The notes under the pieces: model-generated
Told to the model about the DNA's origin: nothing
Databases searched by the model: none
What the model saw: the letters and a program-made list of their open reading frames with translations, nothing else
Source of the DNA: an uncultured Bacteroidales bacterium
GTDB lineage: Bacteria; Bacteroidota; Bacteroidia; Bacteroidales; F082
DNA: 64,000 bases
Assembly: GCA_900318085.1 (NCBI GenBank)
Contig: ONJF01000005.1
Coordinates: 20,730-84,729, forward strand
Direction: 5' to 3'
In this document: positions 1 to 64,000 of the stretch, one piece after another
Position numbering within the stretch: position 1 is the stretch's first letter
Layout: each line of letters opens with the position of its first letter
Made by a program: the position numbers and the translations under genes

Positions 1-660
1 AACAAATTTGTACCTTGTGCAAATTTCAATGTTGTTCCTGGTAATAGTGTCAGACGGCATTTTGCATCCCTTTTACCAATGACCACATTACCTAATATGT
101 AATAAGTATGACAATTCCATATTCGATCATCTGCCATCGTCCCTCCTGCAATTGCCACTCCATCAACAAGGTTGCCCGAAAAACTCGCATCCAATACACC
201 CACATAATGAATATTATTGTAATACATAGCATAATTACCGTTATCCTCAATTTGCACATTATGCAATTCAATCAAACTATTGTCTGAATAGATGCCAAAC
301 TCTCCATTGTCGTTCACTTGGCAGTTGTTCATGATGGTTCCACTGCTGCCAAAATATATTCCATCGCCACCATTGTTCAAGAATTGGCAATTGGTAAGGT
401 TAGTCGTAGAAGAGCTAAAGTTCGCTCCACGATTCACAGCCTCTTGGAAAATGCAATTTTCTATTTGATTTGGTTGATTTGTATTACTTACATGAAGGTT
501 GTAATCATTGCCTTTTTCAACGATACAATACTTTAGCACGGATTCCATGCCTTCAATATTGTCACTTAAATCATTAAACATAACACCATTCCAACCACCA
601 ATTTCATCGTTCATGGCAGTGAAAACAATTGGGGTTTCTTCCGTTCCAATCGCATTCAAT
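1..660 (-). pseudogene. Out-of-frame 3' continuation of the beta-helix surface protein gene
   Basis: Reading the minus strand from about 660 down to base 1, one frame stays open and encodes another copy of the roughly 210-residue module found in the neighbouring gene: GGWNG near the start, then CIVEKGN, a TNQPNQ segment, N/G-rich beta-helix rungs, and the closing motif RLTLLPGTT. The frame is shifted against the upstream gene, whose stop (TGA) falls right after its own PGTT motif, and about 20 residues expected between PGTT and LNAIGT are missing. No start codon of its own is apparent. It is best read as the continuation of one large gene interrupted by a small deletion or a mis-assembly. It runs off the window, so any C-terminal sorting domain is not visible. 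Confidence 0.7.
29..109. repeat. 81-bp direct repeat, copy A (inside beta-helix module)
   Basis: Positions 29-109 match 661-741 at 80 of 81 bases (t at 100 versus c at 732), offset 632 bp. Both encode the conserved segment around ILGNVVIGKRDAKCRLTLL, although the surrounding modules are strongly diverged. The offset is not a multiple of three, in agreement with the frameshift between the copies. Confidence 0.85.
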
Positions 661-3541
661 ATGTTGTTCCTGGTAATAGTGTCAGACGGCATTTTGCATC
701 CCTTTTACCAATGACCACATTACCTAATATGCAATAAGTATTAGATGCCCATACTCTATCTTCAGAAACCGTTCCTCCAGGCAAACAATAATTACAATTG
801 TTGTTTTGGAAAACAACATTATCATTGTTATTCACATTCATGTTAGGCGTAGCATAACGGATGCCCACACTTGAGTCTTTCAGGGTGCAGCTATAGTAGG
901 TGGCCTCATACCCCGTGTTGTTGTAATAGATGGCATATTGCGAAAGGTTTTCGAAGGTGTCCGAAATCAAGGTGGGTTGCGAGGTTTGGCTCCAGAGGCC
1001 GATGGGCGCATCCTTCAATGTGCTTTCCTCGAGGTTGATGCTGGCATTGTCGAGTTGAATGTTTTGGTTTACGGCATCCTGGAACGTGCAGTGCATAACG
1101 CTGGGTTGGTTGGTGCTGCCGCAATACATATTGGTGTTGCCTTTCTCAACAATGCAATAGCGCAACGAGGATGAACTATTATAGTCAGAGCCGTCGCGGA
1201 ATTGCAGGCCGTTCCAACCGCCCACTTCACCATTATAGGAAGTGAAAGTGATAGGTGCTGTCGCAGTTCCAACGGCATACAGCATGCCGCCTTGGTTGTT
1301 GTTTCCACCCACATACAAAGCATAGTTTTCTTTACCCTTTATCATGGTGCCAGCACCAATGGTGAGTTTGGGTGTACCGCCATATACCTCAACGTTGCCA
1401 AGCAAGACATAGCCGTTGGCATAATAGTTCCAAGTTTGATCAACGCTGATTCGTCCACCAGCCACAGCGATATCAGTGTCGTTGTCGCCAAACGAGACAT
1501 TGTCAGGCTCGAAAATGAAAGAGCGGTCGGGCGAGCAGGAATAAATACCATATAGATTGCCTGAAAGAGTCACGGCTTGGAAGGCCGTATTGAAGTTGGT
1601 GGTGGCATAATAAATGCCTGCATAGCCGTTGTTGGTGATGGAGCACCCGTTGCAGGTAGGCACGGAATTGTTGATATAAATGCCGCTTTCGGCATTGTCG
1701 TCCACTTCAATATTCATGAAGGTCGGGTTGGCGTTTTGCAACCTTATGCCATGGCCATCGGCATGGCTGAACGAGCAGTTGGAGATGGCAGGCGTGTTGG
1801 TATAATAAAGGTAAAGGTTGGCGTTGTATTCATCGCCCTGGCCGCCATATTCGATGTTGGTATAGCTCATCACCGAGGCCACACTGCTATCGCTTGAATC
1901 TTGGAAATGCACGCCTTTCCAGAAGTTGCCTGCACCACCGTTGGAAGTCAACAGGATGGGACTGGCTTGGGTGCCGTTGAAGAATACGGATGCCTGCCCA
2001 ATAATCATACCCGTGTTGGGCATAAACTGGATGACCACGCCCGCCTCTATTTGGTGCACACCAGAAGTGAAGCTGATGTCATTGGTAACGAGATAAGGGC
2101 TACCCGCCAATGAAATGGAGAAGTTGTCGTTGAGGTTTCCGGCCAACTGGGTGAATCCCGTCAAAGTGAGGGTGACATCGGCAAGAGAGAGGTTGTCAGA
2201 GCCCGTAGCATTGAAGCGGAACATATATTGGATGTAACTGTAGCTTTGGTTGATGATGACAGGGAGATTGCTGCCGGCAGAAATCCAGCTGCCAAACACT
2301 TTGTCAGGACCTGCCATACGGTAAAGGATCTCATAGGAAGAGGTCGATGAAACATAAGTGAGGCTATAGCTCAACTGCTGTAAGTTTTTGGGCATACCCA
2401 CATCGAATGGCAAGCTGACGAAAGTAGACTTGTTCACTACCGTAGCACTAGTATTGACGGGCATATAACGAACAGAATTATTCAAGGCCTCCGAAATGGA
2501 TTGTCCACCGCAATAGAAAATCTTATTGCCAAAGGCGAAAGCGGCGCCTTGGGTATAGCGCTCGGGCAAGGTGATGTCAGCAGCAGTCCAAGTATAGGGT
2601 GTGGATGAGAAATCAGTAATGAAGCAGTTGTTGGTGGGTAATGAGTTGTCGTGTCCTCCAATGAGGGCAAGAATACCATTGGTACAAACTGCACTGTGGT
2701 CATAAACGGGTGCGGGAAGCGAAGACTGCATTTGCCAGTTGGCCAGGCTTCCATTCAAGTTGACTGTGGCTTCATACACAGTGCTTTGCACGGTATGAGA
2801 TGCATCATAACCACCTGTGACGATGATCTTTGAATCATAAGTAGCAACGGCATGGCCATTACGAGCCGCAGGCAGATTGTTCATCTCAGCAATGGAACCA
2901 ATCTCGCCCCAAGCATTGACTTTCAAGCAATACACTTTATTGGAAACACTGTTGACGTCATCAACGGGAGCACCTCCTATTAAATAGATATTGCCCATTG
3001 CCATGATAGCACGACCACCCCAGCAGGGTTGTGGAAGCGTGATATCCATTGTTTCCCAAGTACCGATGTTGCCATCAGCATTGATTTTAGCCGAATAAAT
3101 TTTATCACTGACGCCTTCGCTATTACGACCACCCATAACATAGAGATGGGTTTGCGTAGCAATGACAGCCATGTCTTTCAAAGTGACCGGCAAGGCATTT
3201 AACGTTGTCCACCCAGAGATGCCGTTCGTTTGTTGTGTGGCACGATAAACAGTGTTGACCTCATTAGTTCCATTAAAGCCGCCAACGAGATAAACAAATT
3301 CATGCCAAGTAACCAACTGATGGTTTTTGAGATTCTGAGGTAAGTTGGTAGTAGCATTCCAGTCGCTCAGCGACTGCATCTTTCCTTGCAAGGAAATGCA
3401 ATCGTCGGCAATGTTAACATTCAATCCTGTGCCTTGCATGAAGTCACTGGTAGTGGTTTGGGTGAAATTCACCTGCGCAAATGCCACATTAATGCCAAGA
3501 AGCATCATCAATGGCAACAATCGTAAAGCTTTCATTTTCAT
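656..3541 (-). CDS. Exported Kelch-repeat / right-handed beta-helix surface protein (frame broken at its 3' end)
   Basis: The 961-residue product begins with a clear signal peptide (cleaved after AFAQ). Residues about 40-370 contain repeated Kelch-like blades with motifs such as YLVGG, YVMGG, YLIGG, IVTGG and FYCGG, which form a beta-propeller in known families. A linker domain follows, then parallel beta-helix rungs from about residue 480 onward (IYINNS, GIYY and ISNCSF patterns), organised as long modules ending in PGTT or GAGT. Such proteins usually sit on the cell surface and bind or process glycans or adhere. No catalytic residues are identifiable. The stop is premature: the next module continues in another frame downstream. 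It is probably monocistronic. Confidence 0.75.
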   Translation of the reverse strand: MKMKALRLLPLMMLLGINVAFAQVNFTQTTTSDFMQGTGLNVNIADDCISLQGKMQSLSDWNATTNLPQNLKNHQLVTWHEFVYLVGGFNGTNEVNTVYRATQQTNGISGWTTLNALPVTLKDMAVIATQTHLYVMGGRNSEGVSDKIYSAKINADGNIGTWETMDITLPQPCWGGRAIMAMGNIYLIGGAPVDDVNSVSNKVYCLKVNAWGEIGSIAEMNNLPAARNGHAVATYDSKIIVTGGYDASHTVQSTVYEATVNLNGSLANWQMQSSLPAPVYDHSAVCTNGILALIGGHDNSLPTNNCFITDFSSTPYTWTAADITLPERYTQGAAFAFGNKIFYCGGQSISEALNNSVRYMPVNTSATVVNKSTFVSLPFDVGMPKNLQQLSYSLTYVSSTSSYEILYRMAGPDKVFGSWISAGSNLPVIINQSYSYIQYMFRFNATGSDNLSLADVTLTLTGFTQLAGNLNDNFSISLAGSPYLVTNDISFTSGVHQIEAGVVIQFMPNTGMIIGQASVFFNGTQASPILLTSNGGAGNFWKGVHFQDSSDSSVASVMSYTNIEYGGQGDEYNANLYLYYTNTPAISNCSFSHADGHGIRLQNANPTFMNIEVDDNAESGIYINNSVPTCNGCSITNNGYAGIYYATTNFNTAFQAVTLSGNLYGIYSCSPDRSFIFEPDNVSFGDNDTDIAVAGGRISVDQTWNYYANGYVLLGNVEVYGGTPKLTIGAGTMIKGKENYALYVGGNNNQGGMLYAVGTATAPITFTSYNGEVGGWNGLQFRDGSDYNSSSSLRYCIVEKGNTNMYCGSTNQPSVMHCTFQDAVNQNIQLDNASINLEESTLKDAPIGLWSQTSQPTLISDTFENLSQYAIYYNNTGYEATYYSCTLKDSSVGIRYATPNMNVNNNDNVVFQNNNCNYCLPGGTVSEDRVWASNTYCILGNVVIGKRDAKCRLTLLPGTTY
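661..741. repeat. 81-bp direct repeat, copy B (edge coincides with frame break)
   Basis: Second copy of the 81-bp repeat. Its low-coordinate edge at 661 is the point at which the beta-helix reading frame breaks. This suggests either a recombination deletion starting in the repeat or an assembly join across it. Confidence 0.85.
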
Positions 3542-3610
3542 AATTCGATGTATTTAATTTCTGATTATAATCAAGTTTTACCACAACGGACATCTCTCGT
3601 TGCCGAGTGG

Positions 3611-3883
3611 TTAAGGTTTGTCCTCAGTCAAAGTCTGGGATTTCTGTTTTTGGTTTTTAAGATGTTTAGAACACGCCTCGAAAAAATCGTGGTCCAAGGC
3701 CAAACTGATTTCGAAAAGCAGGTGCATGGTGACCCATTGCTGTCTGCACACCTTATAGATGTTCTCGGGAGTGCAGTGCACATGCTTGGCCAGCCATGTG
3801 GCTGAACGTCCTTGGCGTACCAGTTCGGCCTTGATGAGCCTACCCATGTGGAAACCATTGTCTGTGTCCGTTTTCTTGCCCAT
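3611..3883 (-). CDS. Small helix-turn-helix protein (tandem paralogue 1)
   Basis: A 90-residue protein with an XRE/Cro-like helix-turn-helix core: HMGRLIKAELVRQGRSATWL, then HCTPENIYKV as the likely recognition region, followed by LLFEISLALDHDFFEAC. It has no transmembrane segment or signal peptide, and the C-terminus is charged. It is paralogous to the product of 3968-4240, sharing HCTPENIYK and the DFFE/DFFA motif, with an 84-bp gap between the genes. Proteins of this type are common in Bacteroidales as small single-domain DNA-binding proteins of unknown target. No toxin partner is visible. The function is inferred from the fold only. Confidence 0.7.
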   Translation of the reverse strand: MGKKTDTDNGFHMGRLIKAELVRQGRSATWLAKHVHCTPENIYKVCRQQWVTMHLLFEISLALDHDFFEACSKHLKNQKQKSQTLTEDKP

Positions 3884-3967
3884 AAGTAACCATGCAAATT
3901 TAGGGACAATCCTTTTCGCCTTAGGCGCTTTCGCACTAACTTGTTTTATTAAAAAAGTGTAATTATT

Positions 3968-4240
3968 TTATCGGTTTTCTGTTACTTTTTGTTTGATTGT
4001 CTCCGCTTTTAGGTGTTCGGAACAAACCGCGAAAAAGTCGAAATCCATGACCCGACAAATCTTGAAAAGCATGGGCATACCGACCCATTGCTGCTCGAAA
4101 ATCTTATAGATGTTCTCGGGAGTGCAATGCACCTGCCCGGCAAGCCACGGGGCGTTCCTCCCCTGTCGCGCCAACTCGTCCTTAATCTTTTTACCGATAT
4201 GGAATTCCTCGTTATTGAGGCTTTCTCTCTTGTCCGTCAT
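3968..4240 (-). CDS. Small helix-turn-helix protein (tandem paralogue 2)
   Basis: A 90-residue protein of the same family as the preceding one: FHIGKKIKDELARQGRNAPW, then HCTPENIYKIFEQQW, then DFDFFAVCSEHL. The two products align end to end without large gaps, so the pair arose by tandem duplication. The ATG at 4240 lies 3 bp from an 18-bp near-palindrome (4244-4261), which suggests self-regulation. The gene is 75 bp downstream of the caspase operon on the same strand and could be read through from it, although no terminator or separate promoter is clear. Confidence 0.72.
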   Translation of the reverse strand: MTDKRESLNNEEFHIGKKIKDELARQGRNAPWLAGQVHCTPENIYKIFEQQWVGMPMLFKICRVMDFDFFAVCSEHLKAETIKQKVTENR

Positions 4241-4243
4241 AGC

Positions 4244-4261
4244 GATTCGTATATATGAATC
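4244..4261. promoter_or_regulatory. Near-palindrome upstream of small HTH gene (candidate operator)
   Basis: gattcgtatatatgaatc reads as GATTC-n-TATATA-n-GAATC. The arms are perfectly symmetric except for one G/T-type mismatch pair. It lies 3 bp ahead of the HTH start codon, where a bound dimer would block initiation. The operator role is an inference. Confidence 0.35.
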
Positions 4262-4315
4262 AATAGAGGGGACAAGAATGGAAAATTAGTCTAAAAGGAT
4301 GGCTTTTATTTGTAC

Positions 4316-5788
4316 TCAGCGTCTCTCCACATCGCGCACCAAGCGCACCGAGAGACCCCAGTTGCGGAATACCGTAATCGCTCCCAAGTCATTATGGTCA
4401 AAACTAAAAGCCTTGGCCCTCCTGACATTGTTTTCCGAGGTGTAATACATGCCCTGAGATCCGGCATATTCTACTCTATCCTCGTCACGATACCCGCCCG
4501 CAGGCAAAAACACAGCGCCATTGAAAAACAGGAGCGTTTCCCAACCGTCGTTGATGACATTGCTGGTGAAACTCGCATTGGCTTGGTTGACGTTATTCAA
4601 ATAATACGCCGAACTGCTCCAAGTGTCAGGGAGTATGATGAGACCATTGACGCCATACACCTGCGCCTTGGCAAAGCGGATGCCCGAAGGGGTGCTGCGC
4701 TCGTTGAGCACATATTCCCATTCACTGCGTGTCGGTGTGCGCCATTTCCCTTCCTCGCCTTCACCGAAGAGGTCGTTGTAGCCCCAGTCGGCCTGACCCG
4801 TATTGTCATACAGTTGGGCTTCTTCGTCGCCGTAAGCAAAATAATGGTCGGCATTGCCATCCATGCTCCAAGGCTGGTATGCCACCGCCCCGTGGTTGTA
4901 GCCACTCGTGCCCCAACCGAAAAGGTCGATCCATCCGTCATAGTCTTCTGCGATATTGGCATTGTCCATGCCTATGTAGTCGAAAGCATTCTCGGCAAAG
5001 CCCCACAGATGCTCTGAAGCCAGATACTGTAAATTACTCACCGAAAACCACACTTGATGTCCCTCGCCGACTGTAAACAGTCCATTGGTTGCACCCAAGG
5101 GGGGATCCAAATGATCCATGGTGGTGAAACTCAACTCCTCGCCATAATTAATGCCTTTTCGGTTTTTGGCGTATGCCCTCACATAATAGGTAGTGTTAGG
5201 CCTCAAGTCAACCATACTGATGGAATAATCGCCGAGGCCTTGTCCATGGGCGTAAACGAAATCTGATATATCAGGTTGCTGGCTTGTGCTCCAACACGCA
5301 CCACGCTCGGTCACCTCGGCGCCACCGTCGTCAGACACATGACAAAGGCATGATGCTGTCGAAACCGTCACGCCCGTCACCTCAACGGTGGCAACAGTGG
5401 GCAGGTTGATTTCTTCCTCTGCCGTAGTGAAACCATAGAGTTCGCTCTGCCAATCGGTCTGCGCCCCATAGTCCACCAGATAGGCGTAATAATAGAAGGT
5501 GCCCGGCTGCAAACCGTGTATTTCAACTGAATAAGTCTTTCCCATCACCGTCATGCCATAGTCCTCGGAGCCATAGAGATGTTCCTCAGTGCCAACCCTC
5601 AGCCTCATACTATCGATGACTCCAGGGTAGGCATATTCGCCTTTGAAGATGGCCCAATCGGTACCCACCGTGATCTTCTCCTTTTCTTTAAGAATCTGAA
5701 TGGTTTCTTCATTGGGCTTTGGGTCTTTATGACACGCCCCTAATGTCATGGCGCATAACGCGACAAGAATCAAATGTTTAAAACGCAT
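4316..5788 (-). CDS. Lipoprotein with two FN3-like domains and a FISUMP/C-type-lectin-like C-terminus
   Basis: A 490-residue protein with a lipoprotein signal (lipobox LGAC, acylated Cys19). Residues about 35-125 and 130-225 are two fibronectin-III-like beta-sandwiches, each with a YYYAY or YYVRAYAKN strand and ending in FTT. The C-terminal ~250 residues match the Fibrobacter-succinogenes-major-paralogue type domain: ending in GLSVRLVRDV, with WRTPTRSEWEYVL and LPAGGYRDED, related to the SUMF1/C-type lectin fold. It is probably an outer-membrane surface protein for binding. It is the last gene of the sigma/caspase operon, and its start overlaps the end of the preceding barrel gene by 11 bp. 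Confidence 0.72.
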   Translation of the reverse strand: MRFKHLILVALCAMTLGACHKDPKPNEETIQILKEKEKITVGTDWAIFKGEYAYPGVIDSMRLRVGTEEHLYGSEDYGMTVMGKTYSVEIHGLQPGTFYYYAYLVDYGAQTDWQSELYGFTTAEEEINLPTVATVEVTGVTVSTASCLCHVSDDGGAEVTERGACWSTSQQPDISDFVYAHGQGLGDYSISMVDLRPNTTYYVRAYAKNRKGINYGEELSFTTMDHLDPPLGATNGLFTVGEGHQVWFSVSNLQYLASEHLWGFAENAFDYIGMDNANIAEDYDGWIDLFGWGTSGYNHGAVAYQPWSMDGNADHYFAYGDEEAQLYDNTGQADWGYNDLFGEGEEGKWRTPTRSEWEYVLNERSTPSGIRFAKAQVYGVNGLIILPDTWSSSAYYLNNVNQANASFTSNVINDGWETLLFFNGAVFLPAGGYRDEDRVEYAGSQGMYYTSENNVRRAKAFSFDHNDLGAITVFRNWGLSVRLVRDVERR

Positions 5789-6599
5789 ATCCTAATCCTA
5801 TTTTTAGTTCAACATCATGAAATTGTGTGGTGACGGCCTCCAACGACGTTACAAAACCCTTCCAATGCAGCTGCACACCTGCCGAGAGGTCGATGCCTTG
5901 CAGGCTATATGCGGTGTTACGGTACCACTCTCCATCAGTGGTCTGCCAGCACACCGTATGGTTGCCATAACCCACTCCCACACGGGCGATCCATGGCCCA
6001 TAGATGCGCATCATACCTCCTGCCATAAGGGAGAGACGCGTTTTCGCGACCTCCCCGGTATATTGCATCAGATGGCCGTCGGGCAAAAAGCCTTGTGCGT
6101 CACAGTAGCCATCGGCATGAAAGCCCGAGAAGCCGCCGTTGCTCATCAGGCTCACAAACCATCCGAAATGTTTCACCTGTCCCACACTGACGCCCACAGA
6201 GCCTTGGGGCGCAAAGCTATAGGCGGCATTAACCGTGACGAAGGTCTCAAGTGGCCAACGCTCTTTCTGGCGAATACTCAACTTGAAACGAACTTGGTCG
6301 TTAGCGAAGGCGTCGACATCGAGTTCTTTGAGCACATCCCATACGAGACGATGGCCAAATCCCGCCTTGACATCAACGACATCGCCACTGACCTGTTGCA
6401 AGGGGCCACGATAGGTGACGCCCCCGTCCAACGACACGAAGAGTCGCACGAAATCGGCATCGACACCAAGGTCATATTCCACGACGATGCTTTTGTCGTG
6501 TGGATAGGCCTTTACAATGCCAGCGACCTCTTGGGCCAGTAATGGCTGCATTAAACTGCAAGTCAAACATGCCATCAATATCCAAATCTTTTTCATCAT
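5778..6599 (-). CDS. Small outer-membrane barrel-type protein with N-terminal Ig-like domain
   Basis: A 273-residue protein with a signal peptide (cleaved near LLAQ). Residues about 25-110 form a beta-sandwich with the pattern VSLDGGVTY, then VSGDV, GFGHRLVWDVL and VRFKLSI, a module often seen in Bacteroidales envelope proteins. The remainder alternates hydrophobic and polar residues, is rich in aromatic and Gly residues, and ends in LKIGLGYAF, a C-terminal Phe typical of outer-membrane barrels. It starts 6 bp after the caspase gene and overlaps the following lipoprotein gene, so all three are probably co-translated. No specific function is known to me. Confidence 0.6.
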   Translation of the reverse strand: MMKKIWILMACLTCSLMQPLLAQEVAGIVKAYPHDKSIVVEYDLGVDADFVRLFVSLDGGVTYRGPLQQVSGDVVDVKAGFGHRLVWDVLKELDVDAFANDQVRFKLSIRQKERWPLETFVTVNAAYSFAPQGSVGVSVGQVKHFGWFVSLMSNGGFSGFHADGYCDAQGFLPDGHLMQYTGEVAKTRLSLMAGGMMRIYGPWIARVGVGYGNHTVCWQTTDGEWYRNTAYSLQGIDLSAGVQLHWKGFVTSLEAVTTQFHDVELKIGLGYAF

Positions 6600-6605
6600 G
6601 CCACC

Positions 6606-7847
6606 TTATTTAATCTTTAACGATCTCCAACCCGACATGACACCATGTGCCGTAGGATGTTGGGCTTTCGTTCCTTCTACGGCCGACATGCGCGAAATAC
6701 TCTCGTTAAGGTAGTCGGCCAACTCACCAGCGGTGACATCGCCACGGGTCTCTTTCAATTTCTTCAACAGGAAATATGTGAACAAGCCATGCGACTTCTC
6801 GTGGTAGGCATAGGCTGTCTCGTTGCCTTGAGCAGCTGAAAAAGCTATAGCGTTGCCCTGCAGTTCACCTGCTTTTGAATTGACAGCAACGCCACGACTC
6901 TCGGCCAGCATCTCTCCTTCACGAGTGGCACCGCTGAAGCAGGCATCCACGAAATACATCATCCTATCGGCGCCGGCTAAACCCAATTGGGCATACAAGG
7001 CATCCAACCCAAATCCAGACTCCATATTGGAGCCATATCCGTCAACGGGCAAGAGATAGGCGCAACGACTCGTCTCGTCGGGCATGCCATGACCCGAATA
7101 GTAGAATATGCCTTGGGCTTCACCCCGATAGGCTTCCAAAGTGGCTTTCAACCAGTCGATTTCAAAACGCATATTGTTCAATGTGGCATCCGTAACAAAA
7201 TGGACATTCTTCTCTGGGATGCCTAACAGTTGCGTGCAATACTCCTTGAAGACCTCGCCATCGTGGATGGCAAAGGGAACATGCTGTTCTTGTTGGTAGT
7301 CTTCGTTGGCGATGATGACGACATAGGTCTTGTCGTTCACCACATCAGCCTGCGGAATGTCGATGTCAACATCGGATGGCGTGACTCCCATGTGGTATCG
7401 GCTGATGTTGAAACTGAAAACTGGCGATTCCACCTCATAGAGACGTGTGCCGTCGAGCCATAGCATCTCTTCAGGCGACAGTCCGCTCAATTCATAATAG
7501 CGCATCCGAGCTTCTTTGACCTTGTCTTTGGGTGCCATGACCACGCGAAGCGTATCGGCCGTAGTTAGCGTCCATTGGCGCGTCACATGAACATTCACAA
7601 CCTCATAACCTTGTTTTCTCGCTTCGATGCCACAAATCACATCGCCGACTTGATGCTTCGCAAAGCAAAGGCGGAAACAGCCCTTTGCATCGCTCATTGT
7701 AGGCTGACAATCGTGTTCAGAAGGTATGGTAAACGTGACTCCCGAAAGAAGTGCACCATTATCATACAGATCCACCTTGCCATATTGCACCGTCTGGCCA
7801 AGAAGTGTAGTGCTAAACATCACGAATACAATCCAAAGGTATCTCAT
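6606..7847 (-). CDS. Exported caspase-family (C14/metacaspase-like) cysteine protease
   Basis: The 413-residue product starts at the ATG that overlaps the upstream stop (ATGA). An upstream in-frame TTG start would place codons before the signal peptide, so I reject it. AAAAGGAGG lies just ahead of the chosen ATG, an unusually good ribosome site here. Residues 1-18 are a signal peptide. Residues 20-105 resemble a carboxypeptidase-regulatory/PEGA-type beta domain. Residues 172-410 are the caspase domain: strand TYVVIIANEDY, catalytic His253 in YYSGHGMP, and catalytic Cys303 in VDACFSG, with both dyad residues intact. Caspase-like proteases cleave proteins after a specific residue, acidic in animal caspases and basic in metacaspases; the specificity cannot be read here. 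The enzyme would act in the periplasm, encoded downstream of a sigma/anti-sigma pair. Confidence 0.85.
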   Translation of the reverse strand: MRYLWIVFVMFSTTLLGQTVQYGKVDLYDNGALLSGVTFTIPSEHDCQPTMSDAKGCFRLCFAKHQVGDVICGIEARKQGYEVVNVHVTRQWTLTTADTLRVVMAPKDKVKEARMRYYELSGLSPEEMLWLDGTRLYEVESPVFSFNISRYHMGVTPSDVDIDIPQADVVNDKTYVVIIANEDYQQEQHVPFAIHDGEVFKEYCTQLLGIPEKNVHFVTDATLNNMRFEIDWLKATLEAYRGEAQGIFYYSGHGMPDETSRCAYLLPVDGYGSNMESGFGLDALYAQLGLAGADRMMYFVDACFSGATREGEMLAESRGVAVNSKAGELQGNAIAFSAAQGNETAYAYHEKSHGLFTYFLLKKLKETRGDVTAGELADYLNESISRMSAVEGTKAQHPTAHGVMSGWRSLKIK

Positions 7848-8620
7848 GGCTGCACCTCCTTTTCCAAGCTGATCAGCCAAGGCTCCGTAGCCGATGGTCT
7901 GTATAGTTCATCCCACGACTGGTAACCTTCTTTGGCAACCAGCACGCGTTGGGTGACGTCTTGTTTGTCAAAAGGAATCTCGATTCTGAATTGTCCCATG
8001 GCATCAGTGACAGCCTGATACTCGAGCAAGCGCACCATGGCGCCTTCGACAGGTTGACCATTCTCGAAGTCGCACACCCGGCCAAACACCACACCAAGGT
8101 CGTTGTTGCGTCTGACGCAAAGCTCAACGCTCCGTTGAGCCTTCACCACCGTGTCGATGGTTTGATAGCCTTCTGCTTCGAACACGAGATGCACCGGGCT
8201 GCCTTTCAAATGATAAGGGATGTCATTAAGAAACACCGTGGCGTTGTCGGGACTCACCGTGATACGTTGCAAGGCGTTGCCAGCATATTCGCATTCGAGG
8301 ATGCCACCTTCAAAAGGAAGGGCAGGTATGGCAAAAGCTTTATCCTCGGTGATGTTGACTTTCATCTGTAAAGGAGTCAACAAACGCCAAATCAGTAGTG
8401 CCAGAAAGCCCACTAGCAACAATGCCAACACACCATAGACAAGGAAACGCCGTTTGGAGCGCTTGTAGCTCAATTCATAACGTGCCAACATGACAGCATC
8501 CAAAGCCTCGTCATGTTCAGACAGATACTGTTCCACGGCAGCTTTCTCGTTTGCTGTCAGTTTTCCTTCCAGATAACAGGCCAACAGCTCGTCCGTTATT
8601 TCCATCTTATCGTTTCTCAT
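7844..8620 (-). CDS. One-pass membrane anti-sigma-like protein with periplasmic beta domains
   Basis: The 258-residue product is taken from the ATG that overlaps the sigma-factor stop (ATGA); a longer reading would add 26 residues inside the sigma gene. Residues 1-55 are a cytoplasmic helical segment with ELLACYLEGKLTANEKAAVE, the pattern of Bacteroidota anti-sigma N-termini. Residues about 59-80 are a single transmembrane helix. The periplasmic part holds a PEGA-like stretch (LVFEAEGYQTI) and a carboxypeptidase-regulatory-like domain (GRVCDFENGQPVEGAMVRLL, AKEGYQSW). Its stop overlaps the caspase start by 4 bp. The expected role is to hold the sigma factor at the membrane until an envelope signal arrives. 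Confidence 0.75.
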   Translation of the reverse strand: MRNDKMEITDELLACYLEGKLTANEKAAVEQYLSEHDEALDAVMLARYELSYKRSKRRFLVYGVLALLLVGFLALLIWRLLTPLQMKVNITEDKAFAIPALPFEGGILECEYAGNALQRITVSPDNATVFLNDIPYHLKGSPVHLVFEAEGYQTIDTVVKAQRSVELCVRRNNDLGVVFGRVCDFENGQPVEGAMVRLLEYQAVTDAMGQFRIEIPFDKQDVTQRVLVAKEGYQSWDELYRPSATEPWLISLEKEVQP

Positions 8621-9201
8621 TGGTCTTTCCCTTTCATCATCTTTTTCAAAGCCTTTCTGGCTTTTTTGGTCAGGTTGTAGACCGCCGTGACCGTGCAACC
8701 CATTTCCACAGCTATGGTCTCGGCACTCTTCCCCGTGAGTTCACCGAGCAGAGCAAGACGTTCCCTAGGCTTGCCCAGTCGGTCGATGGCTTCATATAGC
8801 TCAATCCTTGACATTTCATGAAAGATGTCATAGTCATCAATCTCATTGTCAACTTTGTTAATTATTAGAGGGTCAAGAGCTACGGTTTGGTCTTTCATGC
8901 ATGTCTTTTTCTCCTTGAAAAACCGAATAGCGACAATGGTTAGCCAAGTGTTTAGACTCGAACGGAACTCAAACTGGCGTAGCCTTTTCCAATCGTCTTT
9001 TCTAAGATGCAGGTAAAACTCATTAATCAGCTCATCTTTTCCACCTTGTGGCGGATAGACACTGTTGACGATATGTTCAAACATACCGTCACAGCGGTGG
9101 AAGAATAAATACTCCACAGCTTCTTCATCGTTGGCGAGCAGCATGTCCACCAACTGTTGGTCCGACATACTATCGAATTTATGCCACCGCTTTTTCGTCA
9201 T
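8617..9201 (-). CDS. ECF-type RNA polymerase sigma factor
   Basis: A 194-residue protein with sigma region 2 at about 15-100 (LINEFYLHLRKDDWKRLRQF, then FRSSLNTWLTIVAIRFF) and region 4 helix-turn-helix at about 140-190 (LGELTGKSAETIAVEMGC, then VYNLTKKARKALKKM). Regions 1 and 3 are absent, as in ECF sigma factors. It is the first gene of a coupled operon with an anti-sigma protein, a caspase-like protease, a barrel protein and a lipoprotein. A TAATTTTG -7 box lies just upstream. By family habit it probably transcribes its own operon, but I cannot show an autoregulatory promoter. Confidence 0.88.
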   Translation of the reverse strand: MTKKRWHKFDSMSDQQLVDMLLANDEEAVEYLFFHRCDGMFEHIVNSVYPPQGGKDELINEFYLHLRKDDWKRLRQFEFRSSLNTWLTIVAIRFFKEKKTCMKDQTVALDPLIINKVDNEIDDYDIFHEMSRIELYEAIDRLGKPRERLALLGELTGKSAETIAVEMGCTVTAVYNLTKKARKALKKMMKGKDQ

Positions 9202-9223
9202 CCAAGAAACGTATTTCAGGGCG

Positions 9224-9231
9224 CAAAATTA
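9224..9231 (-). promoter_or_regulatory. -7 box of the sigma/caspase operon
   Basis: Minus-strand TAATTTTGC matches the Bacteroidota housekeeping -7 box TAnnTTTG and lies 22 bp ahead of the sigma-factor start, giving a leader of about 15 nt. It suggests basal transcription by the primary sigma factor. Confidence 0.55.
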
Positions 9232-9305
9232 AAAAAAACGATTGATTTAAAAAAATATTAATCTCTTGACACAAAAAGTATAGTCACACCCACCATTATC
9301 AAAAC

Positions 9306-9902
9306 CTATCCTCTCATCACCTCCAACACCGCCTTCACCCGCGCCAGACACTCGCGCAAAGCCATGATGACCTTCCAACGGCGGCTTGATGTGTTGGCGG
9401 CGTTGTAGGCGATGGCATCTATCCCATTGTGTTGGGCCATGAAAAGCGCTCGCTCATTGTGGAACTGTTGCGAGATGATAGTCAACGAATCTGCGCCAAA
9501 CACTTCTTTCGCCCTCTTGATGGAGGCTATCGTGCGGAAACCCTCACCGTCGAGGACGAGGATGCTGTCGGGCACGCCTCTGTTGACCAGCGCTTCTCGC
9601 ATGGCTGCAGTCTCATCATACGCATCGCCACGCCGCGCGCCGCTGATGATAATGCGGTCCACCTTGCCGGCTTCGTACACGGCCACGGCCGCGTCGATGC
9701 GACGGAGATAGAACTGGTTGGGTCGACCGGAACGTCCCAATGGGTTGGTACCCAGCAATAGTCCTACCTCCCGGTGAGGAATCTCCTTTAGATCGTCATA
9801 CATGCGCCCTTTGGCAGCATGCTTCACTACGATTTGGCAAGCGATGACGACAAACAAGCCGATCGCTATCATGATCATGACAAATATCAATAACTTCTTC
9901 AT
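9306..9902 (-). CDS. SanA/ElyC/YdcF family (DUF218) membrane-anchored protein
   Basis: A 198-residue protein with one N-terminal transmembrane anchor (residues 4-24), followed by the DUF218 core: LLLGTNP, FYLRRIDAAVAVYEAGKV, IIISGARRG, DETAAMREAL, a TIASIKRA helix, IISQQFHNERALF, and the closing GIDAIAYNA. This is close to E. coli SanA, tied to envelope barrier function at high temperature and vancomycin exclusion; the biochemical activity of the family is not firmly known. It is a single gene, with 104 bp separating it from the sigma operon on the same strand. Confidence 0.82.
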   Translation of the reverse strand: MKKLLIFVMIMIAIGLFVVIACQIVVKHAAKGRMYDDLKEIPHREVGLLLGTNPLGRSGRPNQFYLRRIDAAVAVYEAGKVDRIIISGARRGDAYDETAAMREALVNRGVPDSILVLDGEGFRTIASIKRAKEVFGADSLTIISQQFHNERALFMAQHNGIDAIAYNAANTSSRRWKVIMALRECLARVKAVLEVMRG

Positions 9903-9941
9903 AATCTTTGTCTTATTTAGTTAACAATTGATTCTAGTTTA

Positions 9942-10004
9942 ACTACAGATTACACGGATTTTACAGATTACAATTATAACTACGAATGTCACGAATGAAA
10001 CGAG
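9942..10004. repeat. Short intergenic repeat-like segment
   Basis: Contains ACAGATTACACGGATT followed by TTACAGATTAC, and then ACGAATGTCACGAATGA, two short imperfect direct repeats. It resembles small dispersed elements common between genes in this phylum. No coding potential is seen in 9903-10058. Confidence 0.3.
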
Positions 10005-10058
10005 GAGAACCCTATTTACGATAGATTTGTGTTAGATTTGCTTCTAAAAAACATCTCT

Positions 10059-10232
10059 TTATTTCTTTTTTCGTCCCGACTTCTTCAATGCCTCCGCGAT
10101 AATCCATTGCAACTGCCCGTTGACAGAACGAAACTCGTCGGCAGCCCATTTTTCCACCGCCTCCATCGTCTCGGCATCGACGCGGAGTAGAAAGGTCTTG
10201 GTGTTCGCGCTATTTTCTTTCTCCTTTGCCAT
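10059..10232 (-). CDS. 57-residue Arc-like ribbon-helix-helix DNA-binding protein
   Basis: A small gene: ATG at 10232 and TAA at 10059, 2 bp after the stop of the CPBP protease gene. The product has the ribbon-helix-helix layout: strand KTFLLRVDAETMEAVEKWA, then helix DEFRSVNGQLQWIIAEALKK, and a basic tail SGRKKK. The NGQLQWII stretch matches the Arc-type dimer (SVNGQIEWLI-like) in small Bacteroidota proteins. It is probably a DNA-binding regulator or architectural protein and is co-transcribed with the SPFH/DUF3784/CPBP genes. Confidence 0.75.
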   Translation of the reverse strand: MAKEKENSANTKTFLLRVDAETMEAVEKWAADEFRSVNGQLQWIIAEALKKSGRKKK

Positions 10233-10234
10233 CG

Positions 10235-11275
10235 TCAATCCCTTTCTTTTTTATATGCAGGATCCAGGGAATCGATTGGCGACCCTGACCCTGACCGCAG
10301 ACCCTGACCACCCAGCTCTACACAAAGATGGTCATGGTCAGTGGTCATGGTCACATTGTCATGTATCCCACGTCCAAGAGAATCACCCAAGGTCATCGAG
10401 AGGATGTTGTCCTTCGCGATGTACTTGTCATAAATCCAGATGAAGAAGATGGTCACCGCCATGACGATGAAGCCCGACAGGCCTGTCATACCGTTTAGGA
10501 AGTCGTTGCCGCCCAAGGTGAAATAAATGGTCATACCCGAAACGGCGTTAATGGTGCCATGCATGATGGCCGCGACAATCATCGACTTGGACTTCAGCAC
10601 GAAATACAGCTCGATGACGCCTGCAAGCACACAAAACACCACCATGAGCAAGACACCCCATTGCGGTTCGTTCGGGTAGTTGTGGCCCATCAGGATGAGC
10701 GGAAAATGCCAGATGCCCCACACGATGCCGATGAACAAGGCGGCCTTCCAGAACTTCACCTCACGCATGGCGCCAACAAGGTAATTGCGCCAGCCATATT
10801 CCTCACCAAAGGCAGCGATGGCGTTGACAGTAATGCCTGCCAGCAACCCGCTGAAAATAGTGGAAAGGGCCATAAGCCATGCAGGAAGCGATGACATCTG
10901 CTCGCGCACCATCTCTTGTTGGTCTTCGGGCACATGATATTGGTTGATCAGCTGCTCGGAGTTGTATTCCAACGACACACCGGGCATCATGCCGTTGATG
11001 AGGATACAAAGGAAAACCATCACCACCGGCAACAGCCAAGCCACCACCCACGACCATCTCACCTTGAAGTTGACCAAGCCCGTGTGGTTGAACTTCTCCT
11101 TGTCGATGGCTTGCAGCACCAAGGCCGTGATGAGCGGGAAAAACATGTACACCGTGGAGAAGACCATAAATCCCGTAGGGGTGTCCGCTCCAATGCCGAA
11201 GCCCCAGTGGACCACAGCAAACATGGCCCAGCTGAAGAGGCAGACGATGATTGAGTATCTGATTGCTTTTTTCAT
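10235..11275 (-). CDS. CPBP-family intramembrane metalloprotease
   Basis: A 346-residue polytopic membrane protein with the CPBP (CAAX protease and bacteriocin-processing) motifs: EEYGWR (Glu158, Glu159, Arg163), GIWHFPL with His190, and a later MHGTINA. These supply the acidic and histidine residues of the intramembrane glutamate protease site. About eight transmembrane segments are visible. The last ~40 residues are encoded by hexamer-rich repeats (GGTCAG/GGTCAT) and look like a late addition (TMTTDHDH, GQGLRSGSGS). Substrates are unknown. It follows the DUF3784-like gene by 4 bp. Confidence 0.85.
   Translation of the reverse strand: MKKAIRYSIIVCLFSWAMFAVVHWGFGIGADTPTGFMVFSTVYMFFPLITALVLQAIDKEKFNHTGLVNFKVRWSWVVAWLLPVVMVFLCILINGMMPGVSLEYNSEQLINQYHVPEDQQEMVREQMSSLPAWLMALSTIFSGLLAGITVNAIAAFGEEYGWRNYLVGAMREVKFWKAALFIGIVWGIWHFPLILMGHNYPNEPQWGVLLMVVFCVLAGVIELYFVLKSKSMIVAAIMHGTINAVSGMTIYFTLGGNDFLNGMTGLSGFIVMAVTIFFIWIYDKYIAKDNILSMTLGDSLGRGIHDNVTMTTDHDHLCVELGGQGLRSGSGSPIDSLDPAYKKERD
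10281..10364. repeat. GACCCT/GGTCAT hexamer-rich segment within CPBP gene 3' end
   Basis: Plus strand shows gaccctgaccctgacc, accctgacca, then ggtcatggtca and ggtcatggtcac. The two blocks are partly complementary (GGTCA/TGACC), so they can fold back. It encodes the odd C-terminal tail of the protease. Confidence 0.55.
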
Positions 11276-11279
11276 AGGT

Positions 11280-12218
11280 TTAACTGTTTAATGTAAACAC
11301 CCCATAGCCCTCATTGCGGGCTTGACCCGCAATCTCCCAAGCATGAGGGATTAGTCTCCGCGCTTGGGAGATGGCGGATGTTCCTCCGCCATGAGGGCAA
11401 AGGGTATGAGTGTCGTTGTATCCAGTGGTTTGTCTCGAACGGATTACTTCTTTTACTTTTTCAATCATCTCCAAGGTCTCCTCCTTCGTAGCGCAGTTGA
11501 GGTAATACAATCCACCGTCAGCCGTGCGCAGTTCGAGCACAGGACCGCCGTCTTTATGGATGAACAACATGCAATTCTCGCCATTCTTCAAACGGAAATG
11601 GCCCAAGTTCGCTTTATTGGTCGACATGCCATTGGTGCGCACGGCAATACCGGGCCAATGTTCCCAAACGCTGTCAGAGGTGATGTCGGCAACAGGAATC
11701 GTCGCGTGGTATCCCCCACCCTTCACCTTGATGCATTCGCTTGAGATGTCATACTTGGGCCCTTTGTTGCCCCAAAGGAAGAGAATCGGTATCAAAGCCA
11801 AAGATAACAAGGTAAGGATAACCACCGACCAGATGGTAATCTTGTTTTTCTTTTTCTCTCTCTGTTTGACATCATAGGAAAGGCGATTTTCTTTATCACG
11901 ACCAAAGCCGTTGTATCTCCCCATGGCGATAAACAGGGGCACCATCATGGCCACCACCAGAGCAATCATCACATACACACTCGTCATCTCACCAATGACT
12001 TTGGTCATGGAGAGTGTGGCTGTGACGATCAACAGGAGACCCGTTATGCCAAAGGTAATGGCCACTGCTTTTTTCAGGCTTTCGATGTCAACCAAGGCTT
12101 TCCGTTCAGGCGACATGCCTCCGTAAGGATTAATCAGATTCGGATTACGGTAGCACAACAAGCCTGACACAATAAGGAGCAAGCCTAATCCTACATTAGT
12201 ATAATCGATGGCATTCAT
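11280..12218 (-). CDS. DUF3784-like membrane protein with PH-like domain; C-terminus encoded by an interspersed repeat
   Basis: A 312-residue protein. Residues 1-105 hold three transmembrane segments with the N-terminal NPYGGMSPERKALVDIESLK pattern of DUF3784-like proteins. Another transmembrane helix spans about 128-148, followed by a soluble beta-rich domain of about 110 residues resembling a bacterial PH fold (YDISSECIKVKGGGYHATIP, GHFRLKNGENCMLFI, YYLNCATKEETLEMI). The last ~35 residues (from HTLCPHGG on) come from a dispersed dumbbell repeat at 11308-11397, so the original stop was probably lost or moved. It is the second gene of the SPFH operon. Function unknown. Confidence 0.65.
   Translation of the reverse strand: MNAIDYTNVGLGLLLIVSGLLCYRNPNLINPYGGMSPERKALVDIESLKKAVAITFGITGLLLIVTATLSMTKVIGEMTSVYVMIALVVAMMVPLFIAMGRYNGFGRDKENRLSYDVKQREKKKNKITIWSVVILTLLSLALIPILFLWGNKGPKYDISSECIKVKGGGYHATIPVADITSDSVWEHWPGIAVRTNGMSTNKANLGHFRLKNGENCMLFIHKDGGPVLELRTADGGLYYLNCATKEETLEMIEKVKEVIRSRQTTGYNDTHTLCPHGGGTSAISQARRLIPHAWEIAGQARNEGYGVFTLNS
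11308..11397. repeat. Dispersed dumbbell repeat, copy 1
   Basis: The pattern is TCATTGCGGGCTTGACCCGC, AATCTCC, a variable stem, GGAGAT, GGCGGATnnTnnTCCGCC, ATGA. It has two small hairpins (GCGGG/CCCGC and GGCGGA/TCCGCC) flanking a longer stem (TCTCCCAAGC with GCTTGGGAGA). It lies inside the coding end of the DUF3784-like gene. Confidence 0.8.
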
Positions 12219-12245
12219 AGTGTTTTATTGCTTCTTTACCCTTAC

Positions 12246-12332
12246 CCTCATTGCGGGCTTGACCCGCAATCTCCTAAGCACTGTGACAACCCTCTGCTTA
12301 GGAGATGGCGGATCCTTGTCCGCCATGACGGT
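12246..12332. repeat. Dispersed dumbbell repeat, copy 2
   Basis: Same family as 11308-11397: cattgcgggcttgacccgc, an AATCTCCTAAGC stem pairing with GCTTAGGAGAT, then the ggcggat/tccgcc hairpin. It fills most of the 130-bp gap between the SPFH and DUF3784-like genes. The variable stem differs but remains complementary, which shows compensatory change. Confidence 0.8.
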
Positions 12333-12348
12333 TTAGGGCGGGTTCATT

Positions 12349-13293
12349 CTAGTATAGACTTCCCGTATTCACCACCGGCTGTGCCGACTCGTCGGCGCAG
12401 AGCACCACCATGAGGTTACTCACCATGGCAGCCTTGCGTTCCTCGTCGAGCTCGACGACACCTTCGTCTTTCAGCTTGTCCAAGGCCATCTTGACCATCG
12501 AGACCGCGCCTTCCACGATCTTCTCACGGGCCGAGATGATGGCGGCAGCCTGCTGACGGCGCAGCATCACAGCGGCAATCTCGGGCGAATAAGCCAAGTA
12601 GTTGATACGAGCCTCGAGCACTTCCAGACCCGACATGGCCAAGCGCTCGTTCAGCTTGCTCAACAGCACCTCGTTAATCTCGGTACCGCCGGCACGAAGG
12701 GTCAGCTCATTGGCCTCCGCCTCATTCTCATCGTAGGCATACATGCCTGCCACCTCACGCAAGGCCGCGTCGCTCTGCACCTTGATGAAGCTCTCGAAAG
12801 CCTTCATGCGGTTAGAGACAGAAACAGTTGCAGCATTGCCTGCCGAGCCTCCCGCCATGGTCTGCGAGTCGATCTCGAACATGGCCTTGTAGGTGTCCTT
12901 CAGACGCCACACCAGGATCTGTCCAATCATGATGGGGTTACCCGTCTTGTCGTTCACCTTGATGTTGTCCGGATTGAGGTTACGGGCACGCATCGAGACC
13001 TTCTTGGAGGTCATGAAAGGATTGACCCAGTGGAAACCCGTCTTGGTGAAGGTGCCTCTGTATTTGCCAAAGAACAGCATCACCATGGCCTCGTTGGGCT
13101 CCAACTTACGGAAGCCGATGGGCCAGATACAAGCCACCAAGAGGCCGATGACAAACAACAATGGCGTAGGGAACTTACCCATTGCAAATTCAATCATGCT
13201 CCAAACGCTTAAGCCAATGATGGCAAATTCGATAAACAATGCGACGAAACCATTCATCGCAAAACCCTTAAATTCAAATTCTTTCTTTTCCAT
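12349..13293 (-). CDS. SPFH/band 7 domain membrane protein
   Basis: The 314-residue product is taken from the internal ATG at 13293 (EKKEFEFKGFAMNG); an earlier start would precede the promoter. Two hydrophobic segments at about 13-55 are followed by the SPFH domain: LEPNEAMVMLFFGKYRGT, FHWVNPF, LVWRLKDTYKAMFEI, and the helical EANELTLRAGGTEINEVLLS part with RRQQAAAIISAREKIVEGAV. SPFH proteins assemble large membrane-associated cages that organise lipid domains or proteases. Here it leads an operon with an intramembrane protease and a ribbon-helix-helix protein. Confidence 0.85.
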   Translation of the reverse strand: MEKKEFEFKGFAMNGFVALFIEFAIIGLSVWSMIEFAMGKFPTPLLFVIGLLVACIWPIGFRKLEPNEAMVMLFFGKYRGTFTKTGFHWVNPFMTSKKVSMRARNLNPDNIKVNDKTGNPIMIGQILVWRLKDTYKAMFEIDSQTMAGGSAGNAATVSVSNRMKAFESFIKVQSDAALREVAGMYAYDENEAEANELTLRAGGTEINEVLLSKLNERLAMSGLEVLEARINYLAYSPEIAAVMLRRQQAAAIISAREKIVEGAVSMVKMALDKLKDEGVVELDEERKAAMVSNLMVVLCADESAQPVVNTGSLY

Positions 13294-13326
13294 AGGTGAT
13301 ATTATTTTGATATTATTTTGATGTGG

Positions 13327-13334
13327 CAAAAATA
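13327..13334 (-). promoter_or_regulatory. -7 box of SPFH operon
   Basis: Minus-strand TATTTTTGCC, about 34 bp ahead of the SPFH start. It forms a divergent pair with the box at 13400-13407. Confidence 0.55.
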
Positions 13335-13399
13335 CATTAATTTTGGAATATGCAAGAAAAAAAAACGCATTTTTTGAAAATTTTTTCGGCATTATGCAC

Positions 13400-13407
13400 T
13401 ATTTTTG
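13400..13407 (+). promoter_or_regulatory. -7 box of M48 protease gene
   Basis: TATTTTTGC lies 40 bp ahead of the M48 start, with TTTG at 13373-13376 as a possible -33 element (spacer 23 bp, a little long). Confidence 0.5.
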
Positions 13408-13446
13408 CAGGGTTGATTTCGAAATCAATCATAAAACTTATTCAAT

Positions 13447-14379
13447 ATGAAGAAATTAGCATTAATCGGAGCAATGGTTTTGATGATGGCCAGTTGCTCA
13501 TCATTGAAAGTAGTGGATTCCAATTCCGCCATCAACGCAGGTGCTGCCGCCGTCCAGGCCTTGACCATCAGCGATGCACAAGTCAAGCAACTATGCAGCC
13601 AGTATATGGTTGAATCCGACGGACAAAACACCATCTTGCCGGCCGACAACAGCTACACCCAGCGTTTGGACCGCATCATGGCCAGGTTCCACAACATTTC
13701 AAACTTGGACCTCAACTACAAGGTCTATCAATCCAGCACCGTCAACGCCTTTGCCAGTGGCGACGGTAGCGTGCGCGTCTACACAGGCCTTATGGACGCC
13801 ATGAACGACGATGAGGTGTTTGCCGTCATCGGACACGAGTTGGGTCACCTTATTAATAAGGATGTTCGCGATGCCTACCGTGCAGCCTATCTCGTGGTAG
13901 CCGCCCGTTACGGTATCGCTGCCGTCAACACCACGGCTGGTGCCCTCTCGACGGGTTTCCTCGGTGACATCGGTCAGCAACTCGCACAGAATGCTTATTC
14001 GCGCCGTCAGGAGACCCAAGCTGACGAGACCGCCTTCCAGTTCTGCATCCAGAATGGCGTGGATCCCTACGCCATGTACCATGCCTTGAACGTACTCATC
14101 AGCCTTAGCGGTCAAAGTGGACAGCAAGGCAAACTTGCCGAGCTGCTCTCCACCCACCCCGACACGCAGAAGCGTGCCAACCACATCAAGGATATGTGTG
14201 AGGCTGCTGGATACAAGATGACCACACCTGGTGGCAACAGCGGTGGCGGCAGCAATGGTGTCAAGCCTAACGGTACCTCCACAAAACCCACCAACATCAA
14301 GCCTAATGGCAATACTAACGGCGGCAACAATTCCGGCAATTCCGGAACCAGCCCCAAGAAGAAACTTAAGGTGGGTTAA
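13447..14379 (+). CDS. M48-family zinc metallopeptidase lipoprotein
   Basis: A 310-residue lipoprotein (lipobox MASC, Cys17) with the M48 catalytic signature HELGH (His130, Glu131, His134) and the third zinc ligand in the downstream QETQADETA helix. NAFASGDGSVRVYTGLMD is the typical strand before the active site. The protease domain covers about 60-260. The C-terminal ~50 residues are a low-complexity Gly/Asn/Thr/Lys tail (GGNSGGGSNG, NGNTNGGNNSG) without known function. M48 lipoproteins such as BepA/LoiP take part in outer-membrane quality control. It has its own promoter and ends at a strong terminator. Confidence 0.88.
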   Translation: MKKLALIGAMVLMMASCSSLKVVDSNSAINAGAAAVQALTISDAQVKQLCSQYMVESDGQNTILPADNSYTQRLDRIMARFHNISNLDLNYKVYQSSTVNAFASGDGSVRVYTGLMDAMNDDEVFAVIGHELGHLINKDVRDAYRAAYLVVAARYGIAAVNTTAGALSTGFLGDIGQQLAQNAYSRRQETQADETAFQFCIQNGVDPYAMYHALNVLISLSGQSGQQGKLAELLSTHPDTQKRANHIKDMCEAAGYKMTTPGGNSGGGSNGVKPNGTSTKPTNIKPNGNTNGGNNSGNSGTSPKKKLKVG

Positions 14380-14397
14380 CCCTCGTTTGTTGAACAC

Positions 14398-14427
14398 AAA
14401 AGCCGAGTCAAACTCGGCTTTTTTTAT
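14398..14427. terminator. Bidirectional terminator between M48 gene and murD
   Basis: aagccgagt-caa-actcggctt, a 9-bp perfect stem, followed by a T run on the plus strand and preceded by A residues for the minus strand. It serves the convergent genes. Confidence 0.85.
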
Positions 14428-15731
14428 TTCCGTTTAAACGCTTGGGCCAAGGTCTTGAATTTACGCCCACGCTCCTCAAAGTTCTTGTATTGGTCGTAGC
14501 TGGAAGCGGCAGGCGACAGAAGACAGATGTCGCCTGACTGGGCGTGTTCGGCAAGATAGGCGAAGGCTTCTTCCATCGATGCATAATTATATAAGGTCGG
14601 CCCTTCGACGGGCTCAGTGACCTCGGTATTGCAGGTCGTTGAGCCTGTCGAAACGCCGTCTAACAAGGTCATCATCCTCTCCCCCGCCTTGCCCGTATAC
14701 AGCAAGTGCGGCACAGGGTGTTCTTTCAGATAGTCCGCCAAAGGCTGGTAGTCGATGCCTCGGTCGAAGCCACCAAGCAAAAGGAAGTCAACACGACCCA
14801 GGGCTTCACATGCCGAGATGGTGGCCTGCGGGATGGTGGAGATACTGTCATTAACAAATGTCACGCCGTCAAAGGTGCCGACAGGTTCAAGCCGATGTTC
14901 CAAAGGCTTGAAAGTATACAGATAAGGAATGAGTTCCCGAATGTCCACACCATAGGCGTAACAGGCCAATAAAGCAGCCTTGACATTCAACAGGTTGTGC
15001 TCACCTATTAATGGCAAGGCCGTGCGGTCGACCAAATCATCGATGTCAAACAAGGAGAACACAATGTTGTTGACGAACATACTCCAAGCCTCTTCCATCA
15101 AAGTCTCGTGAACAACAGCCGTATCGTCCTCGCCCATATAGCGCATGATGTTGAGTTTGGCTTCTGCATAACGCGACATCGTGCCGAAATGGTCGAGATG
15201 CTCCTCAAAGATGTTAAGCAACACACCTACGCGAGGGCTGTTGTGCACATATTCCAGCTGGTGTGCCGAGAGTTCATAGACCACGATGCTCTCCGGTTTA
15301 ATGTCCTCCATAATGTCGAAACATGGAATCCCGATGTTGCCCGTGAGGATGGCGTCGTGACCTGAGGATTTCAGCAGATGGTAGATCAAACTCGTGGTCG
15401 TGCTCTTGCCCTTGGTGCCCGTGATGCCGATGGTCTGCGCATGAAACTGGCTGAGGAACAAGTCGGTCTGCGAAGTGATTTCAACCCCTTTCGTGTCGAA
15501 ATCCTTGAGCGAGATGCCTGGCGTCTTGATAACGATGTCATAGTCGTACATTGCCTCAAGATAGCCTTCTCCAGCATGGATGACGCCTTCCATTGCGTTC
15601 TTGTCGGCCACCGCAACAACGGCATTAGGCAGGTATTTGTTCAGGAAATGCAAGGTCGACTTACCTTCGCGACCGAAGCCAAGGATGAGAATGCGCTTGC
15701 CGCGTAAACGATTCAGAATCAAGTCAAACAT
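14424..15731 (-). CDS. murD: MurD-type UDP-N-acetylmuramoyl-L-alanine:glutamate ligase
   Basis: A 435-residue Mur ligase: N-terminal Rossmann part (ILILGFGREGKS), ATP P-loop GITGTKGKSTTTSLI, the central-domain ELSAHQLEY and IFEEHLDHFGTMSRY, and the C-terminal LEHRLEPVGTFDGVTFVNDS and LLSPAASSYDQYKNFEERGR. It adds glutamate to UDP-MurNAc-L-Ala in the cytoplasm. It overlaps by 8 bp the upstream gene for a MurL-like protein; in Xanthomonas such a partner (MurD2/MurL) adds L-Glu and then epimerises it. Which glutamate isomer is used here cannot be read from sequence. It carries an in-frame palindromic insert (14600-14653) encoding STGSTTCNTEVTEPVEG. Confidence 0.88.
   Translation of the reverse strand: MFDLILNRLRGKRILILGFGREGKSTLHFLNKYLPNAVVAVADKNAMEGVIHAGEGYLEAMYDYDIVIKTPGISLKDFDTKGVEITSQTDLFLSQFHAQTIGITGTKGKSTTTSLIYHLLKSSGHDAILTGNIGIPCFDIMEDIKPESIVVYELSAHQLEYVHNSPRVGVLLNIFEEHLDHFGTMSRYAEAKLNIMRYMGEDDTAVVHETLMEEAWSMFVNNIVFSLFDIDDLVDRTALPLIGEHNLLNVKAALLACYAYGVDIRELIPYLYTFKPLEHRLEPVGTFDGVTFVNDSISTIPQATISACEALGRVDFLLLGGFDRGIDYQPLADYLKEHPVPHLLYTGKAGERMMTLLDGVSTGSTTCNTEVTEPVEGPTLYNYASMEEAFAYLAEHAQSGDICLLSPAASSYDQYKNFEERGRKFKTLAQAFKRK
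14600..14653. repeat. In-frame palindromic repeat insert in murD
   Basis: Inverted repeat ttcgacgggctcagtgacc ... ggtcgttgagcctgtcgaa with a short spacer. It is in frame and encodes an STG...EPVEGPT peptide in the C-terminal domain. It matches the insert at 15815-15874 in the neighbouring gene. Confidence 0.85.
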
Positions 15732-17082
15732 GGAGGCGGGATTTTAGGATTTGTTCGAACTTTTCGGGGAGGAAATGATTGGTATTGAAACGGGAGAGTA
15801 TTTCATCTACAGTCGGCCCTTCGACAGGCTCAGGGACCTTAGCAAAAGTAGCGGTCACTGAGCCTGTCGAAATGCCCGCGGCTTTAAGACATGCATTAAC
15901 TTCTTCCACGGTACCCACGCATTCGAAAGGCTTCACGGCGGCGGTGCCATTCAGCTCTTCCAAGATGGGACGCAGACTCTCGTCTGCCATGAGGTCCTTG
16001 CCGAAAATAGCGACAAGTTTTTCTCTTGAAAGGAACGGCGACAGAATAATCCAAGTGAACAAACACTTGGGACATTTGCCACACCATGAGTCGGTCTTGC
16101 TGCCCGCATTGCAGCTACGGAACACGGGATGATAGGCCTCGCACTGCGAGAACAACTTGGCAATCTGCAACTCGCTCAAGGGACGCAAAAAACTGAAATA
16201 CTGCACTTCAGGGTTCAAGTTCTCTGCCACATAGTTCCTGAAGTCACTCTCGAACTCGATGGACTTGCTGTATTGGTGGTTGATGTTCGTCCCTGGAACA
16301 GTACTTTCGTTGGCGCTGTTCTCGTTCGACAATGCGATGTATTTCGACCGACTACCAAAAGCCGCCAAAACACTGATGAAAGCCAACAAAGCCGAGAATG
16401 GCGTATGTCCATTCAGATAACCTTCGGCATTGAGCTTCAACATGGTCGGGTCGAGGGTGCGGTTGATGACAATGAACTCGTCGTCATTGTAACCAGCCGT
16501 CTTCACGCAGTTCAAAGTCGCGCCACGGGGATTCACAATCAGCGGTGTGACAGGCATGGCATTACGCAGGCATTCCAGCGTGACCACGGAGTCCTTGCCG
16601 CCGCCGATTGGTACCAGAGTCTTTTCTAAAAGTGGCAACACAACCTTGTCAAATTCTTGATTTCTTTCCGATTGGACAATCATCAATTCAGACTCTGAAA
16701 TCGAAATCCCATTCAAATACAAGAACTCACCCAATCCATTGTAATACAACTTTTTCCAAAACGCTTTTTGCTTCTCTGTCAAAGCAAAAGGCTTCACCAC
16801 CACCTTTTTCGGGCAGGCGATTTTCCAATAACTCACCAGCTCGGTCATACCAATTTGGAAAGCCAAAGCCTGCAATTTTTCCTCTGAGATGCTGTCCCAG
16901 TCGAAGAAAGGTCTGGCAGGGATTTCCAGCGTCGGCCTAAAATAGTAGCGGTCGTCAAGGTTGAAGTCGAAGGCCAGCGACAAAGTGCCTCCTTCCCGTT
17001 TTATCATTTGGCTTTCAAAGGTGAAGGTCGAAAACTCCTTGCGCAGGGCGTCGAATTTGGATTGATTGTCAGTTCTTTTCAA
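15724..17082 (-). CDS. PP-loop ATPase resembling MurL (UDP-MurNAc-L-Ala-L-Glu epimerase)
   Basis: The 452-residue protein appears to start at TTG (17082): an in-frame stop lies just upstream, the next ATG is 75 bp in, and a promoter box lies 21 bp ahead. It has a PP-loop PIGGGKDSVVTLE around residue 180, so it adenylates a substrate, and a Cys-rich SWCGKCPKCLFTW motif further on. The N-terminal part (FDFNLDDRYYFRPTLEIP) and length suit the MurL family, which uses ATP to invert the terminal L-Glu of UDP-MurNAc-L-Ala-L-Glu. The overlap with the MurD gene supports this. It has an in-frame palindromic insert near the C-terminus (AGISTGSVTATFAKVPEPVE). Another PP-loop role is possible. Confidence 0.62.
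   Translation of the reverse strand: MKRTDNQSKFDALRKEFSTFTFESQMIKREGGTLSLAFDFNLDDRYYFRPTLEIPARPFFDWDSISEEKLQALAFQIGMTELVSYWKIACPKKVVVKPFALTEKQKAFWKKLYYNGLGEFLYLNGISISESELMIVQSERNQEFDKVVLPLLEKTLVPIGGGKDSVVTLECLRNAMPVTPLIVNPRGATLNCVKTAGYNDDEFIVINRTLDPTMLKLNAEGYLNGHTPFSALLAFISVLAAFGSRSKYIALSNENSANESTVPGTNINHQYSKSIEFESDFRNYVAENLNPEVQYFSFLRPLSELQIAKLFSQCEAYHPVFRSCNAGSKTDSWCGKCPKCLFTWIILSPFLSREKLVAIFGKDLMADESLRPILEELNGTAAVKPFECVGTVEEVNACLKAAGISTGSVTATFAKVPEPVEGPTVDEILSRFNTNHFLPEKFEQILKSRLHV
15815..15874. repeat. In-frame palindromic repeat insert in murL-like gene
   Basis: Inverted repeat ttcgacaggctcagggacc ... ggtcactgagcctgtcgaa, in the same orientation and reading frame as the copy in murD. 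It encodes STGSVTATFAKVPEPVEG. Confidence 0.85.
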
Positions 17083-17102
17083 GATAAACGTGTTTTATGG
17101 CA

Positions 17103-17110
17103 CAAAATTA
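17103..17110 (-). promoter_or_regulatory. -7 box of murL-like/murD operon
   Basis: Minus-strand TAATTTTG, 21 bp ahead of the TTG start. It is divergent to the yqgE promoter. Confidence 0.5.
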
Positions 17111-17142
17111 CAAATAATGCAATGAATATCATCCAAAAATCC

Positions 17143-17150
17143 TAATTTTG
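17143..17150 (+). promoter_or_regulatory. -7 box directly in front of yqgE (possible leaderless mRNA)
   Basis: TAATTTTGC ends 4 bp before the ATG at 17155. With the usual spacing, the first transcribed base would be at or next to the A of the start codon. Confidence 0.5.
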
Positions 17151-17154
17151 CAGT

Positions 17155-17745
17155 ATGGATTTAGGAGAAAATTTTGTCATACGGAGCAATTCGTTGGAGC
17201 CGAAACAGGGTAAAATCTTGATTTCCGAGCCTTTAATGAACGATTTCCACTTTGGGAGGTCGGTCATCTTGCTCATCGACCATGTGGCGTCGGAAGGCAG
17301 TTTCGGCATCATCATCAACAAGAAGTTGGAGGTGCAGGTCAACCGAATCGTTGACGAGTTTCCCGACTTCGAAGCACCCGTATATCTTGGCGGTCCCGTT
17401 GCCGACGAACAGCTTTTCTTCATCCACACCTTGGGCGAGATGATTCCAGAGTCCTACCCCATCGTCGACGGCCTCTATTGGGGTGGCGACCATGAAACCT
17501 TGGCCACCTTGATCCATACAGGCATCGCCAACGAGAGCAATGTGCGTTTCTATCTCGGCTACGCCGGATGGGACGACGGACAGCTTGTTGATGAACTGGT
17601 CCGCAACTCATGGCTTATCAGCGATATCACCGCAGAACAGTACCTCAACACTGCGCCTGAAAAGATGTGGCAGGCTTTTGTGGACAAGATGGGACCCTCT
17701 TATGCCATGTGGAGCCGCTTTCCGAAGAATTTTGAGGACAACTAG
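17155..17745 (+). CDS. yqgE: YqgE/AlgH family protein (DUF179)
   Basis: A 196-residue protein covering the whole DUF179 family: QGKILISEPLMND near the N-terminus, FGRSVILLIDH, GSFGIIINK, APVYLGGPV, LFFIHTLG, and the closing FYLGYAGWDDGQLVDEL and W..I pattern. It is soluble with no signal peptide. Family function is not settled (a transcriptional role was once proposed for AlgH in Pseudomonas). The start fits family N-termini even though it lies right after a -7 box. Single gene. Confidence 0.9.
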   Translation: MDLGENFVIRSNSLEPKQGKILISEPLMNDFHFGRSVILLIDHVASEGSFGIIINKKLEVQVNRIVDEFPDFEAPVYLGGPVADEQLFFIHTLGEMIPESYPIVDGLYWGGDHETLATLIHTGIANESNVRFYLGYAGWDDGQLVDELVRNSWLISDITAEQYLNTAPEKMWQAFVDKMGPSYAMWSRFPKNFEDN

Positions 17746-17843
17746 ATCTCAAATTCCTTTCTGATGACGCTCCAATGATGGCATTATTATGGAATTGTGT
17801 TCAATTAATGTACAATTTCTTCGTATGGATGCTGGTTTTTCCC

Positions 17844-17851
17844 TAATTTTG
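17844..17851 (+). promoter_or_regulatory. -7 box of M16 protease gene
   Basis: TAATTTTGC, 37 bp ahead of the start codon at 17889. Confidence 0.5.
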
Positions 17852-17888
17852 CCGCCCCAATCGAAGAAATCATCCAATTTCATAAACA

Positions 17889-20822
17889 ATGAAGCAAAAC
17901 AAATTCTTTTCGAAACACTTGCTGTTGCTTGGTGCGGCGGCAATGATGATGCTTGCCTCTTGCACACCCAAAGAAGAGAGCAAGTACAAGTATGAAACCG
18001 TGGAAGGCGACCTCACCGAGGCCCGCATCTACACCTTGGACAACGGCCTGACCGTCTATTTGAGCGTTAACAACGAAGAGCCGCGCATCCAGACCTACAT
18101 CGCCGTGCGCACGGGTTCGAAGAACGATCCTTCGGAGACCACAGGTTTGGCGCACTATCTGGAACACCTGATGTTTAAGGGCACCGACAAGTTCGGCACC
18201 ACCGACTATGAAGCCGAGAAGCCTTTCTTGGACGACATCGAGGCGCGTTATGAAAAATACCGCACCCTCACCGACCCCGAGGAGCGCCGCATCGCTTACC
18301 ATGAAATCGACTCCGTGAGCCAGCTGGCTGCCCAGTATTTCATCCCCAACGAATACGACAAACTCATGTCGACCATCGGTGCTGAAGGCACTAACGCCTA
18401 CACTTCAGAAGACGTGACCTGCTATGTTGAAGACATCCCCTCGAACGAGATCGAGAACTGGGCCAAGATCCAGGCCGACCGTTTCCAGAACATGGTCATC
18501 CGTGGTTTCCACACCGAGTTGGAAGCCGTTTATGAGGAATACAACATCGGCATTGCACAAGACAGCCGCAAAGCATGGGAAGCCATGAACGCCATGCTCT
18601 TCCCTACTCATCCTTACGGCACGCAGACTACCATCGGAACCCAGGAACACCTGAAGAATCCTTCAATCACCAACATCAAGAACTATTTCAACAAGTGGTA
18701 CCGCCCGAACAACGTGGCCATCTGCATGGCTGGCGACTTCAATCCTGACGAGGTCATCGCCATCATCGACAAGTACTTTGGCGGCTGGCAACCCGGCGCC
18801 GATGTGAAGCAACCCGAATTTGCCCCGTTGGAGCCCATCACTTCTCCCAAGGACACCACCATCTATGGCCTCGAAGCCGAGAACCTGATGATGGGTTGGC
18901 GTTTCGACCGTGGCAACTCGATGCAAGCCGATACGCTTGAGATGATTGGCACCATGTTGAGCAACGGTACCGCTGGTCTCATCGACCTCGACATCAACCA
19001 ACAGATGCAGATGCTCTATGCTTGGGGCGGCTCAAGCACCAACCGCGACTATTCCAGCTTCCTCATCGGTGGCTCACCGCGTCCCGGACAAACCCTCGAA
19101 GAGGCCAAAGACCTCTTGCTGGCTGAGATAGAGAAACTGAAGAAAGGTGACTTCCCCGACGACTTGATGCCTTCTGTCGTCAACAATATGAAGCTCAACT
19201 ACTATAACTCTTTGGAGAGCAACCAGGCACGTGCCAATATGTTTGTCAACTCTTTCATTCTCGAGAGACCTTGGAAACAAGATGTGGAATATCTCAAACG
19301 CATGGAAGGCATGACCAAGGAACAAATCGTGGCCTTCGCCAACAAGCATTTCAACGACAACTATGTGGTAGTCTTCAAGCGTCAAGGCGCTGACGAAAAC
19401 CAAAAGAAGATCGACAAGCCGGCCATCACGCCCATCCCGACCAACCGTGACCTCGTGAGCAACTTCGTAAACGAAGTGCAAAACACCGAAGTGCCAGCCA
19501 TCCAACCCCGTTTCGTCGACTTCAAGAAAGACCTCACCTTCGGCAAGACCGAGGCGGGACTGCCTTACATCTATGTCCAAAACAAAGAGAACGGGCGATT
19601 CACATTAAGCTTCCGCTATGAGTTTGGCGACGAGGCTGACCTCCGCTATGGCGTGGCTGCCAATTATCTCGAATACCTTGGCACTGATCAGATGAGCAAC
19701 GAGGAAATCAAGCAACAGTTCTATAAGCTTGCCTGCGACTATTACATCAGTGTTGGCGCACGCACCATCACCGTCACTTTGCGCGGTCTTGGCGAAAACA
19801 TGCCTGAAGCCCTGTCCCTCCTCGAAAATGTGATGCAGAACGCCCAACCCGACCCGATGGTGGCCGAGATGTGCATCCAGCAGCTGGAGAAGTCACGCAT
19901 GGATGCCAAACTGAACCAACGCAGCAACTTCAACGCCTTGGTGCAGTACGGACTTTACGGTCCCTACAACTCGCAACGCAACCAACTCTCGCCCGAGCAA
20001 ATCCGTCAACTTGACCCGCAGGAACTCCTCGATCTCTTGAAGAACCTCAAGAACTACGAGCACACTGTGCTCTACTATGGTCCCATGACCGCAGAAGAGA
20101 TGGGCAAAGCCGTCACCGAGAACCACCAGACCGTAGCAGAGTTGCAGGCTGTCCCGCAAGGCAAGCACTACGAACTGCAAGCCACGCCCGAGAACGAAGT
20201 GCTGATTGCCCCATACGACGCCAAGAACATCTATATGCGCATGGTTCACAACGAACAACGCGATTGGAACCCCGAAGAGGCTGCCGTCAAGGCCTTGTTC
20301 AACGAATACTATGGAGGCGGCATGAACACCATCGTCTTCCAAGAGATGCGTGAGGCTCGCGGCTTGGCTTACAATGCCTTCGCCGCCTACATGGAGCCGA
20401 ACTATAAGGATCAGAAGGAATACTTCTTCACGCATATCATCACGCAAAACGACAAGATGATGGATGCCGTGAATCATTTCCTGGAAATCCTCAACGAGAT
20501 GCCTGAAAGCGAACAAGCCTTCGGCATCGCCAAGGAGGCTCTGACGAAGCGTCTGGCCAGTCAGCGCACCACCAAATTCGGCCTTATCAATGCCTGGTTG
20601 AGCGCCCAAATGAAGGGCATCGACTATGATATCAACGAGCGCATCTACAACGCCTTGCCCAATATCACCCTGCAAGACATCGTGCAGTTTGAGCAAGAGC
20701 AGATGGCCAACAAGCCTTATCGCTACGTCATCCTCGGCGACGAGAAGGAACTCGACATGAAGGCCCTTCAGCAACTCGGTCCCGTCAAGCGCGTGAGTAC
20801 TGAAGAGATCTTCGGATATTAA
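17889..20822 (+). CDS. M16-family (pitrilysin/insulinase-like) zinc protease lipoprotein
   Basis: A 977-residue lipoprotein (lipobox LASC, Cys25). It has two M16 halves: the N-terminal half carries the inverted zinc motif HYLEH (His89, Glu92, His93) and the distal ligand in the ELEAVYEEYN helix; the C-terminal half (from about residue 530) lacks the motif and includes REARGLAYNAFA, the conserved R...Y substrate-binding element. The duplicated architecture in one chain resembles pitrilysin-type peptidases that digest peptides inside a closed chamber. The lipid anchor places it in the periplasm or on the outer membrane. It is monocistronic, between its own promoter and a terminator. Confidence 0.9.
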   Translation: MKQNKFFSKHLLLLGAAAMMMLASCTPKEESKYKYETVEGDLTEARIYTLDNGLTVYLSVNNEEPRIQTYIAVRTGSKNDPSETTGLAHYLEHLMFKGTDKFGTTDYEAEKPFLDDIEARYEKYRTLTDPEERRIAYHEIDSVSQLAAQYFIPNEYDKLMSTIGAEGTNAYTSEDVTCYVEDIPSNEIENWAKIQADRFQNMVIRGFHTELEAVYEEYNIGIAQDSRKAWEAMNAMLFPTHPYGTQTTIGTQEHLKNPSITNIKNYFNKWYRPNNVAICMAGDFNPDEVIAIIDKYFGGWQPGADVKQPEFAPLEPITSPKDTTIYGLEAENLMMGWRFDRGNSMQADTLEMIGTMLSNGTAGLIDLDINQQMQMLYAWGGSSTNRDYSSFLIGGSPRPGQTLEEAKDLLLAEIEKLKKGDFPDDLMPSVVNNMKLNYYNSLESNQARANMFVNSFILERPWKQDVEYLKRMEGMTKEQIVAFANKHFNDNYVVVFKRQGADENQKKIDKPAITPIPTNRDLVSNFVNEVQNTEVPAIQPRFVDFKKDLTFGKTEAGLPYIYVQNKENGRFTLSFRYEFGDEADLRYGVAANYLEYLGTDQMSNEEIKQQFYKLACDYYISVGARTITVTLRGLGENMPEALSLLENVMQNAQPDPMVAEMCIQQLEKSRMDAKLNQRSNFNALVQYGLYGPYNSQRNQLSPEQIRQLDPQELLDLLKNLKNYEHTVLYYGPMTAEEMGKAVTENHQTVAELQAVPQGKHYELQATPENEVLIAPYDAKNIYMRMVHNEQRDWNPEEAAVKALFNEYYGGGMNTIVFQEMREARGLAYNAFAAYMEPNYKDQKEYFFTHIITQNDKMMDAVNHFLEILNEMPESEQAFGIAKEALTKRLASQRTTKFGLINAWLSAQMKGIDYDINERIYNALPNITLQDIVQFEQEQMANKPYRYVILGDEKELDMKALQQLGPVKRVSTEEIFGY

Positions 20823-20837
20823 ATTCATAAGGAATAA

Positions 20838-20873
20838 AAAAAAGAGGCTGAGTTTGCTCAGCCTCTTTTTTTA
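20838..20873. terminator. Bidirectional terminator between M16 gene and TonB-type receptor gene
   Basis: aaagaggctgag-tttg-ctcagcctcttt, a perfect 12-bp stem flanked by A and T runs. It reaches the stop codon of the convergent gene. Confidence 0.9.
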
Positions 20874-23507
20874 TTCTAACGAGTCGCCCGACTCGCTCTC
20901 ACCCTCCTTGGCTTGTCGCTCAAGTTCCAGCTTACCGAAACGCAATGTGAAGCCCGCAGAGATATAGCGGCTGTTCAGCATCTTGCGGGTGCTGTCGCTG
21001 AGATAGTACGGGTTAGTGTTGCTAGAACCAGAACCAATCTTAGCACCCCAGTTGAAGATGTCCTGAACATTGACAAACACCGACAGACGGCGGTTGAAGA
21101 AGTCGCTGCGGAGACCCATGTTGAGGAAATATCGTGCCTTGCGCTCACTCATCAGGCTGATGGTCGGTGAGTTGTAGTTGGCCGAAGCCGTCACTTGCAA
21201 ACGGTCAAACAGTTTGGCCCATGCGTTGACGCGCACACTCCACGACCACTTGTCGCGTTGGTCGATCTGATGCACGCCATTACGGTCATATTCCATGCGA
21301 TAGCCATAATCATATAGGTTGGCGTACAGGCGCACATTAAAGAATCCCGTCGGGCGGTAGGTCATATTGAGCGAAGTACCGTAACGCCACGAAGTACCCA
21401 TGTTGTAAGGAATCGAATAGCTGACGATACGATCCAGATAGTCATCATATTCGGCATCGGTCAACCTGCTGATCTCGTTGGTACTCCAACGACCGTAGGC
21501 CTCGAGGCCGATGTTGCCAAAACGCTCAAAGAACTTCTGCCAGCCAGCTTCCACATTATGGGTATATGCGTTTTTGAGTCCGAGCGGATTACCCGTCGAA
21601 TAGCTGTCATCACCATACCTGCGGAAGGTGCTGATTTGGTCTTCACCAGGATGCGACATACGCATCGAATAGTTGAGTTTCCAGTTGTGCATCGATTCCG
21701 TCCGATAGGTCAGGTGGATGGAAGGACGCACATTGAGGAAATACAAGATGCTGTCGTCGGCAAACGGCATTTCACTCTGGTAGTTGTAGCCAATACGGTC
21801 ACCACCAATGCCCAAACCCGTACTCAGGGTGAAACCGCCCCAACGGTGCGTCCAGTTGACATCGCCGTTGACACCTGTTTCAGCGCCTTTAAAATGGTAA
21901 GTGCGTAGTATATCGATACTATCATAAGTGATACCGCCATCATTGGAATAATAACGATTATAGTCGCTGTTGCTCAGCTGATTGTCGAAACGCAATCCAT
22001 AGCTGAGTTCGCCGTCTTCACTATAGGGTCTGTTGTAACGCGCATCGAGATTAATGCCATAACCCTTCTGATTACTCAAAAGGTATCGGTTTTCATCGAA
22101 GTCGGTGTAGACATCATAGAAACGGTTGTTGTAATAGTCGGATGCGTTTCTGTTGAACCTGCCATTCAAACCGATGCGGAGGTTGTGCCCCTTGTCGTCA
22201 AACTTTTTGGTGTAGTCTGCTCCGAAATGGCCGAAGCCAGATTGCGAAAGAGTGGTATCGCCCATGCTGTAGGCCAAAATGCTGTCATCGGGCTGCAAAT
22301 AGAAGGTCTGTACTTCTCGACGGCTACCGTTATTGCGGTTGTTATTGTAGAAGCCTCCACCATCGAAGGAAATGTCACTCGTGGAGTCAATCTCATAGTC
22401 GATGTTCATGAAGACATTGCCGCTGATGCTACGATTGTCCTCTTTTTGTGAGGTTGTCTTGTACCATACAGAGTCATACAATCCCTCGGTAGCAGCATCC
22501 TCGCGTTTCAGTTCCCAACTGTCGGTGGTGTTGAGGCGGTTGCTATAACGTCCTGAAGCAAACAAATTAATGCTCAGCTTCTCCTTCTTCCACATGTAAC
22601 TCACCCAAGGTGAGACAAAAGGCTGGTTGGAGCCATTCACGCCGAAGCTGACGAACTGGTTGCTCTTGATGTGTGCCGAGGTCACGATATTGATGACGGC
22701 TTCGGCATCGGTGGCATATTTGGCCGAAGGGTTGGTGATGGTCTCGATGCGGGCGATGGCGTTGGCTGGCAAGGTCTGGAGGTAGGTCTTCAGGTTTTCC
22801 TCGGTGAGTTTCGAAGGTTTGTCGTTGACCCAAATCTCCACACTCGACACACCGCGCAAAGTGATATTGCCTTCCACATCGACCTCCACGCCAGGTGCGT
22901 TCTGCAAGGCGTCTTCGGTGGTTCCCGTCTGGATGGACGGGTCCTCGCTGACATTATAGATCAGTTTCTCGCCTTCCATGGCATACAGCGGTCTTTCGGC
23001 AGCCACGGTCACCTCGCCAAGGGAAGTCACACCTGGATTAATGCGTATGGTGCCGAGATTGGTATTGTTGGTCACATTGAACGGCATTGAATAGCTCTCG
23101 TAACCGATAGCCGACACACGCAGCAGGAACGATCCCTGCGGCACGCCGGTGATTTCAAATACGCCGTCCATATTGCTGATGCCGCCCTTGACGAATTCAT
23201 TATCGACCGAATCGAGCACAGCCACATTGACATAAGGCAGGTACTCCCCTGTCTTGGCGTCGCGCAATACGCCAACCACCTGGAAGGTGTCACCTTCGCG
23301 CACTTTCTTCTTCTGTTTCACGGTGGGCATGTTGCCTTCGGTCTGACCCCACTGACGGTCACCGCCACCGAAGGGCGGTCTTCCCCCAGGAGGTCTTCCT
23401 CCAGGAGAACGTCCTCCTCCACCGCCAGGAGGTTGGGCAACGCACAATATAGTCGAAAGAACCAATAACAGAGAGAACACTGCTCTCAATGGAAATGTTT
23501 TCTTCAT
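20871..23507 (-). CDS. Outer-membrane beta-barrel receptor of the TonB-dependent type
   Basis: An 878-residue protein with a signal peptide and then an unusual Gly/Pro/Arg-rich stretch at about 26-52 (GGGGGRSPGGRPPGGRPP). Residues about 75-160 are a carboxypeptidase-regulatory-like domain (GVLRDAKTGEYLPYVNVAVL). Residues about 185-280 are a plug-like domain (EDALQNAPGVEVDVEGNITL, ITNPSAKYATDAEAVINI). The remaining ~600 residues are a barrel rich in Tyr/Asn/Arg ending in FTLRFGKLELERQ plus an acidic tail. No SusD partner is adjacent, so it does not form a polysaccharide-utilisation pair. The substrate is unknown. It shares a divergent promoter region with the C69 peptidase gene. Confidence 0.85.
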   Translation of the reverse strand: MKKTFPLRAVFSLLLVLSTILCVAQPPGGGGGRSPGGRPPGGRPPFGGGDRQWGQTEGNMPTVKQKKKVREGDTFQVVGVLRDAKTGEYLPYVNVAVLDSVDNEFVKGGISNMDGVFEITGVPQGSFLLRVSAIGYESYSMPFNVTNNTNLGTIRINPGVTSLGEVTVAAERPLYAMEGEKLIYNVSEDPSIQTGTTEDALQNAPGVEVDVEGNITLRGVSSVEIWVNDKPSKLTEENLKTYLQTLPANAIARIETITNPSAKYATDAEAVINIVTSAHIKSNQFVSFGVNGSNQPFVSPWVSYMWKKEKLSINLFASGRYSNRLNTTDSWELKREDAATEGLYDSVWYKTTSQKEDNRSISGNVFMNIDYEIDSTSDISFDGGGFYNNNRNNGSRREVQTFYLQPDDSILAYSMGDTTLSQSGFGHFGADYTKKFDDKGHNLRIGLNGRFNRNASDYYNNRFYDVYTDFDENRYLLSNQKGYGINLDARYNRPYSEDGELSYGLRFDNQLSNSDYNRYYSNDGGITYDSIDILRTYHFKGAETGVNGDVNWTHRWGGFTLSTGLGIGGDRIGYNYQSEMPFADDSILYFLNVRPSIHLTYRTESMHNWKLNYSMRMSHPGEDQISTFRRYGDDSYSTGNPLGLKNAYTHNVEAGWQKFFERFGNIGLEAYGRWSTNEISRLTDAEYDDYLDRIVSYSIPYNMGTSWRYGTSLNMTYRPTGFFNVRLYANLYDYGYRMEYDRNGVHQIDQRDKWSWSVRVNAWAKLFDRLQVTASANYNSPTISLMSERKARYFLNMGLRSDFFNRRLSVFVNVQDIFNWGAKIGSGSSNTNPYYLSDSTRKMLNSRYISAGFTLRFGKLELERQAKEGESESGDSLE

Positions 23508-23526
23508 CGCTGTAATTTTTAAGGTG

Positions 23527-23534
23527 CAAAGGTA
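23527..23534 (-). promoter_or_regulatory. -7 box of outer-membrane receptor gene
   Basis: Minus-strand TACCTTTGC, 20 bp ahead of the start codon. It is back to back with the box at 23543-23550. Confidence 0.55.
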
Positions 23535-23542
23535 AAAAAATG

Positions 23543-23550
23543 TACCTTTG
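23543..23550 (+). promoter_or_regulatory. -7 box of C69 peptidase gene
   Basis: TACCTTTGC, 38 bp ahead of the start. Only 8 bp separate it from the opposing box, so the two promoters probably compete for polymerase. Confidence 0.55.
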
Positions 23551-23587
23551 CATGATTTAATTTCAAATAAATATTATACCATTTTAC

Positions 23588-25285
23588 ATGATGAAAAAGC
23601 AACTTTTCACCTTAATATTAGCGCTCTGCGTGATTCCCGCGTGGGCCTGTACCAACCTCATCGTAGGCAAGAAAGCCAGCACCGATGGCAGCGTAATGTG
23701 CACCTACAATTGCGACGGATTCGGCTTCTCCGGATCACTGTTTTATAGTCCCTCTGGACTACACGAGCCTGGCGAATTAATCGAGATTCACGGCTGGGGA
23801 CCTTCGCACGAAGGACAATATGTAAAGCAAGTGCCTTACACCTATAATGTCGTCGGCTTGATGAACGAGAAGCAGGTGACCATCGTGGAGACCACCTTCG
23901 ATGGCCGTTTGGAGCTCGTCAACCAGGAAGGCTTGTTGGACTATTTCAGTCTGATGCGACTGGCCTTGCAACGTTGCTCTACGGCTCGCGAAGCCATCCG
24001 TTGCATGGCGGAGCTCGTTGAAGAATACGGCTACAACAGCAGTGGCGAGACCCTCACCATCTGCGACCCCAACGAAGCTTGGATCATGGAAATCATCGGC
24101 AAGGGTCCTGGCCGCAAGGGAGCCGTATGGGTGGCCCTGCGCATCCCCGACGACTGCATCTGTGCCCATGCCAACTTGAGCCGCATCCGTCAGTTCCCCT
24201 TGGAAAAGCGTTCCAAAAACAGCATCAGCAGCAAGAATCTCAAGAAGATCAACAACCCCGAGATTGAATGTGTCTATGCCGCCGATGTCATCAGCTTCGC
24301 CAAGGAATGGGGCTATTTCAACGGCAAAGACGAGGACTTCTCGTTCCGCGACGCCTACTGTCCCATCGACTTCGAGAATGTGCGCTATGCCGACACTCGC
24401 GTGTGGAGCTTCTTCCGCCACCACTACGACCATGCCGAGATGGACAAATACCTGCCCTACATCAACGGTGATTTCGAGGTCTGCGACCACCTGCCGCTTT
24501 GGATCAAGCCCGACAAACCCTTGTCATTGCGCGACCTGCAAGCCGACATGCGCGACCACTTTGAAGGTACGCCTTTGGACATGACCTCCGATATGACCGC
24601 TGGTCCTTGGGGCATGCCCATCCGTCCCCTCCCGATGCACTTCAAGGATAGCGACAGCATCCCCTATTATCGTGAACGCCCCATCGCCACGCAACAAAGC
24701 GGTTTCACCATGACCTGCCAGATGCGTTCGTGGCTGCCCAATGATGTTGGTGGAGTGACTTGGTTCAACTGCGACGATGCCAACATGGTGGCCTACGTGC
24801 CGCTCTACTGCTGCATCACCCAAGTGCCCGACTGCTTCCGTCCCGAGAACAACCCGCGCAACGAATTCAGCGACCAATCGGCTTTCTGGATGAACAACTG
24901 GGTGGCCAACATGGTCTATCCCCGCTATTCCATGATGATCGGCGACTTGCGCCAAGCACAAAACGAACTGGAAGACTATTATTATGCCGACCAGGAAAGC
25001 GTGCTCACCGCCATCGAAAAAATGATGCCTGCCGACCGTCGCAGCTACCTCAACAACAAAAGCATCGCCTACGCCGAGAAGATGATGCAGCGTTGGGACA
25101 AGTTGGCCAAATACCTCATCGTGAAATACAACGACCAAGTGGTGAAGCGTGTTGACAAGGAGGGTAATTTCCAGCGTTGGGGCTACGAGACGCCTGGCTA
25201 TGATAAGCAGTTCATCGACGCCATCGGCAAATCGACGGGCGACCGTTACAAGCTGAAAGAGGTCATTGAACGAAGAGAGCGATAA
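23588..25285 (+). CDS. C69-family dipeptidase (N-terminal nucleophile)
   Basis: A 565-residue protein with a signal peptide ending in PAWA and Cys21 as the first mature residue (CTNLIVGKKASTDGS), the self-generated N-terminal nucleophile of C69 (formerly U34) dipeptidases. Downstream family motifs include LVNQEGLLDYFSL, MRLALQRCSTAREA, NEAWIMEIIGKGPGRKGAVW and the C-terminal NNWVANMVYPRY. Such enzymes release dipeptides from peptides, here in the periplasm. The 25292 promoter follows its stop immediately, so the thioesterase gene downstream is probably transcribed separately. Confidence 0.9.
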   Translation: MMKKQLFTLILALCVIPAWACTNLIVGKKASTDGSVMCTYNCDGFGFSGSLFYSPSGLHEPGELIEIHGWGPSHEGQYVKQVPYTYNVVGLMNEKQVTIVETTFDGRLELVNQEGLLDYFSLMRLALQRCSTAREAIRCMAELVEEYGYNSSGETLTICDPNEAWIMEIIGKGPGRKGAVWVALRIPDDCICAHANLSRIRQFPLEKRSKNSISSKNLKKINNPEIECVYAADVISFAKEWGYFNGKDEDFSFRDAYCPIDFENVRYADTRVWSFFRHHYDHAEMDKYLPYINGDFEVCDHLPLWIKPDKPLSLRDLQADMRDHFEGTPLDMTSDMTAGPWGMPIRPLPMHFKDSDSIPYYRERPIATQQSGFTMTCQMRSWLPNDVGGVTWFNCDDANMVAYVPLYCCITQVPDCFRPENNPRNEFSDQSAFWMNNWVANMVYPRYSMMIGDLRQAQNELEDYYYADQESVLTAIEKMMPADRRSYLNNKSIAYAEKMMQRWDKLAKYLIVKYNDQVVKRVDKEGNFQRWGYETPGYDKQFIDAIGKSTGDRYKLKEVIERRER

Positions 25286-25291
25286 AAACTG

Positions 25292-25299
25292 TATTTTTG
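25292..25299 (+). promoter_or_regulatory. -7 box of thioesterase gene
   Basis: TATTTTTGC, 17 bp ahead of the ATG at 25317, just past the upstream stop codon. Confidence 0.5.
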
Positions 25300-25316
25300 C
25301 CGCAAATTTAAAAAGC

Positions 25317-25721
25317 ATGCATACCTACCAACACGAAGTGAAATACTACGAATGCGACCGCATGGGCGTGACGCATCACTCCAACTATGTCCGTTTCATG
25401 GAAGAAGCCCGCGTAGATTATTTAGACCAGCTGGGCTACGGCTTCGAGAAGATCGAGGCCGACAATGTGTTCTCGCCCGTTGTCTCCATCCAATGTGACT
25501 ACAAAAGCCCCACCACCTTCAAAGATGTCATCGACATCGAGGTCTTCATCAGCAAGGTCACCGAGATGAAGTTTGAGTTCACCTATGTGATGCGCAAGGG
25601 CGACAAGACCGTATGCACCGGCAAGAGTCTGCATTGCTTTATCGAGAACGGGCGTCCAGTGGCCATATCGAAACGCCTGCCCGAACTGTACGCCATGATT
25701 TGCGAAGTGAAGAAAGAGTAA
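25317..25721 (+). CDS. Hotdog-fold acyl-CoA thioesterase (YbgC/4HBT-like)
   Basis: The 134-residue protein is taken from ATG 25317 because a promoter box lies between that codon and any earlier in-frame start. The hotdog fold is shown by YYECDRMGVTHHSNYVRFME, in which the Asp of the CDRMGVTHH segment is the catalytic residue in the 4HBT/YbgC group, followed by EARVDYLDQLG, the central helix, and VDIEVFISKVTEMKFEFTYV. It hydrolyses acyl-CoA or acyl-carrier thioesters; chain-length specificity is not readable. A terminator separates it from the MMPL exporter gene downstream. Confidence 0.88.
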   Translation: MHTYQHEVKYYECDRMGVTHHSNYVRFMEEARVDYLDQLGYGFEKIEADNVFSPVVSIQCDYKSPTTFKDVIDIEVFISKVTEMKFEFTYVMRKGDKTVCTGKSLHCFIENGRPVAISKRLPELYAMICEVKKE

Positions 25722-25754
25722 TGACACTTCAAAAAAGACCAAAAAGAAGAAAGG

Positions 25755-25784
25755 ACCTTTAGTTATGAAACTAAAGGTTTTTTT
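25755..25784 (+). terminator. Intrinsic terminator after thioesterase gene
   Basis: acctttagt-tatgaa-actaaaggt, a 9-bp stem followed by a T run. Confidence 0.8.
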
Positions 25785-25786
25785 CG

Positions 25787-25794
25787 TAATTTTG
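25787..25794 (+). promoter_or_regulatory. -7 box of MMPL exporter gene
   Basis: TAATTTTGC immediately after the terminator T run, 59 bp ahead of the start codon at 25853. Confidence 0.5.
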
Positions 25795-25852
25795 CACCCT
25801 CAATTCGCCTTCCCTAATAAAAGCGGTTATTTTGTTGTAAATCAATTTATTA

Positions 25853-28333
25853 ATGCATAAAATCTTCATCCCTATCTATAGGTATTTCAACCAGCACAAG
25901 GTCTTGATGTACCTGATTATGGTCATTTCGGCACTGGTCTTCCTCTTCTTTGGACTCAAACTCCATTTTGAGGAGGACATCACCAAACTGCTTCCCTCTT
26001 CGAGTGTCGAAAGTCAACTGGCATTCAGTTCCATCCAACTGAAAGACAAGATCTACATCCAGGTGACCTCTGCCGACGAGCGTCTTGAACCCGAAATACT
26101 GGCCGAACGCACCGATGAGTTCATTGGTCTTCTTTATGAGCGCGACTCTTCGAACCACTTTATTTCCAATGTGTTATACAACATGGAACCAGAAGTGGGC
26201 ATCAACGCCTTGGATTTCGTGCTCGAACATATCCCTTCTTTCATCGACACTTCGGCCTATCAGGACTTCGAAAAGGCCCTTGAACCTGAAGCCATCGAAC
26301 GGCAGATGTGGGTCAACTACGAGCAGATGATGGAAGATGAGACAGGCGACATCACGCAAGCCATCATGTATGACCCGCTCAACTTGCGTGGTGTGGTGCT
26401 AGGCGACGTACTGCAAAGCGCTGCCAGCAACTTCAACCTCATCGACGGGCACCTCTTCTGTCCCGACAGCACCGTGGCCCTCGCCTACCTCGCCCCGGCT
26501 TTTAAGACCTTGGATTCGTGGTCGGCAACGGAATTCAGCCGTATGCTCACGAAGGCTCAACAAGACTTCGAGACCATGCATCCTGATGTGAAAGTGTATG
26601 CTCATGGCGACCCCATGGGTAGTGTTTCGAACGCAAGTCGTATCCGCTCTGACTTGGCAGTGACTGTTGGCATCTCCTTGGTGCTCATCCTTATCCTGAT
26701 GGGCTTGTGCTTCAGAAGCTTCTCATTCATCTGGAAACTGCTGTTGCCTATCCTCTATGGCACCCTCTTCTCATTGGCATGCATCTATTGGATCAGGGGT
26801 GAGATGTCGCTCATGGCACTCGGTCTTGGCGCCATCGTCTTGGGTGTGGCCATCAGTTATAGCTTGCATGTCCTCATCCACCATTTCTTCGTCGGCGATG
26901 CCGAGAAGCTGCTCTTCGACGAGTCGACGCCCGTCTTCTTGGGATGCATCACCACCGTGGGTGCTTTCTGCAGCCTGCTCTTCACCGACAGCGACCTGCT
27001 CCGCGACTTCGGCCTGTTCGCTTCATTCGCCCTATTAGGCAGCACCCTGTTTTCTCTCATCTTCCTGCCGCATTTCCTGCCCAAGCGCAATGCCGATGCC
27101 GACAGCAAGACCTTCCGCCGCATCTCGCGCCTCAACAACCTGCCTTTCGACCGTAAGCCCTGGTTCTTGGCGCTGATCATGATCATCGTGGTAGTGGGCA
27201 TCATCTTTGCCCCAAAAGTGAAATTCGACAGCGACCTGCGCAACCTCGACTATAACTCATCCTCCGAGGCTGCAGCCGAGAACCTATACAACGAAAAAAA
27301 CAACGACGGTTTCTTCCACCTCTATTTCGCCACCGTCAGCACCGACATCGACGAAGCCTTGGAAGCCGACAAGTCGCTCATGGTCAAACTCGACTCACTT
27401 GCACAGGAAGGTGCGGTTCATAGCTACACCAACTTCATCCCCAAACTCTTCGTCACCCAATCCGACCAAGAGCAGCGTATCGCCAAGTGGAACGACTTCT
27501 GGACCGAGGAGCGAAAAGCCTATGCCATTGCCCAAGTGGACAAAGGTGCCCTTGAGTTCGGCCTCGACCCCATGATGTTCTATGACTTCAAGGACCTCCT
27601 TGACGCCGACTATGAGGCCGCCTCGCTGATGGAAAGCGGCGTGGTGCCCGAGAACCTATTAGGCAACTTCATCGAATGCAACGCCGACAGCCAATATATG
27701 GTATTCACCGATGTCTCCATGAACTTCAACGAAAAAGACATCGCCACCGACGCCTTGGTCACCAACCCCAAGACCTTCGTCCTTGAGCCCTTCTACTATT
27801 GCAAGAGCATGGTGGAAGTCATCAACGACGACTTCAACATTGCCGTTTGGATCTCTTCGCTGTTTGTGCTGGTCATTCTGCTCATCTCGTTCCGCAACAT
27901 CATCACGGCGCTGTTGGCATTTCTACCCATGGTGCTCAGCTGGTTCATGGTACAAGGCTACATGGCCCTGATTGGTTTGGAGTTCAACCTCATCAATATC
28001 ATCATTTCGACCTTTATCTTCGGCGTGGGCGTCGACTACAGCATCTTCATAACCGAGGGACTGCTCAAGCAGGCGCGCACGGGCAACCGCGACGTGCTCA
28101 CTTGGCACAAGGTGGCCATCTTCTTCTCGGCAGCCATCCTCGTCATCGTGGTATCGTCGCTGCTCTTCGCCGTACACCCCGCCATCCGTTCCATCGGTCT
28201 CAGCACCCTCATCGGAATGGCTTCAACCATCATGATATCGTATTCATTGCTACCATTTGCATTCTGGCAATTAATGAAGTGGCCATGGTACAAGAAGAGT
28301 GTGATGAAGAAGGCAAAAAAAGAAGAGCGCTAA
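25853..28333 (+). CDS. MMPL/RND-superfamily membrane exporter
   Basis: An 826-residue polytopic membrane protein with the duplicated RND layout: transmembrane helix at about 15-35, a large periplasmic domain, a helical bundle at about 270-410 (GVAISYSLHVLIHHFF), a second helix at about 440, a second periplasmic domain, and a second bundle at about 660-810 (FGVGVDYSIFITEGLL). The GVxxxYS..I pattern marks the proton-relay helix in MMPL lipid exporters. The C-terminus is Lys-rich and cytoplasmic. Likely cargo is a lipid or acyl compound. The adjacent thioesterase fits loosely, but no other biosynthetic genes are near. Confidence 0.85.
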   Translation: MHKIFIPIYRYFNQHKVLMYLIMVISALVFLFFGLKLHFEEDITKLLPSSSVESQLAFSSIQLKDKIYIQVTSADERLEPEILAERTDEFIGLLYERDSSNHFISNVLYNMEPEVGINALDFVLEHIPSFIDTSAYQDFEKALEPEAIERQMWVNYEQMMEDETGDITQAIMYDPLNLRGVVLGDVLQSAASNFNLIDGHLFCPDSTVALAYLAPAFKTLDSWSATEFSRMLTKAQQDFETMHPDVKVYAHGDPMGSVSNASRIRSDLAVTVGISLVLILILMGLCFRSFSFIWKLLLPILYGTLFSLACIYWIRGEMSLMALGLGAIVLGVAISYSLHVLIHHFFVGDAEKLLFDESTPVFLGCITTVGAFCSLLFTDSDLLRDFGLFASFALLGSTLFSLIFLPHFLPKRNADADSKTFRRISRLNNLPFDRKPWFLALIMIIVVVGIIFAPKVKFDSDLRNLDYNSSSEAAAENLYNEKNNDGFFHLYFATVSTDIDEALEADKSLMVKLDSLAQEGAVHSYTNFIPKLFVTQSDQEQRIAKWNDFWTEERKAYAIAQVDKGALEFGLDPMMFYDFKDLLDADYEAASLMESGVVPENLLGNFIECNADSQYMVFTDVSMNFNEKDIATDALVTNPKTFVLEPFYYCKSMVEVINDDFNIAVWISSLFVLVILLISFRNIITALLAFLPMVLSWFMVQGYMALIGLEFNLINIIISTFIFGVGVDYSIFITEGLLKQARTGNRDVLTWHKVAIFFSAAILVIVVSSLLFAVHPAIRSIGLSTLIGMASTIMISYSLLPFAFWQLMKWPWYKKSVMKKAKKEER

Positions 28334-28354
28334 AGTTTTAGCGCTCTTGCTTTT
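28323..28354 (+). terminator. Intrinsic terminator after MMPL exporter gene
   Basis: aagagcgctaaa-gt-tttagcgctctt, a perfect 12-bp stem overlapping the stop codon, followed by a T-rich tract. Confidence 0.85.
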
Positions 28355-28375
28355 GTTGGAAACGATCGGCGAAGA

Positions 28376-29095
28376 TTAGTCGACGTTTTCTTCTCTCCAC
28401 TTCTCCGCCATCTGATCTTCTATTTCCTCATTCTCAGTGCGTTTGGCCGCATATTCCTCATCGGTCGACGATACTGAAAGGGTGAAATCATGGGCCAAAT
28501 CAGCACCTGCAAGCTTCATCAACTCCGTATGGACAGCAATTGTTCCATTTGCCTTGTCAAATTTGACGTCATCACAATCAGTAACATAATGCAATGTGTT
28601 GTCGAGGACGTTAACGTAGAACAGAAGCGAGGTTTCCATTTCATACGAACATTCGGTATGGATCAACATAAACAAACGGTCGCCAATAAGCTCTGAGTTT
28701 CTGTAATCCAAATTAAAACAAGTGATAGCGCTTGTAAGGTCGTCTTCACTTTCAACAATTTCACCAAATGCAATGAAATCACTTATCTTCTCCTCTTCGG
28801 GCAGGAGGGCTTTAGTGTCGTTCGTTGCATAATCATGCATCATGATGTTGTTGATGGGATTGACGCCTTCGAAATCCTGATTAGGTTCAAGATAGAACAC
28901 CTTCTGCACGATGGTATCCATTCTCTCGGCAATGACTTTGTTGCTCGGGTCCAAGGTTGCCTTGAATTCGGTGGCTTTTTTCTCGAATTGAGCCATTTTG
29001 TTCTCAACAGAATTGTTAGAAGTGTTGGTATCACATGCTGTCATCATAGCCACGGCACACAGCATTAAGGCCGTCATTTTCAATGCTTTTTTCAT
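28376..29095 (-). CDS. Lipoprotein of unknown function
   Basis: The 239-residue product starts at ATG 29095, since earlier in-frame codons lie upstream of the promoter box. Lipobox MTAC is at about Cys20 after a short hydrophobic signal. A helical, charged stretch (ENKMAQFEKKATEFKATLD) follows, then a mixed alpha/beta region with SAITCFNLDYRNSELIG and LLFYVNVLDNTLHYVTDCDD. The end is very acidic. I do not recognise a family. It stands alone, divergent from the LolA-like gene. Confidence 0.65.
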   Translation of the reverse strand: MKKALKMTALMLCAVAMMTACDTNTSNNSVENKMAQFEKKATEFKATLDPSNKVIAERMDTIVQKVFYLEPNQDFEGVNPINNIMMHDYATNDTKALLPEEEKISDFIAFGEIVESEDDLTSAITCFNLDYRNSELIGDRLFMLIHTECSYEMETSLLFYVNVLDNTLHYVTDCDDVKFDKANGTIAVHTELMKLAGADLAHDFTLSVSSTDEEYAAKRTENEEIEDQMAEKWREENVD

Positions 29096-29129
29096 AGTTG
29101 TAAGGGTTATTGTTGTCGATTTGTTATTG

Positions 29130-29137
29130 CAAAAATA
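29130..29137 (-). promoter_or_regulatory. -7 box of lipoprotein gene
   Basis: Minus-strand TATTTTTGC, 35 bp ahead of the start at 29095. Confidence 0.5.
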
Positions 29138-29215
29138 CAACACTATTTGAAACAAACAATGATTTGGACATAGATTTATGTAGTGTTCAAATTCAAATCG
29201 CATCGGAAAAACGAG

Positions 29216-29223
29216 TATTTTTG
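29216..29223 (+). promoter_or_regulatory. -7 box of LolA-like gene
   Basis: TATTTTTGC, 61 bp ahead of the start at 29285. Confidence 0.5.
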
Positions 29224-29284
29224 CACGGTTTTTGTAAATGAAGAACGACGCTAAAGTAAACCAATTAAGACAGTCCTAAAAAAA

Positions 29285-29809
29285 ATGAAGCACATTACAC
29301 TGATTATCATCGCAGTACTTTTTTCAGTCACCGCATTTGCTCAACAAACCTTCGACAACGATTTCACCCAAACCAAAGTGATGAAATTGTCGGGCAAGAC
29401 CATCAACAAAGCCGGTCATATCGTCTTCGACGGCAAAGACCAACTCATAATGACCTACACCGAACCGTCAGGTGATTCCTTCATCATCGACGGCAACAAG
29501 GTGAAGATCAACATGGACGGCAAGAAAGCCGACCTTGACGCCAATAAGGCGAAGATGGTCAAAGTGCAACGCTCCACCCTGCTCAATTGTCTCTCGGGCA
29601 ATTGGGAACAGGCGGCAACAGACAACAATGCCGAGTTGACCATATCGGAAGAGAAAGGTCTGAAAACCATCGCCATTGTGGCCAAGGGTAAGGTGCCCAA
29701 AGGCGGCTACAAATCCGTAATAGTGACCTGCCGCGCCTCCGATGGCCACATGGTCAAAATGGAGTTGGAAGAAGCCATAGGCATCATCAATACCTACGAA
29801 ATCAAATAA
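29285..29809 (+). CDS. LolA-like periplasmic protein
   Basis: A 174-residue protein with a signal peptide (VTAFAQ). The mature part has the all-beta pattern of the LolA/LolB fold: DFTQTKVMKLSGKTINKAG, IVFDGKDQLIMTYTEPSGD, FIIDGNKVKINMDGKKADLD, then a short helix and strands to the end. LolA carries lipoproteins across the periplasm. Bacteroidota often have several short LolA-like proteins, so this may be a specialised paralogue. Its stop is 11 bp from the convergent GH3 gene with no clear hairpin between them. Confidence 0.7.
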   Translation: MKHITLIIIAVLFSVTAFAQQTFDNDFTQTKVMKLSGKTINKAGHIVFDGKDQLIMTYTEPSGDSFIIDGNKVKINMDGKKADLDANKAKMVKVQRSTLLNCLSGNWEQAATDNNAELTISEEKGLKTIAIVAKGKVPKGGYKSVIVTCRASDGHMVKMELEEAIGIINTYEIK

Positions 29810-29820
29810 CTGTACTATCC

Positions 29821-32814
29821 TTATTCGGGAATCGGATAAGCTTCGTAAAGGATGTCGTGCAACGCTGTCCTGGTACCTTGACGCACCAATTTGTTGGGGT
29901 CGGTGTCGGGATGGACGCGGTTCGACAAGAAGATGATGAGCAGCTTATTCGCCGGGTCGGCCCAGACAAAGGTGCCCGTGAAACCCGTATGACCATACCC
30001 TCTCATTGAGCCCGACTTGGAAGCCGTGCTGGAACCCTTCTTATCGATAGGCAGTTTGTCGAATCCAATGCCTCTACGGTTGTTGTTACTCGAAGCGAAC
30101 GGTGCCTTGGTGAAATAACGCACCGTTTCAGGCTTCAGGTACTGCACGCCTTGATAGGTGCCTTCATCGAGAAACATCTGCATGATGGCCGCCAAGTCGT
30201 GGGCGTTGGCAAAAAGGCCTGCATGACCTGCCATACCTCCCATCATGGCAGCAGCTTGATCGTGCACATCACCCCAGACGAGTTGCATGCGGAAGATGGT
30301 GTCGTTCTCCGTCGGGGCAATCTGGTCGCGAGTGAAGTGGTTCAAAGGCTGGTAGCAGATGTGCGAAAGGTTCATTGGCATGTAGAACTTCTCGTTCAGA
30401 TAGTCTTCAATGCCCTGGTTGGTCAGTTGTTTGACAATCTTTGGGATATAATAGAAGCCCATATCGCTGTACAAGTATTTCTTCTTCCCCAAAGGTGTCT
30501 TGGCCACGGAGTCGAAGATACGGTCGGCATAATCGTTGACAAGGTACAGGTTCTCCGCCACCCTGACATTATGACTCTCGTCCATCTCCTCACTATAAAA
30601 CTCGGCCATGGGGCCGTTTTCATCGATTGTCACCTTATAGAAGGGCACCCAAGCCTTCAGTCCGGCTTGGTGAGTCATGATGTCGATGAGCTTCAACTTG
30701 CCATGAGCCTTACCTTTCAGGTAGGGAAAGAAATCAGCTAATGTCTTGTTTAAGTCAATCATGCCATCGTCATACAACTTCATCACGGCCAGCGTGGAAG
30801 CGAAAATTTTAGTGCAGGAGGCGATGTCGTAGAGGTCGTTGGGTTGCACCCTGTGACCGCCTCCATAAGTGAAATAACCGAAGCATTTGTCATACACCAC
30901 TTGTCCGTCTTTCATTGCCACGATTTGGCAACCTGGATAGGCACCATGACGGATACCCGCCTTGGCCACAGAGTCCAAACGATGCACATAGGTCTCATCC
31001 AATTCCACCGACACATTTTGCTCCAAACTCTTCGCGGAGCTGGTGTCCATACCCGTTGCAGGAGTTGCCGGGCTGATCGACTTGGAAGGCATCTCTTTCG
31101 ATGGCAATATGTGTACTTTTTTCTCGGGTGCGCCAACGACGATACCATCGCCGCAATTGAACTTATTGACAGAGACCGGCAAGGTGCCATGAGGATCCAA
31201 CTCGCCAGAGAGCAGCTTCACAACGGCGTTGACGGCCGGCACCTCATCCTGATAGCCCACCACCAAGCCTTTCACGCTGTTGTTGATACGGAACATATCC
31301 AAGGCATAAGGACAAGCAAATAGATTGAGGATCACATCGTTCTGGGCGACAAGGCGGTTGAAGAATTTCACCGTCTCATCATTGATGCCGTAGTTCTTAT
31401 TGGCAAACATCGTTGTCTTCTCAATGCTAACCACCACCAGATCATAGCTCTCCAACTCCTTGAGCCAAGCCGCCGACTTGGTCGCGATCTCGTCTTTCTT
31501 CACCACAAATGATTTGGTGCTATAGCCGCGCTCAATCAGGCCGTTGTTCACATCGTTTTTCGTGTTCCCAATGGTGACCACAGCGATTTTCTTGTTGTTG
31601 ACCAGAGGAATCACATTACCCTCGTTGCGTAGCATCGTGATGGCTTCATCATACAACTGCTGGCGCAACTCGGTGTAAGCCTCCTTTTTCAGATCGGTCA
31701 TTAGGTTTTCTGTCGAAACAGCCTTGTATTTGTTAAGGCCAGCGCGGTATTTGTATCGAAGAATCTTCTTACAGCTCTCCTCCACTCGGGCTTCCACCTC
31801 GGAATCGCGTTCTGCTGCCGCCTTGATGGTCTTAATGGCAAAAGGAACATCAAGAGGCAGGATCAACACATCATTGCCCGCCATGAAAGAGACATAAGGC
31901 ACGCTGTCTTGACGCACCTTCTCCGACACACCCTTCATATCAAGGCCGTCGGTGAAGATAAGGCCTTCAAAGCCCATCTCTTCTTTCAGCAGGTCGGTGA
32001 CTACACCATGCGACAACGACGAGGAGGTGTTCTTCACCTTCTCAATGGCAGGAAAATAGAGATGACCGACCATGGCTCCATTCACTCCATTTTCTATCAT
32101 GTAACGGAAAGGTGCCAGCTCGATGTCACGCACCTCTTCCATCGTACGCGTCACGGTGGGAAGGGTCAGATGTGAGTCAGTCGAAGTGTTGCCATGCCCT
32201 GGGAAATGTTTCATCGTTGTGGTCAAACCTTTGCTTTGCATGCCCAATGCATAAGCCGTGGCCTTCTCACCCACCGTCTGAGGGTTCTCGCCAAAGCTAC
32301 GCATACCAATGATGGGATTGGCCGCATTCGAATTGACATCGGCCACCGGCGCGAAGTTGACATGTATGCCCATACGCTGGCATTGTTCAGCCACTTGTTG
32401 GCCCATCTCATAAATCAACTCGTCATCGCTAATAGCACCCAAAGTCATCTGATAGGGATAAGACAGTGTCTTGTTCACACGCATACCCAAGCCCCATTCG
32501 GCATCGATGCTGACCATAAGAGGAGTTTGCGCCATGGCTTGCCATTCGTTGGTCTGCTTCACCTGCGCCTCGGCATCGGCACGGAAGAAACACACGCCAC
32601 CAATGTTATATTTCTTGATATACTTGGCCACATTGGCGTCGAAAGGTTTGTCAGGATTGTTGGCACGCATGCAAATGAGTTGTGCCACACGCTGCTCCAA
32701 AGTTAGACTGTTGTAGACGGAATCAACCCAACGCGACTCCGCATCCTGGGCAAGGCATTGGCCAGCAGAAAAAGCCAGCGCAATGAGACCTAAAACATAC
32801 TTCTTGATATTCAT
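29821..32814 (-). CDS. GH3 N-acetylglucosaminidase (NagZ-like) fused to a beta-lactamase-type serine hydrolase
   Basis: A 997-residue protein with a signal peptide. Residues about 28-370 are a GH3 domain with KHFPGHGNTSTDSH (NagZ-type Asp/His dyad, Asp213 and His215) and nucleophile Asp289 in IFTDGLDMKG. A GH3 C-terminal alpha/beta domain spans about 390-570. Residues about 620-990 are a class C beta-lactamase/esterase fold: SCTK as the SxxK motif, YSDMGFYY in the YxN position and HTGFTG in place of KTG. GH3 NagZ enzymes remove GlcNAc from muropeptides, and the fused hydrolase probably acts on a linked group. It is exported, last gene of the glycosyltransferase/purD operon. Confidence 0.9.
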   Translation of the reverse strand: MNIKKYVLGLIALAFSAGQCLAQDAESRWVDSVYNSLTLEQRVAQLICMRANNPDKPFDANVAKYIKKYNIGGVCFFRADAEAQVKQTNEWQAMAQTPLMVSIDAEWGLGMRVNKTLSYPYQMTLGAISDDELIYEMGQQVAEQCQRMGIHVNFAPVADVNSNAANPIIGMRSFGENPQTVGEKATAYALGMQSKGLTTTMKHFPGHGNTSTDSHLTLPTVTRTMEEVRDIELAPFRYMIENGVNGAMVGHLYFPAIEKVKNTSSSLSHGVVTDLLKEEMGFEGLIFTDGLDMKGVSEKVRQDSVPYVSFMAGNDVLILPLDVPFAIKTIKAAAERDSEVEARVEESCKKILRYKYRAGLNKYKAVSTENLMTDLKKEAYTELRQQLYDEAITMLRNEGNVIPLVNNKKIAVVTIGNTKNDVNNGLIERGYSTKSFVVKKDEIATKSAAWLKELESYDLVVVSIEKTTMFANKNYGINDETVKFFNRLVAQNDVILNLFACPYALDMFRINNSVKGLVVGYQDEVPAVNAVVKLLSGELDPHGTLPVSVNKFNCGDGIVVGAPEKKVHILPSKEMPSKSISPATPATGMDTSSAKSLEQNVSVELDETYVHRLDSVAKAGIRHGAYPGCQIVAMKDGQVVYDKCFGYFTYGGGHRVQPNDLYDIASCTKIFASTLAVMKLYDDGMIDLNKTLADFFPYLKGKAHGKLKLIDIMTHQAGLKAWVPFYKVTIDENGPMAEFYSEEMDESHNVRVAENLYLVNDYADRIFDSVAKTPLGKKKYLYSDMGFYYIPKIVKQLTNQGIEDYLNEKFYMPMNLSHICYQPLNHFTRDQIAPTENDTIFRMQLVWGDVHDQAAAMMGGMAGHAGLFANAHDLAAIMQMFLDEGTYQGVQYLKPETVRYFTKAPFASSNNNRRGIGFDKLPIDKKGSSTASKSGSMRGYGHTGFTGTFVWADPANKLLIIFLSNRVHPDTDPNKLVRQGTRTALHDILYEAYPIPE

Positions 32815-32829
32815 ATAATTAAATTATTT

Positions 32830-33666
32830 TCAATATGATAAATTATTTAACTTCAACCAATCCTTTAATTCATACCAATCGTAAGGCTTGCATACGATGG
32901 TTTTGTTTTCGTCCAACACAAACACCGTAGGTGTCGAGGTGATATGGTAATCCAGAAAGGCTTTACTCTCCCAACGCAAATCATCATAGAAATGGTATCC
33001 CGTCAGATGCATTTTTTTAACTTGCTTCGCGACATCCTCATTGTCATCAGCCAAAGCAAAGGTTACCAGCTCAAAATCCGACTTCAAGTCCAAGTGTTTA
33101 CGGATTTGAGTCAAAAAATCATGGCAATATTCACAATCCGTCGACCAAAAGACCACAATAATATGTTGGGCATCAGACTCATAGAGATTATAGTTCTTAT
33201 TATCAATGGTAGTGCCCGAATAATTCGGAGCCACAACGCCCACCCTGACCTTTTGGTAAGGTTCCGTTATCGAATCCAAGCGCATCCCTTGTTCTTTAGT
33301 AATCTCACCCTCAAAGATTTGAGGATAGTTCAGGAGATAATCCGTCACCGCATCACGGCCCATCTTGGCATAGCCATTCAAGGCAAAACCCAGCACATAT
33401 TCATACATCTTCATTTGGATTTTGGCTTTGCCCAAAAGAACACCTAAACCCTTTATTGAAAGGCTGTCGAACCGTTGCTCGTCACCATCGGTGAATGAAA
33501 AGAAAAACTCAACCATCTTGTCATCCAACACCTTCGAGCCAATCAAGGTCGTGTCAGCGAAATCCACACCGTCCCAATAGGACGACATTGCATCGTTTTG
33601 CGCTTTAGCTTGAAAGGCTGGAAGCGCAATTGTCAATAGCAATACGATGTAGATTATTCTTTTCAT
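32830..33666 (-). CDS. TlpA/ResA-like exported thioredoxin-fold protein
   Basis: The 278-residue product starts at ATG 33666 (an in-frame TTG two codons earlier is less likely). A signal peptide is followed by a helical N-terminal domain of ~130 residues common in Bacteroidota TlpA-like proteins, then a thioredoxin domain with active site FWSTDCEYCHDF (CxxC, Cys-Glu-Tyr-Cys) and cis-proline segment TSTPTVFVLD. It is probably a periplasmic thiol:disulphide reductase. It lies between rnhB and the GH3 fusion gene with short gaps, so it is co-transcribed. Confidence 0.83.
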   Translation of the reverse strand: MKRIIYIVLLLTIALPAFQAKAQNDAMSSYWDGVDFADTTLIGSKVLDDKMVEFFFSFTDGDEQRFDSLSIKGLGVLLGKAKIQMKMYEYVLGFALNGYAKMGRDAVTDYLLNYPQIFEGEITKEQGMRLDSITEPYQKVRVGVVAPNYSGTTIDNKNYNLYESDAQHIIVVFWSTDCEYCHDFLTQIRKHLDLKSDFELVTFALADDNEDVAKQVKKMHLTGYHFYDDLRWESKAFLDYHITSTPTVFVLDENKTIVCKPYDWYELKDWLKLNNLSY

Positions 33667-33689
33667 ATTCAATATATTGTTCTACCTCA

Positions 33690-34286
33690 TCAAAAGTCCA
33701 ACTTTAATTGAATCGCCATGTTGAAAGTCATGCGATGCAAGGGAGTGGTGCCATAATCGGCAATGGCTTGCTTATGCTCTGGGGTTGGATAACCCTTGTT
33801 CTTTTTCCAATTGTAAACGGGATATTGCTTGTCGTATTGTACCATCATCATATCTCTTGTGGTCTTGGCCAGAATGGAAGCCGCAGCAATGGCTTGGTAT
33901 TTGGCATCACCACCCACAACACACACATGCTTTATTTTCTTGTATGGGTTGAACCTATTGCCATCAATCAGCAACAATTCAGGCTCGATCGTCAATTGGT
34001 CCAAAGCCCTATGCATGGCAAGAAATGAAGCGTTTAGAATATTAATCTCGTCGATTTCCTGTGCCGTGACGACACCTATGCCATAAGTCAGAGCCTCATG
34101 CATTACCAACTCGCGAAGTTGCATGCGCTTTTTCTCTGTAAGTTGCTTTGAATCATTAAGTTCTGGATAGTCGCAGTCTTTTTTCAAGATCACCGCAGCA
34201 GCCACTACGGGACCGGCGAGACAGCCACGGCCCGCTTCATCGCATCCAGCCTCTATCATGTCAGAATAATGCGAAAGCAAAGCCAT
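33690..34286 (-). CDS. rnhB: Ribonuclease HII
   Basis: A 198-residue protein with the RNase HII signature [20 protein letters not shown] (catalytic Asp-Glu), [12 protein letters not shown], the later acid in LLIDGNRF and [20 protein letters not shown] (third acid), closing with HR.TFN. It cleaves RNA in RNA:DNA hybrids, including single ribonucleotides. The start gap of 3 bp to the upstream membrane-protein gene points to coupling. Cytoplasmic. Confidence 0.95.
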
Positions 34287-34289
34287 GGT

Positions 34290-35273
34290 CTACAGGGTTT
34301 TGAAATAGTAATGATTGACAAAGACCAAAATAAGAAACAGGGTTAGTAACAAGTTGGCCCATCCCGTATTGCCCATATAGGAGAAGGCGTAGGCGAAAAG
34401 GACGGAAAGCACAAGGAAGAGCAGGCCATGCATCAACGGGTTGCCACCGATGAACAACAAAAAGACCGCAAATACAAGCATGACAACCATCATGGAGATT
34501 TTAGTGCGCACGGCAACCGACTTCTCCAAATTGGCCTTGTTACCGCCAAAAAGCAAAAACACCGCTGACAGTATCAGCAGCGACAACAATATGATTATCT
34601 TGTAGTTGAATCCTGCAACCGTCAGATGGAACGAGACAAAATAACCGAGGTATTCCTGCCCCACCGTTTTAAGGTTACCAAAGAGAAACACGCCTACAAA
34701 ATAGAGGAAATACACCGCCAGAAAGCCCAAAAGAGGAATCAATGCCAAGCGGAACGAGCCTTTCCTGGCCATTGGAAGCACTATTATCGCCCATACAACC
34801 AGCAGGATAGCAGGGAAATAGCACATCGATGCCAAAGCGATGAGCAGACCGGCATTCAGAAGACTCATCTCCGGGTTAGGCGAGAGATGGACCTCAAAGA
34901 ACGCCTTTAGCATCAACACAATGAACAAAGTCGCCAAGGCGAACGGATAAAACTGGGTCTGGGTGCAGGTGAGGCTCATCAACAGCACAAAGACAAACGC
35001 AGCCATGGTCCCGACCTTGCCCGTGATTTGGTTGTTGATAAGTACCGCATTGAACAGCAAGGCTTCAAGCACAATCAAGAGAAATGCAAAAGCGTATTGG
35101 GCGATAACAGAAAAACCAAGCAAGCGGTTGACAAGATTGAAAAGCGGCGTGACAGGCGACTCCAATCCCGTTATTGCTTGTCCCGAGAGGAACGCAGGAA
35201 TCCACAGGGCGATGGCCATTAAAGCAATCACCACATACTGGATGGCATAACTCTGTCTGAAAAACTTGATCAT
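34290..35273 (-). CDS. Polytopic membrane protein (DUF6427-like)
   Basis: A 327-residue protein with about ten transmembrane segments and no soluble domain. Features include N-terminal MIKFFRQSYAIQYVVI and QTQFYPFALATLFIVLMLKA. A protein of this type follows purD in several Bacteroidota, and I place it with the DUF6427 group from memory; function unknown. Its ATG overlaps the purD stop (4 bp), and rnhB follows after 3 bp. Confidence 0.65.
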   Translation of the reverse strand: MIKFFRQSYAIQYVVIALMAIALWIPAFLSGQAITGLESPVTPLFNLVNRLLGFSVIAQYAFAFLLIVLEALLFNAVLINNQITGKVGTMAAFVFVLLMSLTCTQTQFYPFALATLFIVLMLKAFFEVHLSPNPEMSLLNAGLLIALASMCYFPAILLVVWAIIVLPMARKGSFRLALIPLLGFLAVYFLYFVGVFLFGNLKTVGQEYLGYFVSFHLTVAGFNYKIIILLSLLILSAVFLLFGGNKANLEKSVAVRTKISMMVVMLVFAVFLLFIGGNPLMHGLLFLVLSVLFAYAFSYMGNTGWANLLLTLFLILVFVNHYYFKTL

Positions 35274-36640
35274 TGCATCTTCATTAAGTCGAGTCCGATG
35301 TCGTGGCGGTAATTGACACCTTCAAAACGAATCTTCTCTGCCTCGCGGTAAGCGACACCCCTCGCCTCCTCTATACTCTCGCAATGGGCCGTCACCGCAA
35401 TGACTCTTCCCCCTGAAGTCACCACATTGTTATCGGCATCAAAAGTCGTACCCGCATGGAATGCCACCACGTCTTTCAGCGAATCCAGTCCACTCATGAC
35501 CATACCTTTCTTATAGGCTTCGGGATAGCCTCCGGACACCAACATCACTGTGACGGCAGTTTTATTGCTCTTGGCATAATGCACCTCGTCGAGGCGACCA
35601 TCGGCGCAGGCATCCAACAAATCGGCAAAGTCACCCTCGATACGGGTCATGACTGCCTCGGTCTCGGGATCGCCCATACGGACATTATATTCAATGACAT
35701 AAGGATTTCCGTTGTCGTTCATCAAACCCAAGAAAATGAAGCCTTTATAGTCGATGCCTTCTGCTTTCAGGCCTTTCAAGGTAGGCTTTACGATACGCTG
35801 CTCCACCTTATCCAAGAAATCAGGTGTGCAGAATGGAACGGGCGAGACGGCACCCATGCCACCCGTGTTGAGCCCAGTGTCTCCGTCGCCTATACGCTTG
35901 TAGTCCTTGGCTTCAGGCAGTAGCACATAATGCTCACCATCGGTCAACACGAAGACAGAGACCTCGATGCCTTTTAGGAACTCTTCGATAACCACGGTCG
36001 CTGATGCTGCACCAAACTTACCGTCGAGCATCTTGCCAAGCTCTTCTTTAGCCTCTTGCAAGTCGTTGAGAATCAACACTCCTTTACCTGCGGCAAGACC
36101 ATCAGCCTTGAGCACATAAGGGGCGTTCACGCTTTCGAGGAACTTGTAGCCCTCGTCGAGGTTGTCCTTGTTGACCTTGAAGCATTTCGCCGTCGGCACG
36201 CCATACTTTTCCATAAAGTCCTTGGCATAGGCCTTGCTACCTTCCAGTTGCGCACCACGACGGTCTGGCCCTATGATATTCACGCCTCTCAAGTCAGCAT
36301 CTTCCTTGAAGAAATCAACGATGCCGTCGACCAAAGGCTGCTCGGGACCCACCACGACAAGATGAATCTCTTGCTTGATACAGAAGTCCTTGATTGCTTT
36401 AAAATCTGATAGTTTGATATTTACATTAATGCCCACTTGTGCCGTGCCGGCATTACCAGGAGCAATATATACAACAGCGCCATCGCTTTGGGCCAGTTTC
36501 CATGCCAAGGCATGTTCGCGGCCACCCGAACCCAGCACCAAAATGTTGCGCCTCACGGCGGTGATATGCTGCCCTTGGGCATCTTTCCAGTTGACTGCAT
36601 CTTTTTCGATATCAGCGGGATACATCACAATCTTTTCCAT
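35270..36640 (-). CDS. purD: Phosphoribosylamine-glycine ligase
   Basis: A 456-residue ATP-grasp enzyme for the second step of purine synthesis (PRA + glycine to GAR). Family motifs: NILVLGSGGREHALAWKLAQ, VVGPEQPLVDGIVDFF, KADGLAAGKGV, GMGAVSPVPF, NVRMGDPETEAV. Compared with usual PurD starts, the ATG at 36640 adds about 30 residues (MYPADIEKDAVNWKDAQGQH), and a GTG at 36556 sits near the normal start, so the true start is uncertain. It follows the glycosyltransferase gene by 3 bp. Confidence 0.95.
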   Translation of the reverse strand: MEKIVMYPADIEKDAVNWKDAQGQHITAVRRNILVLGSGGREHALAWKLAQSDGAVVYIAPGNAGTAQVGINVNIKLSDFKAIKDFCIKQEIHLVVVGPEQPLVDGIVDFFKEDADLRGVNIIGPDRRGAQLEGSKAYAKDFMEKYGVPTAKCFKVNKDNLDEGYKFLESVNAPYVLKADGLAAGKGVLILNDLQEAKEELGKMLDGKFGAASATVVIEEFLKGIEVSVFVLTDGEHYVLLPEAKDYKRIGDGDTGLNTGGMGAVSPVPFCTPDFLDKVEQRIVKPTLKGLKAEGIDYKGFIFLGLMNDNGNPYVIEYNVRMGDPETEAVMTRIEGDFADLLDACADGRLDEVHYAKSNKTAVTVMLVSGGYPEAYKKGMVMSGLDSLKDVVAFHAGTTFDADNNVVTSGGRVIAVTAHCESIEEARGVAYREAEKIRFEGVNYRHDIGLDLMKMQ

Positions 36641-36643
36641 ATC

Positions 36644-37768
36644 TTATTCTTTTATAGCTTTCATTAATGAGTTCCAAATGTCTTCGGCGGCTTTGTCCCA
36701 AGAGAACTCCTGGGCACGCTCCCTACCCTTTTCAATCAAGGCCTCACGTATATTCTCGTCAAGCATTTCGGTCATCCCCTCGGCGATGGAGGCTTCTCTG
36801 AATGGATCCACAAGCAAGGCAGCATCGTCGGCCACCTCTGGCATCGAAGTCACATTGGAGGTGATGACGGGAGTGTCGCAACGGAACGCCTCCAGGATAG
36901 GGATGCCAAAGCCCTCAAAATACGACACATACACCGATGCCAAAGCCGAAGCCGTCACCTTATGCAGGTCGTCGGCACTCAAACGTCCGGCAAAAACCAC
37001 TTCGTCTTTGAACCGCATAGCGCTGTAAGCATGCTCGATAGGCTCCGACCACCAACGCTTCTCCCCTACAATCAACAACTTGACATTCGATGATGTTTGG
37101 CTTTTGAACAGGTCAAAAGCGGTGAACAACCTCGCCAAATTCTTGCGCGGATGCAACGAACCCACGAACATGAAATAGGGATTGCCACCAGTGTATTTGG
37201 CGCGCACCGACTTCTGTTCCTCATCGGAGATAGGCGCAAACTTCTCATTCACGCCATTATAGGCCACATCGATCTTCTCTGGCGCTATGCCGTAACATTC
37301 CACAATATCCTGTTTAGAGAATTCCGACACCGTCACAATGCGTTTGGCTTTATGGGCAAACCTGGGAAAGTATTTTTTATAGTGCCACAGATGGATTCTA
37401 GGCATATCCTTGGGGAAATGCTCAAAATTAAGATCATGGAATTGAGTTACTTGTGTCACATTGGAGCGTAGGCTCAAATAGCCGTCGGGCGAGAAGAACA
37501 AGTCGGGTTGGATCTTTTCCAGCGCCTTCTTCACGGAGAACTCAAAAAACCAGATGAACAGGAAGGGATGCCGGGCCTGCGGAAACAGCACCACGGGTTT
37601 CACATTGTCGCCAAAAACGAACATCGGGTCGGGCTCGCGGTCGAAAAGGAAATAGAACTCCACTTCAGGATGCGACTTCACCATACGGCGCAAAGTCTCG
37701 TAAGCCACCCATCCAATGCCTTCGAGCTTGTCTTTCAGCAACAAGCGTGTGTTTACAGCGATTTTCAT
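36644..37768 (-). CDS. Glycosyltransferase family 4-type (GT-B)
   Basis: A 374-residue GT-B protein. N-terminal domain: MKIAVNTRLLLKDKLEGIGW and QFHDLNFEHFP. C-terminal domain: FMFVGSLHPRKNLARLFTAF, LLIVGEKRW, VVFAGRLSADDL, and the nucleotide-sugar site VSYFEGFGIPILEAFRCDTP with the E..G.P..E signature. It is cytoplasmic and probably acts in surface-glycan synthesis. It heads the operon with purD, DUF6427, rnhB, TlpA-like and GH3 genes and is divergent from the glycoside hydrolase gene. Confidence 0.88.
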   Translation of the reverse strand: MKIAVNTRLLLKDKLEGIGWVAYETLRRMVKSHPEVEFYFLFDREPDPMFVFGDNVKPVVLFPQARHPFLFIWFFEFSVKKALEKIQPDLFFSPDGYLSLRSNVTQVTQFHDLNFEHFPKDMPRIHLWHYKKYFPRFAHKAKRIVTVSEFSKQDIVECYGIAPEKIDVAYNGVNEKFAPISDEEQKSVRAKYTGGNPYFMFVGSLHPRKNLARLFTAFDLFKSQTSSNVKLLIVGEKRWWSEPIEHAYSAMRFKDEVVFAGRLSADDLHKVTASALASVYVSYFEGFGIPILEAFRCDTPVITSNVTSMPEVADDAALLVDPFREASIAEGMTEMLDENIREALIEKGRERAQEFSWDKAAEDIWNSLMKAIKE

Positions 37769-37809
37769 GATAATAAAACAAACAGGGAGCTCCCTGAAAT
37801 AATAAATGG

Positions 37810-37817
37810 CAAAGATA
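37810..37817 (-). promoter_or_regulatory. -7 box of glycosyltransferase/purD operon
   Basis: Minus-strand TATCTTTGCC, 42 bp ahead of the start at 37768. It faces away from the box at 37839-37846. Confidence 0.5.
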
Positions 37818-37838
37818 CAAAATTTGGCATAATTTGTT

Positions 37839-37846
37839 TATTTTTG
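37839..37846 (+). promoter_or_regulatory. -7 box of clan-A glycoside hydrolase gene
   Basis: TATTTTTGCC, 20 bp ahead of the start at 37866. Confidence 0.5.
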
Positions 37847-37865
37847 CCAAAATAAACTTGAAAAC

Positions 37866-39986
37866 ATGAAGAAAACATTTGTCATCACCATTCTGCTTGG
37901 TCTCATCACGCTCGTTCATGCACAGCCCAAAATCAACAGCTTGACTTTTCCAAGCGCCGTCAATCTCTTTGACCTATATGAGATCACATTTCAATTAGGC
38001 AGCTATGCCAACCCATACGACCCCGATGTCATCGATGTCTATGCGGAGTTCACCGCTCCTGACGGACAGGTTTCGAAGGTCAACGGCTTCTATTATGAAG
38101 GCTACCGTTTTGAGCAATACAAGGGCTACGAGAAGTCGCAACCCGACTCACGTGGCAACGGATGGAAGGTGCGTTTCACCCCCCATCAGGAAGGTGTTTG
38201 GCACTTCACCCTTCATGCCACCGACAAAAAGGGGGTTGTCAGACTCAACTCTTTTAGCAACACGGATTTCAGTTTCAGTTGCAAAGCCGTAGAAAACACC
38301 TGTGGCTTTATCACTAAAGCCAACACACGATATCTGAAGCGTGAAGTTGTTGCTAATGGAAAACGTCAATCCCATTCTTTCTTCCCCATTGGACCCAACG
38401 TTGCCTGGTACACCTGTAAGTCATACTACAATTTTGCCACACCTTATGGTATTTATGAGTACGAACGCCGCATCGACTCTCTGGCCGGTCGTGCCAATTA
38501 CATGCGTATTTGGCTCAACAGAACGCAATACCTTTCGCTTTATGGGTATGAATACACCCAGACCGTCGCCGGCAATCCGCCCTTATATTTTGACAACACC
38601 TTAAACCAAAAAGACGCTGCCGAGCTAGATCATATCATCCAGTATGCCGCCAAAAATGGCATCGCCATTATGCCATGCATCTTCACCTATGGTGACTTCA
38701 AGGCCGACCAAAAACACGATGGTGCATTAGACAAAAACCCCGCCGACTGGCGCGTCAACCCATACAACACCGTGCTGGGGCTGAAGACACCGACTGACTT
38801 CTTCACCGACAAGGAAGCCCAACGCATTGCCCGCAACCTTGTCCGCTATATCATTGCGCGCTGGGGCTATGCCACCAATATCGTCGCATGGGAGCTATGG
38901 AACGAGATCTCCAATATGGACCTCGACAAGCAAGCCTATGGAAAATACTGCGATGTAGTGACACGATGGCACGACGACATGGCACGATACGTTCGTTCCA
39001 ATGACCCATTCCACCACCTCGTAACTACCTCCATAGGCTACGACTCGGAGAGCATGCTCTTCAATCGCATTTATAATGAGTTAGATATCGTCCAGGATCA
39101 TCACTATGCCAATATGCAAAAGGCCAAGTCAAAAGAACAAATATCCCATCTGTTGTATCTCACCAGCCTTGAAGCTCACAGAGTCTATCCAAATAAAATA
39201 TTTTTCATCGGGGAATTTGGATTCGGTAGTTCCGACTCCCAAAGATACCTCGAGAAAGACCCCCATGGCATCGACTTGCACAACACTTTATGGTCAACCC
39301 TATTCTCTGGCATGATGGGCCCCGCGTCGTTTTGGCAGTGGTCAGCCCTTGAGAAATGTGGCACACACAAGGTTTTCGAGCCTATTCATACCTTTAGCAA
39401 AAACTTGCCCATCCCTTCAGAGACTTTTGATCCTCGTACAACGGGTGAAATCAGCAAGGTAACCAAAAACAAGCTTGTCTTCCCAAATAGCCTCGAAACC
39501 TATTATATGGTCAACGCAGCCGAGGACACATTATACGGATGGAGCCAAGATACCATCTTCACCTATCAGTCATTGCGCCGCCTCACCGATAAAGTAGGCT
39601 CCAATGGGCACTTTAAGGATGATGGCGTCGAGGATGCCAAAGGCTATGTTTACACTTTGAATGCAAACAAGCGCCCTCGACCCAGCTCACGAAGCAACAC
39701 CATCACGCTGCCCATCGTACGGCAGCCCGACGGAACGGTCTACAACATCCGATGGTATGACTCCGAGACGGGTGGGGAGCTTACCTCCGAACGCACCACC
39801 GCTACCGTCAAGGGTAAAGCCTTAACAATCGAGTTTCCATCGTCCATACGCGACCTAAAGAAACGCCGCATCAACAATACCTTCGGCGATGCCGTATTTG
39901 TCATCACCAGTGCGAACAACGAAAAAGGCAGCACGCCGAAAAGCGATGCTGCCCGTAAAATCAAGATTATTCCTACCAAAAGGTAG
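37866..39986 (+). CDS. Exported clan-A glycoside hydrolase with DUF5060 domain
   Basis: A 706-residue protein with a signal peptide (VHAQ). Residues about 25-140 are a DUF5060 beta-sandwich (VYAEFTAPDGQVSKVNGFYY, TPHQEGVWHFTLHA). Residues 150-500 are a TIM barrel with acid/base Glu347 in WELWNEIS and nucleophile Glu450 in FFIGEFGFG, both at the expected strand ends, and QDHHYANM between them. A beta-rich C-terminal domain follows. The pairing occurs in enzymes that cut plant or host beta-glycosides; the substrate is not determined. It is monocistronic, 6 bp from convergent ahcY. Confidence 0.85.
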   Translation: MKKTFVITILLGLITLVHAQPKINSLTFPSAVNLFDLYEITFQLGSYANPYDPDVIDVYAEFTAPDGQVSKVNGFYYEGYRFEQYKGYEKSQPDSRGNGWKVRFTPHQEGVWHFTLHATDKKGVVRLNSFSNTDFSFSCKAVENTCGFITKANTRYLKREVVANGKRQSHSFFPIGPNVAWYTCKSYYNFATPYGIYEYERRIDSLAGRANYMRIWLNRTQYLSLYGYEYTQTVAGNPPLYFDNTLNQKDAAELDHIIQYAAKNGIAIMPCIFTYGDFKADQKHDGALDKNPADWRVNPYNTVLGLKTPTDFFTDKEAQRIARNLVRYIIARWGYATNIVAWELWNEISNMDLDKQAYGKYCDVVTRWHDDMARYVRSNDPFHHLVTTSIGYDSESMLFNRIYNELDIVQDHHYANMQKAKSKEQISHLLYLTSLEAHRVYPNKIFFIGEFGFGSSDSQRYLEKDPHGIDLHNTLWSTLFSGMMGPASFWQWSALEKCGTHKVFEPIHTFSKNLPIPSETFDPRTTGEISKVTKNKLVFPNSLETYYMVNAAEDTLYGWSQDTIFTYQSLRRLTDKVGSNGHFKDDGVEDAKGYVYTLNANKRPRPSSRSNTITLPIVRQPDGTVYNIRWYDSETGGELTSERTTATVKGKALTIEFPSSIRDLKKRRINNTFGDAVFVITSANNEKGSTPKSDAARKIKIIPTKR

Positions 39987-39992
39987 AAAAAA

Positions 39993-41423
39993 TCAATAGC
40001 GGTAGATGTCTGACTTATAAGGTCCCTCAACGGGAACACCGATATAGTCGGCCTGCTTCTGCGTGAGCTTGGTCAGCTTCACACCAATCTTCTCAAGATG
40101 CAGGCGAGCCACTTCCTCGTCCAAATACTTGGGCAGACAGTAGACACCTACTTTATATTGTCCGCGCTTCTCCCAGAGGTCCATCTGGGCCAAGGTCTGG
40201 TTGGTAAACGAGTTGCTCATCACGAAGCTAGCATGACCTGTGGCGCAACCGAGGTTGACCAAACGGCCCGACGCCAACAGGAAGATGCAGTGGCCGTCAT
40301 CAAAGACATACTTGTCGACCTGCGGCTTGATGTTAATCTTCTCCTTCAGATGCTCGGTCTTCTCAAGGCGGTCCACCTGGATTTCGTTGTCGAAATGGCC
40401 GATGTTGCATACGATGGCCTGGTCTTTCATCTGGAGGATGTGCTCCAGCGTGATGACGTCACAGTTACCCGTCGTGGTGACAAAGATATTGCCTTCCTTG
40501 ACGGCCTCTTCCATCGTCGTGACCTCAAAGCCTTCCATAGCGGCTTGCAAGGCGCAGATGGGATCGATCTCGGTAACGAGCACACGGGCACCATAGCTCT
40601 TCATCGAATGTGAGCATCCCTTGCCCACTTCGCCATAGCCACACACCACAACGACCTTACCGGCTATCATCACATCGGTGGCGCGTTTGATGCCGTCAGC
40701 CAACGACTCGCGGCAACCGTAGAGGTTGTCAAACTTCGACTTGGTCACCGAGTCATTCACATTGATGGCAGGCACCAAAAGTTCGCCGCGCTCGTGCATC
40801 TGATAGAGACGGTGCACGCCTGTGGTGGTCTCTTCAGAGACACCCTTCCAACCAGCCACAACAGTGTGCCAGAAAGTAGGATTCTCTTTGTAGGTGGCCT
40901 TGATGACGCTCATCAACGCCCTCTCCTCTTCGCTGCCCGTAGGTGCGTCAAGGAGTTTGGGATCATTCTCGCAAGCATAGCCCTTGTGAATCAACAAGGT
41001 GGCATCGCCGCCATCGTCTACGATGAGGTCCGGACCCGTACCATCAGGGAAAGTGATGGCGCGTTTGGTGCACCACCAATAGTCTTCGAGAGTCTCGCCT
41101 TTCCATGCGAAGACGGCTGTACCCGTCTCGGCAATAGCCGCGGCGGCATGGTCTTGCGTGGAATAGATGTTACAGCTGCACCAACGCACCGTAGCACCCA
41201 ACTTCACGAGGGTCTCAATAAGGCATGCCGTTTGGATGGTCATGTGCAACGAGCCCATGATTTTGGCACCTTTCAGCGGTTTCGTGTCGCCGTATTTCTT
41301 GCGGAGCGACATCAGGCCGGGCATCTCGTGCTCCGACACTTCAATTTCCTTGCGTCCCCATGCAGCCAAGCCCATGTCGGCCACCAAATAAGGGAGCTTA
41401 TTGTCTAAAAGTCTGTTATCCAT
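39993..41423 (-). CDS. ahcY: S-adenosylhomocysteine hydrolase
   Basis: A 476-residue enzyme that splits S-adenosylhomocysteine into adenosine and homocysteine. Visible motifs: [55 protein letters not shown], the NAD-binding [20 protein letters not shown], and the C-terminal KSDIYRY that ends the family in place of the usual PDHYRY. It includes the ~40-residue insert of the longer bacterial form. It has its own promoter and is preceded by a terminator for the upstream small gene. Confidence 0.96.
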
Positions 41424-41461
41424 TGTGTTAAGATGATTTGTTTTCGTTTTGTATGAAATAG

Positions 41462-41469
41462 CAAAAATA
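41462..41469 (-). promoter_or_regulatory. -7 box of ahcY
   Basis: Minus-strand TATTTTTGC, 39 bp ahead of the start. SAM riboswitch-like folding was not apparent in the short leader. Confidence 0.55.
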
Positions 41470-41490
41470 CAGAAAAAACCGACTCAAAAT

Positions 41491-41513
41491 GAAAAAAGGA
41501 GAAAACTTCTCCT
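41491..41513 (-). terminator. Terminator after small membrane protein gene
   Basis: On the minus strand AGGAGAA-GTT-TTCTCCT followed by a T run. It separates the TrkH-containing unit from ahcY. Confidence 0.7.
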
Positions 41514-41596
41514 ATTTCATTTGCTGAATCAAAAATAAACCTTGTGGCAATCTCCTCTTCGAAGCATTCGTCAGCTTCCAAGAGGAAGAAAGAAAA

Positions 41597-41797
41597 CTAG
41601 TATTCGATTTCCTCGCGTTCCTTGCCTGTGAAACCGAAGAGGCACAACAGGAGATAGATGGGTAACACGCCCAAGAAGAGTGTGATAAGGACAACCCACC
41701 AAGTGGGCTTGTTGAAGATGGAGTGTCCCAGGGCTTTCCGTAGCATGATCATGCCGATGGTCAATGCCATCAAAATCGTTAGCAGGAGATACAACAT
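41597..41797 (-). CDS. Small two-helix membrane protein
   Basis: A 66-residue protein with two hydrophobic helices (YLLLTILMALTIGMIML and WWVVLITLFLGVLPIYLLLC) and a charged end TGKEREEIEY. Start chosen at ATG 41797; an in-frame start 48 bp further upstream would add a polar leader and is less likely. The layout resembles small PLDc_N-like proteins, but the Asn/Trp pattern is only partial. It follows the trkH gene by about 75 bp. Confidence 0.55.
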   Translation of the reverse strand: MLYLLLTILMALTIGMIMLRKALGHSIFNKPTWWVVLITLFLGVLPIYLLLCLFGFTGKEREEIEY

Positions 41798-41872
41798 AAT
41801 GCTCAATTGTTTTTGTAGGTTTACTTCCCCTGCTGCAACAATCATGCCGTTTTTAGAAGATGGGAAGAGGCT

Positions 41873-43375
41873 TCATTCTGTTCTCCAAAAACTACGCGTG
41901 AAAAGCAAGAGAATAGTGAAGATCTCGAGACGGCCTACCAGCATATCGAACGATAGGAGCCATTTGGCCCCATTGGATATAGCATCAAAGTTACCACTCG
42001 GCCCTGTAATGCCTGAACCTGGTCCGTAATTGCTGAAACAAGTAAGGAACGAGATGGCGCCATCTTCCATCGACATGCCCATGGCCGATAGTGCCACCAC
42101 ATTGCCCATAAAGAGGATGATGAAAAGCGAGAAGAACGACAGCACGCGTTTCAAGGCGAGCTCGTCAACGGTTTGCCCAGAAACCTTGACATTGTACACA
42201 CTCGACGAGTGTAGCATCTCATACACCGTCTTCTTCATATACCTGAACAACACGATGACGCGCACCATCTTGATACCGCCGCTGGTGGAGCCAGCGCATC
42301 CGCCTACAATCATCATGACCACAGTGGGGATAAGGAAGAGACGCCCCCAAAGGTCATAATCGTAGTTGCTGCCTTGGAAACCCGTATTTGAAAGCAAAGC
42401 CACCACATGGAACAGGGAAGTACGAATGCGTTCCCACCACGTCTGCGGATGCGACGCCAACTGCTCATCGGTCATGAGGTCGAAACGAGGAGCGAAGAAG
42501 AATCGCATGATAAACAAGAGCGTGAAGAAAAGGATGGCCAACAAATACCAACGAAGCTCCTCATTGCGTTTGATGATGTCGAAACGGCCATTAAACAGGA
42601 AATGGTACATCGCGAAATTAATGCCCGAAAGAAGCATAAAGACGATGCACACGCATTCGATATAGTTGGATTGGAAATAACCTATGCTGGCTTGATGGGT
42701 GCTGAAGCCACCTGTGGCGATGGTCGTAAAGGCATGGCATATTGCATCAAACCTATTCATAGGTCCCACCACATAGGCAATGGCGCAAAGCAGCGTCAGG
42801 GCGATGTAAATAATCCAAAGCAAACGTGAAGTCGCCCCCATGGTGGGCGCCAGCTTCTCCACGCTCAAGCCAGGCGCCTCGGCTGCGAAGAGTGAGACCT
42901 TCTTGGAGCCTTTCGCCACCGAGGGAATGAAAGCCAAGGTAAACACAACCACGCCCAAGCCACCCATCCATTGCATAATGCTACGCCAAAAGAGGATGCC
43001 ATGAGGCTGCTGGTCGATATTGTCGAGGATGGTAGCGCCAGTGGTCGAAAAGCCCGACATGGTTTCGAAGAAGGCATCGGTGACATTGTCGACAGTGCCA
43101 TACATCAGGAATGGCAACATGCCAAACACCGAGAAAAGCACCCACGACAATGCTACCACGAGAAAAGAATCGCGGATCTGCAGCGGTCTTTTCTTTACCG
43201 ACCGTCCGATGTTATAGAGGAGCAGGCCCACAGCACCCGTCAACGCGGCAGTGAGGAGGAAACACCGTGCGTCGGTCTCCCCTGCCACACGCTGATAATG
43301 AAAGGCCACCGCAGCTGTCAGCAGCAGTGCAGCCATTTCAATCAACAACAGGACACCAAATAGCTTGCTTCTCAT
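41873..43375 (-). CDS. trkH: TrkH-family potassium uptake channel subunit
   Basis: A 500-residue membrane protein with the four-repeat Trk/Ktr K+ channel layout. Selectivity-filter loops are seen as FFETMSGFSTTGATIL, AFTTIATGGFSTHQ, and SNTGFQGSNY, with the fourth near CFSNYGPGSGITG. QWMGGLGVVVFTLAFIP and GGCAGSTSGGIKMVR flank pore helices. It imports K+ together with a TrkA-type regulator. No trkA gene is adjacent. It sits downstream of the yidC and DUF2750 genes across a heptamer array. Confidence 0.9.
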   Translation of the reverse strand: MRSKLFGVLLLIEMAALLLTAAVAFHYQRVAGETDARCFLLTAALTGAVGLLLYNIGRSVKKRPLQIRDSFLVVALSWVLFSVFGMLPFLMYGTVDNVTDAFFETMSGFSTTGATILDNIDQQPHGILFWRSIMQWMGGLGVVVFTLAFIPSVAKGSKKVSLFAAEAPGLSVEKLAPTMGATSRLLWIIYIALTLLCAIAYVVGPMNRFDAICHAFTTIATGGFSTHQASIGYFQSNYIECVCIVFMLLSGINFAMYHFLFNGRFDIIKRNEELRWYLLAILFFTLLFIMRFFFAPRFDLMTDEQLASHPQTWWERIRTSLFHVVALLSNTGFQGSNYDYDLWGRLFLIPTVVMMIVGGCAGSTSGGIKMVRVIVLFRYMKKTVYEMLHSSSVYNVKVSGQTVDELALKRVLSFFSLFIILFMGNVVALSAMGMSMEDGAISFLTCFSNYGPGSGITGPSGNFDAISNGAKWLLSFDMLVGRLEIFTILLLFTRSFWRTE

Positions 43376-43447
43376 CGTTATTTATTTTTTGACCGTCCCC
43401 TCCTCTCAACTCCACCTCTACGCTCTAAACTCCAAACTCCCCACTAT

Positions 43448-43503
<56 letters not shown>

Positions 43504-43911
43504 CTAACTCCACGGTTGAGCCCACCCATCACCATAGTCGAACTCCTCTTCATCACTGTCATCATCCTTAAAAGAATGGTCGTCGTAAGGTTGCAACCAC
43601 TTCCTGAACTTGTAGGAAGGTATGGCCGTAATCTCACCTTCGGCTTCGGGCGACACGGCGATGTCGATTTCGTCCGCCGCCAGTTCCTTGAGCCATTGTT
43701 GTAGTTCAGAGAATCCCATGTCGGTCACCGTATAACCCTCCCAATCGCCTTGGGCGGCTTGAGCGGCCAGCGTCTCCGACTCCCAAATAGGGATGTAGGG
43801 TTCGCCGTCGGCATCCTCCAACATGGCGAAGAAGCCTTCCTTGGCTTCGAGCAGCCACACCTTGCGGGTTTCGAGGATAGCCTTCAGAAATAGTTCAAGT
43901 TTGTTTTCCAT
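43504..43911 (-). CDS. DUF2750-like small acidic protein
   Basis: The 135-residue protein starts at ATG 43911 (an in-frame TTG lies 9 bp earlier). It has VWLLEAKEGFFAMLEDADGE, PIWESETLAAQAAQGDWEGY, and FSELQQWLKELAADEIDIAV, the pattern of DUF2750, an uncharacterised cytoplasmic family. The C-terminus is very acidic (KDDDSDEEEFDYGDG). It is encoded between yidC and trkH, 42 bp after yidC. Function unknown. Confidence 0.7.
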   Translation of the reverse strand: MENKLELFLKAILETRKVWLLEAKEGFFAMLEDADGEPYIPIWESETLAAQAAQGDWEGYTVTDMGFSELQQWLKELAADEIDIAVSPEAEGEITAIPSYKFRKWLQPYDDHSFKDDDSDEEEFDYGDGWAQPWS

Positions 43912-43953
43912 TTTTGTCAACTTTATTGTACTACCGGCCTTTCTGCCATAGGC

Positions 43954-45894
43954 TCAACGTTTCTTTTGTTGTTGCTGCAACTTGGCTTGTTGCTTCTGGG
44001 CTTCCTCCAGACGCTTCATGAAGTTGGATTTCTTCTGGGGTTTGCGTTTGTTCTCCTCGATGGTGGCACGAACCTTGTCCTCGTTGATCATCTTGCGGAA
44101 GATGAACATCTGGATGAAGGTGATGATGTTGACCAGCATGTAATAATAGCTCAAGCCAGCCGAGTAGTTGTTGAAGATGGCGAAGAACATGATAGGCATC
44201 AGGTACATCATCCATTTCATGGGCTTCATCTGCGGGTTACTCGACACATCCATCTGCTTGTTGTTCACATAGGTGTAGATGAGCGTGGTAATGGTCATCA
44301 GGATGGTGAACAAGCTGAGGTGGTCCATGCCGAGGAAGCGCGGGAACTCGACGATGCTATCGTAAGTTGAGAGGTCCTCTGCCCACAAGAAGGGCTGCTG
44401 ACGCAACTCGATACTGGCCGGGAAGAAACGGAAGATGGCGATAAGGATGGGGAACTGCAGCAAGGCGGGCAGACATCCCGATGCAGGACTCACGCCCGCT
44501 TGTTTTTGCAGGTTCATCACCGCCTGTTGTTTCTTCATGGCGTCTTCCTGCTTGGGATATTTCTCGTTGATGGCCTCCATCTCGGGCTTCAACACGCGGG
44601 TGATGGCCGACGATTTGTAGGACTTGAATGCCAAGGGGAACAGCAAGGTCTTGATGATGATGGTCAGGATGAGGATGACGATGCCGTAGTTCCATCCATA
44701 TTGGCTCAACCAGTTGAACACGGCGATGACACCATAGTTGATCCAACGGATGAGGAAGAAGTTACCCAAATTGATTTGGTCCTGCAGACCGAGCTTGTAG
44801 CTGCGCAAGGTCTTGAAGTGGTTGGGACCGAAATAGAGCGACATCGGCACCACGTTGACTTCAGCGTTTTTGTCGTAAGGGATGCTGATGTTGGTCGACA
44901 TCGACTTGTAATAACGCGGGTTATCCGACTTGCGGGTGTTGACCGCCATCTTGGCGTTGTCGAAGCCTTCCTTGGCCACGATGACATTGCAGAAGAAACG
45001 CTGCTTGAACGAGATCCATTTCAGTTTCGTATTGACATTCTCCTCCACGTCTTGGTTCACCTTGAGGTGGTCGACATCCTTGTCATTAAGGGCACGGTAG
45101 TAAACCGACTCGTCGGCGAAACGGTCGGTGCTCTTCTCCTGCTTCATCATGTCGATGGCCCAGTCGAGGCTCATATAGTCGGCATTGGAGGCGATGACAT
45201 CTTTCATCCCGACAGTGCGGATATCGAAGTCCATCATGTAGTTGTTGTCATGGATGGTGTAGATGTATTCGATATATTGTTCAGGGTTGTCGGATGGCAG
45301 ACGCATGGCAAAGACCAGGCTGTCGCCTTCGGCCACGCTCAAAGGCTGGTCAGCATAGGGTTGACCATTGACATAAGGCTGAAAATAGAACTGCGATGTG
45401 TTGACGACACGATTCTGAGCAAAAAACGACAGGTCAAACTTGACGGTAGCCGTGTCGAACATGATCAGGGGCAGCGAGTCGCCATAGGCTTTGTAGTCTT
45501 TGAGCTCCACGTTCTTAAGGAATCCGCCCTTGTTGGTGAAGGTCAACCTTTGGATTTTGTTCTCGACGACCCAGGTCTGCTCCTCCCCTTGCGAGGCGCC
45601 GACGAAGACGCCGTATTTGTCGCGCAGGGCAGCGGACTGTTGCTGCGCCAAAGTGGCCGAATCCATATCAGCCATGGCGACGCTGTCGGCAATCTGTGCC
45701 AATGCAGCGGCTTGTTGGCGTTCCGCGTTTTTTATGGAGTCGACGCGCATCTGTTCGATACGGGCCTGACGGATGCTGTCTTGGATGTGCATCTGTTTCT
45801 CGCGTTCCTCCTTCGAGGGACTCATGAAATACATCCAGCCGAAGAGGATGGCTGCGATGAGAAGAAAACCAAAAAGGGTGTTTTTATTGTTCAT
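43954..45894 (-). CDS. yidC: Membrane protein insertase YidC
   Basis: A 646-residue insertase of the long Gram-negative form. An N-terminal helix (FGFLLIAAILFGWMYF) is followed by a helical linker (RQQAAALAQIADSVAMADMD), the large periplasmic beta domain, and the conserved C-terminal core: YGWNYGIVILILTIIIKTLL, KEKYPKQEDAMKK-type loop, GVSPASGCLPALLQFPILIA, MFFAIFNNYSAGLSYYY. It inserts proteins into the inner membrane alone or with Sec. The C-terminal tail is Lys/Gln-rich (EEAQKQQAKLQQQQKKR), fitting ribosome binding. It has its own promoter. Confidence 0.96.
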   Translation of the reverse strand: MNNKNTLFGFLLIAAILFGWMYFMSPSKEEREKQMHIQDSIRQARIEQMRVDSIKNAERQQAAALAQIADSVAMADMDSATLAQQQSAALRDKYGVFVGASQGEEQTWVVENKIQRLTFTNKGGFLKNVELKDYKAYGDSLPLIMFDTATVKFDLSFFAQNRVVNTSQFYFQPYVNGQPYADQPLSVAEGDSLVFAMRLPSDNPEQYIEYIYTIHDNNYMMDFDIRTVGMKDVIASNADYMSLDWAIDMMKQEKSTDRFADESVYYRALNDKDVDHLKVNQDVEENVNTKLKWISFKQRFFCNVIVAKEGFDNAKMAVNTRKSDNPRYYKSMSTNISIPYDKNAEVNVVPMSLYFGPNHFKTLRSYKLGLQDQINLGNFFLIRWINYGVIAVFNWLSQYGWNYGIVILILTIIIKTLLFPLAFKSYKSSAITRVLKPEMEAINEKYPKQEDAMKKQQAVMNLQKQAGVSPASGCLPALLQFPILIAIFRFFPASIELRQQPFLWAEDLSTYDSIVEFPRFLGMDHLSLFTILMTITTLIYTYVNNKQMDVSSNPQMKPMKWMMYLMPIMFFAIFNNYSAGLSYYYMLVNIITFIQMFIFRKMINEDKVRATIEENKRKPQKKSNFMKRLEEAQKQQAKLQQQQKKR

Positions 45895-45920
45895 TAGGTT
45901 TTAATTTGCAAATAAGGCGG

Positions 45921-45928
45921 CAAAAATA
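45921..45928 (-). promoter_or_regulatory. -7 box of yidC
   Basis: Minus-strand TATTTTTGCC, 27 bp ahead of the yidC start. Confidence 0.55.
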
Positions 45929-45930
45929 CA

Positions 45931-45958
45931 AAAAAAAGCGTCCCGTAGGACACTTTTT
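45931..45958 (-). terminator. Terminator of the T9SS-secreted protein gene
   Basis: On the minus strand AAAAAGTGTCC-TACG-GGACGCTTTTTTT, with a 4-bp GC core, a G-U pair, and A/T extensions. It is adjacent to the yidC promoter. Confidence 0.65.
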
Positions 45959-45999
45959 CATCGAATCTCATATAGATTTCAAAGATTCCAACAGCGAAC

Positions 46000-48060
46000 T
46001 CACTTACCCAGTGCAACTTTCCCAATATGAACATGACCGTCCGTTGAAGTTATCCTTAAAAGATAGACGCCTTCGGACAAAGCACTCATGTCCATCTCAT
46101 CCATGTTTTGAAAGGTCTTTACCTTTTGGCCCATGGCGTTGTAGACTTGCACTTCGGCAACTTCAATGCCATCTATCACTATCTTTTCTCTCGCTGGATT
46201 AGGAAAGAGTTCAACCTCTTCGGAATGCTCATCAACGGTTAGAAGATCTCCATTGATAATGACATCGAATTGTTTCTGCCCGGCACTCGATTCAACGGTA
46301 ACCGTAGTTGTGGCATAGGTCTTCGAGGTGATATGTTGGGTATACATAATTATTCTGAAATACCTTCCAGCCTCCACGTCACACGGCAACTGACCTTCAG
46401 GCAAAATGCGCAAATAATGCGTGTCGTTTTCTGTAATAGAACTGATGGTAATTGGCGAATGCGTTCCGTAGTTTTGGTTTATCAACACCCCTACTTGTGG
46501 ATTGTCCTGAGGAGACTCAAATACAAGTGTTGATTCACCCACAACGGTAAGTCCACGATCGGCAACTGCTGTATTAATCATCGCAACAACATGCCTTTCG
46601 CCCATAGAAGTAATCATTCGGATGTCGAAAGGCGCGTAATTGTCCTTGGCAGGAAGACCTTGGCACAGAATCTCCACTTGAACAGACTCACCAGGTTGAA
46701 GTATGTAAGCGAAGTTTTGAGGCGATTGCACTTCAAGGAATGATTCTGGATCAAGGAAAATGTCTTGAATAGTCACCAATCCAAATGTTTGGTTATCAAT
46801 GGTAAAATGTTGCAATAATTCCGTGCTTTCAAACCATAGCGTATCAGGAGTAATAATCAGTTCCTCCCAAAGTTGGAAATACGCCGTGATTTGTCCTCCT
46901 CTTGCTATCATGTGGTCATATTCGGCCTCAGTGGAGATGGTATCGCCATCCTGGTTGGTCCAACAGACAAACCGGTAGTGTTCATTTGTTGAAGCAGACA
47001 GATGCGCCCTCTCACCGAAATGGTAAGTCCCCGATCCGGCTGCCTCTCCGCCTTCTTCGGGACAGGCCACCACCTCGATTTCAAATTCCTCATACACAGA
47101 TTGGCGGCTGCGGTAGATATGATCATTGTCGTTGCCAAAACCATACAAATAGCCATCGTCAGAAAGATAGAGCTTTGATACTTCGCTATTTTTTCCTGAA
47201 TTGATAGATTCCCATGTCTCTCCATTATCGTCAGAACGAACAATGCCCCCACCCCAACCATAACAAAACAAATTGGCATATACAATATCGTTGTCGTCAA
47301 CGGCAAGTGACTGGACACATTGATTAGACAAAAACGATTGCCAAGTCGACCCATAATCACTTGACCGATGGAACCCCATGGGGTAAGCAGCACTACCCAA
47401 ATAAATAACATCTTGTGAGTTTTTTGCCAAACTGCGCTTATCGGTATTGGCAAACCCAATGATTTCCCATGTGTCGCCATTGTCAGCTGATTGGAATAGA
47501 CCTCCTAACCCCATATAAATATAGTCTTTAATGGATGCCAACATCGTCCCGTTGTTCAATCTCAGCAGATCCACTACCACACAATTCCCATTCTGGTTCT
47601 CAAAGACATTGGTCCAAGTAGAGTCCCAGTCAGTCGATTTGTACATGCCATCCCATGTGCCAACAAGCAAGGAATTGTCGGCTGTGACACCTAAAGAAAC
47701 ACTACTTGCAGTTGTAGGAATGGGAAGAACCCTCCATTCCGTGCTTCCGGCTTCTCTTTTGTAAAGCGAATTGGCATAATTTGAGCCTGCCAACAAAGTG
47801 CCATCTGTATGTTCGTAAAGACACAATATTCCGTTGTCTTCCAAGCCGATGAGGTTCCATGTCATTCCCCCATCTCTAGAGCAGTACACACCTGTTGCGC
47901 CTACGATAATGTTACCTTCGGAATCTACAATGAGTGAAAAAATGCCTGTTGTGGGTGGGTTTATTTCCATCCAAAAATCGTCTTCCGTTTGCGCATGCGT
48001 CGTCACCCCTCCCGCCGTCAGCAAGAGCGCAAGTAAAGTGAATAATTTGAGGTATTTCAT
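46000..48060 (-). CDS. Secreted BNR/photosystem-stability-like repeat protein with T9SS C-terminal domain
   Basis: A 686-residue protein with a signal peptide (TTHAQ). Residues about 30-330 show repeated Ser/Thr-x-Asp-x-Gly-x-Thr-W strands (CSRDGGMTWNLIG, STDWDSTWTNV, QSADNGDTWEII, RSDDNGETWESI), forming a beta-propeller of the BNR/Ycf48 type. Beta-sandwich domains follow. The final ~85 residues are the type IX secretion signal: VELFPNPAREKIVIDG, VQVYNAMGQKVKTF, and LSEGVYLLRITSTDGHVHIG. The protein is therefore exported and surface-attached or released by the T9SS. It stands alone with a terminator. Confidence 0.87.
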   Translation of the reverse strand: MKYLKLFTLLALLLTAGGVTTHAQTEDDFWMEINPPTTGIFSLIVDSEGNIIVGATGVYCSRDGGMTWNLIGLEDNGILCLYEHTDGTLLAGSNYANSLYKREAGSTEWRVLPIPTTASSVSLGVTADNSLLVGTWDGMYKSTDWDSTWTNVFENQNGNCVVVDLLRLNNGTMLASIKDYIYMGLGGLFQSADNGDTWEIIGFANTDKRSLAKNSQDVIYLGSAAYPMGFHRSSDYGSTWQSFLSNQCVQSLAVDDNDIVYANLFCYGWGGGIVRSDDNGETWESINSGKNSEVSKLYLSDDGYLYGFGNDNDHIYRSRQSVYEEFEIEVVACPEEGGEAAGSGTYHFGERAHLSASTNEHYRFVCWTNQDGDTISTEAEYDHMIARGGQITAYFQLWEELIITPDTLWFESTELLQHFTIDNQTFGLVTIQDIFLDPESFLEVQSPQNFAYILQPGESVQVEILCQGLPAKDNYAPFDIRMITSMGERHVVAMINTAVADRGLTVVGESTLVFESPQDNPQVGVLINQNYGTHSPITISSITENDTHYLRILPEGQLPCDVEAGRYFRIIMYTQHITSKTYATTTVTVESSAGQKQFDVIINGDLLTVDEHSEEVELFPNPAREKIVIDGIEVAEVQVYNAMGQKVKTFQNMDEMDMSALSEGVYLLRITSTDGHVHIGKVALGK

Positions 48061-48160
48061 ATTATTTTATTATTATATTTGATTCTTTGTTTCTCTTGTA
48101 AAGACAAAGTGGGTTTTGTTTAAGAGATGCTGGCGGTTTCAACCCCTGCGGAAACAAAAA

Positions 48161-48278
48161 CGGGACACGGAATCCAAAGTTCCGCGTCCCGCGTCTAATG
48201 GTCTCGCAGAGTCACCGATCCACAATCCTGTCGGAGAAACTGAAGTCCCGCAGTCTCGCGTCTCGACGTCCCGCGTCT
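48161..48278. repeat. GTCCCGCGTCT hairpin/direct-repeat segment
   Basis: 48161-48191 forms the hairpin CGGGACACGGAA-tccaaag-TTCCGCGTCCCG with one mismatch. GTCCCGCGTCT occurs at 48186-48196 and again at 48268-48278, with related gtctcgcgtctcgacg between. It fills the 217-bp gap between the T9SS protein gene and gap; no gene is seen there. Confidence 0.6.
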
Positions 48279-49729
48279 TAATAGTAGCGATAGCTCTTCA
48301 CCTGGCCGATGTGGCGGGCGAGGCGGACCACCTGGTTGCTGTAGCCGAACTCGTTGTCGTACCACAGATACAGGATCACCGTCTTGCCGTCTTCGCTGAC
48401 CTTGGTGGCCGGAGCATCGAAGATGCAAGCGCAACTGTCGCCGATGCCGTCGCTGCTGACGAACTCGGTGTTGCTGCTGAAGCGGATCTGCTCGATGAGG
48501 TTACCCTCAAGGCAGGCGAGACGGAAGGCCTCGTTCACCTCTTCAACCGTGGTGTCTTTCTCGACGTCGAGAGCCAACACTGCCAACGACACGTCAGGCG
48601 TAGGCACACGCACGGCGTTGCTCGTCAGTTTGCCCTTCAGCTCGGGGATGGCCTTGGCAGCGGCCTTGCCAGCACCCGTTTCGGTGATGACCATGTTCAA
48701 CGGGGCCGAACGACCACGACGCTCTTTCTTGTGGTAGTTGTCCAGCAGGTTCTGGTCATTGGTGTAGCTGTGGATGGTCTCAATGTGACCCTTCACGATG
48801 CCGAAGTTCTTCAGCATGACCTCAAGGCCGGGCACAATGGCGTTGGTGGTGCAGCTGGCAGCCGAGAAGATGGTCTCGTTTTCAAGGTCGAGCGTGTCTT
48901 GGTTGACGCCATACACCACATTCGGGATGTCGCCCTTGCCAGGAGCGGTAAGCAACACCTTGCTGACACCCTTGGCCTGCAGGTGACGGGCCAAAGACTC
49001 ACGATCACGGAAAGCACCCGTGTTGTCGATCAACAAAGCATCGTTGATGCCATACTGCGTGTAGTCGAGATCCTCGGGGTTCTTGCTTTCAAGGAAGAGA
49101 ATCTTCTGGCCGTTGACCATCATGGCATTCTCCTCAAGCAGCGGATAGCACACGCCGTGGAAATAACGGTGCACCGAGTCGGTACGGAACAGGTTGATAC
49201 GCTTCAGGATGTCCTCAGGCGAGTTCTTGCGGGTGACGATGGCACGCACACGGAGGGCGTCACCACGGCCAGCCATCTCCGTCATCTCACGGCAGAGGAT
49301 ACGACCGATACGACCGAAACCGTAAAGGATGACATCCTGCACCTTGTTGCTGCGCGGAACCGCATTGATGATGTAATGAAGCTTGTCGCGAACGAAAGCC
49401 GTGACGTCGTTGTTATACTTTTCTTTCTCATCCGTCCACTCGGAATTGAGGCGACCCAGGTCGATACGGGCTGGTGCAAGGTTCTCGGCAAGGAGGGCCT
49501 TGGCAATGAGCAAGGAGTCCTGCACACGCACGGGCTTGTGCAACACGGCTTCAGCACGAAGGTGCTTGTTGAGGATCTTGCCCGAACCACGGTTGACCAA
49601 CAGCGAGCGCAACATGATGAGCTCCACTGACTTGTCGTACCACAGTCTTCCGACGATGTTGATGAGTTCGTTGGCGGCTTTTTCGTTTTCATTCCACGCC
49701 TTCAAAGAGGATTCAAAACTGTCGTTCAT
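48278..49729 (-). CDS. gap: Glyceraldehyde-3-phosphate dehydrogenase, long form
   Basis: A 483-residue protein, about 150 residues longer than usual GAPDH. The N-terminal ~125 residues form a helical extension (YDKSVELIMLRSLLVNRGSG). The NAD domain starts at ILYGFGRIGRILCREM. The active-site cysteine is in FSAASCTTNAIVPGL, followed by IETIHSYTNDQNLLDNYHKK, RGRSAPLNMVIT and the final LWYDNEFGYSNQVVRLARHI. It oxidises glyceraldehyde-3-phosphate to 1,3-bisphosphoglycerate or works in reverse. The extended form is well known in Bacteroidota; the role of the extension is not clear to me. Confidence 0.94.
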   Translation of the reverse strand: MNDSFESSLKAWNENEKAANELINIVGRLWYDKSVELIMLRSLLVNRGSGKILNKHLRAEAVLHKPVRVQDSLLIAKALLAENLAPARIDLGRLNSEWTDEKEKYNNDVTAFVRDKLHYIINAVPRSNKVQDVILYGFGRIGRILCREMTEMAGRGDALRVRAIVTRKNSPEDILKRINLFRTDSVHRYFHGVCYPLLEENAMMVNGQKILFLESKNPEDLDYTQYGINDALLIDNTGAFRDRESLARHLQAKGVSKVLLTAPGKGDIPNVVYGVNQDTLDLENETIFSAASCTTNAIVPGLEVMLKNFGIVKGHIETIHSYTNDQNLLDNYHKKERRGRSAPLNMVITETGAGKAAAKAIPELKGKLTSNAVRVPTPDVSLAVLALDVEKDTTVEEVNEAFRLACLEGNLIEQIRFSSNTEFVSSDGIGDSCACIFDAPATKVSEDGKTVILYLWYDNEFGYSNQVVRLARHIGQVKSYRYY

Positions 49730-49777
49730 GATTGAAACAATTTTATTCTACATTGGGTTAGTTGTTCAGATTTTTGG

Positions 49778-49785
49778 CAAAGTTA
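49778..49785 (-). promoter_or_regulatory. -7 box of gap
   Basis: Minus-strand TAACTTTGCC, 49 bp ahead of the gap start. Confidence 0.5.
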
Positions 49786-49827
49786 GGGATTATTTTAATC
49801 CAAACAAATGAAATGGACTTTTTTTTC

Positions 49828-49835
49828 TATTTTTG
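49828..49835 (+). promoter_or_regulatory. -7 box of cysteine desulfidase gene
   Basis: TATTTTTGCC, 18 bp ahead of the start at 49853. Confidence 0.5.
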
Positions 49836-49852
49836 CCGAAAATTACAAGCTG

Positions 49853-51124
49853 ATGGATAAAAGCGATTGTTTGTACACCTCATACTTGAGCATCCTCAAG
49901 GAGGAACTCGTGCCCGCCATGGGCTGCACCGAACCGATCTGCCTGGCCTACGCCGCCGCAAAAGCCCATGAAATCCTTGGCACCATGCCGAAACGCGTGG
50001 AAATCAAGGCGAGTGGCAACATCATCAAGAACGTGAAGAGTGTCATCGTGCCCAACACCAAGGGCATGAAAGGCCTGAAGGCCTCGGTGGCGGCTGGCAT
50101 CGTGGCCGGCAACCCCAAGAAAGCCCTTGAGGTCATCGCCGAGGTGACTCCCGAGCAGAAAAAGGAAATCGCCGAGTTTTTGGACAACACCTTGATGACC
50201 ATCGTCCCTCTGAATGTCATCGCCCAGCTCGATGTGACGGTCACCTTATATAATGAAGAGCACTCCGCCAGTGTGCGCATCGCCGGCTTCCACACCAACA
50301 TCGTGCGGATGGAAAAAGACGACCAGGTGCTGTTTGACTCGGGCTATGCCGAGAGCGGCGCCACCAAACTCACCGACCGCAGCTGCCTCTGCATGAAGAG
50401 CATCTACGACTTCGCCAACACCGTCGACATTGAAGACCTCAAGCCCATCATCAAGCCGCAGATTGAATGCAACAAGGCCATCTCGCAGGAAGGCCTGAAG
50501 AACAGCTGGGGCGCCAACATCGGCAGCACCATATTGAGTTTCGGAACAGACGTGAGGATCAAAGCCCGTGCCTGGGCTGCGGCAGGCAGTGACGCCCGCA
50601 TGAGCGGTTGCGAGATGCCTGTCATCATCAACTCGGGCAGCGGCAACCAAGGCATGACGGTCAGCCTGCCCATCCTCGCCTACGCCGAAGAATACAACAT
50701 CGACGAGGAACGCACGATTCGTGCCGTGGCCTTGTCGAACCTCGTTGCCATCCACCAGAAGACGGGCATCGGCAGGCTCTCGGCCTACTGTGGTGCCGTC
50801 AGTGCGGGTTGCGCCTCCGGCTGTGGCATCGCCTACCTTTTGGGTGAGCCGCTCAGCATCATCGAGCACACCCTCGAGAACGCCTTGGGCATGGCCGCTG
50901 GCATCGTCTGCGACGGCGCCAAGCCCTCGTGTGCCGGCAAGATTGCCCTTTCCGTGGAGGCGGGCATCCTCGGTTATGAGATGAGCAAACAAGGCTGCAA
51001 CCTCCTCGGCGGCGACGGCATCATCGGCAAGGATGTCGAAGAGACCATCGACCACATCGGCTGCCTCGGCCGTTTGGGCATGAAGGAGACCGATGTCGAG
51101 ATCCTTAAGATCATGGTGGAATAA
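49853..51124 (+). CDS. cyuA: L-cysteine desulfidase / serine dehydratase-alpha family (UPF0597, CyuA-like)
   Basis: The 423-residue protein is taken from ATG 49853, after the promoter box. It has the UPF0597 family pattern: LVPAMGCTEPICLAYAAAKA, GNIIKNVKSVIVPNT, RSCLCMKSIYDFA, NSGSGNQGMTVSLPI, YCGAVSAGCASGCGIAYL, and GAKPSCAGKIALSVEAG. The spread cysteines are the expected ligands of a [4Fe-4S] cluster. CyuA (YhaM) in E. coli degrades L-cysteine to pyruvate, ammonia and sulphide. It is cytoplasmic, followed by a small membrane-protein gene 12 bp away. Confidence 0.88.
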   Translation: MDKSDCLYTSYLSILKEELVPAMGCTEPICLAYAAAKAHEILGTMPKRVEIKASGNIIKNVKSVIVPNTKGMKGLKASVAAGIVAGNPKKALEVIAEVTPEQKKEIAEFLDNTLMTIVPLNVIAQLDVTVTLYNEEHSASVRIAGFHTNIVRMEKDDQVLFDSGYAESGATKLTDRSCLCMKSIYDFANTVDIEDLKPIIKPQIECNKAISQEGLKNSWGANIGSTILSFGTDVRIKARAWAAAGSDARMSGCEMPVIINSGSGNQGMTVSLPILAYAEEYNIDEERTIRAVALSNLVAIHQKTGIGRLSAYCGAVSAGCASGCGIAYLLGEPLSIIEHTLENALGMAAGIVCDGAKPSCAGKIALSVEAGILGYEMSKQGCNLLGGDGIIGKDVEETIDHIGCLGRLGMKETDVEILKIMVE

Positions 51125-51136
51125 AGCCCAACAACC

Positions 51137-51562
51137 ATGCAGAACTTTGGGATGTCCATGCTATGGTTCTGGGTGGCCTATATCGTGGTGACCTTCATTG
51201 GAATCATGCACACCATTTTTAACATCGTTGTGCTGAAATACAGCTCAATGAAAGATGGTCCTGGGATGGGCGAAGGCTACGAGAAGACCAAGCCCTGGCA
51301 TCCGCTTTACAACATCATTTTCTTTTCCTTGTTCGGCTGGCTCTATTTGAGAGGCCTCCCCGACCCTACACTGTCCGAAGCCTTAATAACAGGCATCATC
51401 TGGGTCTCCATCTGTATCGTTTTCGACCTCTTCGGATGGGTACTCATCAAGCATCCTTGGAGCCTGGCCTTCAAACAGTTCTATGTCGAATACCAGCCTT
51501 GGATCACTTTGGTCTACATAGCCATATTTTTGGGGCCAGTGATTGGGTACGAACTACTATGA
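51137..51562 (+). CDS. Four-helix membrane protein of unknown function
   Basis: A 141-residue protein with four hydrophobic helices (WFWVAYIVVTFIGIMHTIF, PLYNIIFFSLFGWLYL, TGIIWVSICIVFDLFGWVL, and WITLVYIAIFLGPVIGYELL). I do not recognise a family. Its gene begins 12 bp after the cysteine desulfidase stop, so the two are probably co-transcribed, but a functional link to cysteine is only inferred. Confidence 0.6.
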   Translation: MQNFGMSMLWFWVAYIVVTFIGIMHTIFNIVVLKYSSMKDGPGMGEGYEKTKPWHPLYNIIFFSLFGWLYLRGLPDPTLSEALITGIIWVSICIVFDLFGWVLIKHPWSLAFKQFYVEYQPWITLVYIAIFLGPVIGYELL

Positions 51563-51615
51563 ATCGGACAGCACAATAGAAAAGACCTATACTAAGAGAG
51601 GTAAAATAAAGTTAA

Positions 51616-51690
51616 AGAAAGCTCCTACGGAGCATAACTGCCTGGATTATCGCGTTTTGTTAATATACGAAAGCTACTACGGAGCAGTCC
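51616..51690. repeat. Two copies of a GAAAGCTNCTACGGAGC element
   Basis: agaaagctcctacggagca at about 51616 and acgaaagctactacggagca at about 51667. The first copy is a hairpin (GCTCC-TAC-GGAGC). The 171-bp gap between genes holds nothing else recognisable. Confidence 0.5.
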
Positions 51691-51733
51691 GTCCCGTGTC
51701 AAAAGAAATTTCAGTTATTTGAACAGTTGCTTA

Positions 51734-52858
51734 TCATTGCCCATTGAAAGGTTCAGGCCATTCAAGCATTTCCACTAATCGGCCATGCATGTCAGCCGTA
51801 AGTTTGTCGTAGGATTTACCTTGGTTACTTGGCAGTGCCTTAACCATGGCCTGCCGGGCAGCCAGCCAACGAGAAAAAGCCTGACGGAGGTCTTCCCTTT
51901 TCTTTTCCACAACAGCAGCATCAGGGACAAGTTCAGGATTTTCATCCGCATCTTCAGGCACGGATTTCTCCTTCAGCCAATCCTCCCATTGCTTCGTAGT
52001 CACCGTTTTTCCCTGCTGCTGATAGTTCTTGCCACCTAAAATAATTTTGCGTTCATCCGCCAGTTCAGCCAAGCGGGACTTGGCCAGGCAACTGTAATAA
52101 TTATCGATTTCCATGATTTTCATGGAATACCAGTTTTGTATGTAAGAGACATCGCGCCAAAAAGCAAAACGAGCTTCATTGAGTTGATACCATGCCTCAT
52201 ATTCTTCCCGACCAAGAGCTTTAAGGTTTTGTGGAAGATCATCGAGCCATTGCCTGTAGGCTTCAATGACATAATAGTATTCAATCGTAGCATATACATC
52301 ACTCATCGCATTCATCTCAATTTGCGACCAGGAGGTATATTTGTCCATAATGCGACCAATTTCATTCAAAGCAGAGTCATGAGGAACTTCCGGAACTTTC
52401 ACACAAAACGTATCGATTGTTACATTGACTGCGACGGCCCACTGTAACATATCCATGGCGTCACCCTTCTCTGTCACAACTTCATTCATACGCATCAACC
52501 TATTGGCCAACTCGAAAGCGCACGAATCACGATGGGCTTCATAATCGCTGTCAACCGCTTCTAAATCGTCAGGACCACCATCTGTATTACCGTAATTATA
52601 TAACCAATCCTCAAATGAATGGACTTTCGCCAACGACAAGAGCGTCTCTGCGCTAAAAGGACTATCTAAAAGGACTTCCTTATTAAAAGTCATACTATCC
52701 AAGCGTATGGGATCTGGGGTAACAACCTGAACGGTGTCCTTATCATTTGAATCACCAGCATTCAAATCACCAGTATTCAAATCACCAGCATTCGGCTTCG
52801 TGCCACAACCGGATACAGCAAACACAACAATCATAGCAAAAAGTACCTTTTTCATCAT
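51734..52858 (-). CDS. Lipoprotein of unknown function
   Basis: The 374-residue product starts at ATG 52858. It has a lipobox VSGC (about Cys18), then a short tandem peptide repeat GDLNTGDLNAGD encoded by 15-bp DNA repeats. The rest is largely helical and acidic, with several Trp/Tyr clusters (FEDWLYNYGNTDGG, YYYVIEAYRQWLDDL, FRDVSYIQNWY-like). I do not recognise a family. It is probably a periplasm-facing lipoprotein. It is downstream of the threonine aldolase gene (37-bp gap) and may share its transcript. Confidence 0.6.
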   Translation of the reverse strand: MMKKVLFAMIVVFAVSGCGTKPNAGDLNTGDLNAGDSNDKDTVQVVTPDPIRLDSMTFNKEVLLDSPFSAETLLSLAKVHSFEDWLYNYGNTDGGPDDLEAVDSDYEAHRDSCAFELANRLMRMNEVVTEKGDAMDMLQWAVAVNVTIDTFCVKVPEVPHDSALNEIGRIMDKYTSWSQIEMNAMSDVYATIEYYYVIEAYRQWLDDLPQNLKALGREEYEAWYQLNEARFAFWRDVSYIQNWYSMKIMEIDNYYSCLAKSRLAELADERKIILGGKNYQQQGKTVTTKQWEDWLKEKSVPEDADENPELVPDAAVVEKKREDLRQAFSRWLAARQAMVKALPSNQGKSYDKLTADMHGRLVEMLEWPEPFNGQ

Positions 52859-52895
52859 AACAATTCTATTTAAAAACAAGCCTCTCCAAAAGGGA

Positions 52896-53921
52896 TCAAT
52901 TCATTAATTGTCTCAAAACTGTTGTAAACTGTTCAATATCTTCTTCAGTGGTGTCAAATGCACACATCCACCGCACCACATCGGCGTCCTCGTCCCAGTC
53001 GTAGAAGAAATAATGGTTCTGCAGTTCCTTCCATACCTTGCGGGGCAACTGGGCAAAGACGCCATTGGCCTGCACGGGATAGACGACCTTCACGCCTGGG
53101 ATGTCTTTCACTGCCTTGTAAAGCAACTGCGCCATCTTGTTGCTGTGCTCGGCATTGCGACGCCATAGGTCATTTTCGAAATAGGCATCAAACTGAGCCG
53201 CAATGAAACGCATCTTGGAGCAGAGCTGCATGGCCTGCTTGCGACGGTATTTGAAGTCGGGACAAATGTTGGGATTGAGAAGCACCACCGCCTCCCCCAT
53301 CATCAGGCCGTTCTTGGTGCCACCAAAGGAGACGGCATCCACGCCAAGGTCGGTGGTCATCTCCTTGAAGGTGCAACCCAAAGCCACGGCGGCGTTGCCC
53401 AAACGGGCGCCGTCGATGTGGACATACATGTTGTATTCCCTTGCAAGACCTACGATGGCTTTAATCTCATCCAAGGTGTACAAAGTGCCGAGTTCCGTCG
53501 GCTGCGTGATGCTGATGACCTTGGGCTGTGAGTGATGTTCAAAGCCGAAGCCATACAGGCGGGTCTTGATTAAAGCAGGGGTCAACTTGCCGTCGGGGGT
53601 GTCGACCGTCAGCAGGCGGCAGCCCACGATACGTTGCGGTGCGCCACATTCGTCCACGTTGATATGGGCGGTCTCGGCACAGACCACGGCCTCATGGGAG
53701 TTGAGCATGGCATCGATACACAAGGTGTTGCATCCCGTGCCGTTGAAGGCAAAGAACACCCTCGCCTGCTCGCCAAACTGTTCACGGAACTTCGCCTCCG
53801 TGGCAGCACAATATTCATCATCGCCGTATGCTACTGCGTGGTCCTTGTTCACGCGTGCGATGGCTTCCAAAACCTCGGGACATACACCCGAATGGTTGTC
53901 GCTTCCGAATCCTCGTTTCAT
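52896..53921 (-). CDS. ltaE: Low-specificity L-threonine aldolase
   Basis: A 341-residue PLP-dependent fold-type I enzyme. It has RGFGSDNHSGVCPEVLEAI at the start, YGDDEYCAATEAKFREQFG, FNGTGCNTLCI, ITQPTELGTLY, the Asp-containing MYVHIDGARLGNAA, and the PLP-binding lysine in AVSFGGTKNGLM. It cleaves threonine or allo-threonine to glycine and acetaldehyde. The start codon directly follows an octamer repeat tract at 53925-53970 and a dispersed dumbbell repeat. No clear promoter was identified. Confidence 0.92.
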   Translation of the reverse strand: MKRGFGSDNHSGVCPEVLEAIARVNKDHAVAYGDDEYCAATEAKFREQFGEQARVFFAFNGTGCNTLCIDAMLNSHEAVVCAETAHINVDECGAPQRIVGCRLLTVDTPDGKLTPALIKTRLYGFGFEHHSQPKVISITQPTELGTLYTLDEIKAIVGLAREYNMYVHIDGARLGNAAVALGCTFKEMTTDLGVDAVSFGGTKNGLMMGEAVVLLNPNICPDFKYRRKQAMQLCSKMRFIAAQFDAYFENDLWRRNAEHSNKMAQLLYKAVKDIPGVKVVYPVQANGVFAQLPRKVWKELQNHYFFYDWDEDADVVRWMCAFDTTEEDIEQFTTVLRQLMN

Positions 53922-53924
53922 TAT

Positions 53925-53970
53925 CAGTTGTTCAGTTAGTCAGTTATTCAGTTGTTCAGTTATCAGTTGA
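53925..53970. repeat. CAGTTRTT octamer-like tract
   Basis: cagttgtt, cagttagt, cagttatt, cagttgtt, cagttat, cagttga in tandem. It ends 3 bp before the ltaE start codon, on the 5' side of that gene. Confidence 0.75.
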
Positions 53971-53988
53971 CACGAGACAGAGCCTATA

Positions 53989-54080
53989 CCGTCATTGCGG
54001 ACTTGATCCGCAATCTCCTGAACAAAAGACTTATCGTTCTTGCTCAGGAGATGGCGGATGTTCCTCCACCATGACGGTCA
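53989..54080. repeat. Dispersed dumbbell repeat, copy 3
   Basis: Same family as 11308-11397 and 12246-12332: gtcattgcggacttgatccg, then caatctcctga with a variable stem pairing to tcaggagatgg, then cggatgttcctccaccatga. The hairpin loop bases are partly changed (GCGGA/TCCGC). It lies between ltaE and glmM. Confidence 0.8.
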
Positions 54081-54122
54081 TAGAAAGTATCGTTTTCTAA
54101 TGCAACAGGGTATCGCGTCTGA

Positions 54123-55508
54123 TTAAACCATCTTTTTAGCTTCTTCCAAAATCATATTGGCGAAACGTTCGGCCTCGGCCTCGGTCTTGCCTTCACTATA
54201 AATGCGGATGATAGGCTCTGTGTTCGACTTGCGCAGATGCACCCAACCTTCCTCGAAATCAATCTTCACGCCGTCGATAGTGGTCACCTGCTCGTTCTTG
54301 AACTTCTCGGCGAACTTGGCCAAGATGCCATCCACATCGGTGGTAGGCGTCAACTGGATCTTGTTCTTCGACATGAAATAGGCAGGATATTCTTTCTTCA
54401 GTTCGGAACACTTCACCTTCTTCTCGGCCAACTGGGTCAGGAACAGAGCAGTGCCAACCAAAGCATCACGACCATAGTGTAACTCGGGATAGATGACGCC
54501 ACCATTGCCTTCGCCACCGATGACAGCACCCACTTCCTTCATCTTTTCCACCACGTTGACTTCACCCACGGCAGCGGCAAAATACTGTTGTCCATGTTTT
54601 TGCGTCACATCACGTAAAGCCCGCGTTGAAGAGAGATTACTCACCGTCGGGCCAGGGGTATGCTTCAAAATGAAGTCGGCCACTGAAACCAAAGTGTATT
54701 CCTCGCCAAACAGTTCACCATCTTCCTTGACGAAGACCAGACGGTCGACATCGGGGTCGACGACTACGCCGAAGTCGCAGCCCTGCTCCTTGACGTAGCG
54801 GCAGATGTCGGTGAGGTTCTGTGCCAACGGTTCGGGCGTGTGGGCGAACTTACCCGTAGGCTCGCAGTTGAGTTCGAGTACCTCCTTCACGCCGAGGGCG
54901 CGCAACATCTTGGGGATGGCGATACCACCCGTCGAGTTGACCGCATCCACGGCCACCTTGAAGTTGGCCTTCTCGATCACCTCCTTGTTGACCAAAGGCA
55001 ATTGGCACACCATTTCGACATGCTTGTCCATCCAGCCGTCAATCAACTGATAGCTACCGATTTCCTCAATCGGGACGAAGTCAAAATCGTCCTTGGCAGC
55101 CACGTCGAGCAACCAAGCGCCTTCGGCGGCGGAAATGAACTCGCCCTTCTCGTTGAGGAGCTTCAAGGCGTTCCACTGGGCCGGATTGTGGCTGGCAGTA
55201 AGGATGATGCCAGCATCGGCCTTCAGGCCAGTCACGGCGATTTCAGTTGTAGGTGTCGTGCTCAACCCAATGTCAAGCACATCGGCGCCCATGGCCTGCA
55301 AGGTGCCGCAGACCACCTGATTGACGAGGAAACCCGAAAGACGGGCATCGCGACCGACCACGACTTTGGGACGTTTCACCCCTTTATGATGTTGCACGAA
55401 TTTGACAAAAGCAGCGGTGAATTTCACCATGTCGATTGGCGTAAGGTTGTCGCCCGGCTGGCCGCCAATGGTGCCACGAATGCCGGATATGGATTTGATA
55501 AGTGTCAT
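54123..55508 (-). CDS. glmM: Phosphoglucosamine mutase-type phosphohexomutase
   Basis: A 461-residue alpha-D-phosphohexomutase with all four active-site loops: phosphoserine loop LTASHNPAQWNALK, metal loop VVDPDVDRLVF, sugar loop GGEGNGGVIYPE, and phosphate loop LRKSNTEPIIRIYSEG. N-terminal ISGIRGTIGG fits GlmM/ManB enzymes of this phylum. GlmM turns glucosamine-6-phosphate into glucosamine-1-phosphate for UDP-GlcNAc; the phosphomannomutase role cannot be excluded. Cytoplasmic. Confidence 0.85.
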   Translation of the reverse strand: MTLIKSISGIRGTIGGQPGDNLTPIDMVKFTAAFVKFVQHHKGVKRPKVVVGRDARLSGFLVNQVVCGTLQAMGADVLDIGLSTTPTTEIAVTGLKADAGIILTASHNPAQWNALKLLNEKGEFISAAEGAWLLDVAAKDDFDFVPIEEIGSYQLIDGWMDKHVEMVCQLPLVNKEVIEKANFKVAVDAVNSTGGIAIPKMLRALGVKEVLELNCEPTGKFAHTPEPLAQNLTDICRYVKEQGCDFGVVVDPDVDRLVFVKEDGELFGEEYTLVSVADFILKHTPGPTVSNLSSTRALRDVTQKHGQQYFAAAVGEVNVVEKMKEVGAVIGGEGNGGVIYPELHYGRDALVGTALFLTQLAEKKVKCSELKKEYPAYFMSKNKIQLTPTTDVDGILAKFAEKFKNEQVTTIDGVKIDFEEGWVHLRKSNTEPIIRIYSEGKTEAEAERFANMILEEAKKMV

Positions 55509-55590
55509 TTATGTTGATTGTTTAATTGTTTATTCGTTGAAATGATAATACGACGTAGTCAATTGTTGAATTGAAGAATCGTTGTTAGTA

Positions 55591-55613
55591 GAGACGCCGA
55601 TTTATCGCGTCTC
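55591..55613. repeat. GAGACGC/GCGTCTC hairpin
   Basis: gagacgc-cgatttatc-gcgtctc, a perfect 7-bp stem in the 109-bp gap between glmM and the EEP-family gene; it resembles a small dispersed palindrome. It lies just past the stop of the minus-strand gene and may act as a weak terminator. Confidence 0.45.
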
Positions 55614-55617
55614 ACAA

Positions 55618-56751
55618 TTATTTGTTAATTGCAAAATCCAACATAATCGGATAATGATCCGATGCCTTGTATTTATGACGTTTGAAGCGTAACGGTGCCA
55701 CGCCGTCTTTTGCCCAGATATAGTCGATGCGCAACAGTGGCAACTTGCCTGCATAAGTCGGCTTGATGCCTCGTCCTGCCTTGGTGAAAGTATCCACAAA
55801 GCCTGCCTTCTGCATTTGGCGATAGTTGTATGACAGCGGAGGCTCGTTGAAGTCGCCACAAACAATCACAGGTCCTTCAATAGGTGGCATCCCGTGCAAC
55901 ACCGTCTGCAGTTCCTCGCTGCGCTTCTGGAAAGCATATTTCAACTTATGGAGCACCTTCTTCCCTATCGTATCAATGTTGTTCTGTCGGTCGGTGGTGT
56001 TCGTCAATATGTCGATCTCGTTGTCGGTAATCATATACGAGAGCAAGTGCACATTGGCCAAATGGAACTTGCCTTTGTCTCCTGCATCCACCTCCACCAT
56101 CACACCATAGGTATTCTCTTGGCCAAAACCTGAATCTTCAGACACCTTGGTCAAAGGATATTTCGAGAAGATGACATTGCCTCCATAATTGCTTTTGCGA
56201 TTATAATAAATATATTGGAAACCAGCACTTTCCGCAAAGTATTCTATACATTTCGGCCGTGTCATCCCTTGTTTGAATGCCGCAAACTCCTGACAACACA
56301 AGAGGTCAGGGTTTTGTTTGCGGACCACGTCCATCACATCATTTGCCAACTGTTCCTTTTCAGTCTTCCCGTCAACATGGACAAAGTTGTGTAGGTTGTA
56401 ACTCATCACCCTGATGCTGTTTTCGGCCTCATGTATGGTCCCTAATGAAAACGACTTCACCAGGCCGGGTATAGCAATGGCCAATGCCAATACCGAGATC
56501 CACGCCTTGTTCGACCGCATCAATAACAACAGTAAGAAAACGACTACATTAAAAATAAAAATCACCCAAAAAGCCAGGCCGAACATCGTAGTCCATATGA
56601 AGTTCTTTGGGTTGACATAAGCGTTAGCGACGCTCATGGCCATGGCCAGCAACCCGACCAAAGCCAGCACTGCCAAGATGAAGACCATCATCTTGCCGAA
56701 GAAACCACGTTCTTTGCGCACCTTCCGTTCTTTCTTCTCCTCGGCCATCAT
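55618..56751 (-). CDS. Membrane-anchored endonuclease/exonuclease/phosphatase-family protein
   Basis: A 377-residue protein. The N-terminal ~105 residues hold three transmembrane segments after a basic head (KKERKVRKERGFFGK). The catalytic domain shows RVMSYNLHNF (Asn of the fold), DLLCCQEF (Glu ligand), HLANVHLLS, VIVCGDFNEPP (Asp/Asn) and KASDHYPIMLDF (catalytic His). EEP proteins are metal-dependent phosphodiesterases acting on nucleic acids, lipids or phosphoinositides; here the active domain would be extracytoplasmic or membrane-apposed. The start overlaps the rhomboid stop (ATG/TGA). Confidence 0.85.
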   Translation of the reverse strand: MMAEEKKERKVRKERGFFGKMMVFILAVLALVGLLAMAMSVANAYVNPKNFIWTTMFGLAFWVIFIFNVVVFLLLLLMRSNKAWISVLALAIAIPGLVKSFSLGTIHEAENSIRVMSYNLHNFVHVDGKTEKEQLANDVMDVVRKQNPDLLCCQEFAAFKQGMTRPKCIEYFAESAGFQYIYYNRKSNYGGNVIFSKYPLTKVSEDSGFGQENTYGVMVEVDAGDKGKFHLANVHLLSYMITDNEIDILTNTTDRQNNIDTIGKKVLHKLKYAFQKRSEELQTVLHGMPPIEGPVIVCGDFNEPPLSYNYRQMQKAGFVDTFTKAGRGIKPTYAGKLPLLRIDYIWAKDGVAPLRFKRHKYKASDHYPIMLDFAINK

Positions 56752-57659
56752 CTGCTGTTTTTGAATAGGAATTCCTTCTCTTCCGGCGTCAGGCTGCCGT
56801 AGCCGCTCTTGGCAATCTTATCCAAGATGGCATCCACATCACGCTCTTTTTCAGCCTTTTGTTGGTTGTATTCCTCATCGGAGCGAGGCACTTGGGGCTC
56901 ATCATGAATCTCCTCGTAGGGCGTATATTCCATCTTAGGGCCACGGGGCTTGCGAGCAAACAGGCCTTTCAGCGTGAAGTCTTTTCTCAACAACAGGCCA
57001 TAAACAAAGCCAAACAAGGCACCGCCCAAGTGGGCGATATGTCCACCTGGATTCTCTGCAGAGATACTCAACAGGTCAATCACCACAAAGATGATAGCCA
57101 ACCACTTGAACTTCAACTGACCGAAGAGGAAGAGACGGAGTCCGTAGTCTGGCTTGTAGGTGGCTGCGGCCACCAAAATAGCCAGTACCGAGGCAGATGC
57201 ACCCAAGGCCACTGCCGAGTATTTCATGGTCTCAAAAACGGGGAAAATGTTGTAGGCCGCCACGAAGAAGATGGCGCCCATCAATCCGCCTAGGCCATAG
57301 GTCCAGGCGAGTTGCCGTCCCGAAAGGAAACGCGTGAAGATCATGCCGCCAAACCACAGCATCCACATGTTGAAAAACAGATGCCAGAAACGCTCGTGCA
57401 GGATCATATAGGTGACGGCCGACCATGGTCTATGGGCCAATGCCGTCAAGTCGGCAGGTACCGAGAGCCAAGTCACCAAGAGATTGGGGCTCTGCGACTT
57501 ATAAAGCCATAGCGAGAGATTGGCGAAGGCCACCATAAGCCACAAACCCACATTGATGATGGTGAGCCATTTCAGCACAGCGTTGTTCTGTAAAAGCCCC
57601 TTCATCGGCGCGCCGAAACTGGGCCGCTGCCTGCCATATCCATCAGTATACCCTGTCAC
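56748..57659 (-). CDS. Rhomboid-family intramembrane serine protease (2 of 2)
   Basis: A 303-residue protein; the start is GTG at 57659 (overlapping the upstream rhomboid by 17 bp) or ATG at 57605. Six or so transmembrane segments with the rhomboid motifs: HERFWHLFFNMWMLW, catalytic serine in ALGASASVLAIL (GASA instead of GxSG), and catalytic His in HIAHLGGALFGF. A cytoplasmic acidic tail follows (MEYTPYEEIHDEP, then SLTPEEKEFLFK). The Gly-to-Ala change after the serine is tolerated in some rhomboids. The gene is in a coupled run of mutL, rhomboid, rhomboid and EEP genes. Confidence 0.86.
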   Translation of the reverse strand: MTGYTDGYGRQRPSFGAPMKGLLQNNAVLKWLTIINVGLWLMVAFANLSLWLYKSQSPNLLVTWLSVPADLTALAHRPWSAVTYMILHERFWHLFFNMWMLWFGGMIFTRFLSGRQLAWTYGLGGLMGAIFFVAAYNIFPVFETMKYSAVALGASASVLAILVAAATYKPDYGLRLFLFGQLKFKWLAIIFVVIDLLSISAENPGGHIAHLGGALFGFVYGLLLRKDFTLKGLFARKPRGPKMEYTPYEEIHDEPQVPRSDEEYNQQKAEKERDVDAILDKIAKSGYGSLTPEEKEFLFKNSR

Positions 57660-58269
57660 CGTAAAGCTTTCCTTTCTTTTTCCAAATCAAAAGAATCACC
57701 AATCCTACCAGCATGCCAGCCAAGTGGGCAAAATGTGCGATGCCGTCGTAGGAACGGAAGATGCCCTCAAACAATTCAATCGCCACCATGCCGATGATGA
57801 ACCACTTGGTCTTAATCGGCACAAGGAAATACAAGTAGATGTAATTGTTGGGGAACATCATGCCGAAAGCCAACAGCAAGGCATAAATGGCACCCGAGGC
57901 ACCCACCGAGACATGATAGCCAGGCACAATCATATTAATCAAGCCGGCACCAATTCCACAAATCATATAGTAGAACAGGAAACGCTTCGAGCCCCATACA
58001 TTCTCAAGCGTGGCGCCAAACATCCACAACGAGAACATGTTGAAAAACAGATGGTCGAAGCTGCCATGCATGAACATATAAGTAATAGGTTGCCATGGTC
58101 TGAACTCTCCTGTCTGGAGACTATAGATACCACAAATCGCATTCAGGTTGATAATGCCACGTTGAGCAAGCACATAATAGGCCAAATAACATATGGCATT
58201 GATGATCAGCAAATGCTTTACTACGGTTGGCAACAACCTAAACCCTGCCGGTCTGTACTCTTCACTCAT
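57643..58269 (-). CDS. Rhomboid-family intramembrane serine protease (1 of 2)
   Basis: A 208-residue six-helix protein with HGSFDHLFFNMFSLWMFG, catalytic Ser in SVGASGAIYALLLA (GxSG intact) and catalytic His in HFAHLAGMLVGL. It cleaves transmembrane substrates within the lipid bilayer; targets unknown. Its ATG overlaps the mutL stop by 4 bp, and its end overlaps the second rhomboid gene by 17 bp. Confidence 0.9.
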   Translation of the reverse strand: MSEEYRPAGFRLLPTVVKHLLIINAICYLAYYVLAQRGIINLNAICGIYSLQTGEFRPWQPITYMFMHGSFDHLFFNMFSLWMFGATLENVWGSKRFLFYYMICGIGAGLINMIVPGYHVSVGASGAIYALLLAFGMMFPNNYIYLYFLVPIKTKWFIIGMVAIELFEGIFRSYDGIAHFAHLAGMLVGLVILLIWKKKGKLYGDRVY

Positions 58270-60080
58270 TGAAAATAATCCTCCATATTAATAATCACAT
58301 ATATCTTCTTTCCGTTGGGTGCAATCTCTGCCACATTGCAGGCAAACAACTGGTCGACAAGTTTTTGCATCTCTATTTCAGACAATTTGGTCATCGGCTT
58401 GATGGACAACTGCGCCGCCATGGTTTTGGCCAAGTTCAGTTTCCTGTCAATCTGCAAGTCGGTACGGTTAATCTTATAATTATCCAAAATCTTCTCAAGC
58501 AACGCCACGGCATCGCAGCCTGTAGCATCCGAAGGCGTGCCATTGATCATAAAGGTGGTCGGGTTGGCTTGTTCCAAAACAAAACCCAAATTCTCCAATT
58601 CGGGAAGCATCTCCTTCAACAACGAAGCGTCGTTGGCGTTGAGGGTCAAGGCTTGTGGGAACAGTTCCTGCTGCGACATCCCGTTGTGGTTCTCCATCTC
58701 CTTTTGGAACTTCTCAAACAGCACACGGGCATGCGCCAGATGCTGGTCGATGACCAAAAGGCCCGACTTTACCGTTGTGACAATATACGACTGATTCACT
58801 TGCAGATACTGGCAGACAGGCTTGGCTACTTCCGTGGGCACTACATCTTCCGCAGGCAAATCCGTACGCTCACCATAGAGCAGTCGCCAGTCGCCCGTGG
58901 GCTCTCGATTTTGGGGTTGGTAACCGCTGCCTTCCCAATGCGACTCTCGTGGCGTCGATTCCTTGTGAAACGGATTGAAATTCGGGTCGAGCGGAATGTT
59001 AGGAATGGCCAGCGGTTGCGACATACCCATGGCAGTACTAAAGTCGTTGTTGAGTTCTGCGGATTCGTCGAAATCAATCATCGGCGAGAGGTTATGTTGT
59101 CCGATGGCTTTTCGTACTGCCGCATGAAGTATGGCATACACCAGCTTGACATCCAAGAAGTTGACTTCCGTCTTCGTCGGATGGATGTTGATGTCGATGT
59201 CGGCCGGGTCGACCTCGATATTGAGGAAATAGCCAGGGAAGCAGTCCTGCGGCACCATCTCCATGAAAGCGTTTTCAATGGCGTGATGCAGATAGGCATG
59301 TTTGATGAAGCGCTTGTTCACGAAGAAATACTGTTCGCCGCGCGTCTTCTTGGCGTATTCCGCCTTGACGATATATCCTTCTATGCTGACGCGGTCGGTT
59401 TCCTGACGCACGGGCAGCAGCCGTTCCTCGTAGGCGCTACCGAAGAGGCCCACGATGCGTTGTTTGAGGTTGCCTGGATAAAGATGATACACCTCCTTGC
59501 CGTCGCTGGTCAGCGTGAAGCCAATCTCTGGGTTCATCAGCGTGACACGGGTAAACTCCTCCACAATGTGACGCATCTCGGCTTGGGCCGACTTGAGGAA
59601 ATTGCGCCTCGCAGGGACATTGAAGAACAAATTCTTGACAGTAAACGAAGTGCCTGGCTGCATCGGCACAAGGCTTTGTTCCTTGACGACTGAACCTTCG
59701 TTGACGATCTTCACTCCCACCTCGTCTTCGCGACGGCGTGTCTTCAACTCCACCTGGGCGATAGCTGCGATGCTGGCCAAAGCCTCACCGCGGAAACCCA
59801 TGGTACGGATGGCAAAGAGGTCTTCCGCTTTGCTTATCTTGGAGGTGGCGTGACGCTCGAAGCACAAGCGCGCATCGGTCTCCGACATGCCGCAGCCGTT
59901 GTCGACAACCATAATCATCGCCTTGCCTGCGTCTTTCACCACGAGGTCAATCTGCGTAGCGCCGGCATCCAATGCGTTCTCCATCAGCTCTTTGACTGCC
60001 GAAGCGGGGCGTTGTATCACCTCGCCTGCCGCAATCTGGTTGGCAACGCTATCAGGAAGCAACTTAATAATATCCAACAT
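58266..60080 (-). CDS. mutL: DNA mismatch repair protein MutL
   Basis: A 604-residue MutL. N-terminal GHKL ATPase: IAAGEVIQRPASAVKELMEN, VVDNGCGMSETDARLCFERH, TMGFRGEALASIAAIAQV, then the S5-like DLNIEVDPADIDINIHPTKT region. The C-terminal dimerisation domain carries VIDQHLAHARVLFE in place of the endonuclease DQHA(x)2E(x)4E motif, with the first Glu replaced by Ala, so nicking activity may be absent or altered. It couples mismatch recognition by MutS to repair. It is the first gene of the run into the rhomboids (ATGA overlap). Confidence 0.94.
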   Translation of the reverse strand: MLDIIKLLPDSVANQIAAGEVIQRPASAVKELMENALDAGATQIDLVVKDAGKAMIMVVDNGCGMSETDARLCFERHATSKISKAEDLFAIRTMGFRGEALASIAAIAQVELKTRRREDEVGVKIVNEGSVVKEQSLVPMQPGTSFTVKNLFFNVPARRNFLKSAQAEMRHIVEEFTRVTLMNPEIGFTLTSDGKEVYHLYPGNLKQRIVGLFGSAYEERLLPVRQETDRVSIEGYIVKAEYAKKTRGEQYFFVNKRFIKHAYLHHAIENAFMEMVPQDCFPGYFLNIEVDPADIDINIHPTKTEVNFLDVKLVYAILHAAVRKAIGQHNLSPMIDFDESAELNNDFSTAMGMSQPLAIPNIPLDPNFNPFHKESTPRESHWEGSGYQPQNREPTGDWRLLYGERTDLPAEDVVPTEVAKPVCQYLQVNQSYIVTTVKSGLLVIDQHLAHARVLFEKFQKEMENHNGMSQQELFPQALTLNANDASLLKEMLPELENLGFVLEQANPTTFMINGTPSDATGCDAVALLEKILDNYKINRTDLQIDRKLNLAKTMAAQLSIKPMTKLSEIEMQKLVDQLFACNVAEIAPNGKKIYVIINMEDYFQ

Positions 60081-60106
60081 CCGAGAGTAGTTTAATTAGG
60101 AATTAT

Positions 60107-60251
60107 GAATGAGGAATGATGAATGATGAATGATGAATGAATTTCCGCATTCCGCATTCCACATTCCGCATTCCACATTCCGCATTCCACATTCCGCATT
60201 CTGCATTCCACATTCTGCATTCCACATTCCGCATTCCGCATTCCGCATTCT
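60107..60251. repeat. Two opposing heptamer tandem arrays (GAATGAT x5 and RCATTCY x15)
   Basis: 60107-60141 is five units of GAATGA(T/G/A). 60147-60251 is fifteen units of gcattcc/acattcc/gcattct. The shared core GAATG versus CATTC puts the arrays in inverted orientation, so they can pair. They fill the gap between mutL and the small membrane-protein gene. Confidence 0.92.
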
Positions 60252-60261
60252 CAATTCACCA

Positions 60262-60570
60262 TTATTTCCCAAACAATCCACCGATGACATTTTGCATCAG
60301 TGGTGTGCAGAAGATGAAATAGAACAGGAACAAGACGAAAACGCCGAGGACGATGCGACGGATGAGTTGGGCGCGTTGTTCCTCCTTGCTCTCCTCGTCT
60401 TTAGCCGCGCCCCAACTCTTGCGCATCTTGATGCGAAGTTGTTCCTCGTGGCTCAATTTCGAATCGAGGCCAGCCGCAGCCTTTTTCTCTTCCCATGCCT
60501 GCATTTCCGGGTCATAATAACGAGGCTGATAGTTGAATTTCTTCGGTTTATGTCTATAAAAGAAAGCCAT
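60262..60570 (-). CDS. Small one-helix membrane protein upstream of mutL
   Basis: A 102-residue protein with a basic N-terminus (FYRHKPKKFNYQPRYYDPEM), a charged helical stretch (EEKKAAAGLDSKLSHEEQLR, IKMRKSWGAAKD), and a single C-terminal transmembrane helix (LGVFVLFLFYFIFCTPL). Similar short proteins precede mutL in several Bacteroidales. Function unknown. It has its own promoter. Confidence 0.65.
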   Translation of the reverse strand: MAFFYRHKPKKFNYQPRYYDPEMQAWEEKKAAAGLDSKLSHEEQLRIKMRKSWGAAKDEESKEEQRAQLIRRIVLGVFVLFLFYFIFCTPLMQNVIGGLFGK

Positions 60571-60590
60571 AATAATGTCTGTTTATGCTA

Positions 60591-60598
60591 CAAAAATA
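60591..60598 (-). promoter_or_regulatory. -7 box of small membrane protein gene
   Basis: Minus-strand TATTTTTG, 21 bp ahead of the start at 60570. Confidence 0.5.
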
Positions 60599-60605
60599 CG
60601 CGTTA

Positions 60606-60980
60606 TTAATCATAGTTTTCGTATCCGCCTTCCTCGCCTGAGGTGTCTAGGATGTCGGAGCCCATGCTCTGTTCGCAATCGAGCACAGCCCATTTGCCGT
60701 TCCATGTGGCTTCGAGTCCGTCCATCATGTCGTTCAACTGGCTCAACTCAGTATCGGGAATCTCTTTGGCTTGTTCCAGGTTCTCCAAGTCGGAGCGCAA
60801 TCCCATGATGGCGAAGTTAAGCATCTGCAGTTCGTCACAGTCATCGATACCGCTGATCTTCTCCTCGATCGACTTCACCTCTTGCTCCATAGCCTTATAC
60901 TGCTTTGAATTCTGTTCACCACACGAGTAAAGACCTAATACAAAAGCAGTTAGGATAACAAAAAACGATGCTATTTTCAT
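60606..60980 (-). CDS. Small lipoprotein with coiled-coil
   Basis: A 124-residue lipoprotein (lipobox LYSC, about Cys20). The mature part is a predicted coiled coil (YKAMEQEVKSIEEKI, LRSDLENLEQAKEI), with a Trp/Asp/Gly-rich acidic end (GSDILDTSGEEGGYENYD). I do not recognise a family. It is 35 bp from the next gene but has a separate promoter. Confidence 0.6.
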   Translation of the reverse strand: MKIASFFVILTAFVLGLYSCGEQNSKQYKAMEQEVKSIEEKISGIDDCDELQMLNFAIMGLRSDLENLEQAKEIPDTELSQLNDMMDGLEATWNGKWAVLDCEQSMGSDILDTSGEEGGYENYD

Positions 60981-61003
60981 ATGATTCTATGTTTTTCAGG
61001 CTT

Positions 61004-61011
61004 CAAAGATA
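61004..61011 (-). promoter_or_regulatory. -7 box of small lipoprotein gene
   Basis: Minus-strand TATCTTTG, 24 bp ahead of the start at 60980. Confidence 0.5.
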
Positions 61012-61181
61012 CTAAAAAAAAACGATGCGAGATACCTTTTTATTATATAAGGTGCAGATAAGGAGGACAAATGGGCGCGTCGCTGTATACAATCAAAACA
61101 AAATCAAATCTTTATAAGTTATGAACAAAATCTGTTGATTTCTTTTTAGGAAAATGCGGAAAATGTTTGGTGAAAATCGAA

Positions 61182-61211
61182 TTGGCAATTAAAATGAATC
61201 TCTTATATTTG
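61182..61211 (+). promoter_or_regulatory. Promoter of Oar-like receptor gene (TTG, 19 bp, TATATTTG)
   Basis: TTGG at 61182 and TATATTTGC at 61204-61211, with a 19-bp spacer, the best match in the window to the Bacteroidota -33/-7 consensus. The leader to the ATG is about 80 nt. Confidence 0.65.
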
Positions 61212-61295
61212 CACGTTCTTATAATGGACAAAAATGAAAACGAAGCAACTAAAACAAATACAATCAACTTAATTATTAACTTTAAATTATTAACT

Positions 61296-64000
61296 ATGAA
61301 AAAGTTACTTACTTTTTTCGTGGCTATGATTGCCTCCATTAGCTTGATGGCCCAGGTGACCACTTCAAGTATTAGTGGAAAAATCACTGACAACAACAAG
61401 AGTACCCTTCCGGGTGCCACTGTCGTTGCCACACACACGCCTTCAGGTTCGCAGTACTATGCTGTGGCCGATGCAAACGGTGCCTACCGTCTGCTCAACA
61501 TCCGTCCTGGCGGCCCCTACACCCTCGAGTTCCGTATGGTGGGCTTCCAAACGGTGAAGCAGGAAGGCATCACCACAACGCTGGGTGAGACCAAGATCCT
61601 CAACGTCCGTCTGAACGAAGAGGCCGTTGGTCTGGGTGAGGTTTCGGTTGTGGCCGAAGCCATCTCCAACGGCATGGACAGTGACCGTGCCGGTGCCACC
61701 ACGGCTATCAACAACGAGCAGATCGAGTTACTCCCCACCATCACTCGTAGCTTGAACGATGTGCTGTCTCTGACCCCGCAGGCTTCAGTGCTTGGTGGCA
61801 ACCTCTCCATCGGCGGTGGTAACTACCGTTCGTCGTATGTCACCGTTGACGGTGCAGCCTTCAACAACGCCTTCGGTATTGGCGGCAACCTGCCTGCTGG
61901 CGGTAGCCCCATCTCCTTGGACGCTCTTGAGGCCATGACCATCAACATCACTCCTTTCGATGTGCGTCACAGCGGCTTCACTGGCGGTGCCATCAATGCT
62001 GTCACCAAGAGCGGTACCAACAACTGGCATGTCAGCGTGTATGACTACTTCACCAGCGACGGTCTCATCGGTACTAAGTTCGGTTTTAAAGACGAATTCG
62101 GCAACTATCCCGACCGTCTGAATCTCTCCAAATCGTTGGATAACACCATCGGCGTGAGCGTTGGAGGTCCTATCGTTAGAGACAAGTTGTTCTTCTTCGT
62201 CAACTTCGAGTACCAAAGTGACGTTGACCCCGGTCAAACCCACTTTGCCCGCGAGAGCGAAGACGGCGAATGGGGTGGCAGCACGCAATACAGCCGTCCT
62301 ACCGTCGAGAGAATGGACATGATGAAGGACTACCTCATCAAGACCTATGGCTACGATCCCGGTCGTTACCAGAACTACAGCGCCAGCACGCCTGACCTCA
62401 AGTTGCTCGCCCGTTTGGACTGGAACATCAGCGACAAGGACAAGTTCAACATCCGCTACAGCATGGTGAAGAACAAATATTCGTCCGCTCCCTCCAACTC
62501 GGTCAACCCCATCGTGCCGAACCCCTACAACCGTAACAGCTATGGTCGTACTTCCGACTGCGCCCTCTACTTCGAGAGCAACCGTTACTTCCAGGAGCAA
62601 AACTTCAGCTCGGTCGCTGCCGAGTGGAACCACAGCTTCCTGAGCGGCCGCGGCAACAACATGTTGCGTGCCACTTATTCGCACCAGAATGAGCCTCGTA
62701 GCTTTGTGGGTGACCTCTTCCCCACCGTCGATATCCTTGAGAACATCGACACCGATGGCGACGGTGAAGCCGAAACCAAGGCTGTCTACACCAGCTTCGG
62801 TCCCGACCCGTTCACCTATGGTAACCTCCGCGAAGTGCATACCGCTGTCATCACCGACGAAGTGAGCTACCTCACTGGCATCCACAACTTCACCCTCGGT
62901 GGTCAGTATGAGTTCGACAACACCAAGAACGGTTACATGCAAGGCGGCGCCGGCTATTATGTCTACAACAGCTGGGACGACTTCACCAGTGGTGCCAACC
63001 CCACCGCTTTCGCCATCACCTTCGGCAACAATCGCGACAACAACGGCAACCCGAAGCAAGTGTATCCTTCCTTCAACTACATGCAAGGTTCACTCTACCT
63101 GCAAGACGAAATGACCCTCAGCGAGCGCTTCAAACTCGCCCTTGGTCTGCGTGCCGAAATGCCTTACTATCCTTCCATCTCCGGCTACAACTACAACAAG
63201 GAGTTTGCTGAAGGCTGGAACGATGGAGAAGGCGTGCACCACGCCATCGCCGACGGCGAAGGCAACACCATGTACGGCCTCTCAACCGCTGACATGCCTA
63301 AGGCTCGCGTCAACTTCTCACCCCGTTTGGGCTTCAATTGGGACCTCACCGGCGAACGTAAGTACATCATCCGTGGTGGTTCTGGCCTCTACACCGGCCG
63401 TCTGCCCTTCGTGTGGATTGTTTCGACCGTGGGTAACTCCAACTGCATGCAGTATCAGTATATCAACCCCTCTGCTGAAGACACCGACATCAACTTCTAT
63501 GCTAATGTGAACGACATCATCGCCAACCACGCCTCGCTGTTCGGCACTGAAAACCTGCCTGCCGACCTGGTTGCTCCTCAGTCGACCACCATCATGGACA
63601 AGAACCTGAAGATGACGCAAACCTGGAAGAGCTCGTTGGCCTTCGACGCCGAACTTCCTGGCGGTATCAAAGCCTCTTTGGAAGGCATCTACAACAAGGA
63701 CATCACCACCGTAGCTGTCACCAAGCTCGGCATCGTCCGTGGCGAAGACATCCAACTGCCTGGCGAGCCTGACAAGAGATGGACTTGGAAGAGCGAAGGC
63801 GTTGTCAACTCACTTGGCAAGGCTGTCACTCCTTACTACATCACCAATGTTGACAAAAACGGTTACTACTATTCTGGTACTGCCCAGTTGAGCAAGGACT
63901 TCAAGTGCGGTCTCAACCTGATGGCTGCCTACACCTATGCCATGGGTAAGAACATCACCGATGGTATCGGTGACCAAGTCACCTCCGCTTTCAGCACCAA
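61296..64000 (+). CDS. Oar-like TonB-dependent outer-membrane receptor (3' end beyond window)
   Basis: At least 901 residues, running off the right end. Signal peptide cleaved near LMAQ. Residues about 24-110 are a carboxypeptidase-regulatory-like domain (GKITDNNKSTLPGATVVATH, NIRPGGPYTLEFRMVGF). A plug domain follows, with SLNDVLSLTPQASVL, YVTVDGAAFNNAFG and INITPFDVRHSGFTGGAINA, the Oar-type plug. Then come barrel strands with NWDLTGERKYIIRGGSGLYT and the family LPFVWIVSTVGN. Oar proteins are associated with protein export and surface adhesion in some species; substrate unknown. No SusD gene is visible before it. Confidence 0.88.
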   Translation, partial: MKKLLTFFVAMIASISLMAQVTTSSISGKITDNNKSTLPGATVVATHTPSGSQYYAVADANGAYRLLNIRPGGPYTLEFRMVGFQTVKQEGITTTLGETKILNVRLNEEAVGLGEVSVVAEAISNGMDSDRAGATTAINNEQIELLPTITRSLNDVLSLTPQASVLGGNLSIGGGNYRSSYVTVDGAAFNNAFGIGGNLPAGGSPISLDALEAMTINITPFDVRHSGFTGGAINAVTKSGTNNWHVSVYDYFTSDGLIGTKFGFKDEFGNYPDRLNLSKSLDNTIGVSVGGPIVRDKLFFFVNFEYQSDVDPGQTHFARESEDGEWGGSTQYSRPTVERMDMMKDYLIKTYGYDPGRYQNYSASTPDLKLLARLDWNISDKDKFNIRYSMVKNKYSSAPSNSVNPIVPNPYNRNSYGRTSDCALYFESNRYFQEQNFSSVAAEWNHSFLSGRGNNMLRATYSHQNEPRSFVGDLFPTVDILENIDTDGDGEAETKAVYTSFGPDPFTYGNLREVHTAVITDEVSYLTGIHNFTLGGQYEFDNTKNGYMQGGAGYYVYNSWDDFTSGANPTAFAITFGNNRDNNGNPKQVYPSFNYMQGSLYLQDEMTLSERFKLALGLRAEMPYYPSISGYNYNKEFAEGWNDGEGVHHAIADGEGNTMYGLSTADMPKARVNFSPRLGFNWDLTGERKYIIRGGSGLYTGRLPFVWIVSTVGNSNCMQYQYINPSAEDTDINFYANVNDIIANHASLFGTENLPADLVAPQSTTIMDKNLKMTQTWKSSLAFDAELPGGIKASLEGIYNKDITTVAVTKLGIVRGEDIQLPGEPDKRWTWKSEGVVNSLGKAVTPYYITNVDKNGYYYSGTAQLSKDFKCGLNLMAAYTYAMGKNITDGIGDQVTSAFST

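What the first reader, a model, noticed from the sequence alone, without database searches (positions are those of the whole stretch)
4316..9231. ECF sigma factor, membrane anti-sigma and an exported caspase-like protease in one coupled operon with two surface proteins
Seen: sigma, anti-sigma and caspase genes are joined by ATGA stop/start overlaps, and the last two genes follow with a 6-bp gap and an 11-bp overlap, so all five form one translation unit. The anti-sigma protein has one membrane helix and beta domains outside, the protease has a signal peptide and an intact His/Cys dyad, and the tail genes encode a barrel and a surface lipoprotein. Known: ECF/anti-sigma pairs release the sigma factor after cleavage or conformational change in the anti-sigma. 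Inference: the protease may cleave an envelope protein, possibly the anti-sigma itself, and link an outside signal to transcription or to a lethal or defence response.
Basis: partly seen in the sequence, partly recalled or inferred. Interest (0 to 1): 0.78.

Follow-up and report, generated by a model that had tools for sequence, protein, structure and literature searches.

The report
Caspase fused into membrane sigma-factor receptor
In an uncultured gut Bacteroidales bacterium, a caspase-like protease exported from the cell is fused to a domain that elsewhere accompanies membrane signal receptors, and its gene sits in one operon with such a receptor and the transcription factor it probably restrains; if confirmed, this would link protein cutting outside the cell to gene control inside it.

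Summary
In detail: five genes (ECF sigma, membrane anti-sigma, exported caspase, putative barrel, lipoprotein) form one tight run. It recurs in 9 of 99 genomes of the genus (own included). The caspase clade has one origin in the tree made; 12 of its 13 members lie in a sigma/anti-sigma run. The wider caspase family mostly lacks the pair (75 of 79 named loci), so capture in this genus is likely.

The larger result lies beyond the finding. The caspase's N-terminal domain (CASN) is present in all 25 intact sigma/anti-sigma loci opened, the caspase in 12. The anti-sigma ectodomain also occurs with TIR or other cytoplasmic domains in Bacteroidales, mostly beside secreted CASN proteins. Nine anti-sigma proteins carry a C39-like peptidase domain.

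Best reading: a modular membrane receptor with exchangeable outputs, read by a secreted CASN partner that here carries a caspase. Cleavage of the anti-sigma is possible, unproven and not needed for the core, which exists without a caspase. Within the nine operons, ectodomain and CASN do not covary more than other parts. The conserved promoter-like element is of housekeeping type. No structure could be predicted.

The parts
9224..9231 (-). TAATTTTG, match to the Bacteroides housekeeping -7 element TAnnTTTG, 22 bases before the sigma start codon
   Evidence: TAnnTTTG within 80 bases upstream of the position aligned with this start codon in 8 of 9 operons of this type, 22-25 bases before it in 7 of 9; chance in a single shuffled upstream region 0.017-0.17. 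Consensus from PMC7366714 (one passage)
8617..9201 (-). ECF-type sigma factor, 194 aa
   Evidence: Sigma70_r4_2 4e-6; TIGR02937 34.8 bits, under its cut-off of 42.9
7844..8620 (-). membrane anti-sigma, 258 aa
8471..8596 (-). cytoplasmic anti-sigma-like helices (residues 9-50), without a CxxC zinc motif
   Evidence: (zf-HC2 E 0.094, under cut-off); function inferred
8384..8449 (-). transmembrane helix of the anti-sigma (about residues 58-79), basic residues on its N-terminal side
   Evidence: Kyte-Doolittle maximum 2.87 at residue 59
7847..8377 (-). ectodomain 'ECTO': PEGA-like part (by eye) plus CarboxypepD_reg-like domain; shared with TIR membrane proteins
   Evidence: (hhalign 97.7, 177 columns)
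6606..7847 (-). exported caspase-family peptidase, 413 aa, with signal peptide judged by eye
7464..7796 (-). 'CASN' domain (residues 18-128), usual companion of ECTO proteins
6648..7325 (-). Peptidase_C14 domain (residues 175-400): His253 7089-7091, Asp301 6945-6947, Cys303 6939-6941
   Evidence: invariant in 15 of 15
5778..6599 (-). secreted protein: N-terminal BARN domain and putative outer-membrane barrel
   Evidence: (no Pfam hit); barrel inferred from sequence
4316..5788 (-). lipoprotein (lipobox Cys19, by eye) with fn3-like part and a C-terminal domain ('LIPC') with six further matches in this genome
3968..4240 (-). small HTH-like protein downstream; relatives lie after other operons of this type; membership in the operon unknown
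   Evidence: Pfam weak only
3611..3883 (-). second small HTH-like protein, same family

Best explanation
A modular envelope-to-cytoplasm signalling operon. A membrane protein with a fixed ectodomain (ECTO) carries an exchangeable cytoplasmic output, here an anti-sigma domain that holds the ECF sigma factor. A secreted partner with a CASN domain docks on ECTO and sets its state. In this lineage the usual TPR-like tail of the partner has been replaced, by one fusion, with an exported caspase taken from an envelope caspase module whose barrel and lipoprotein came along. The caspase is thus delivered to the anti-sigma ectodomain. A surface signal, perhaps through the barrel and lipoprotein, would change the CASN-ECTO complex and the caspase's activity and so release sigma. 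Shown: gene order, conservation, fusion, domain sharing, invariant catalytic residues, one origin in the tree made. Inferred: direction of the fusion, CASN-ECTO contact, sigma binding, caspase activity and target, signal. If the caspase cleaves inside the complex, basic P1 residues are expected (Asp301 in the S1 pocket; recalled from metacaspases).
For: CASN lies in 25 of 25 intact sigma/anti-sigma loci of the genus: fused to the caspase in 9, adjacent on a protein with a TPR-like helical tail in 16. Outside the genus, 8 of 11 opened ECTO loci have CASN neighbours, with cytoplasmic parts of several kinds, whereas the same CASN model hits 0 of 75 named caspase loci without the anti-sigma (a second model, CASNtir, hits one of them, L131, at 7e-4). 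Profile matches: anti-sigma to TIR protein 97.7 over TM plus ectodomain, CASN to CASN-like 97.8. Fused caspases form one clade (100/96) inside a clade of caspases from sigma/anti-sigma loci (99/95) in a tree of 35. ATGA coupling is conserved. G000 and G095 share a block from the anti-sigma gene to the lipoprotein at about 85% DNA identity against 58-74% over sigma (third positions agree in part).
Against: No structure or complex could be modelled. The breakpoint between G000 and G095 is not resolved. CASN was not found in 3 of 11 outside ECTO loci (one a 3.6-kb contig). In the TIR loci L113-L115 only the model built from those loci finds the CASN-like domain; the link rests on the profile comparison and on L061 and L058, where the CASN model itself hits. 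CASN and the C-terminal ECTO domain match each other only weakly (hhalign 27.8). The outside set was chosen by similarity to this anti-sigma, with at most six candidates scored per genome: 16 of 393 order genomes and 2 of 395 phylum genomes match at E 1e-6, our own counted in both.
Confidence: 0.5

Rival explanations
1. Regulated proteolysis: the caspase itself cuts the anti-sigma ectodomain (site-1-like) and later proteases free the sigma factor, a periplasmic counterpart of Csx29/Csx30 or DegS/RseA.
For: Fusion of the peptidase to the usual companion of the ectodomain, conserved translational overlap, invariant catalytic residues; precedent of a caspase-like peptidase cutting a sigma inhibitor (PMC10028731, passages).
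Against: The same sigma/anti-sigma/CASN core occurs without a match to this caspase domain at E 0.001: G085, G090 and G025 (96-98% complete), and G086, G012, G030, G113, G028 (58-85% complete). The G010 operon has none where its relatives have one, though that genome has a distant relative elsewhere (29% identity). Arg79 next to the membrane is conserved in two homologues whose loci show no caspase (rows L044 and L046) and is Cys in the caspase-bearing G105 operon (row L100), so it is no signature of a cut.
Confidence: 0.3
2. The caspase is an envelope protein processor (for example of the barrel and lipoprotein) that is merely co-transcribed with a sigma factor; its ancestral role is unrelated to sigma release.
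For: In Bacteroidales at large the family lies with other secreted proteins and without the sigma pair: LPP211 or P282 in 39 of 75 such named loci; BARN in 13 and FGE-like proteins in 3 of all 79. In G010 the P282 frame runs on into the barrel part where the caspase is missing.
Against: Does not explain why CASN, the usual companion of ECTO proteins, is fused to the caspase in all nine operons.
Confidence: 0.3
3. A danger or defence circuit: the caspase executes killing or growth arrest after an outside attack, like cytoplasmic conflict systems with caspases and TIR domains.
For: The same ectodomain carries TIR domains in sister systems; caspases and ECF factors co-occur in the EACC2 systems (PMC8195603 section 9); lipoprotein number and repeat length vary between loci.
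Against: The caspase is exported; PADLOC finds only one weak caspase match among the five proteins; the further genes beside it in the window look housekeeping by eye (only three or four of them were scanned); no phage or toxicity test was possible.
Confidence: 0.15

Closest known systems
[quoted passage not shown]
   Same: caspase gene beside ECF sigma and TPR protein genes; variable companion domains
   Different: there the caspase is constant and fused to EACC2 with a variable C-terminus; here it is exported, C-terminal to CASN, with a membrane anti-sigma beside it; EACC1-caspase model under cut-off (54.3 of 140 bits)
Craspase / CASP (Csx29 TPR-CHAT, Csx30, CASP-sigma; PMC10028731, passages read)
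   Same: caspase-like peptidase, sigma inhibitor and ECF sigma factor encoded together
   Different: RNA-guided with Cas7-11, and cytoplasmic as I understand it; here membrane and periplasmic, with no TPR hit on the caspase
Metacaspase operons with sigma-70 genes in Myxococcus and others (PMC3501461, section 13 read)
   Same: metacaspase and sigma factor in one predicted operon
   Different: other phyla; no exported caspase with a membrane anti-sigma and CASN domain is described in the section read
ECF / membrane anti-sigma pairs released by proteolysis such as RpoE/RseA (recalled; mentioned in PMC10028731 passages)
   Same: sigma then single-span anti-sigma, coupled genes
   Different: a caspase instead of DegS-type proteases; ectodomain shared with TIR proteins; anti-sigma relatives with a C39-like insert

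Membership tests
ECF sigma factor | region 4 domain over curated cut-off | tested here: met
   Sigma70_r4_2 26.8 against 25.7 bits
ECF sigma factor | full-length sigma-70 ECF model over cut-off | tested here: not met
   TIGR02937 34.8 against 42.9 bits; matches residues 34-189, so a divergent member is likely. An ECF model built here included this protein and is no independent test
Membrane anti-sigma of class I type | anti-sigma/zinc-finger-like domain over cut-off | tested here: inconclusive
   zf-HC2 E 0.094, under cut-off
Membrane anti-sigma of class I type | one transmembrane helix and gene directly after sigma | tested here: met
Membrane anti-sigma of class I type | binds and inhibits its sigma factor | not testable with these tools
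   needs experiment; complex modelling unavailable
Peptidase family C14 (caspase / metacaspase) | Peptidase_C14 domain over cut-off | tested here: met
   62.1 against 21.4 bits
Peptidase family C14 (caspase / metacaspase) | catalytic His and Cys | tested here: met
   His253 and Cys303 invariant in 15 of 15
Peptidase family C14 (caspase / metacaspase) | proteolytic activity | not testable with these tools
   needs experiment
EACC1/EACC2-caspase systems | EACC1-associated caspase model over cut-off | tested here: not met
   54.3 against 140 bits
EACC1/EACC2-caspase systems | EACC2 domain and DUF1822 TPR protein | tested here: inconclusive
   no DUF1822 among the nine window proteins scanned; no EACC2 model tried
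Craspase (type III-E CRISPR) | TPR-CHAT protease with CRISPR effector | tested here: inconclusive
   no TPR on the caspase; CRISPR arrays and effector genes were not searched for

The most novel reading that the evidence does not exclude
A previously undescribed family of Bacteroidales membrane receptors with one ectodomain and interchangeable cytoplasmic outputs (anti-sigma, anti-sigma with a built-in C39-like peptidase, TIR, and an unnamed domain), each read by a secreted CASN partner that can itself be a caspase: a bacterial circuit in which a caspase outside the inner membrane switches transcription, and sister receptors use TIR domains instead.
Probability: 0.35. Interest if true: 0.85.

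Novelty: new variant of a known kind. Interest (0 to 1): 0.62.

Why it matters
One scan found at least 540 stretches encoding relatives of this caspase, and I know of no substrate or input for them. Here the gene fusion suggests a physical partner, the ectodomain of an anti-sigma, which makes both questions testable with four proteins. If the receptor reading holds, ECF transcriptional output and TIR effector output share one sensing front end in gut bacteria, and the anti-sigma proteins with a C39-like insert (nine seen) would place a second, cytoplasmic protease on the same switch.

Tried and rejected
Considered and set aside. (2) Chance adjacency: rejected, since order, overlaps and phylogeny are conserved. 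(3) Mobile origin: the caspase has only matches under 60% identity, none covering 80% of it, in 13 plasmid records, and the anti-sigma none in phages; GC of the operon (50.3%) equals the window (49.7%), the sigma gene alone being lower (44.8%). (4) Sigma autoregulation: the promoter-like element seen repeatedly is the housekeeping TAnnTTTG; I saw no ECF-type promoter but ran no search for one, so autoregulation is not excluded. (5) CASN as a duplicate of the anti-sigma's own C-terminal domain: weak, inconclusive. (6) A breakpoint exactly at the membrane helix between G000 and G095: suggested by DNA windows, not held up by third positions. (7) Solved-structure relatives by sequence: none at E 0.001 for the caspase alignment or 0.1 for the anti-sigma. 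(8) Prior description: paper searches listed no paper that I recognised as describing this arrangement; subscription papers are mostly not held.

Counting choices. The 25 sigma/anti-sigma loci leave out G014, whose anti-sigma pieces have internal stops or lie at contig ends, and one short anti-sigma-like frame in G027 (C133, 122 aa) that I did not open. Of 30 distant caspase places in the genus (51% identity or less) I looked at the neighbourhoods of 11, none with this sigma factor by a single-sequence search at E 0.001, which could miss unrelated ECF factors. Of 16 order-level hits two are in our own genus; I fetched one locus each from 12 of the other 14, and G314 among them has only the N-terminal part, so 11 had ECTO. 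Of 30 weak matches in the genus with frames of 377-438 aa I opened four, all TIR proteins with ECTO (L061, L113-L115); a fifth TIR locus, L058, came in through CASN and its TIR gene is cut by the contig start. All five have CASN-like neighbours. The second NCBIfam scan named none of the partner proteins over cut-off, the C39-bearing anti-sigma of L104 included.
Full report
OBSERVATION. The five genes are present as described. Sigma (194 aa), anti-sigma (258 aa), caspase (413 aa), barrel-like protein (273 aa) and lipoprotein (490 aa) run from 9201 to 4316 on the minus strand, with two ATGA overlaps, a 6-base gap and an 11-base overlap. Pfam identifies Sigma70_r4_2 and Peptidase_C14 over cut-off, CarboxypepD_reg just under it on the anti-sigma, and Pur_ac_phosph_N (over) and fn3 (under) on the lipoprotein; the barrel has no hit. 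The anti-sigma has one strongly hydrophobic segment. This is the only Peptidase_C14 match in the genome at E 0.001 and one of 14 Sigma70_r4_2 matches, ten over cut-off.

CONSERVATION. A search of 99 genomes of the genus, own included, with the anti-sigma gave 46 with any match. The strong matches form 25 intact loci, all of which I opened. Nine, in nine genomes, have the window's layout: sigma, anti-sigma, CASN fused to caspase, barrel, lipoprotein (type A1; in G007 the contig ends inside the barrel gene). The sigma/anti-sigma overlap is ATGA in 9 of 9 and the anti-sigma/caspase overlap in 8 of 9, with a 1-base overlap in G114. Protein identities between operons are 51-75% for sigma and 65-90% for the caspase domain, so the layout has outlasted much sequence change.

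THE CASPASE WAS PROBABLY CAPTURED ONCE. In the genus, 29 of 99 genomes encode a relative of the caspase domain, 43 places in all. Thirteen places share 58% identity or more; 12 of these lie in the same gene run as sigma and anti-sigma. The thirteenth, in G031, starts 2.7 kb from a contig end, while that genome's sigma/anti-sigma run ends in lipoprotein repeats at another contig end, so a single locus is likely but not shown (L034, L047). The remaining 30 places have 51% identity or less (48% or less apart from one fragment in G032); I opened 11 and saw no relative of this sigma factor. Among the 79 best-scoring named caspase loci, mostly Bacteroidales by their titles, the clear pair occurs in four, which are contigs of three genomes of the genus; the other 75 lack it. 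Two of these have partial hits: L172 a weak ectodomain match (6e-4, no anti-sigma helices) and an ECF gene on the other strand, L183 an ECF fragment at its edge. In a tree of 35 caspase domains (13 of these, two from other fetched genomes and 20 of the named ones) the 13 form one clade (99/95) and the nine fused ones one clade within it (100/96), with the separate G089 caspase as sister (96/88). In the ectodomain tree type A1 is one group with less support (86/89; 80% of bootstrap trees).

WHAT THE CASPASE NORMALLY ACCOMPANIES. In 39 of the 75 other loci it lies near one or both of two secreted families that I call LPP211 and P282; the members scanned have no Pfam or NCBIfam match over cut-off. 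A transglutaminase-like protein (TGL; so named from its Cys/His/Asp pattern by eye, no Pfam hit over cut-off) is in 12 of 79 and BARN domains in 13 of 79. Three sigma/anti-sigma loci (G082 second copy, G066, G089) hold both sets, in the order CASN, sigma, anti-sigma, LPP211, P282, separate caspase, barrel, lipoprotein, with extra genes in G082 and G066. The window's layout is what remains if CASN is fused straight to that caspase and LPP211 and P282 are lost; the tree fits this direction.

CASN AND THE ECTODOMAIN OCCUR TOGETHER. All 25 loci have a CASN domain: fused to the caspase in nine, on an adjacent protein with a TPR-like helical tail in sixteen. Caspases are in 12 of the 25. Of 30 weak matches with frames of 377-438 aa I opened four; all are membrane proteins with a TIR domain inside (Pfam TIR_2 1.6e-10 for the one scanned) and the anti-sigma's membrane helix and ectodomain (hhalign 97.7 over 177 columns; own ectodomain model 1e-8 to 9e-13). 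These four and a fifth TIR locus (L058) carry secreted proteins with a CASN-like domain, mostly followed by TPRs (CASN against CASN-like 97.8). In L061 and L058 the CASN model itself hits; in L113-L115 only the model made from these loci does. In 393 genomes of the order, 16 match the anti-sigma profile at E 1e-6. Of 11 opened loci with the ectodomain outside the genus, 8 have CASN neighbours by the CASN model (3e-13 to 2e-43); the cytoplasmic part is anti-sigma plus C39-like in two, TIR in four, an unnamed domain with KKIRIFLASSAELD or close to it near its start in four (it resembles DUF4062 as I recall it; Pfam gave no such match) and undefined in one. By contrast the CASN model hits 0 of 75 named caspase loci without the anti-sigma; the CASNtir model hits one, L131, at 7e-4. 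In the phylum at large the profile matched 2 of 395 genomes, one of them our own. Against special pairing: across the nine operons, pairwise identity of the ectodomain correlates with sigma (0.71) more than with CASN (0.44) or caspase (0.24).

C39-LIKE INSERT. Seven anti-sigma proteins of the genus carry a Peptidase_C39-like domain between the anti-sigma helices and the membrane helix (PF13529 and PF03412 over cut-off for the one scanned; no NCBIfam hit for another); Cys85, His175 and Asp196 are invariant in 7 of 7. Two more come from other genera by a model built from the seven. Activity is unknown.

PROMOTER. TAnnTTTG lies within 80 bases of the position aligned with the window's start codon in 8 of 9 A1 operons, 22-25 bases before it in seven (45 and 64 in G087). 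The frame's own start differs by 3 bases in G007 and G105 and by 42 in G114, where the upstream alignment shows the element further out. It is absent before sigma in 11 of 11 type-B (A2 included) and 5 of 5 type-C loci, and present within 150 bases before TGL in 7 of 9 type-B loci. TAnnTTTG is the housekeeping -7 consensus (PMC7366714, one passage). Single-sequence chance is 2-17%, so the weight lies in repetition and position.

MECHANISM. Shown: conserved operon, fusion, catalytic residues, joint occurrence of CASN and ectodomain, exchange of cytoplasmic outputs. Inferred: CASN binds the ectodomain and so brings the caspase to the anti-sigma; sigma is held by the anti-sigma; one capture and one fusion. 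Against an obligatory protease role: eight genomes with the core have no match to this caspase domain at E 0.001, three of them 96-98% complete (G085, G090, G025), and in G010 the P282 frame runs into the barrel part where caspase and BARN would be, with the rest of the operon present (an assembly error is not excluded). I therefore prefer a receptor with a docked, regulated partner, with proteolysis of the anti-sigma as the leading special case. No structure could be predicted.

PRIOR WORK. Caspase or CHAT peptidases beside ECF or sigma-70 genes are known: Myxococcus and other operons (PMC3501461, section 13), EACC2-caspase/ECF/TPR systems (PMC8195603, section 9), and the CRISPR peptidase Csx29 that cuts the sigma inhibitor Csx30 (PMC10028731, passages). 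None of the text read describes an exported caspase joined to a membrane anti-sigma's companion domain. I file it as a new variant of a known kind.

Noticed in passing
L047:3459-4910, L048, L103-L107 (alignment A4); L234:852-2411; L235:6174-7724: Anti-sigma proteins with a Peptidase_C39-like domain between anti-sigma helices and membrane helix; Cys, His and Asp invariant in 7 of 7 aligned.
   Followed up: partly
L113:6228-7358, L114:6472-7605, L115:6009-7136, L061:9869-10999, L241-L244: TIR membrane proteins with the anti-sigma ectodomain; 7 of these 8 loci have CASN or CASN-like neighbours (not L242).
   Followed up: partly
L236:6829-7929, L237:7808-8896, L238:5089-6222, L240:6854-8038: Membrane proteins with the same ectodomain and another cytoplasmic domain (FLASSAELD near the start; no Pfam name for it), beside one to four CASN-domain proteins.
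   Followed up: partly
L045:4001-6100 (G010): Operon without the caspase: LPP211 is followed by a P282 frame that continues into the barrel part; caspase and BARN are missing.
   Followed up: partly
window 3611-3883 and 3968-4240, minus: Two small HTH-like genes after the operon; relatives follow several other operons of this type and lie near L049 and L050; five matches in this genome (one with a stop).
   Followed up: partly
L035, L036, L037, L101, L105, L107 and named loci: LPP211 and P282, two secreted families without names in Pfam or NCBIfam, recur beside Bacteroidales caspases (both in 28 of 79 named loci).
   Followed up: partly
L034 and L047 (G031): Several tandem lipoprotein genes with variable numbers of fn3-like repeats beside the caspase and barrel; two contig ends fall in these repeats.
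   Followed up: no
window 656-3541, minus: 961-aa secreted protein with kelch repeats and a right-handed beta helix (Pfam).
   Followed up: no
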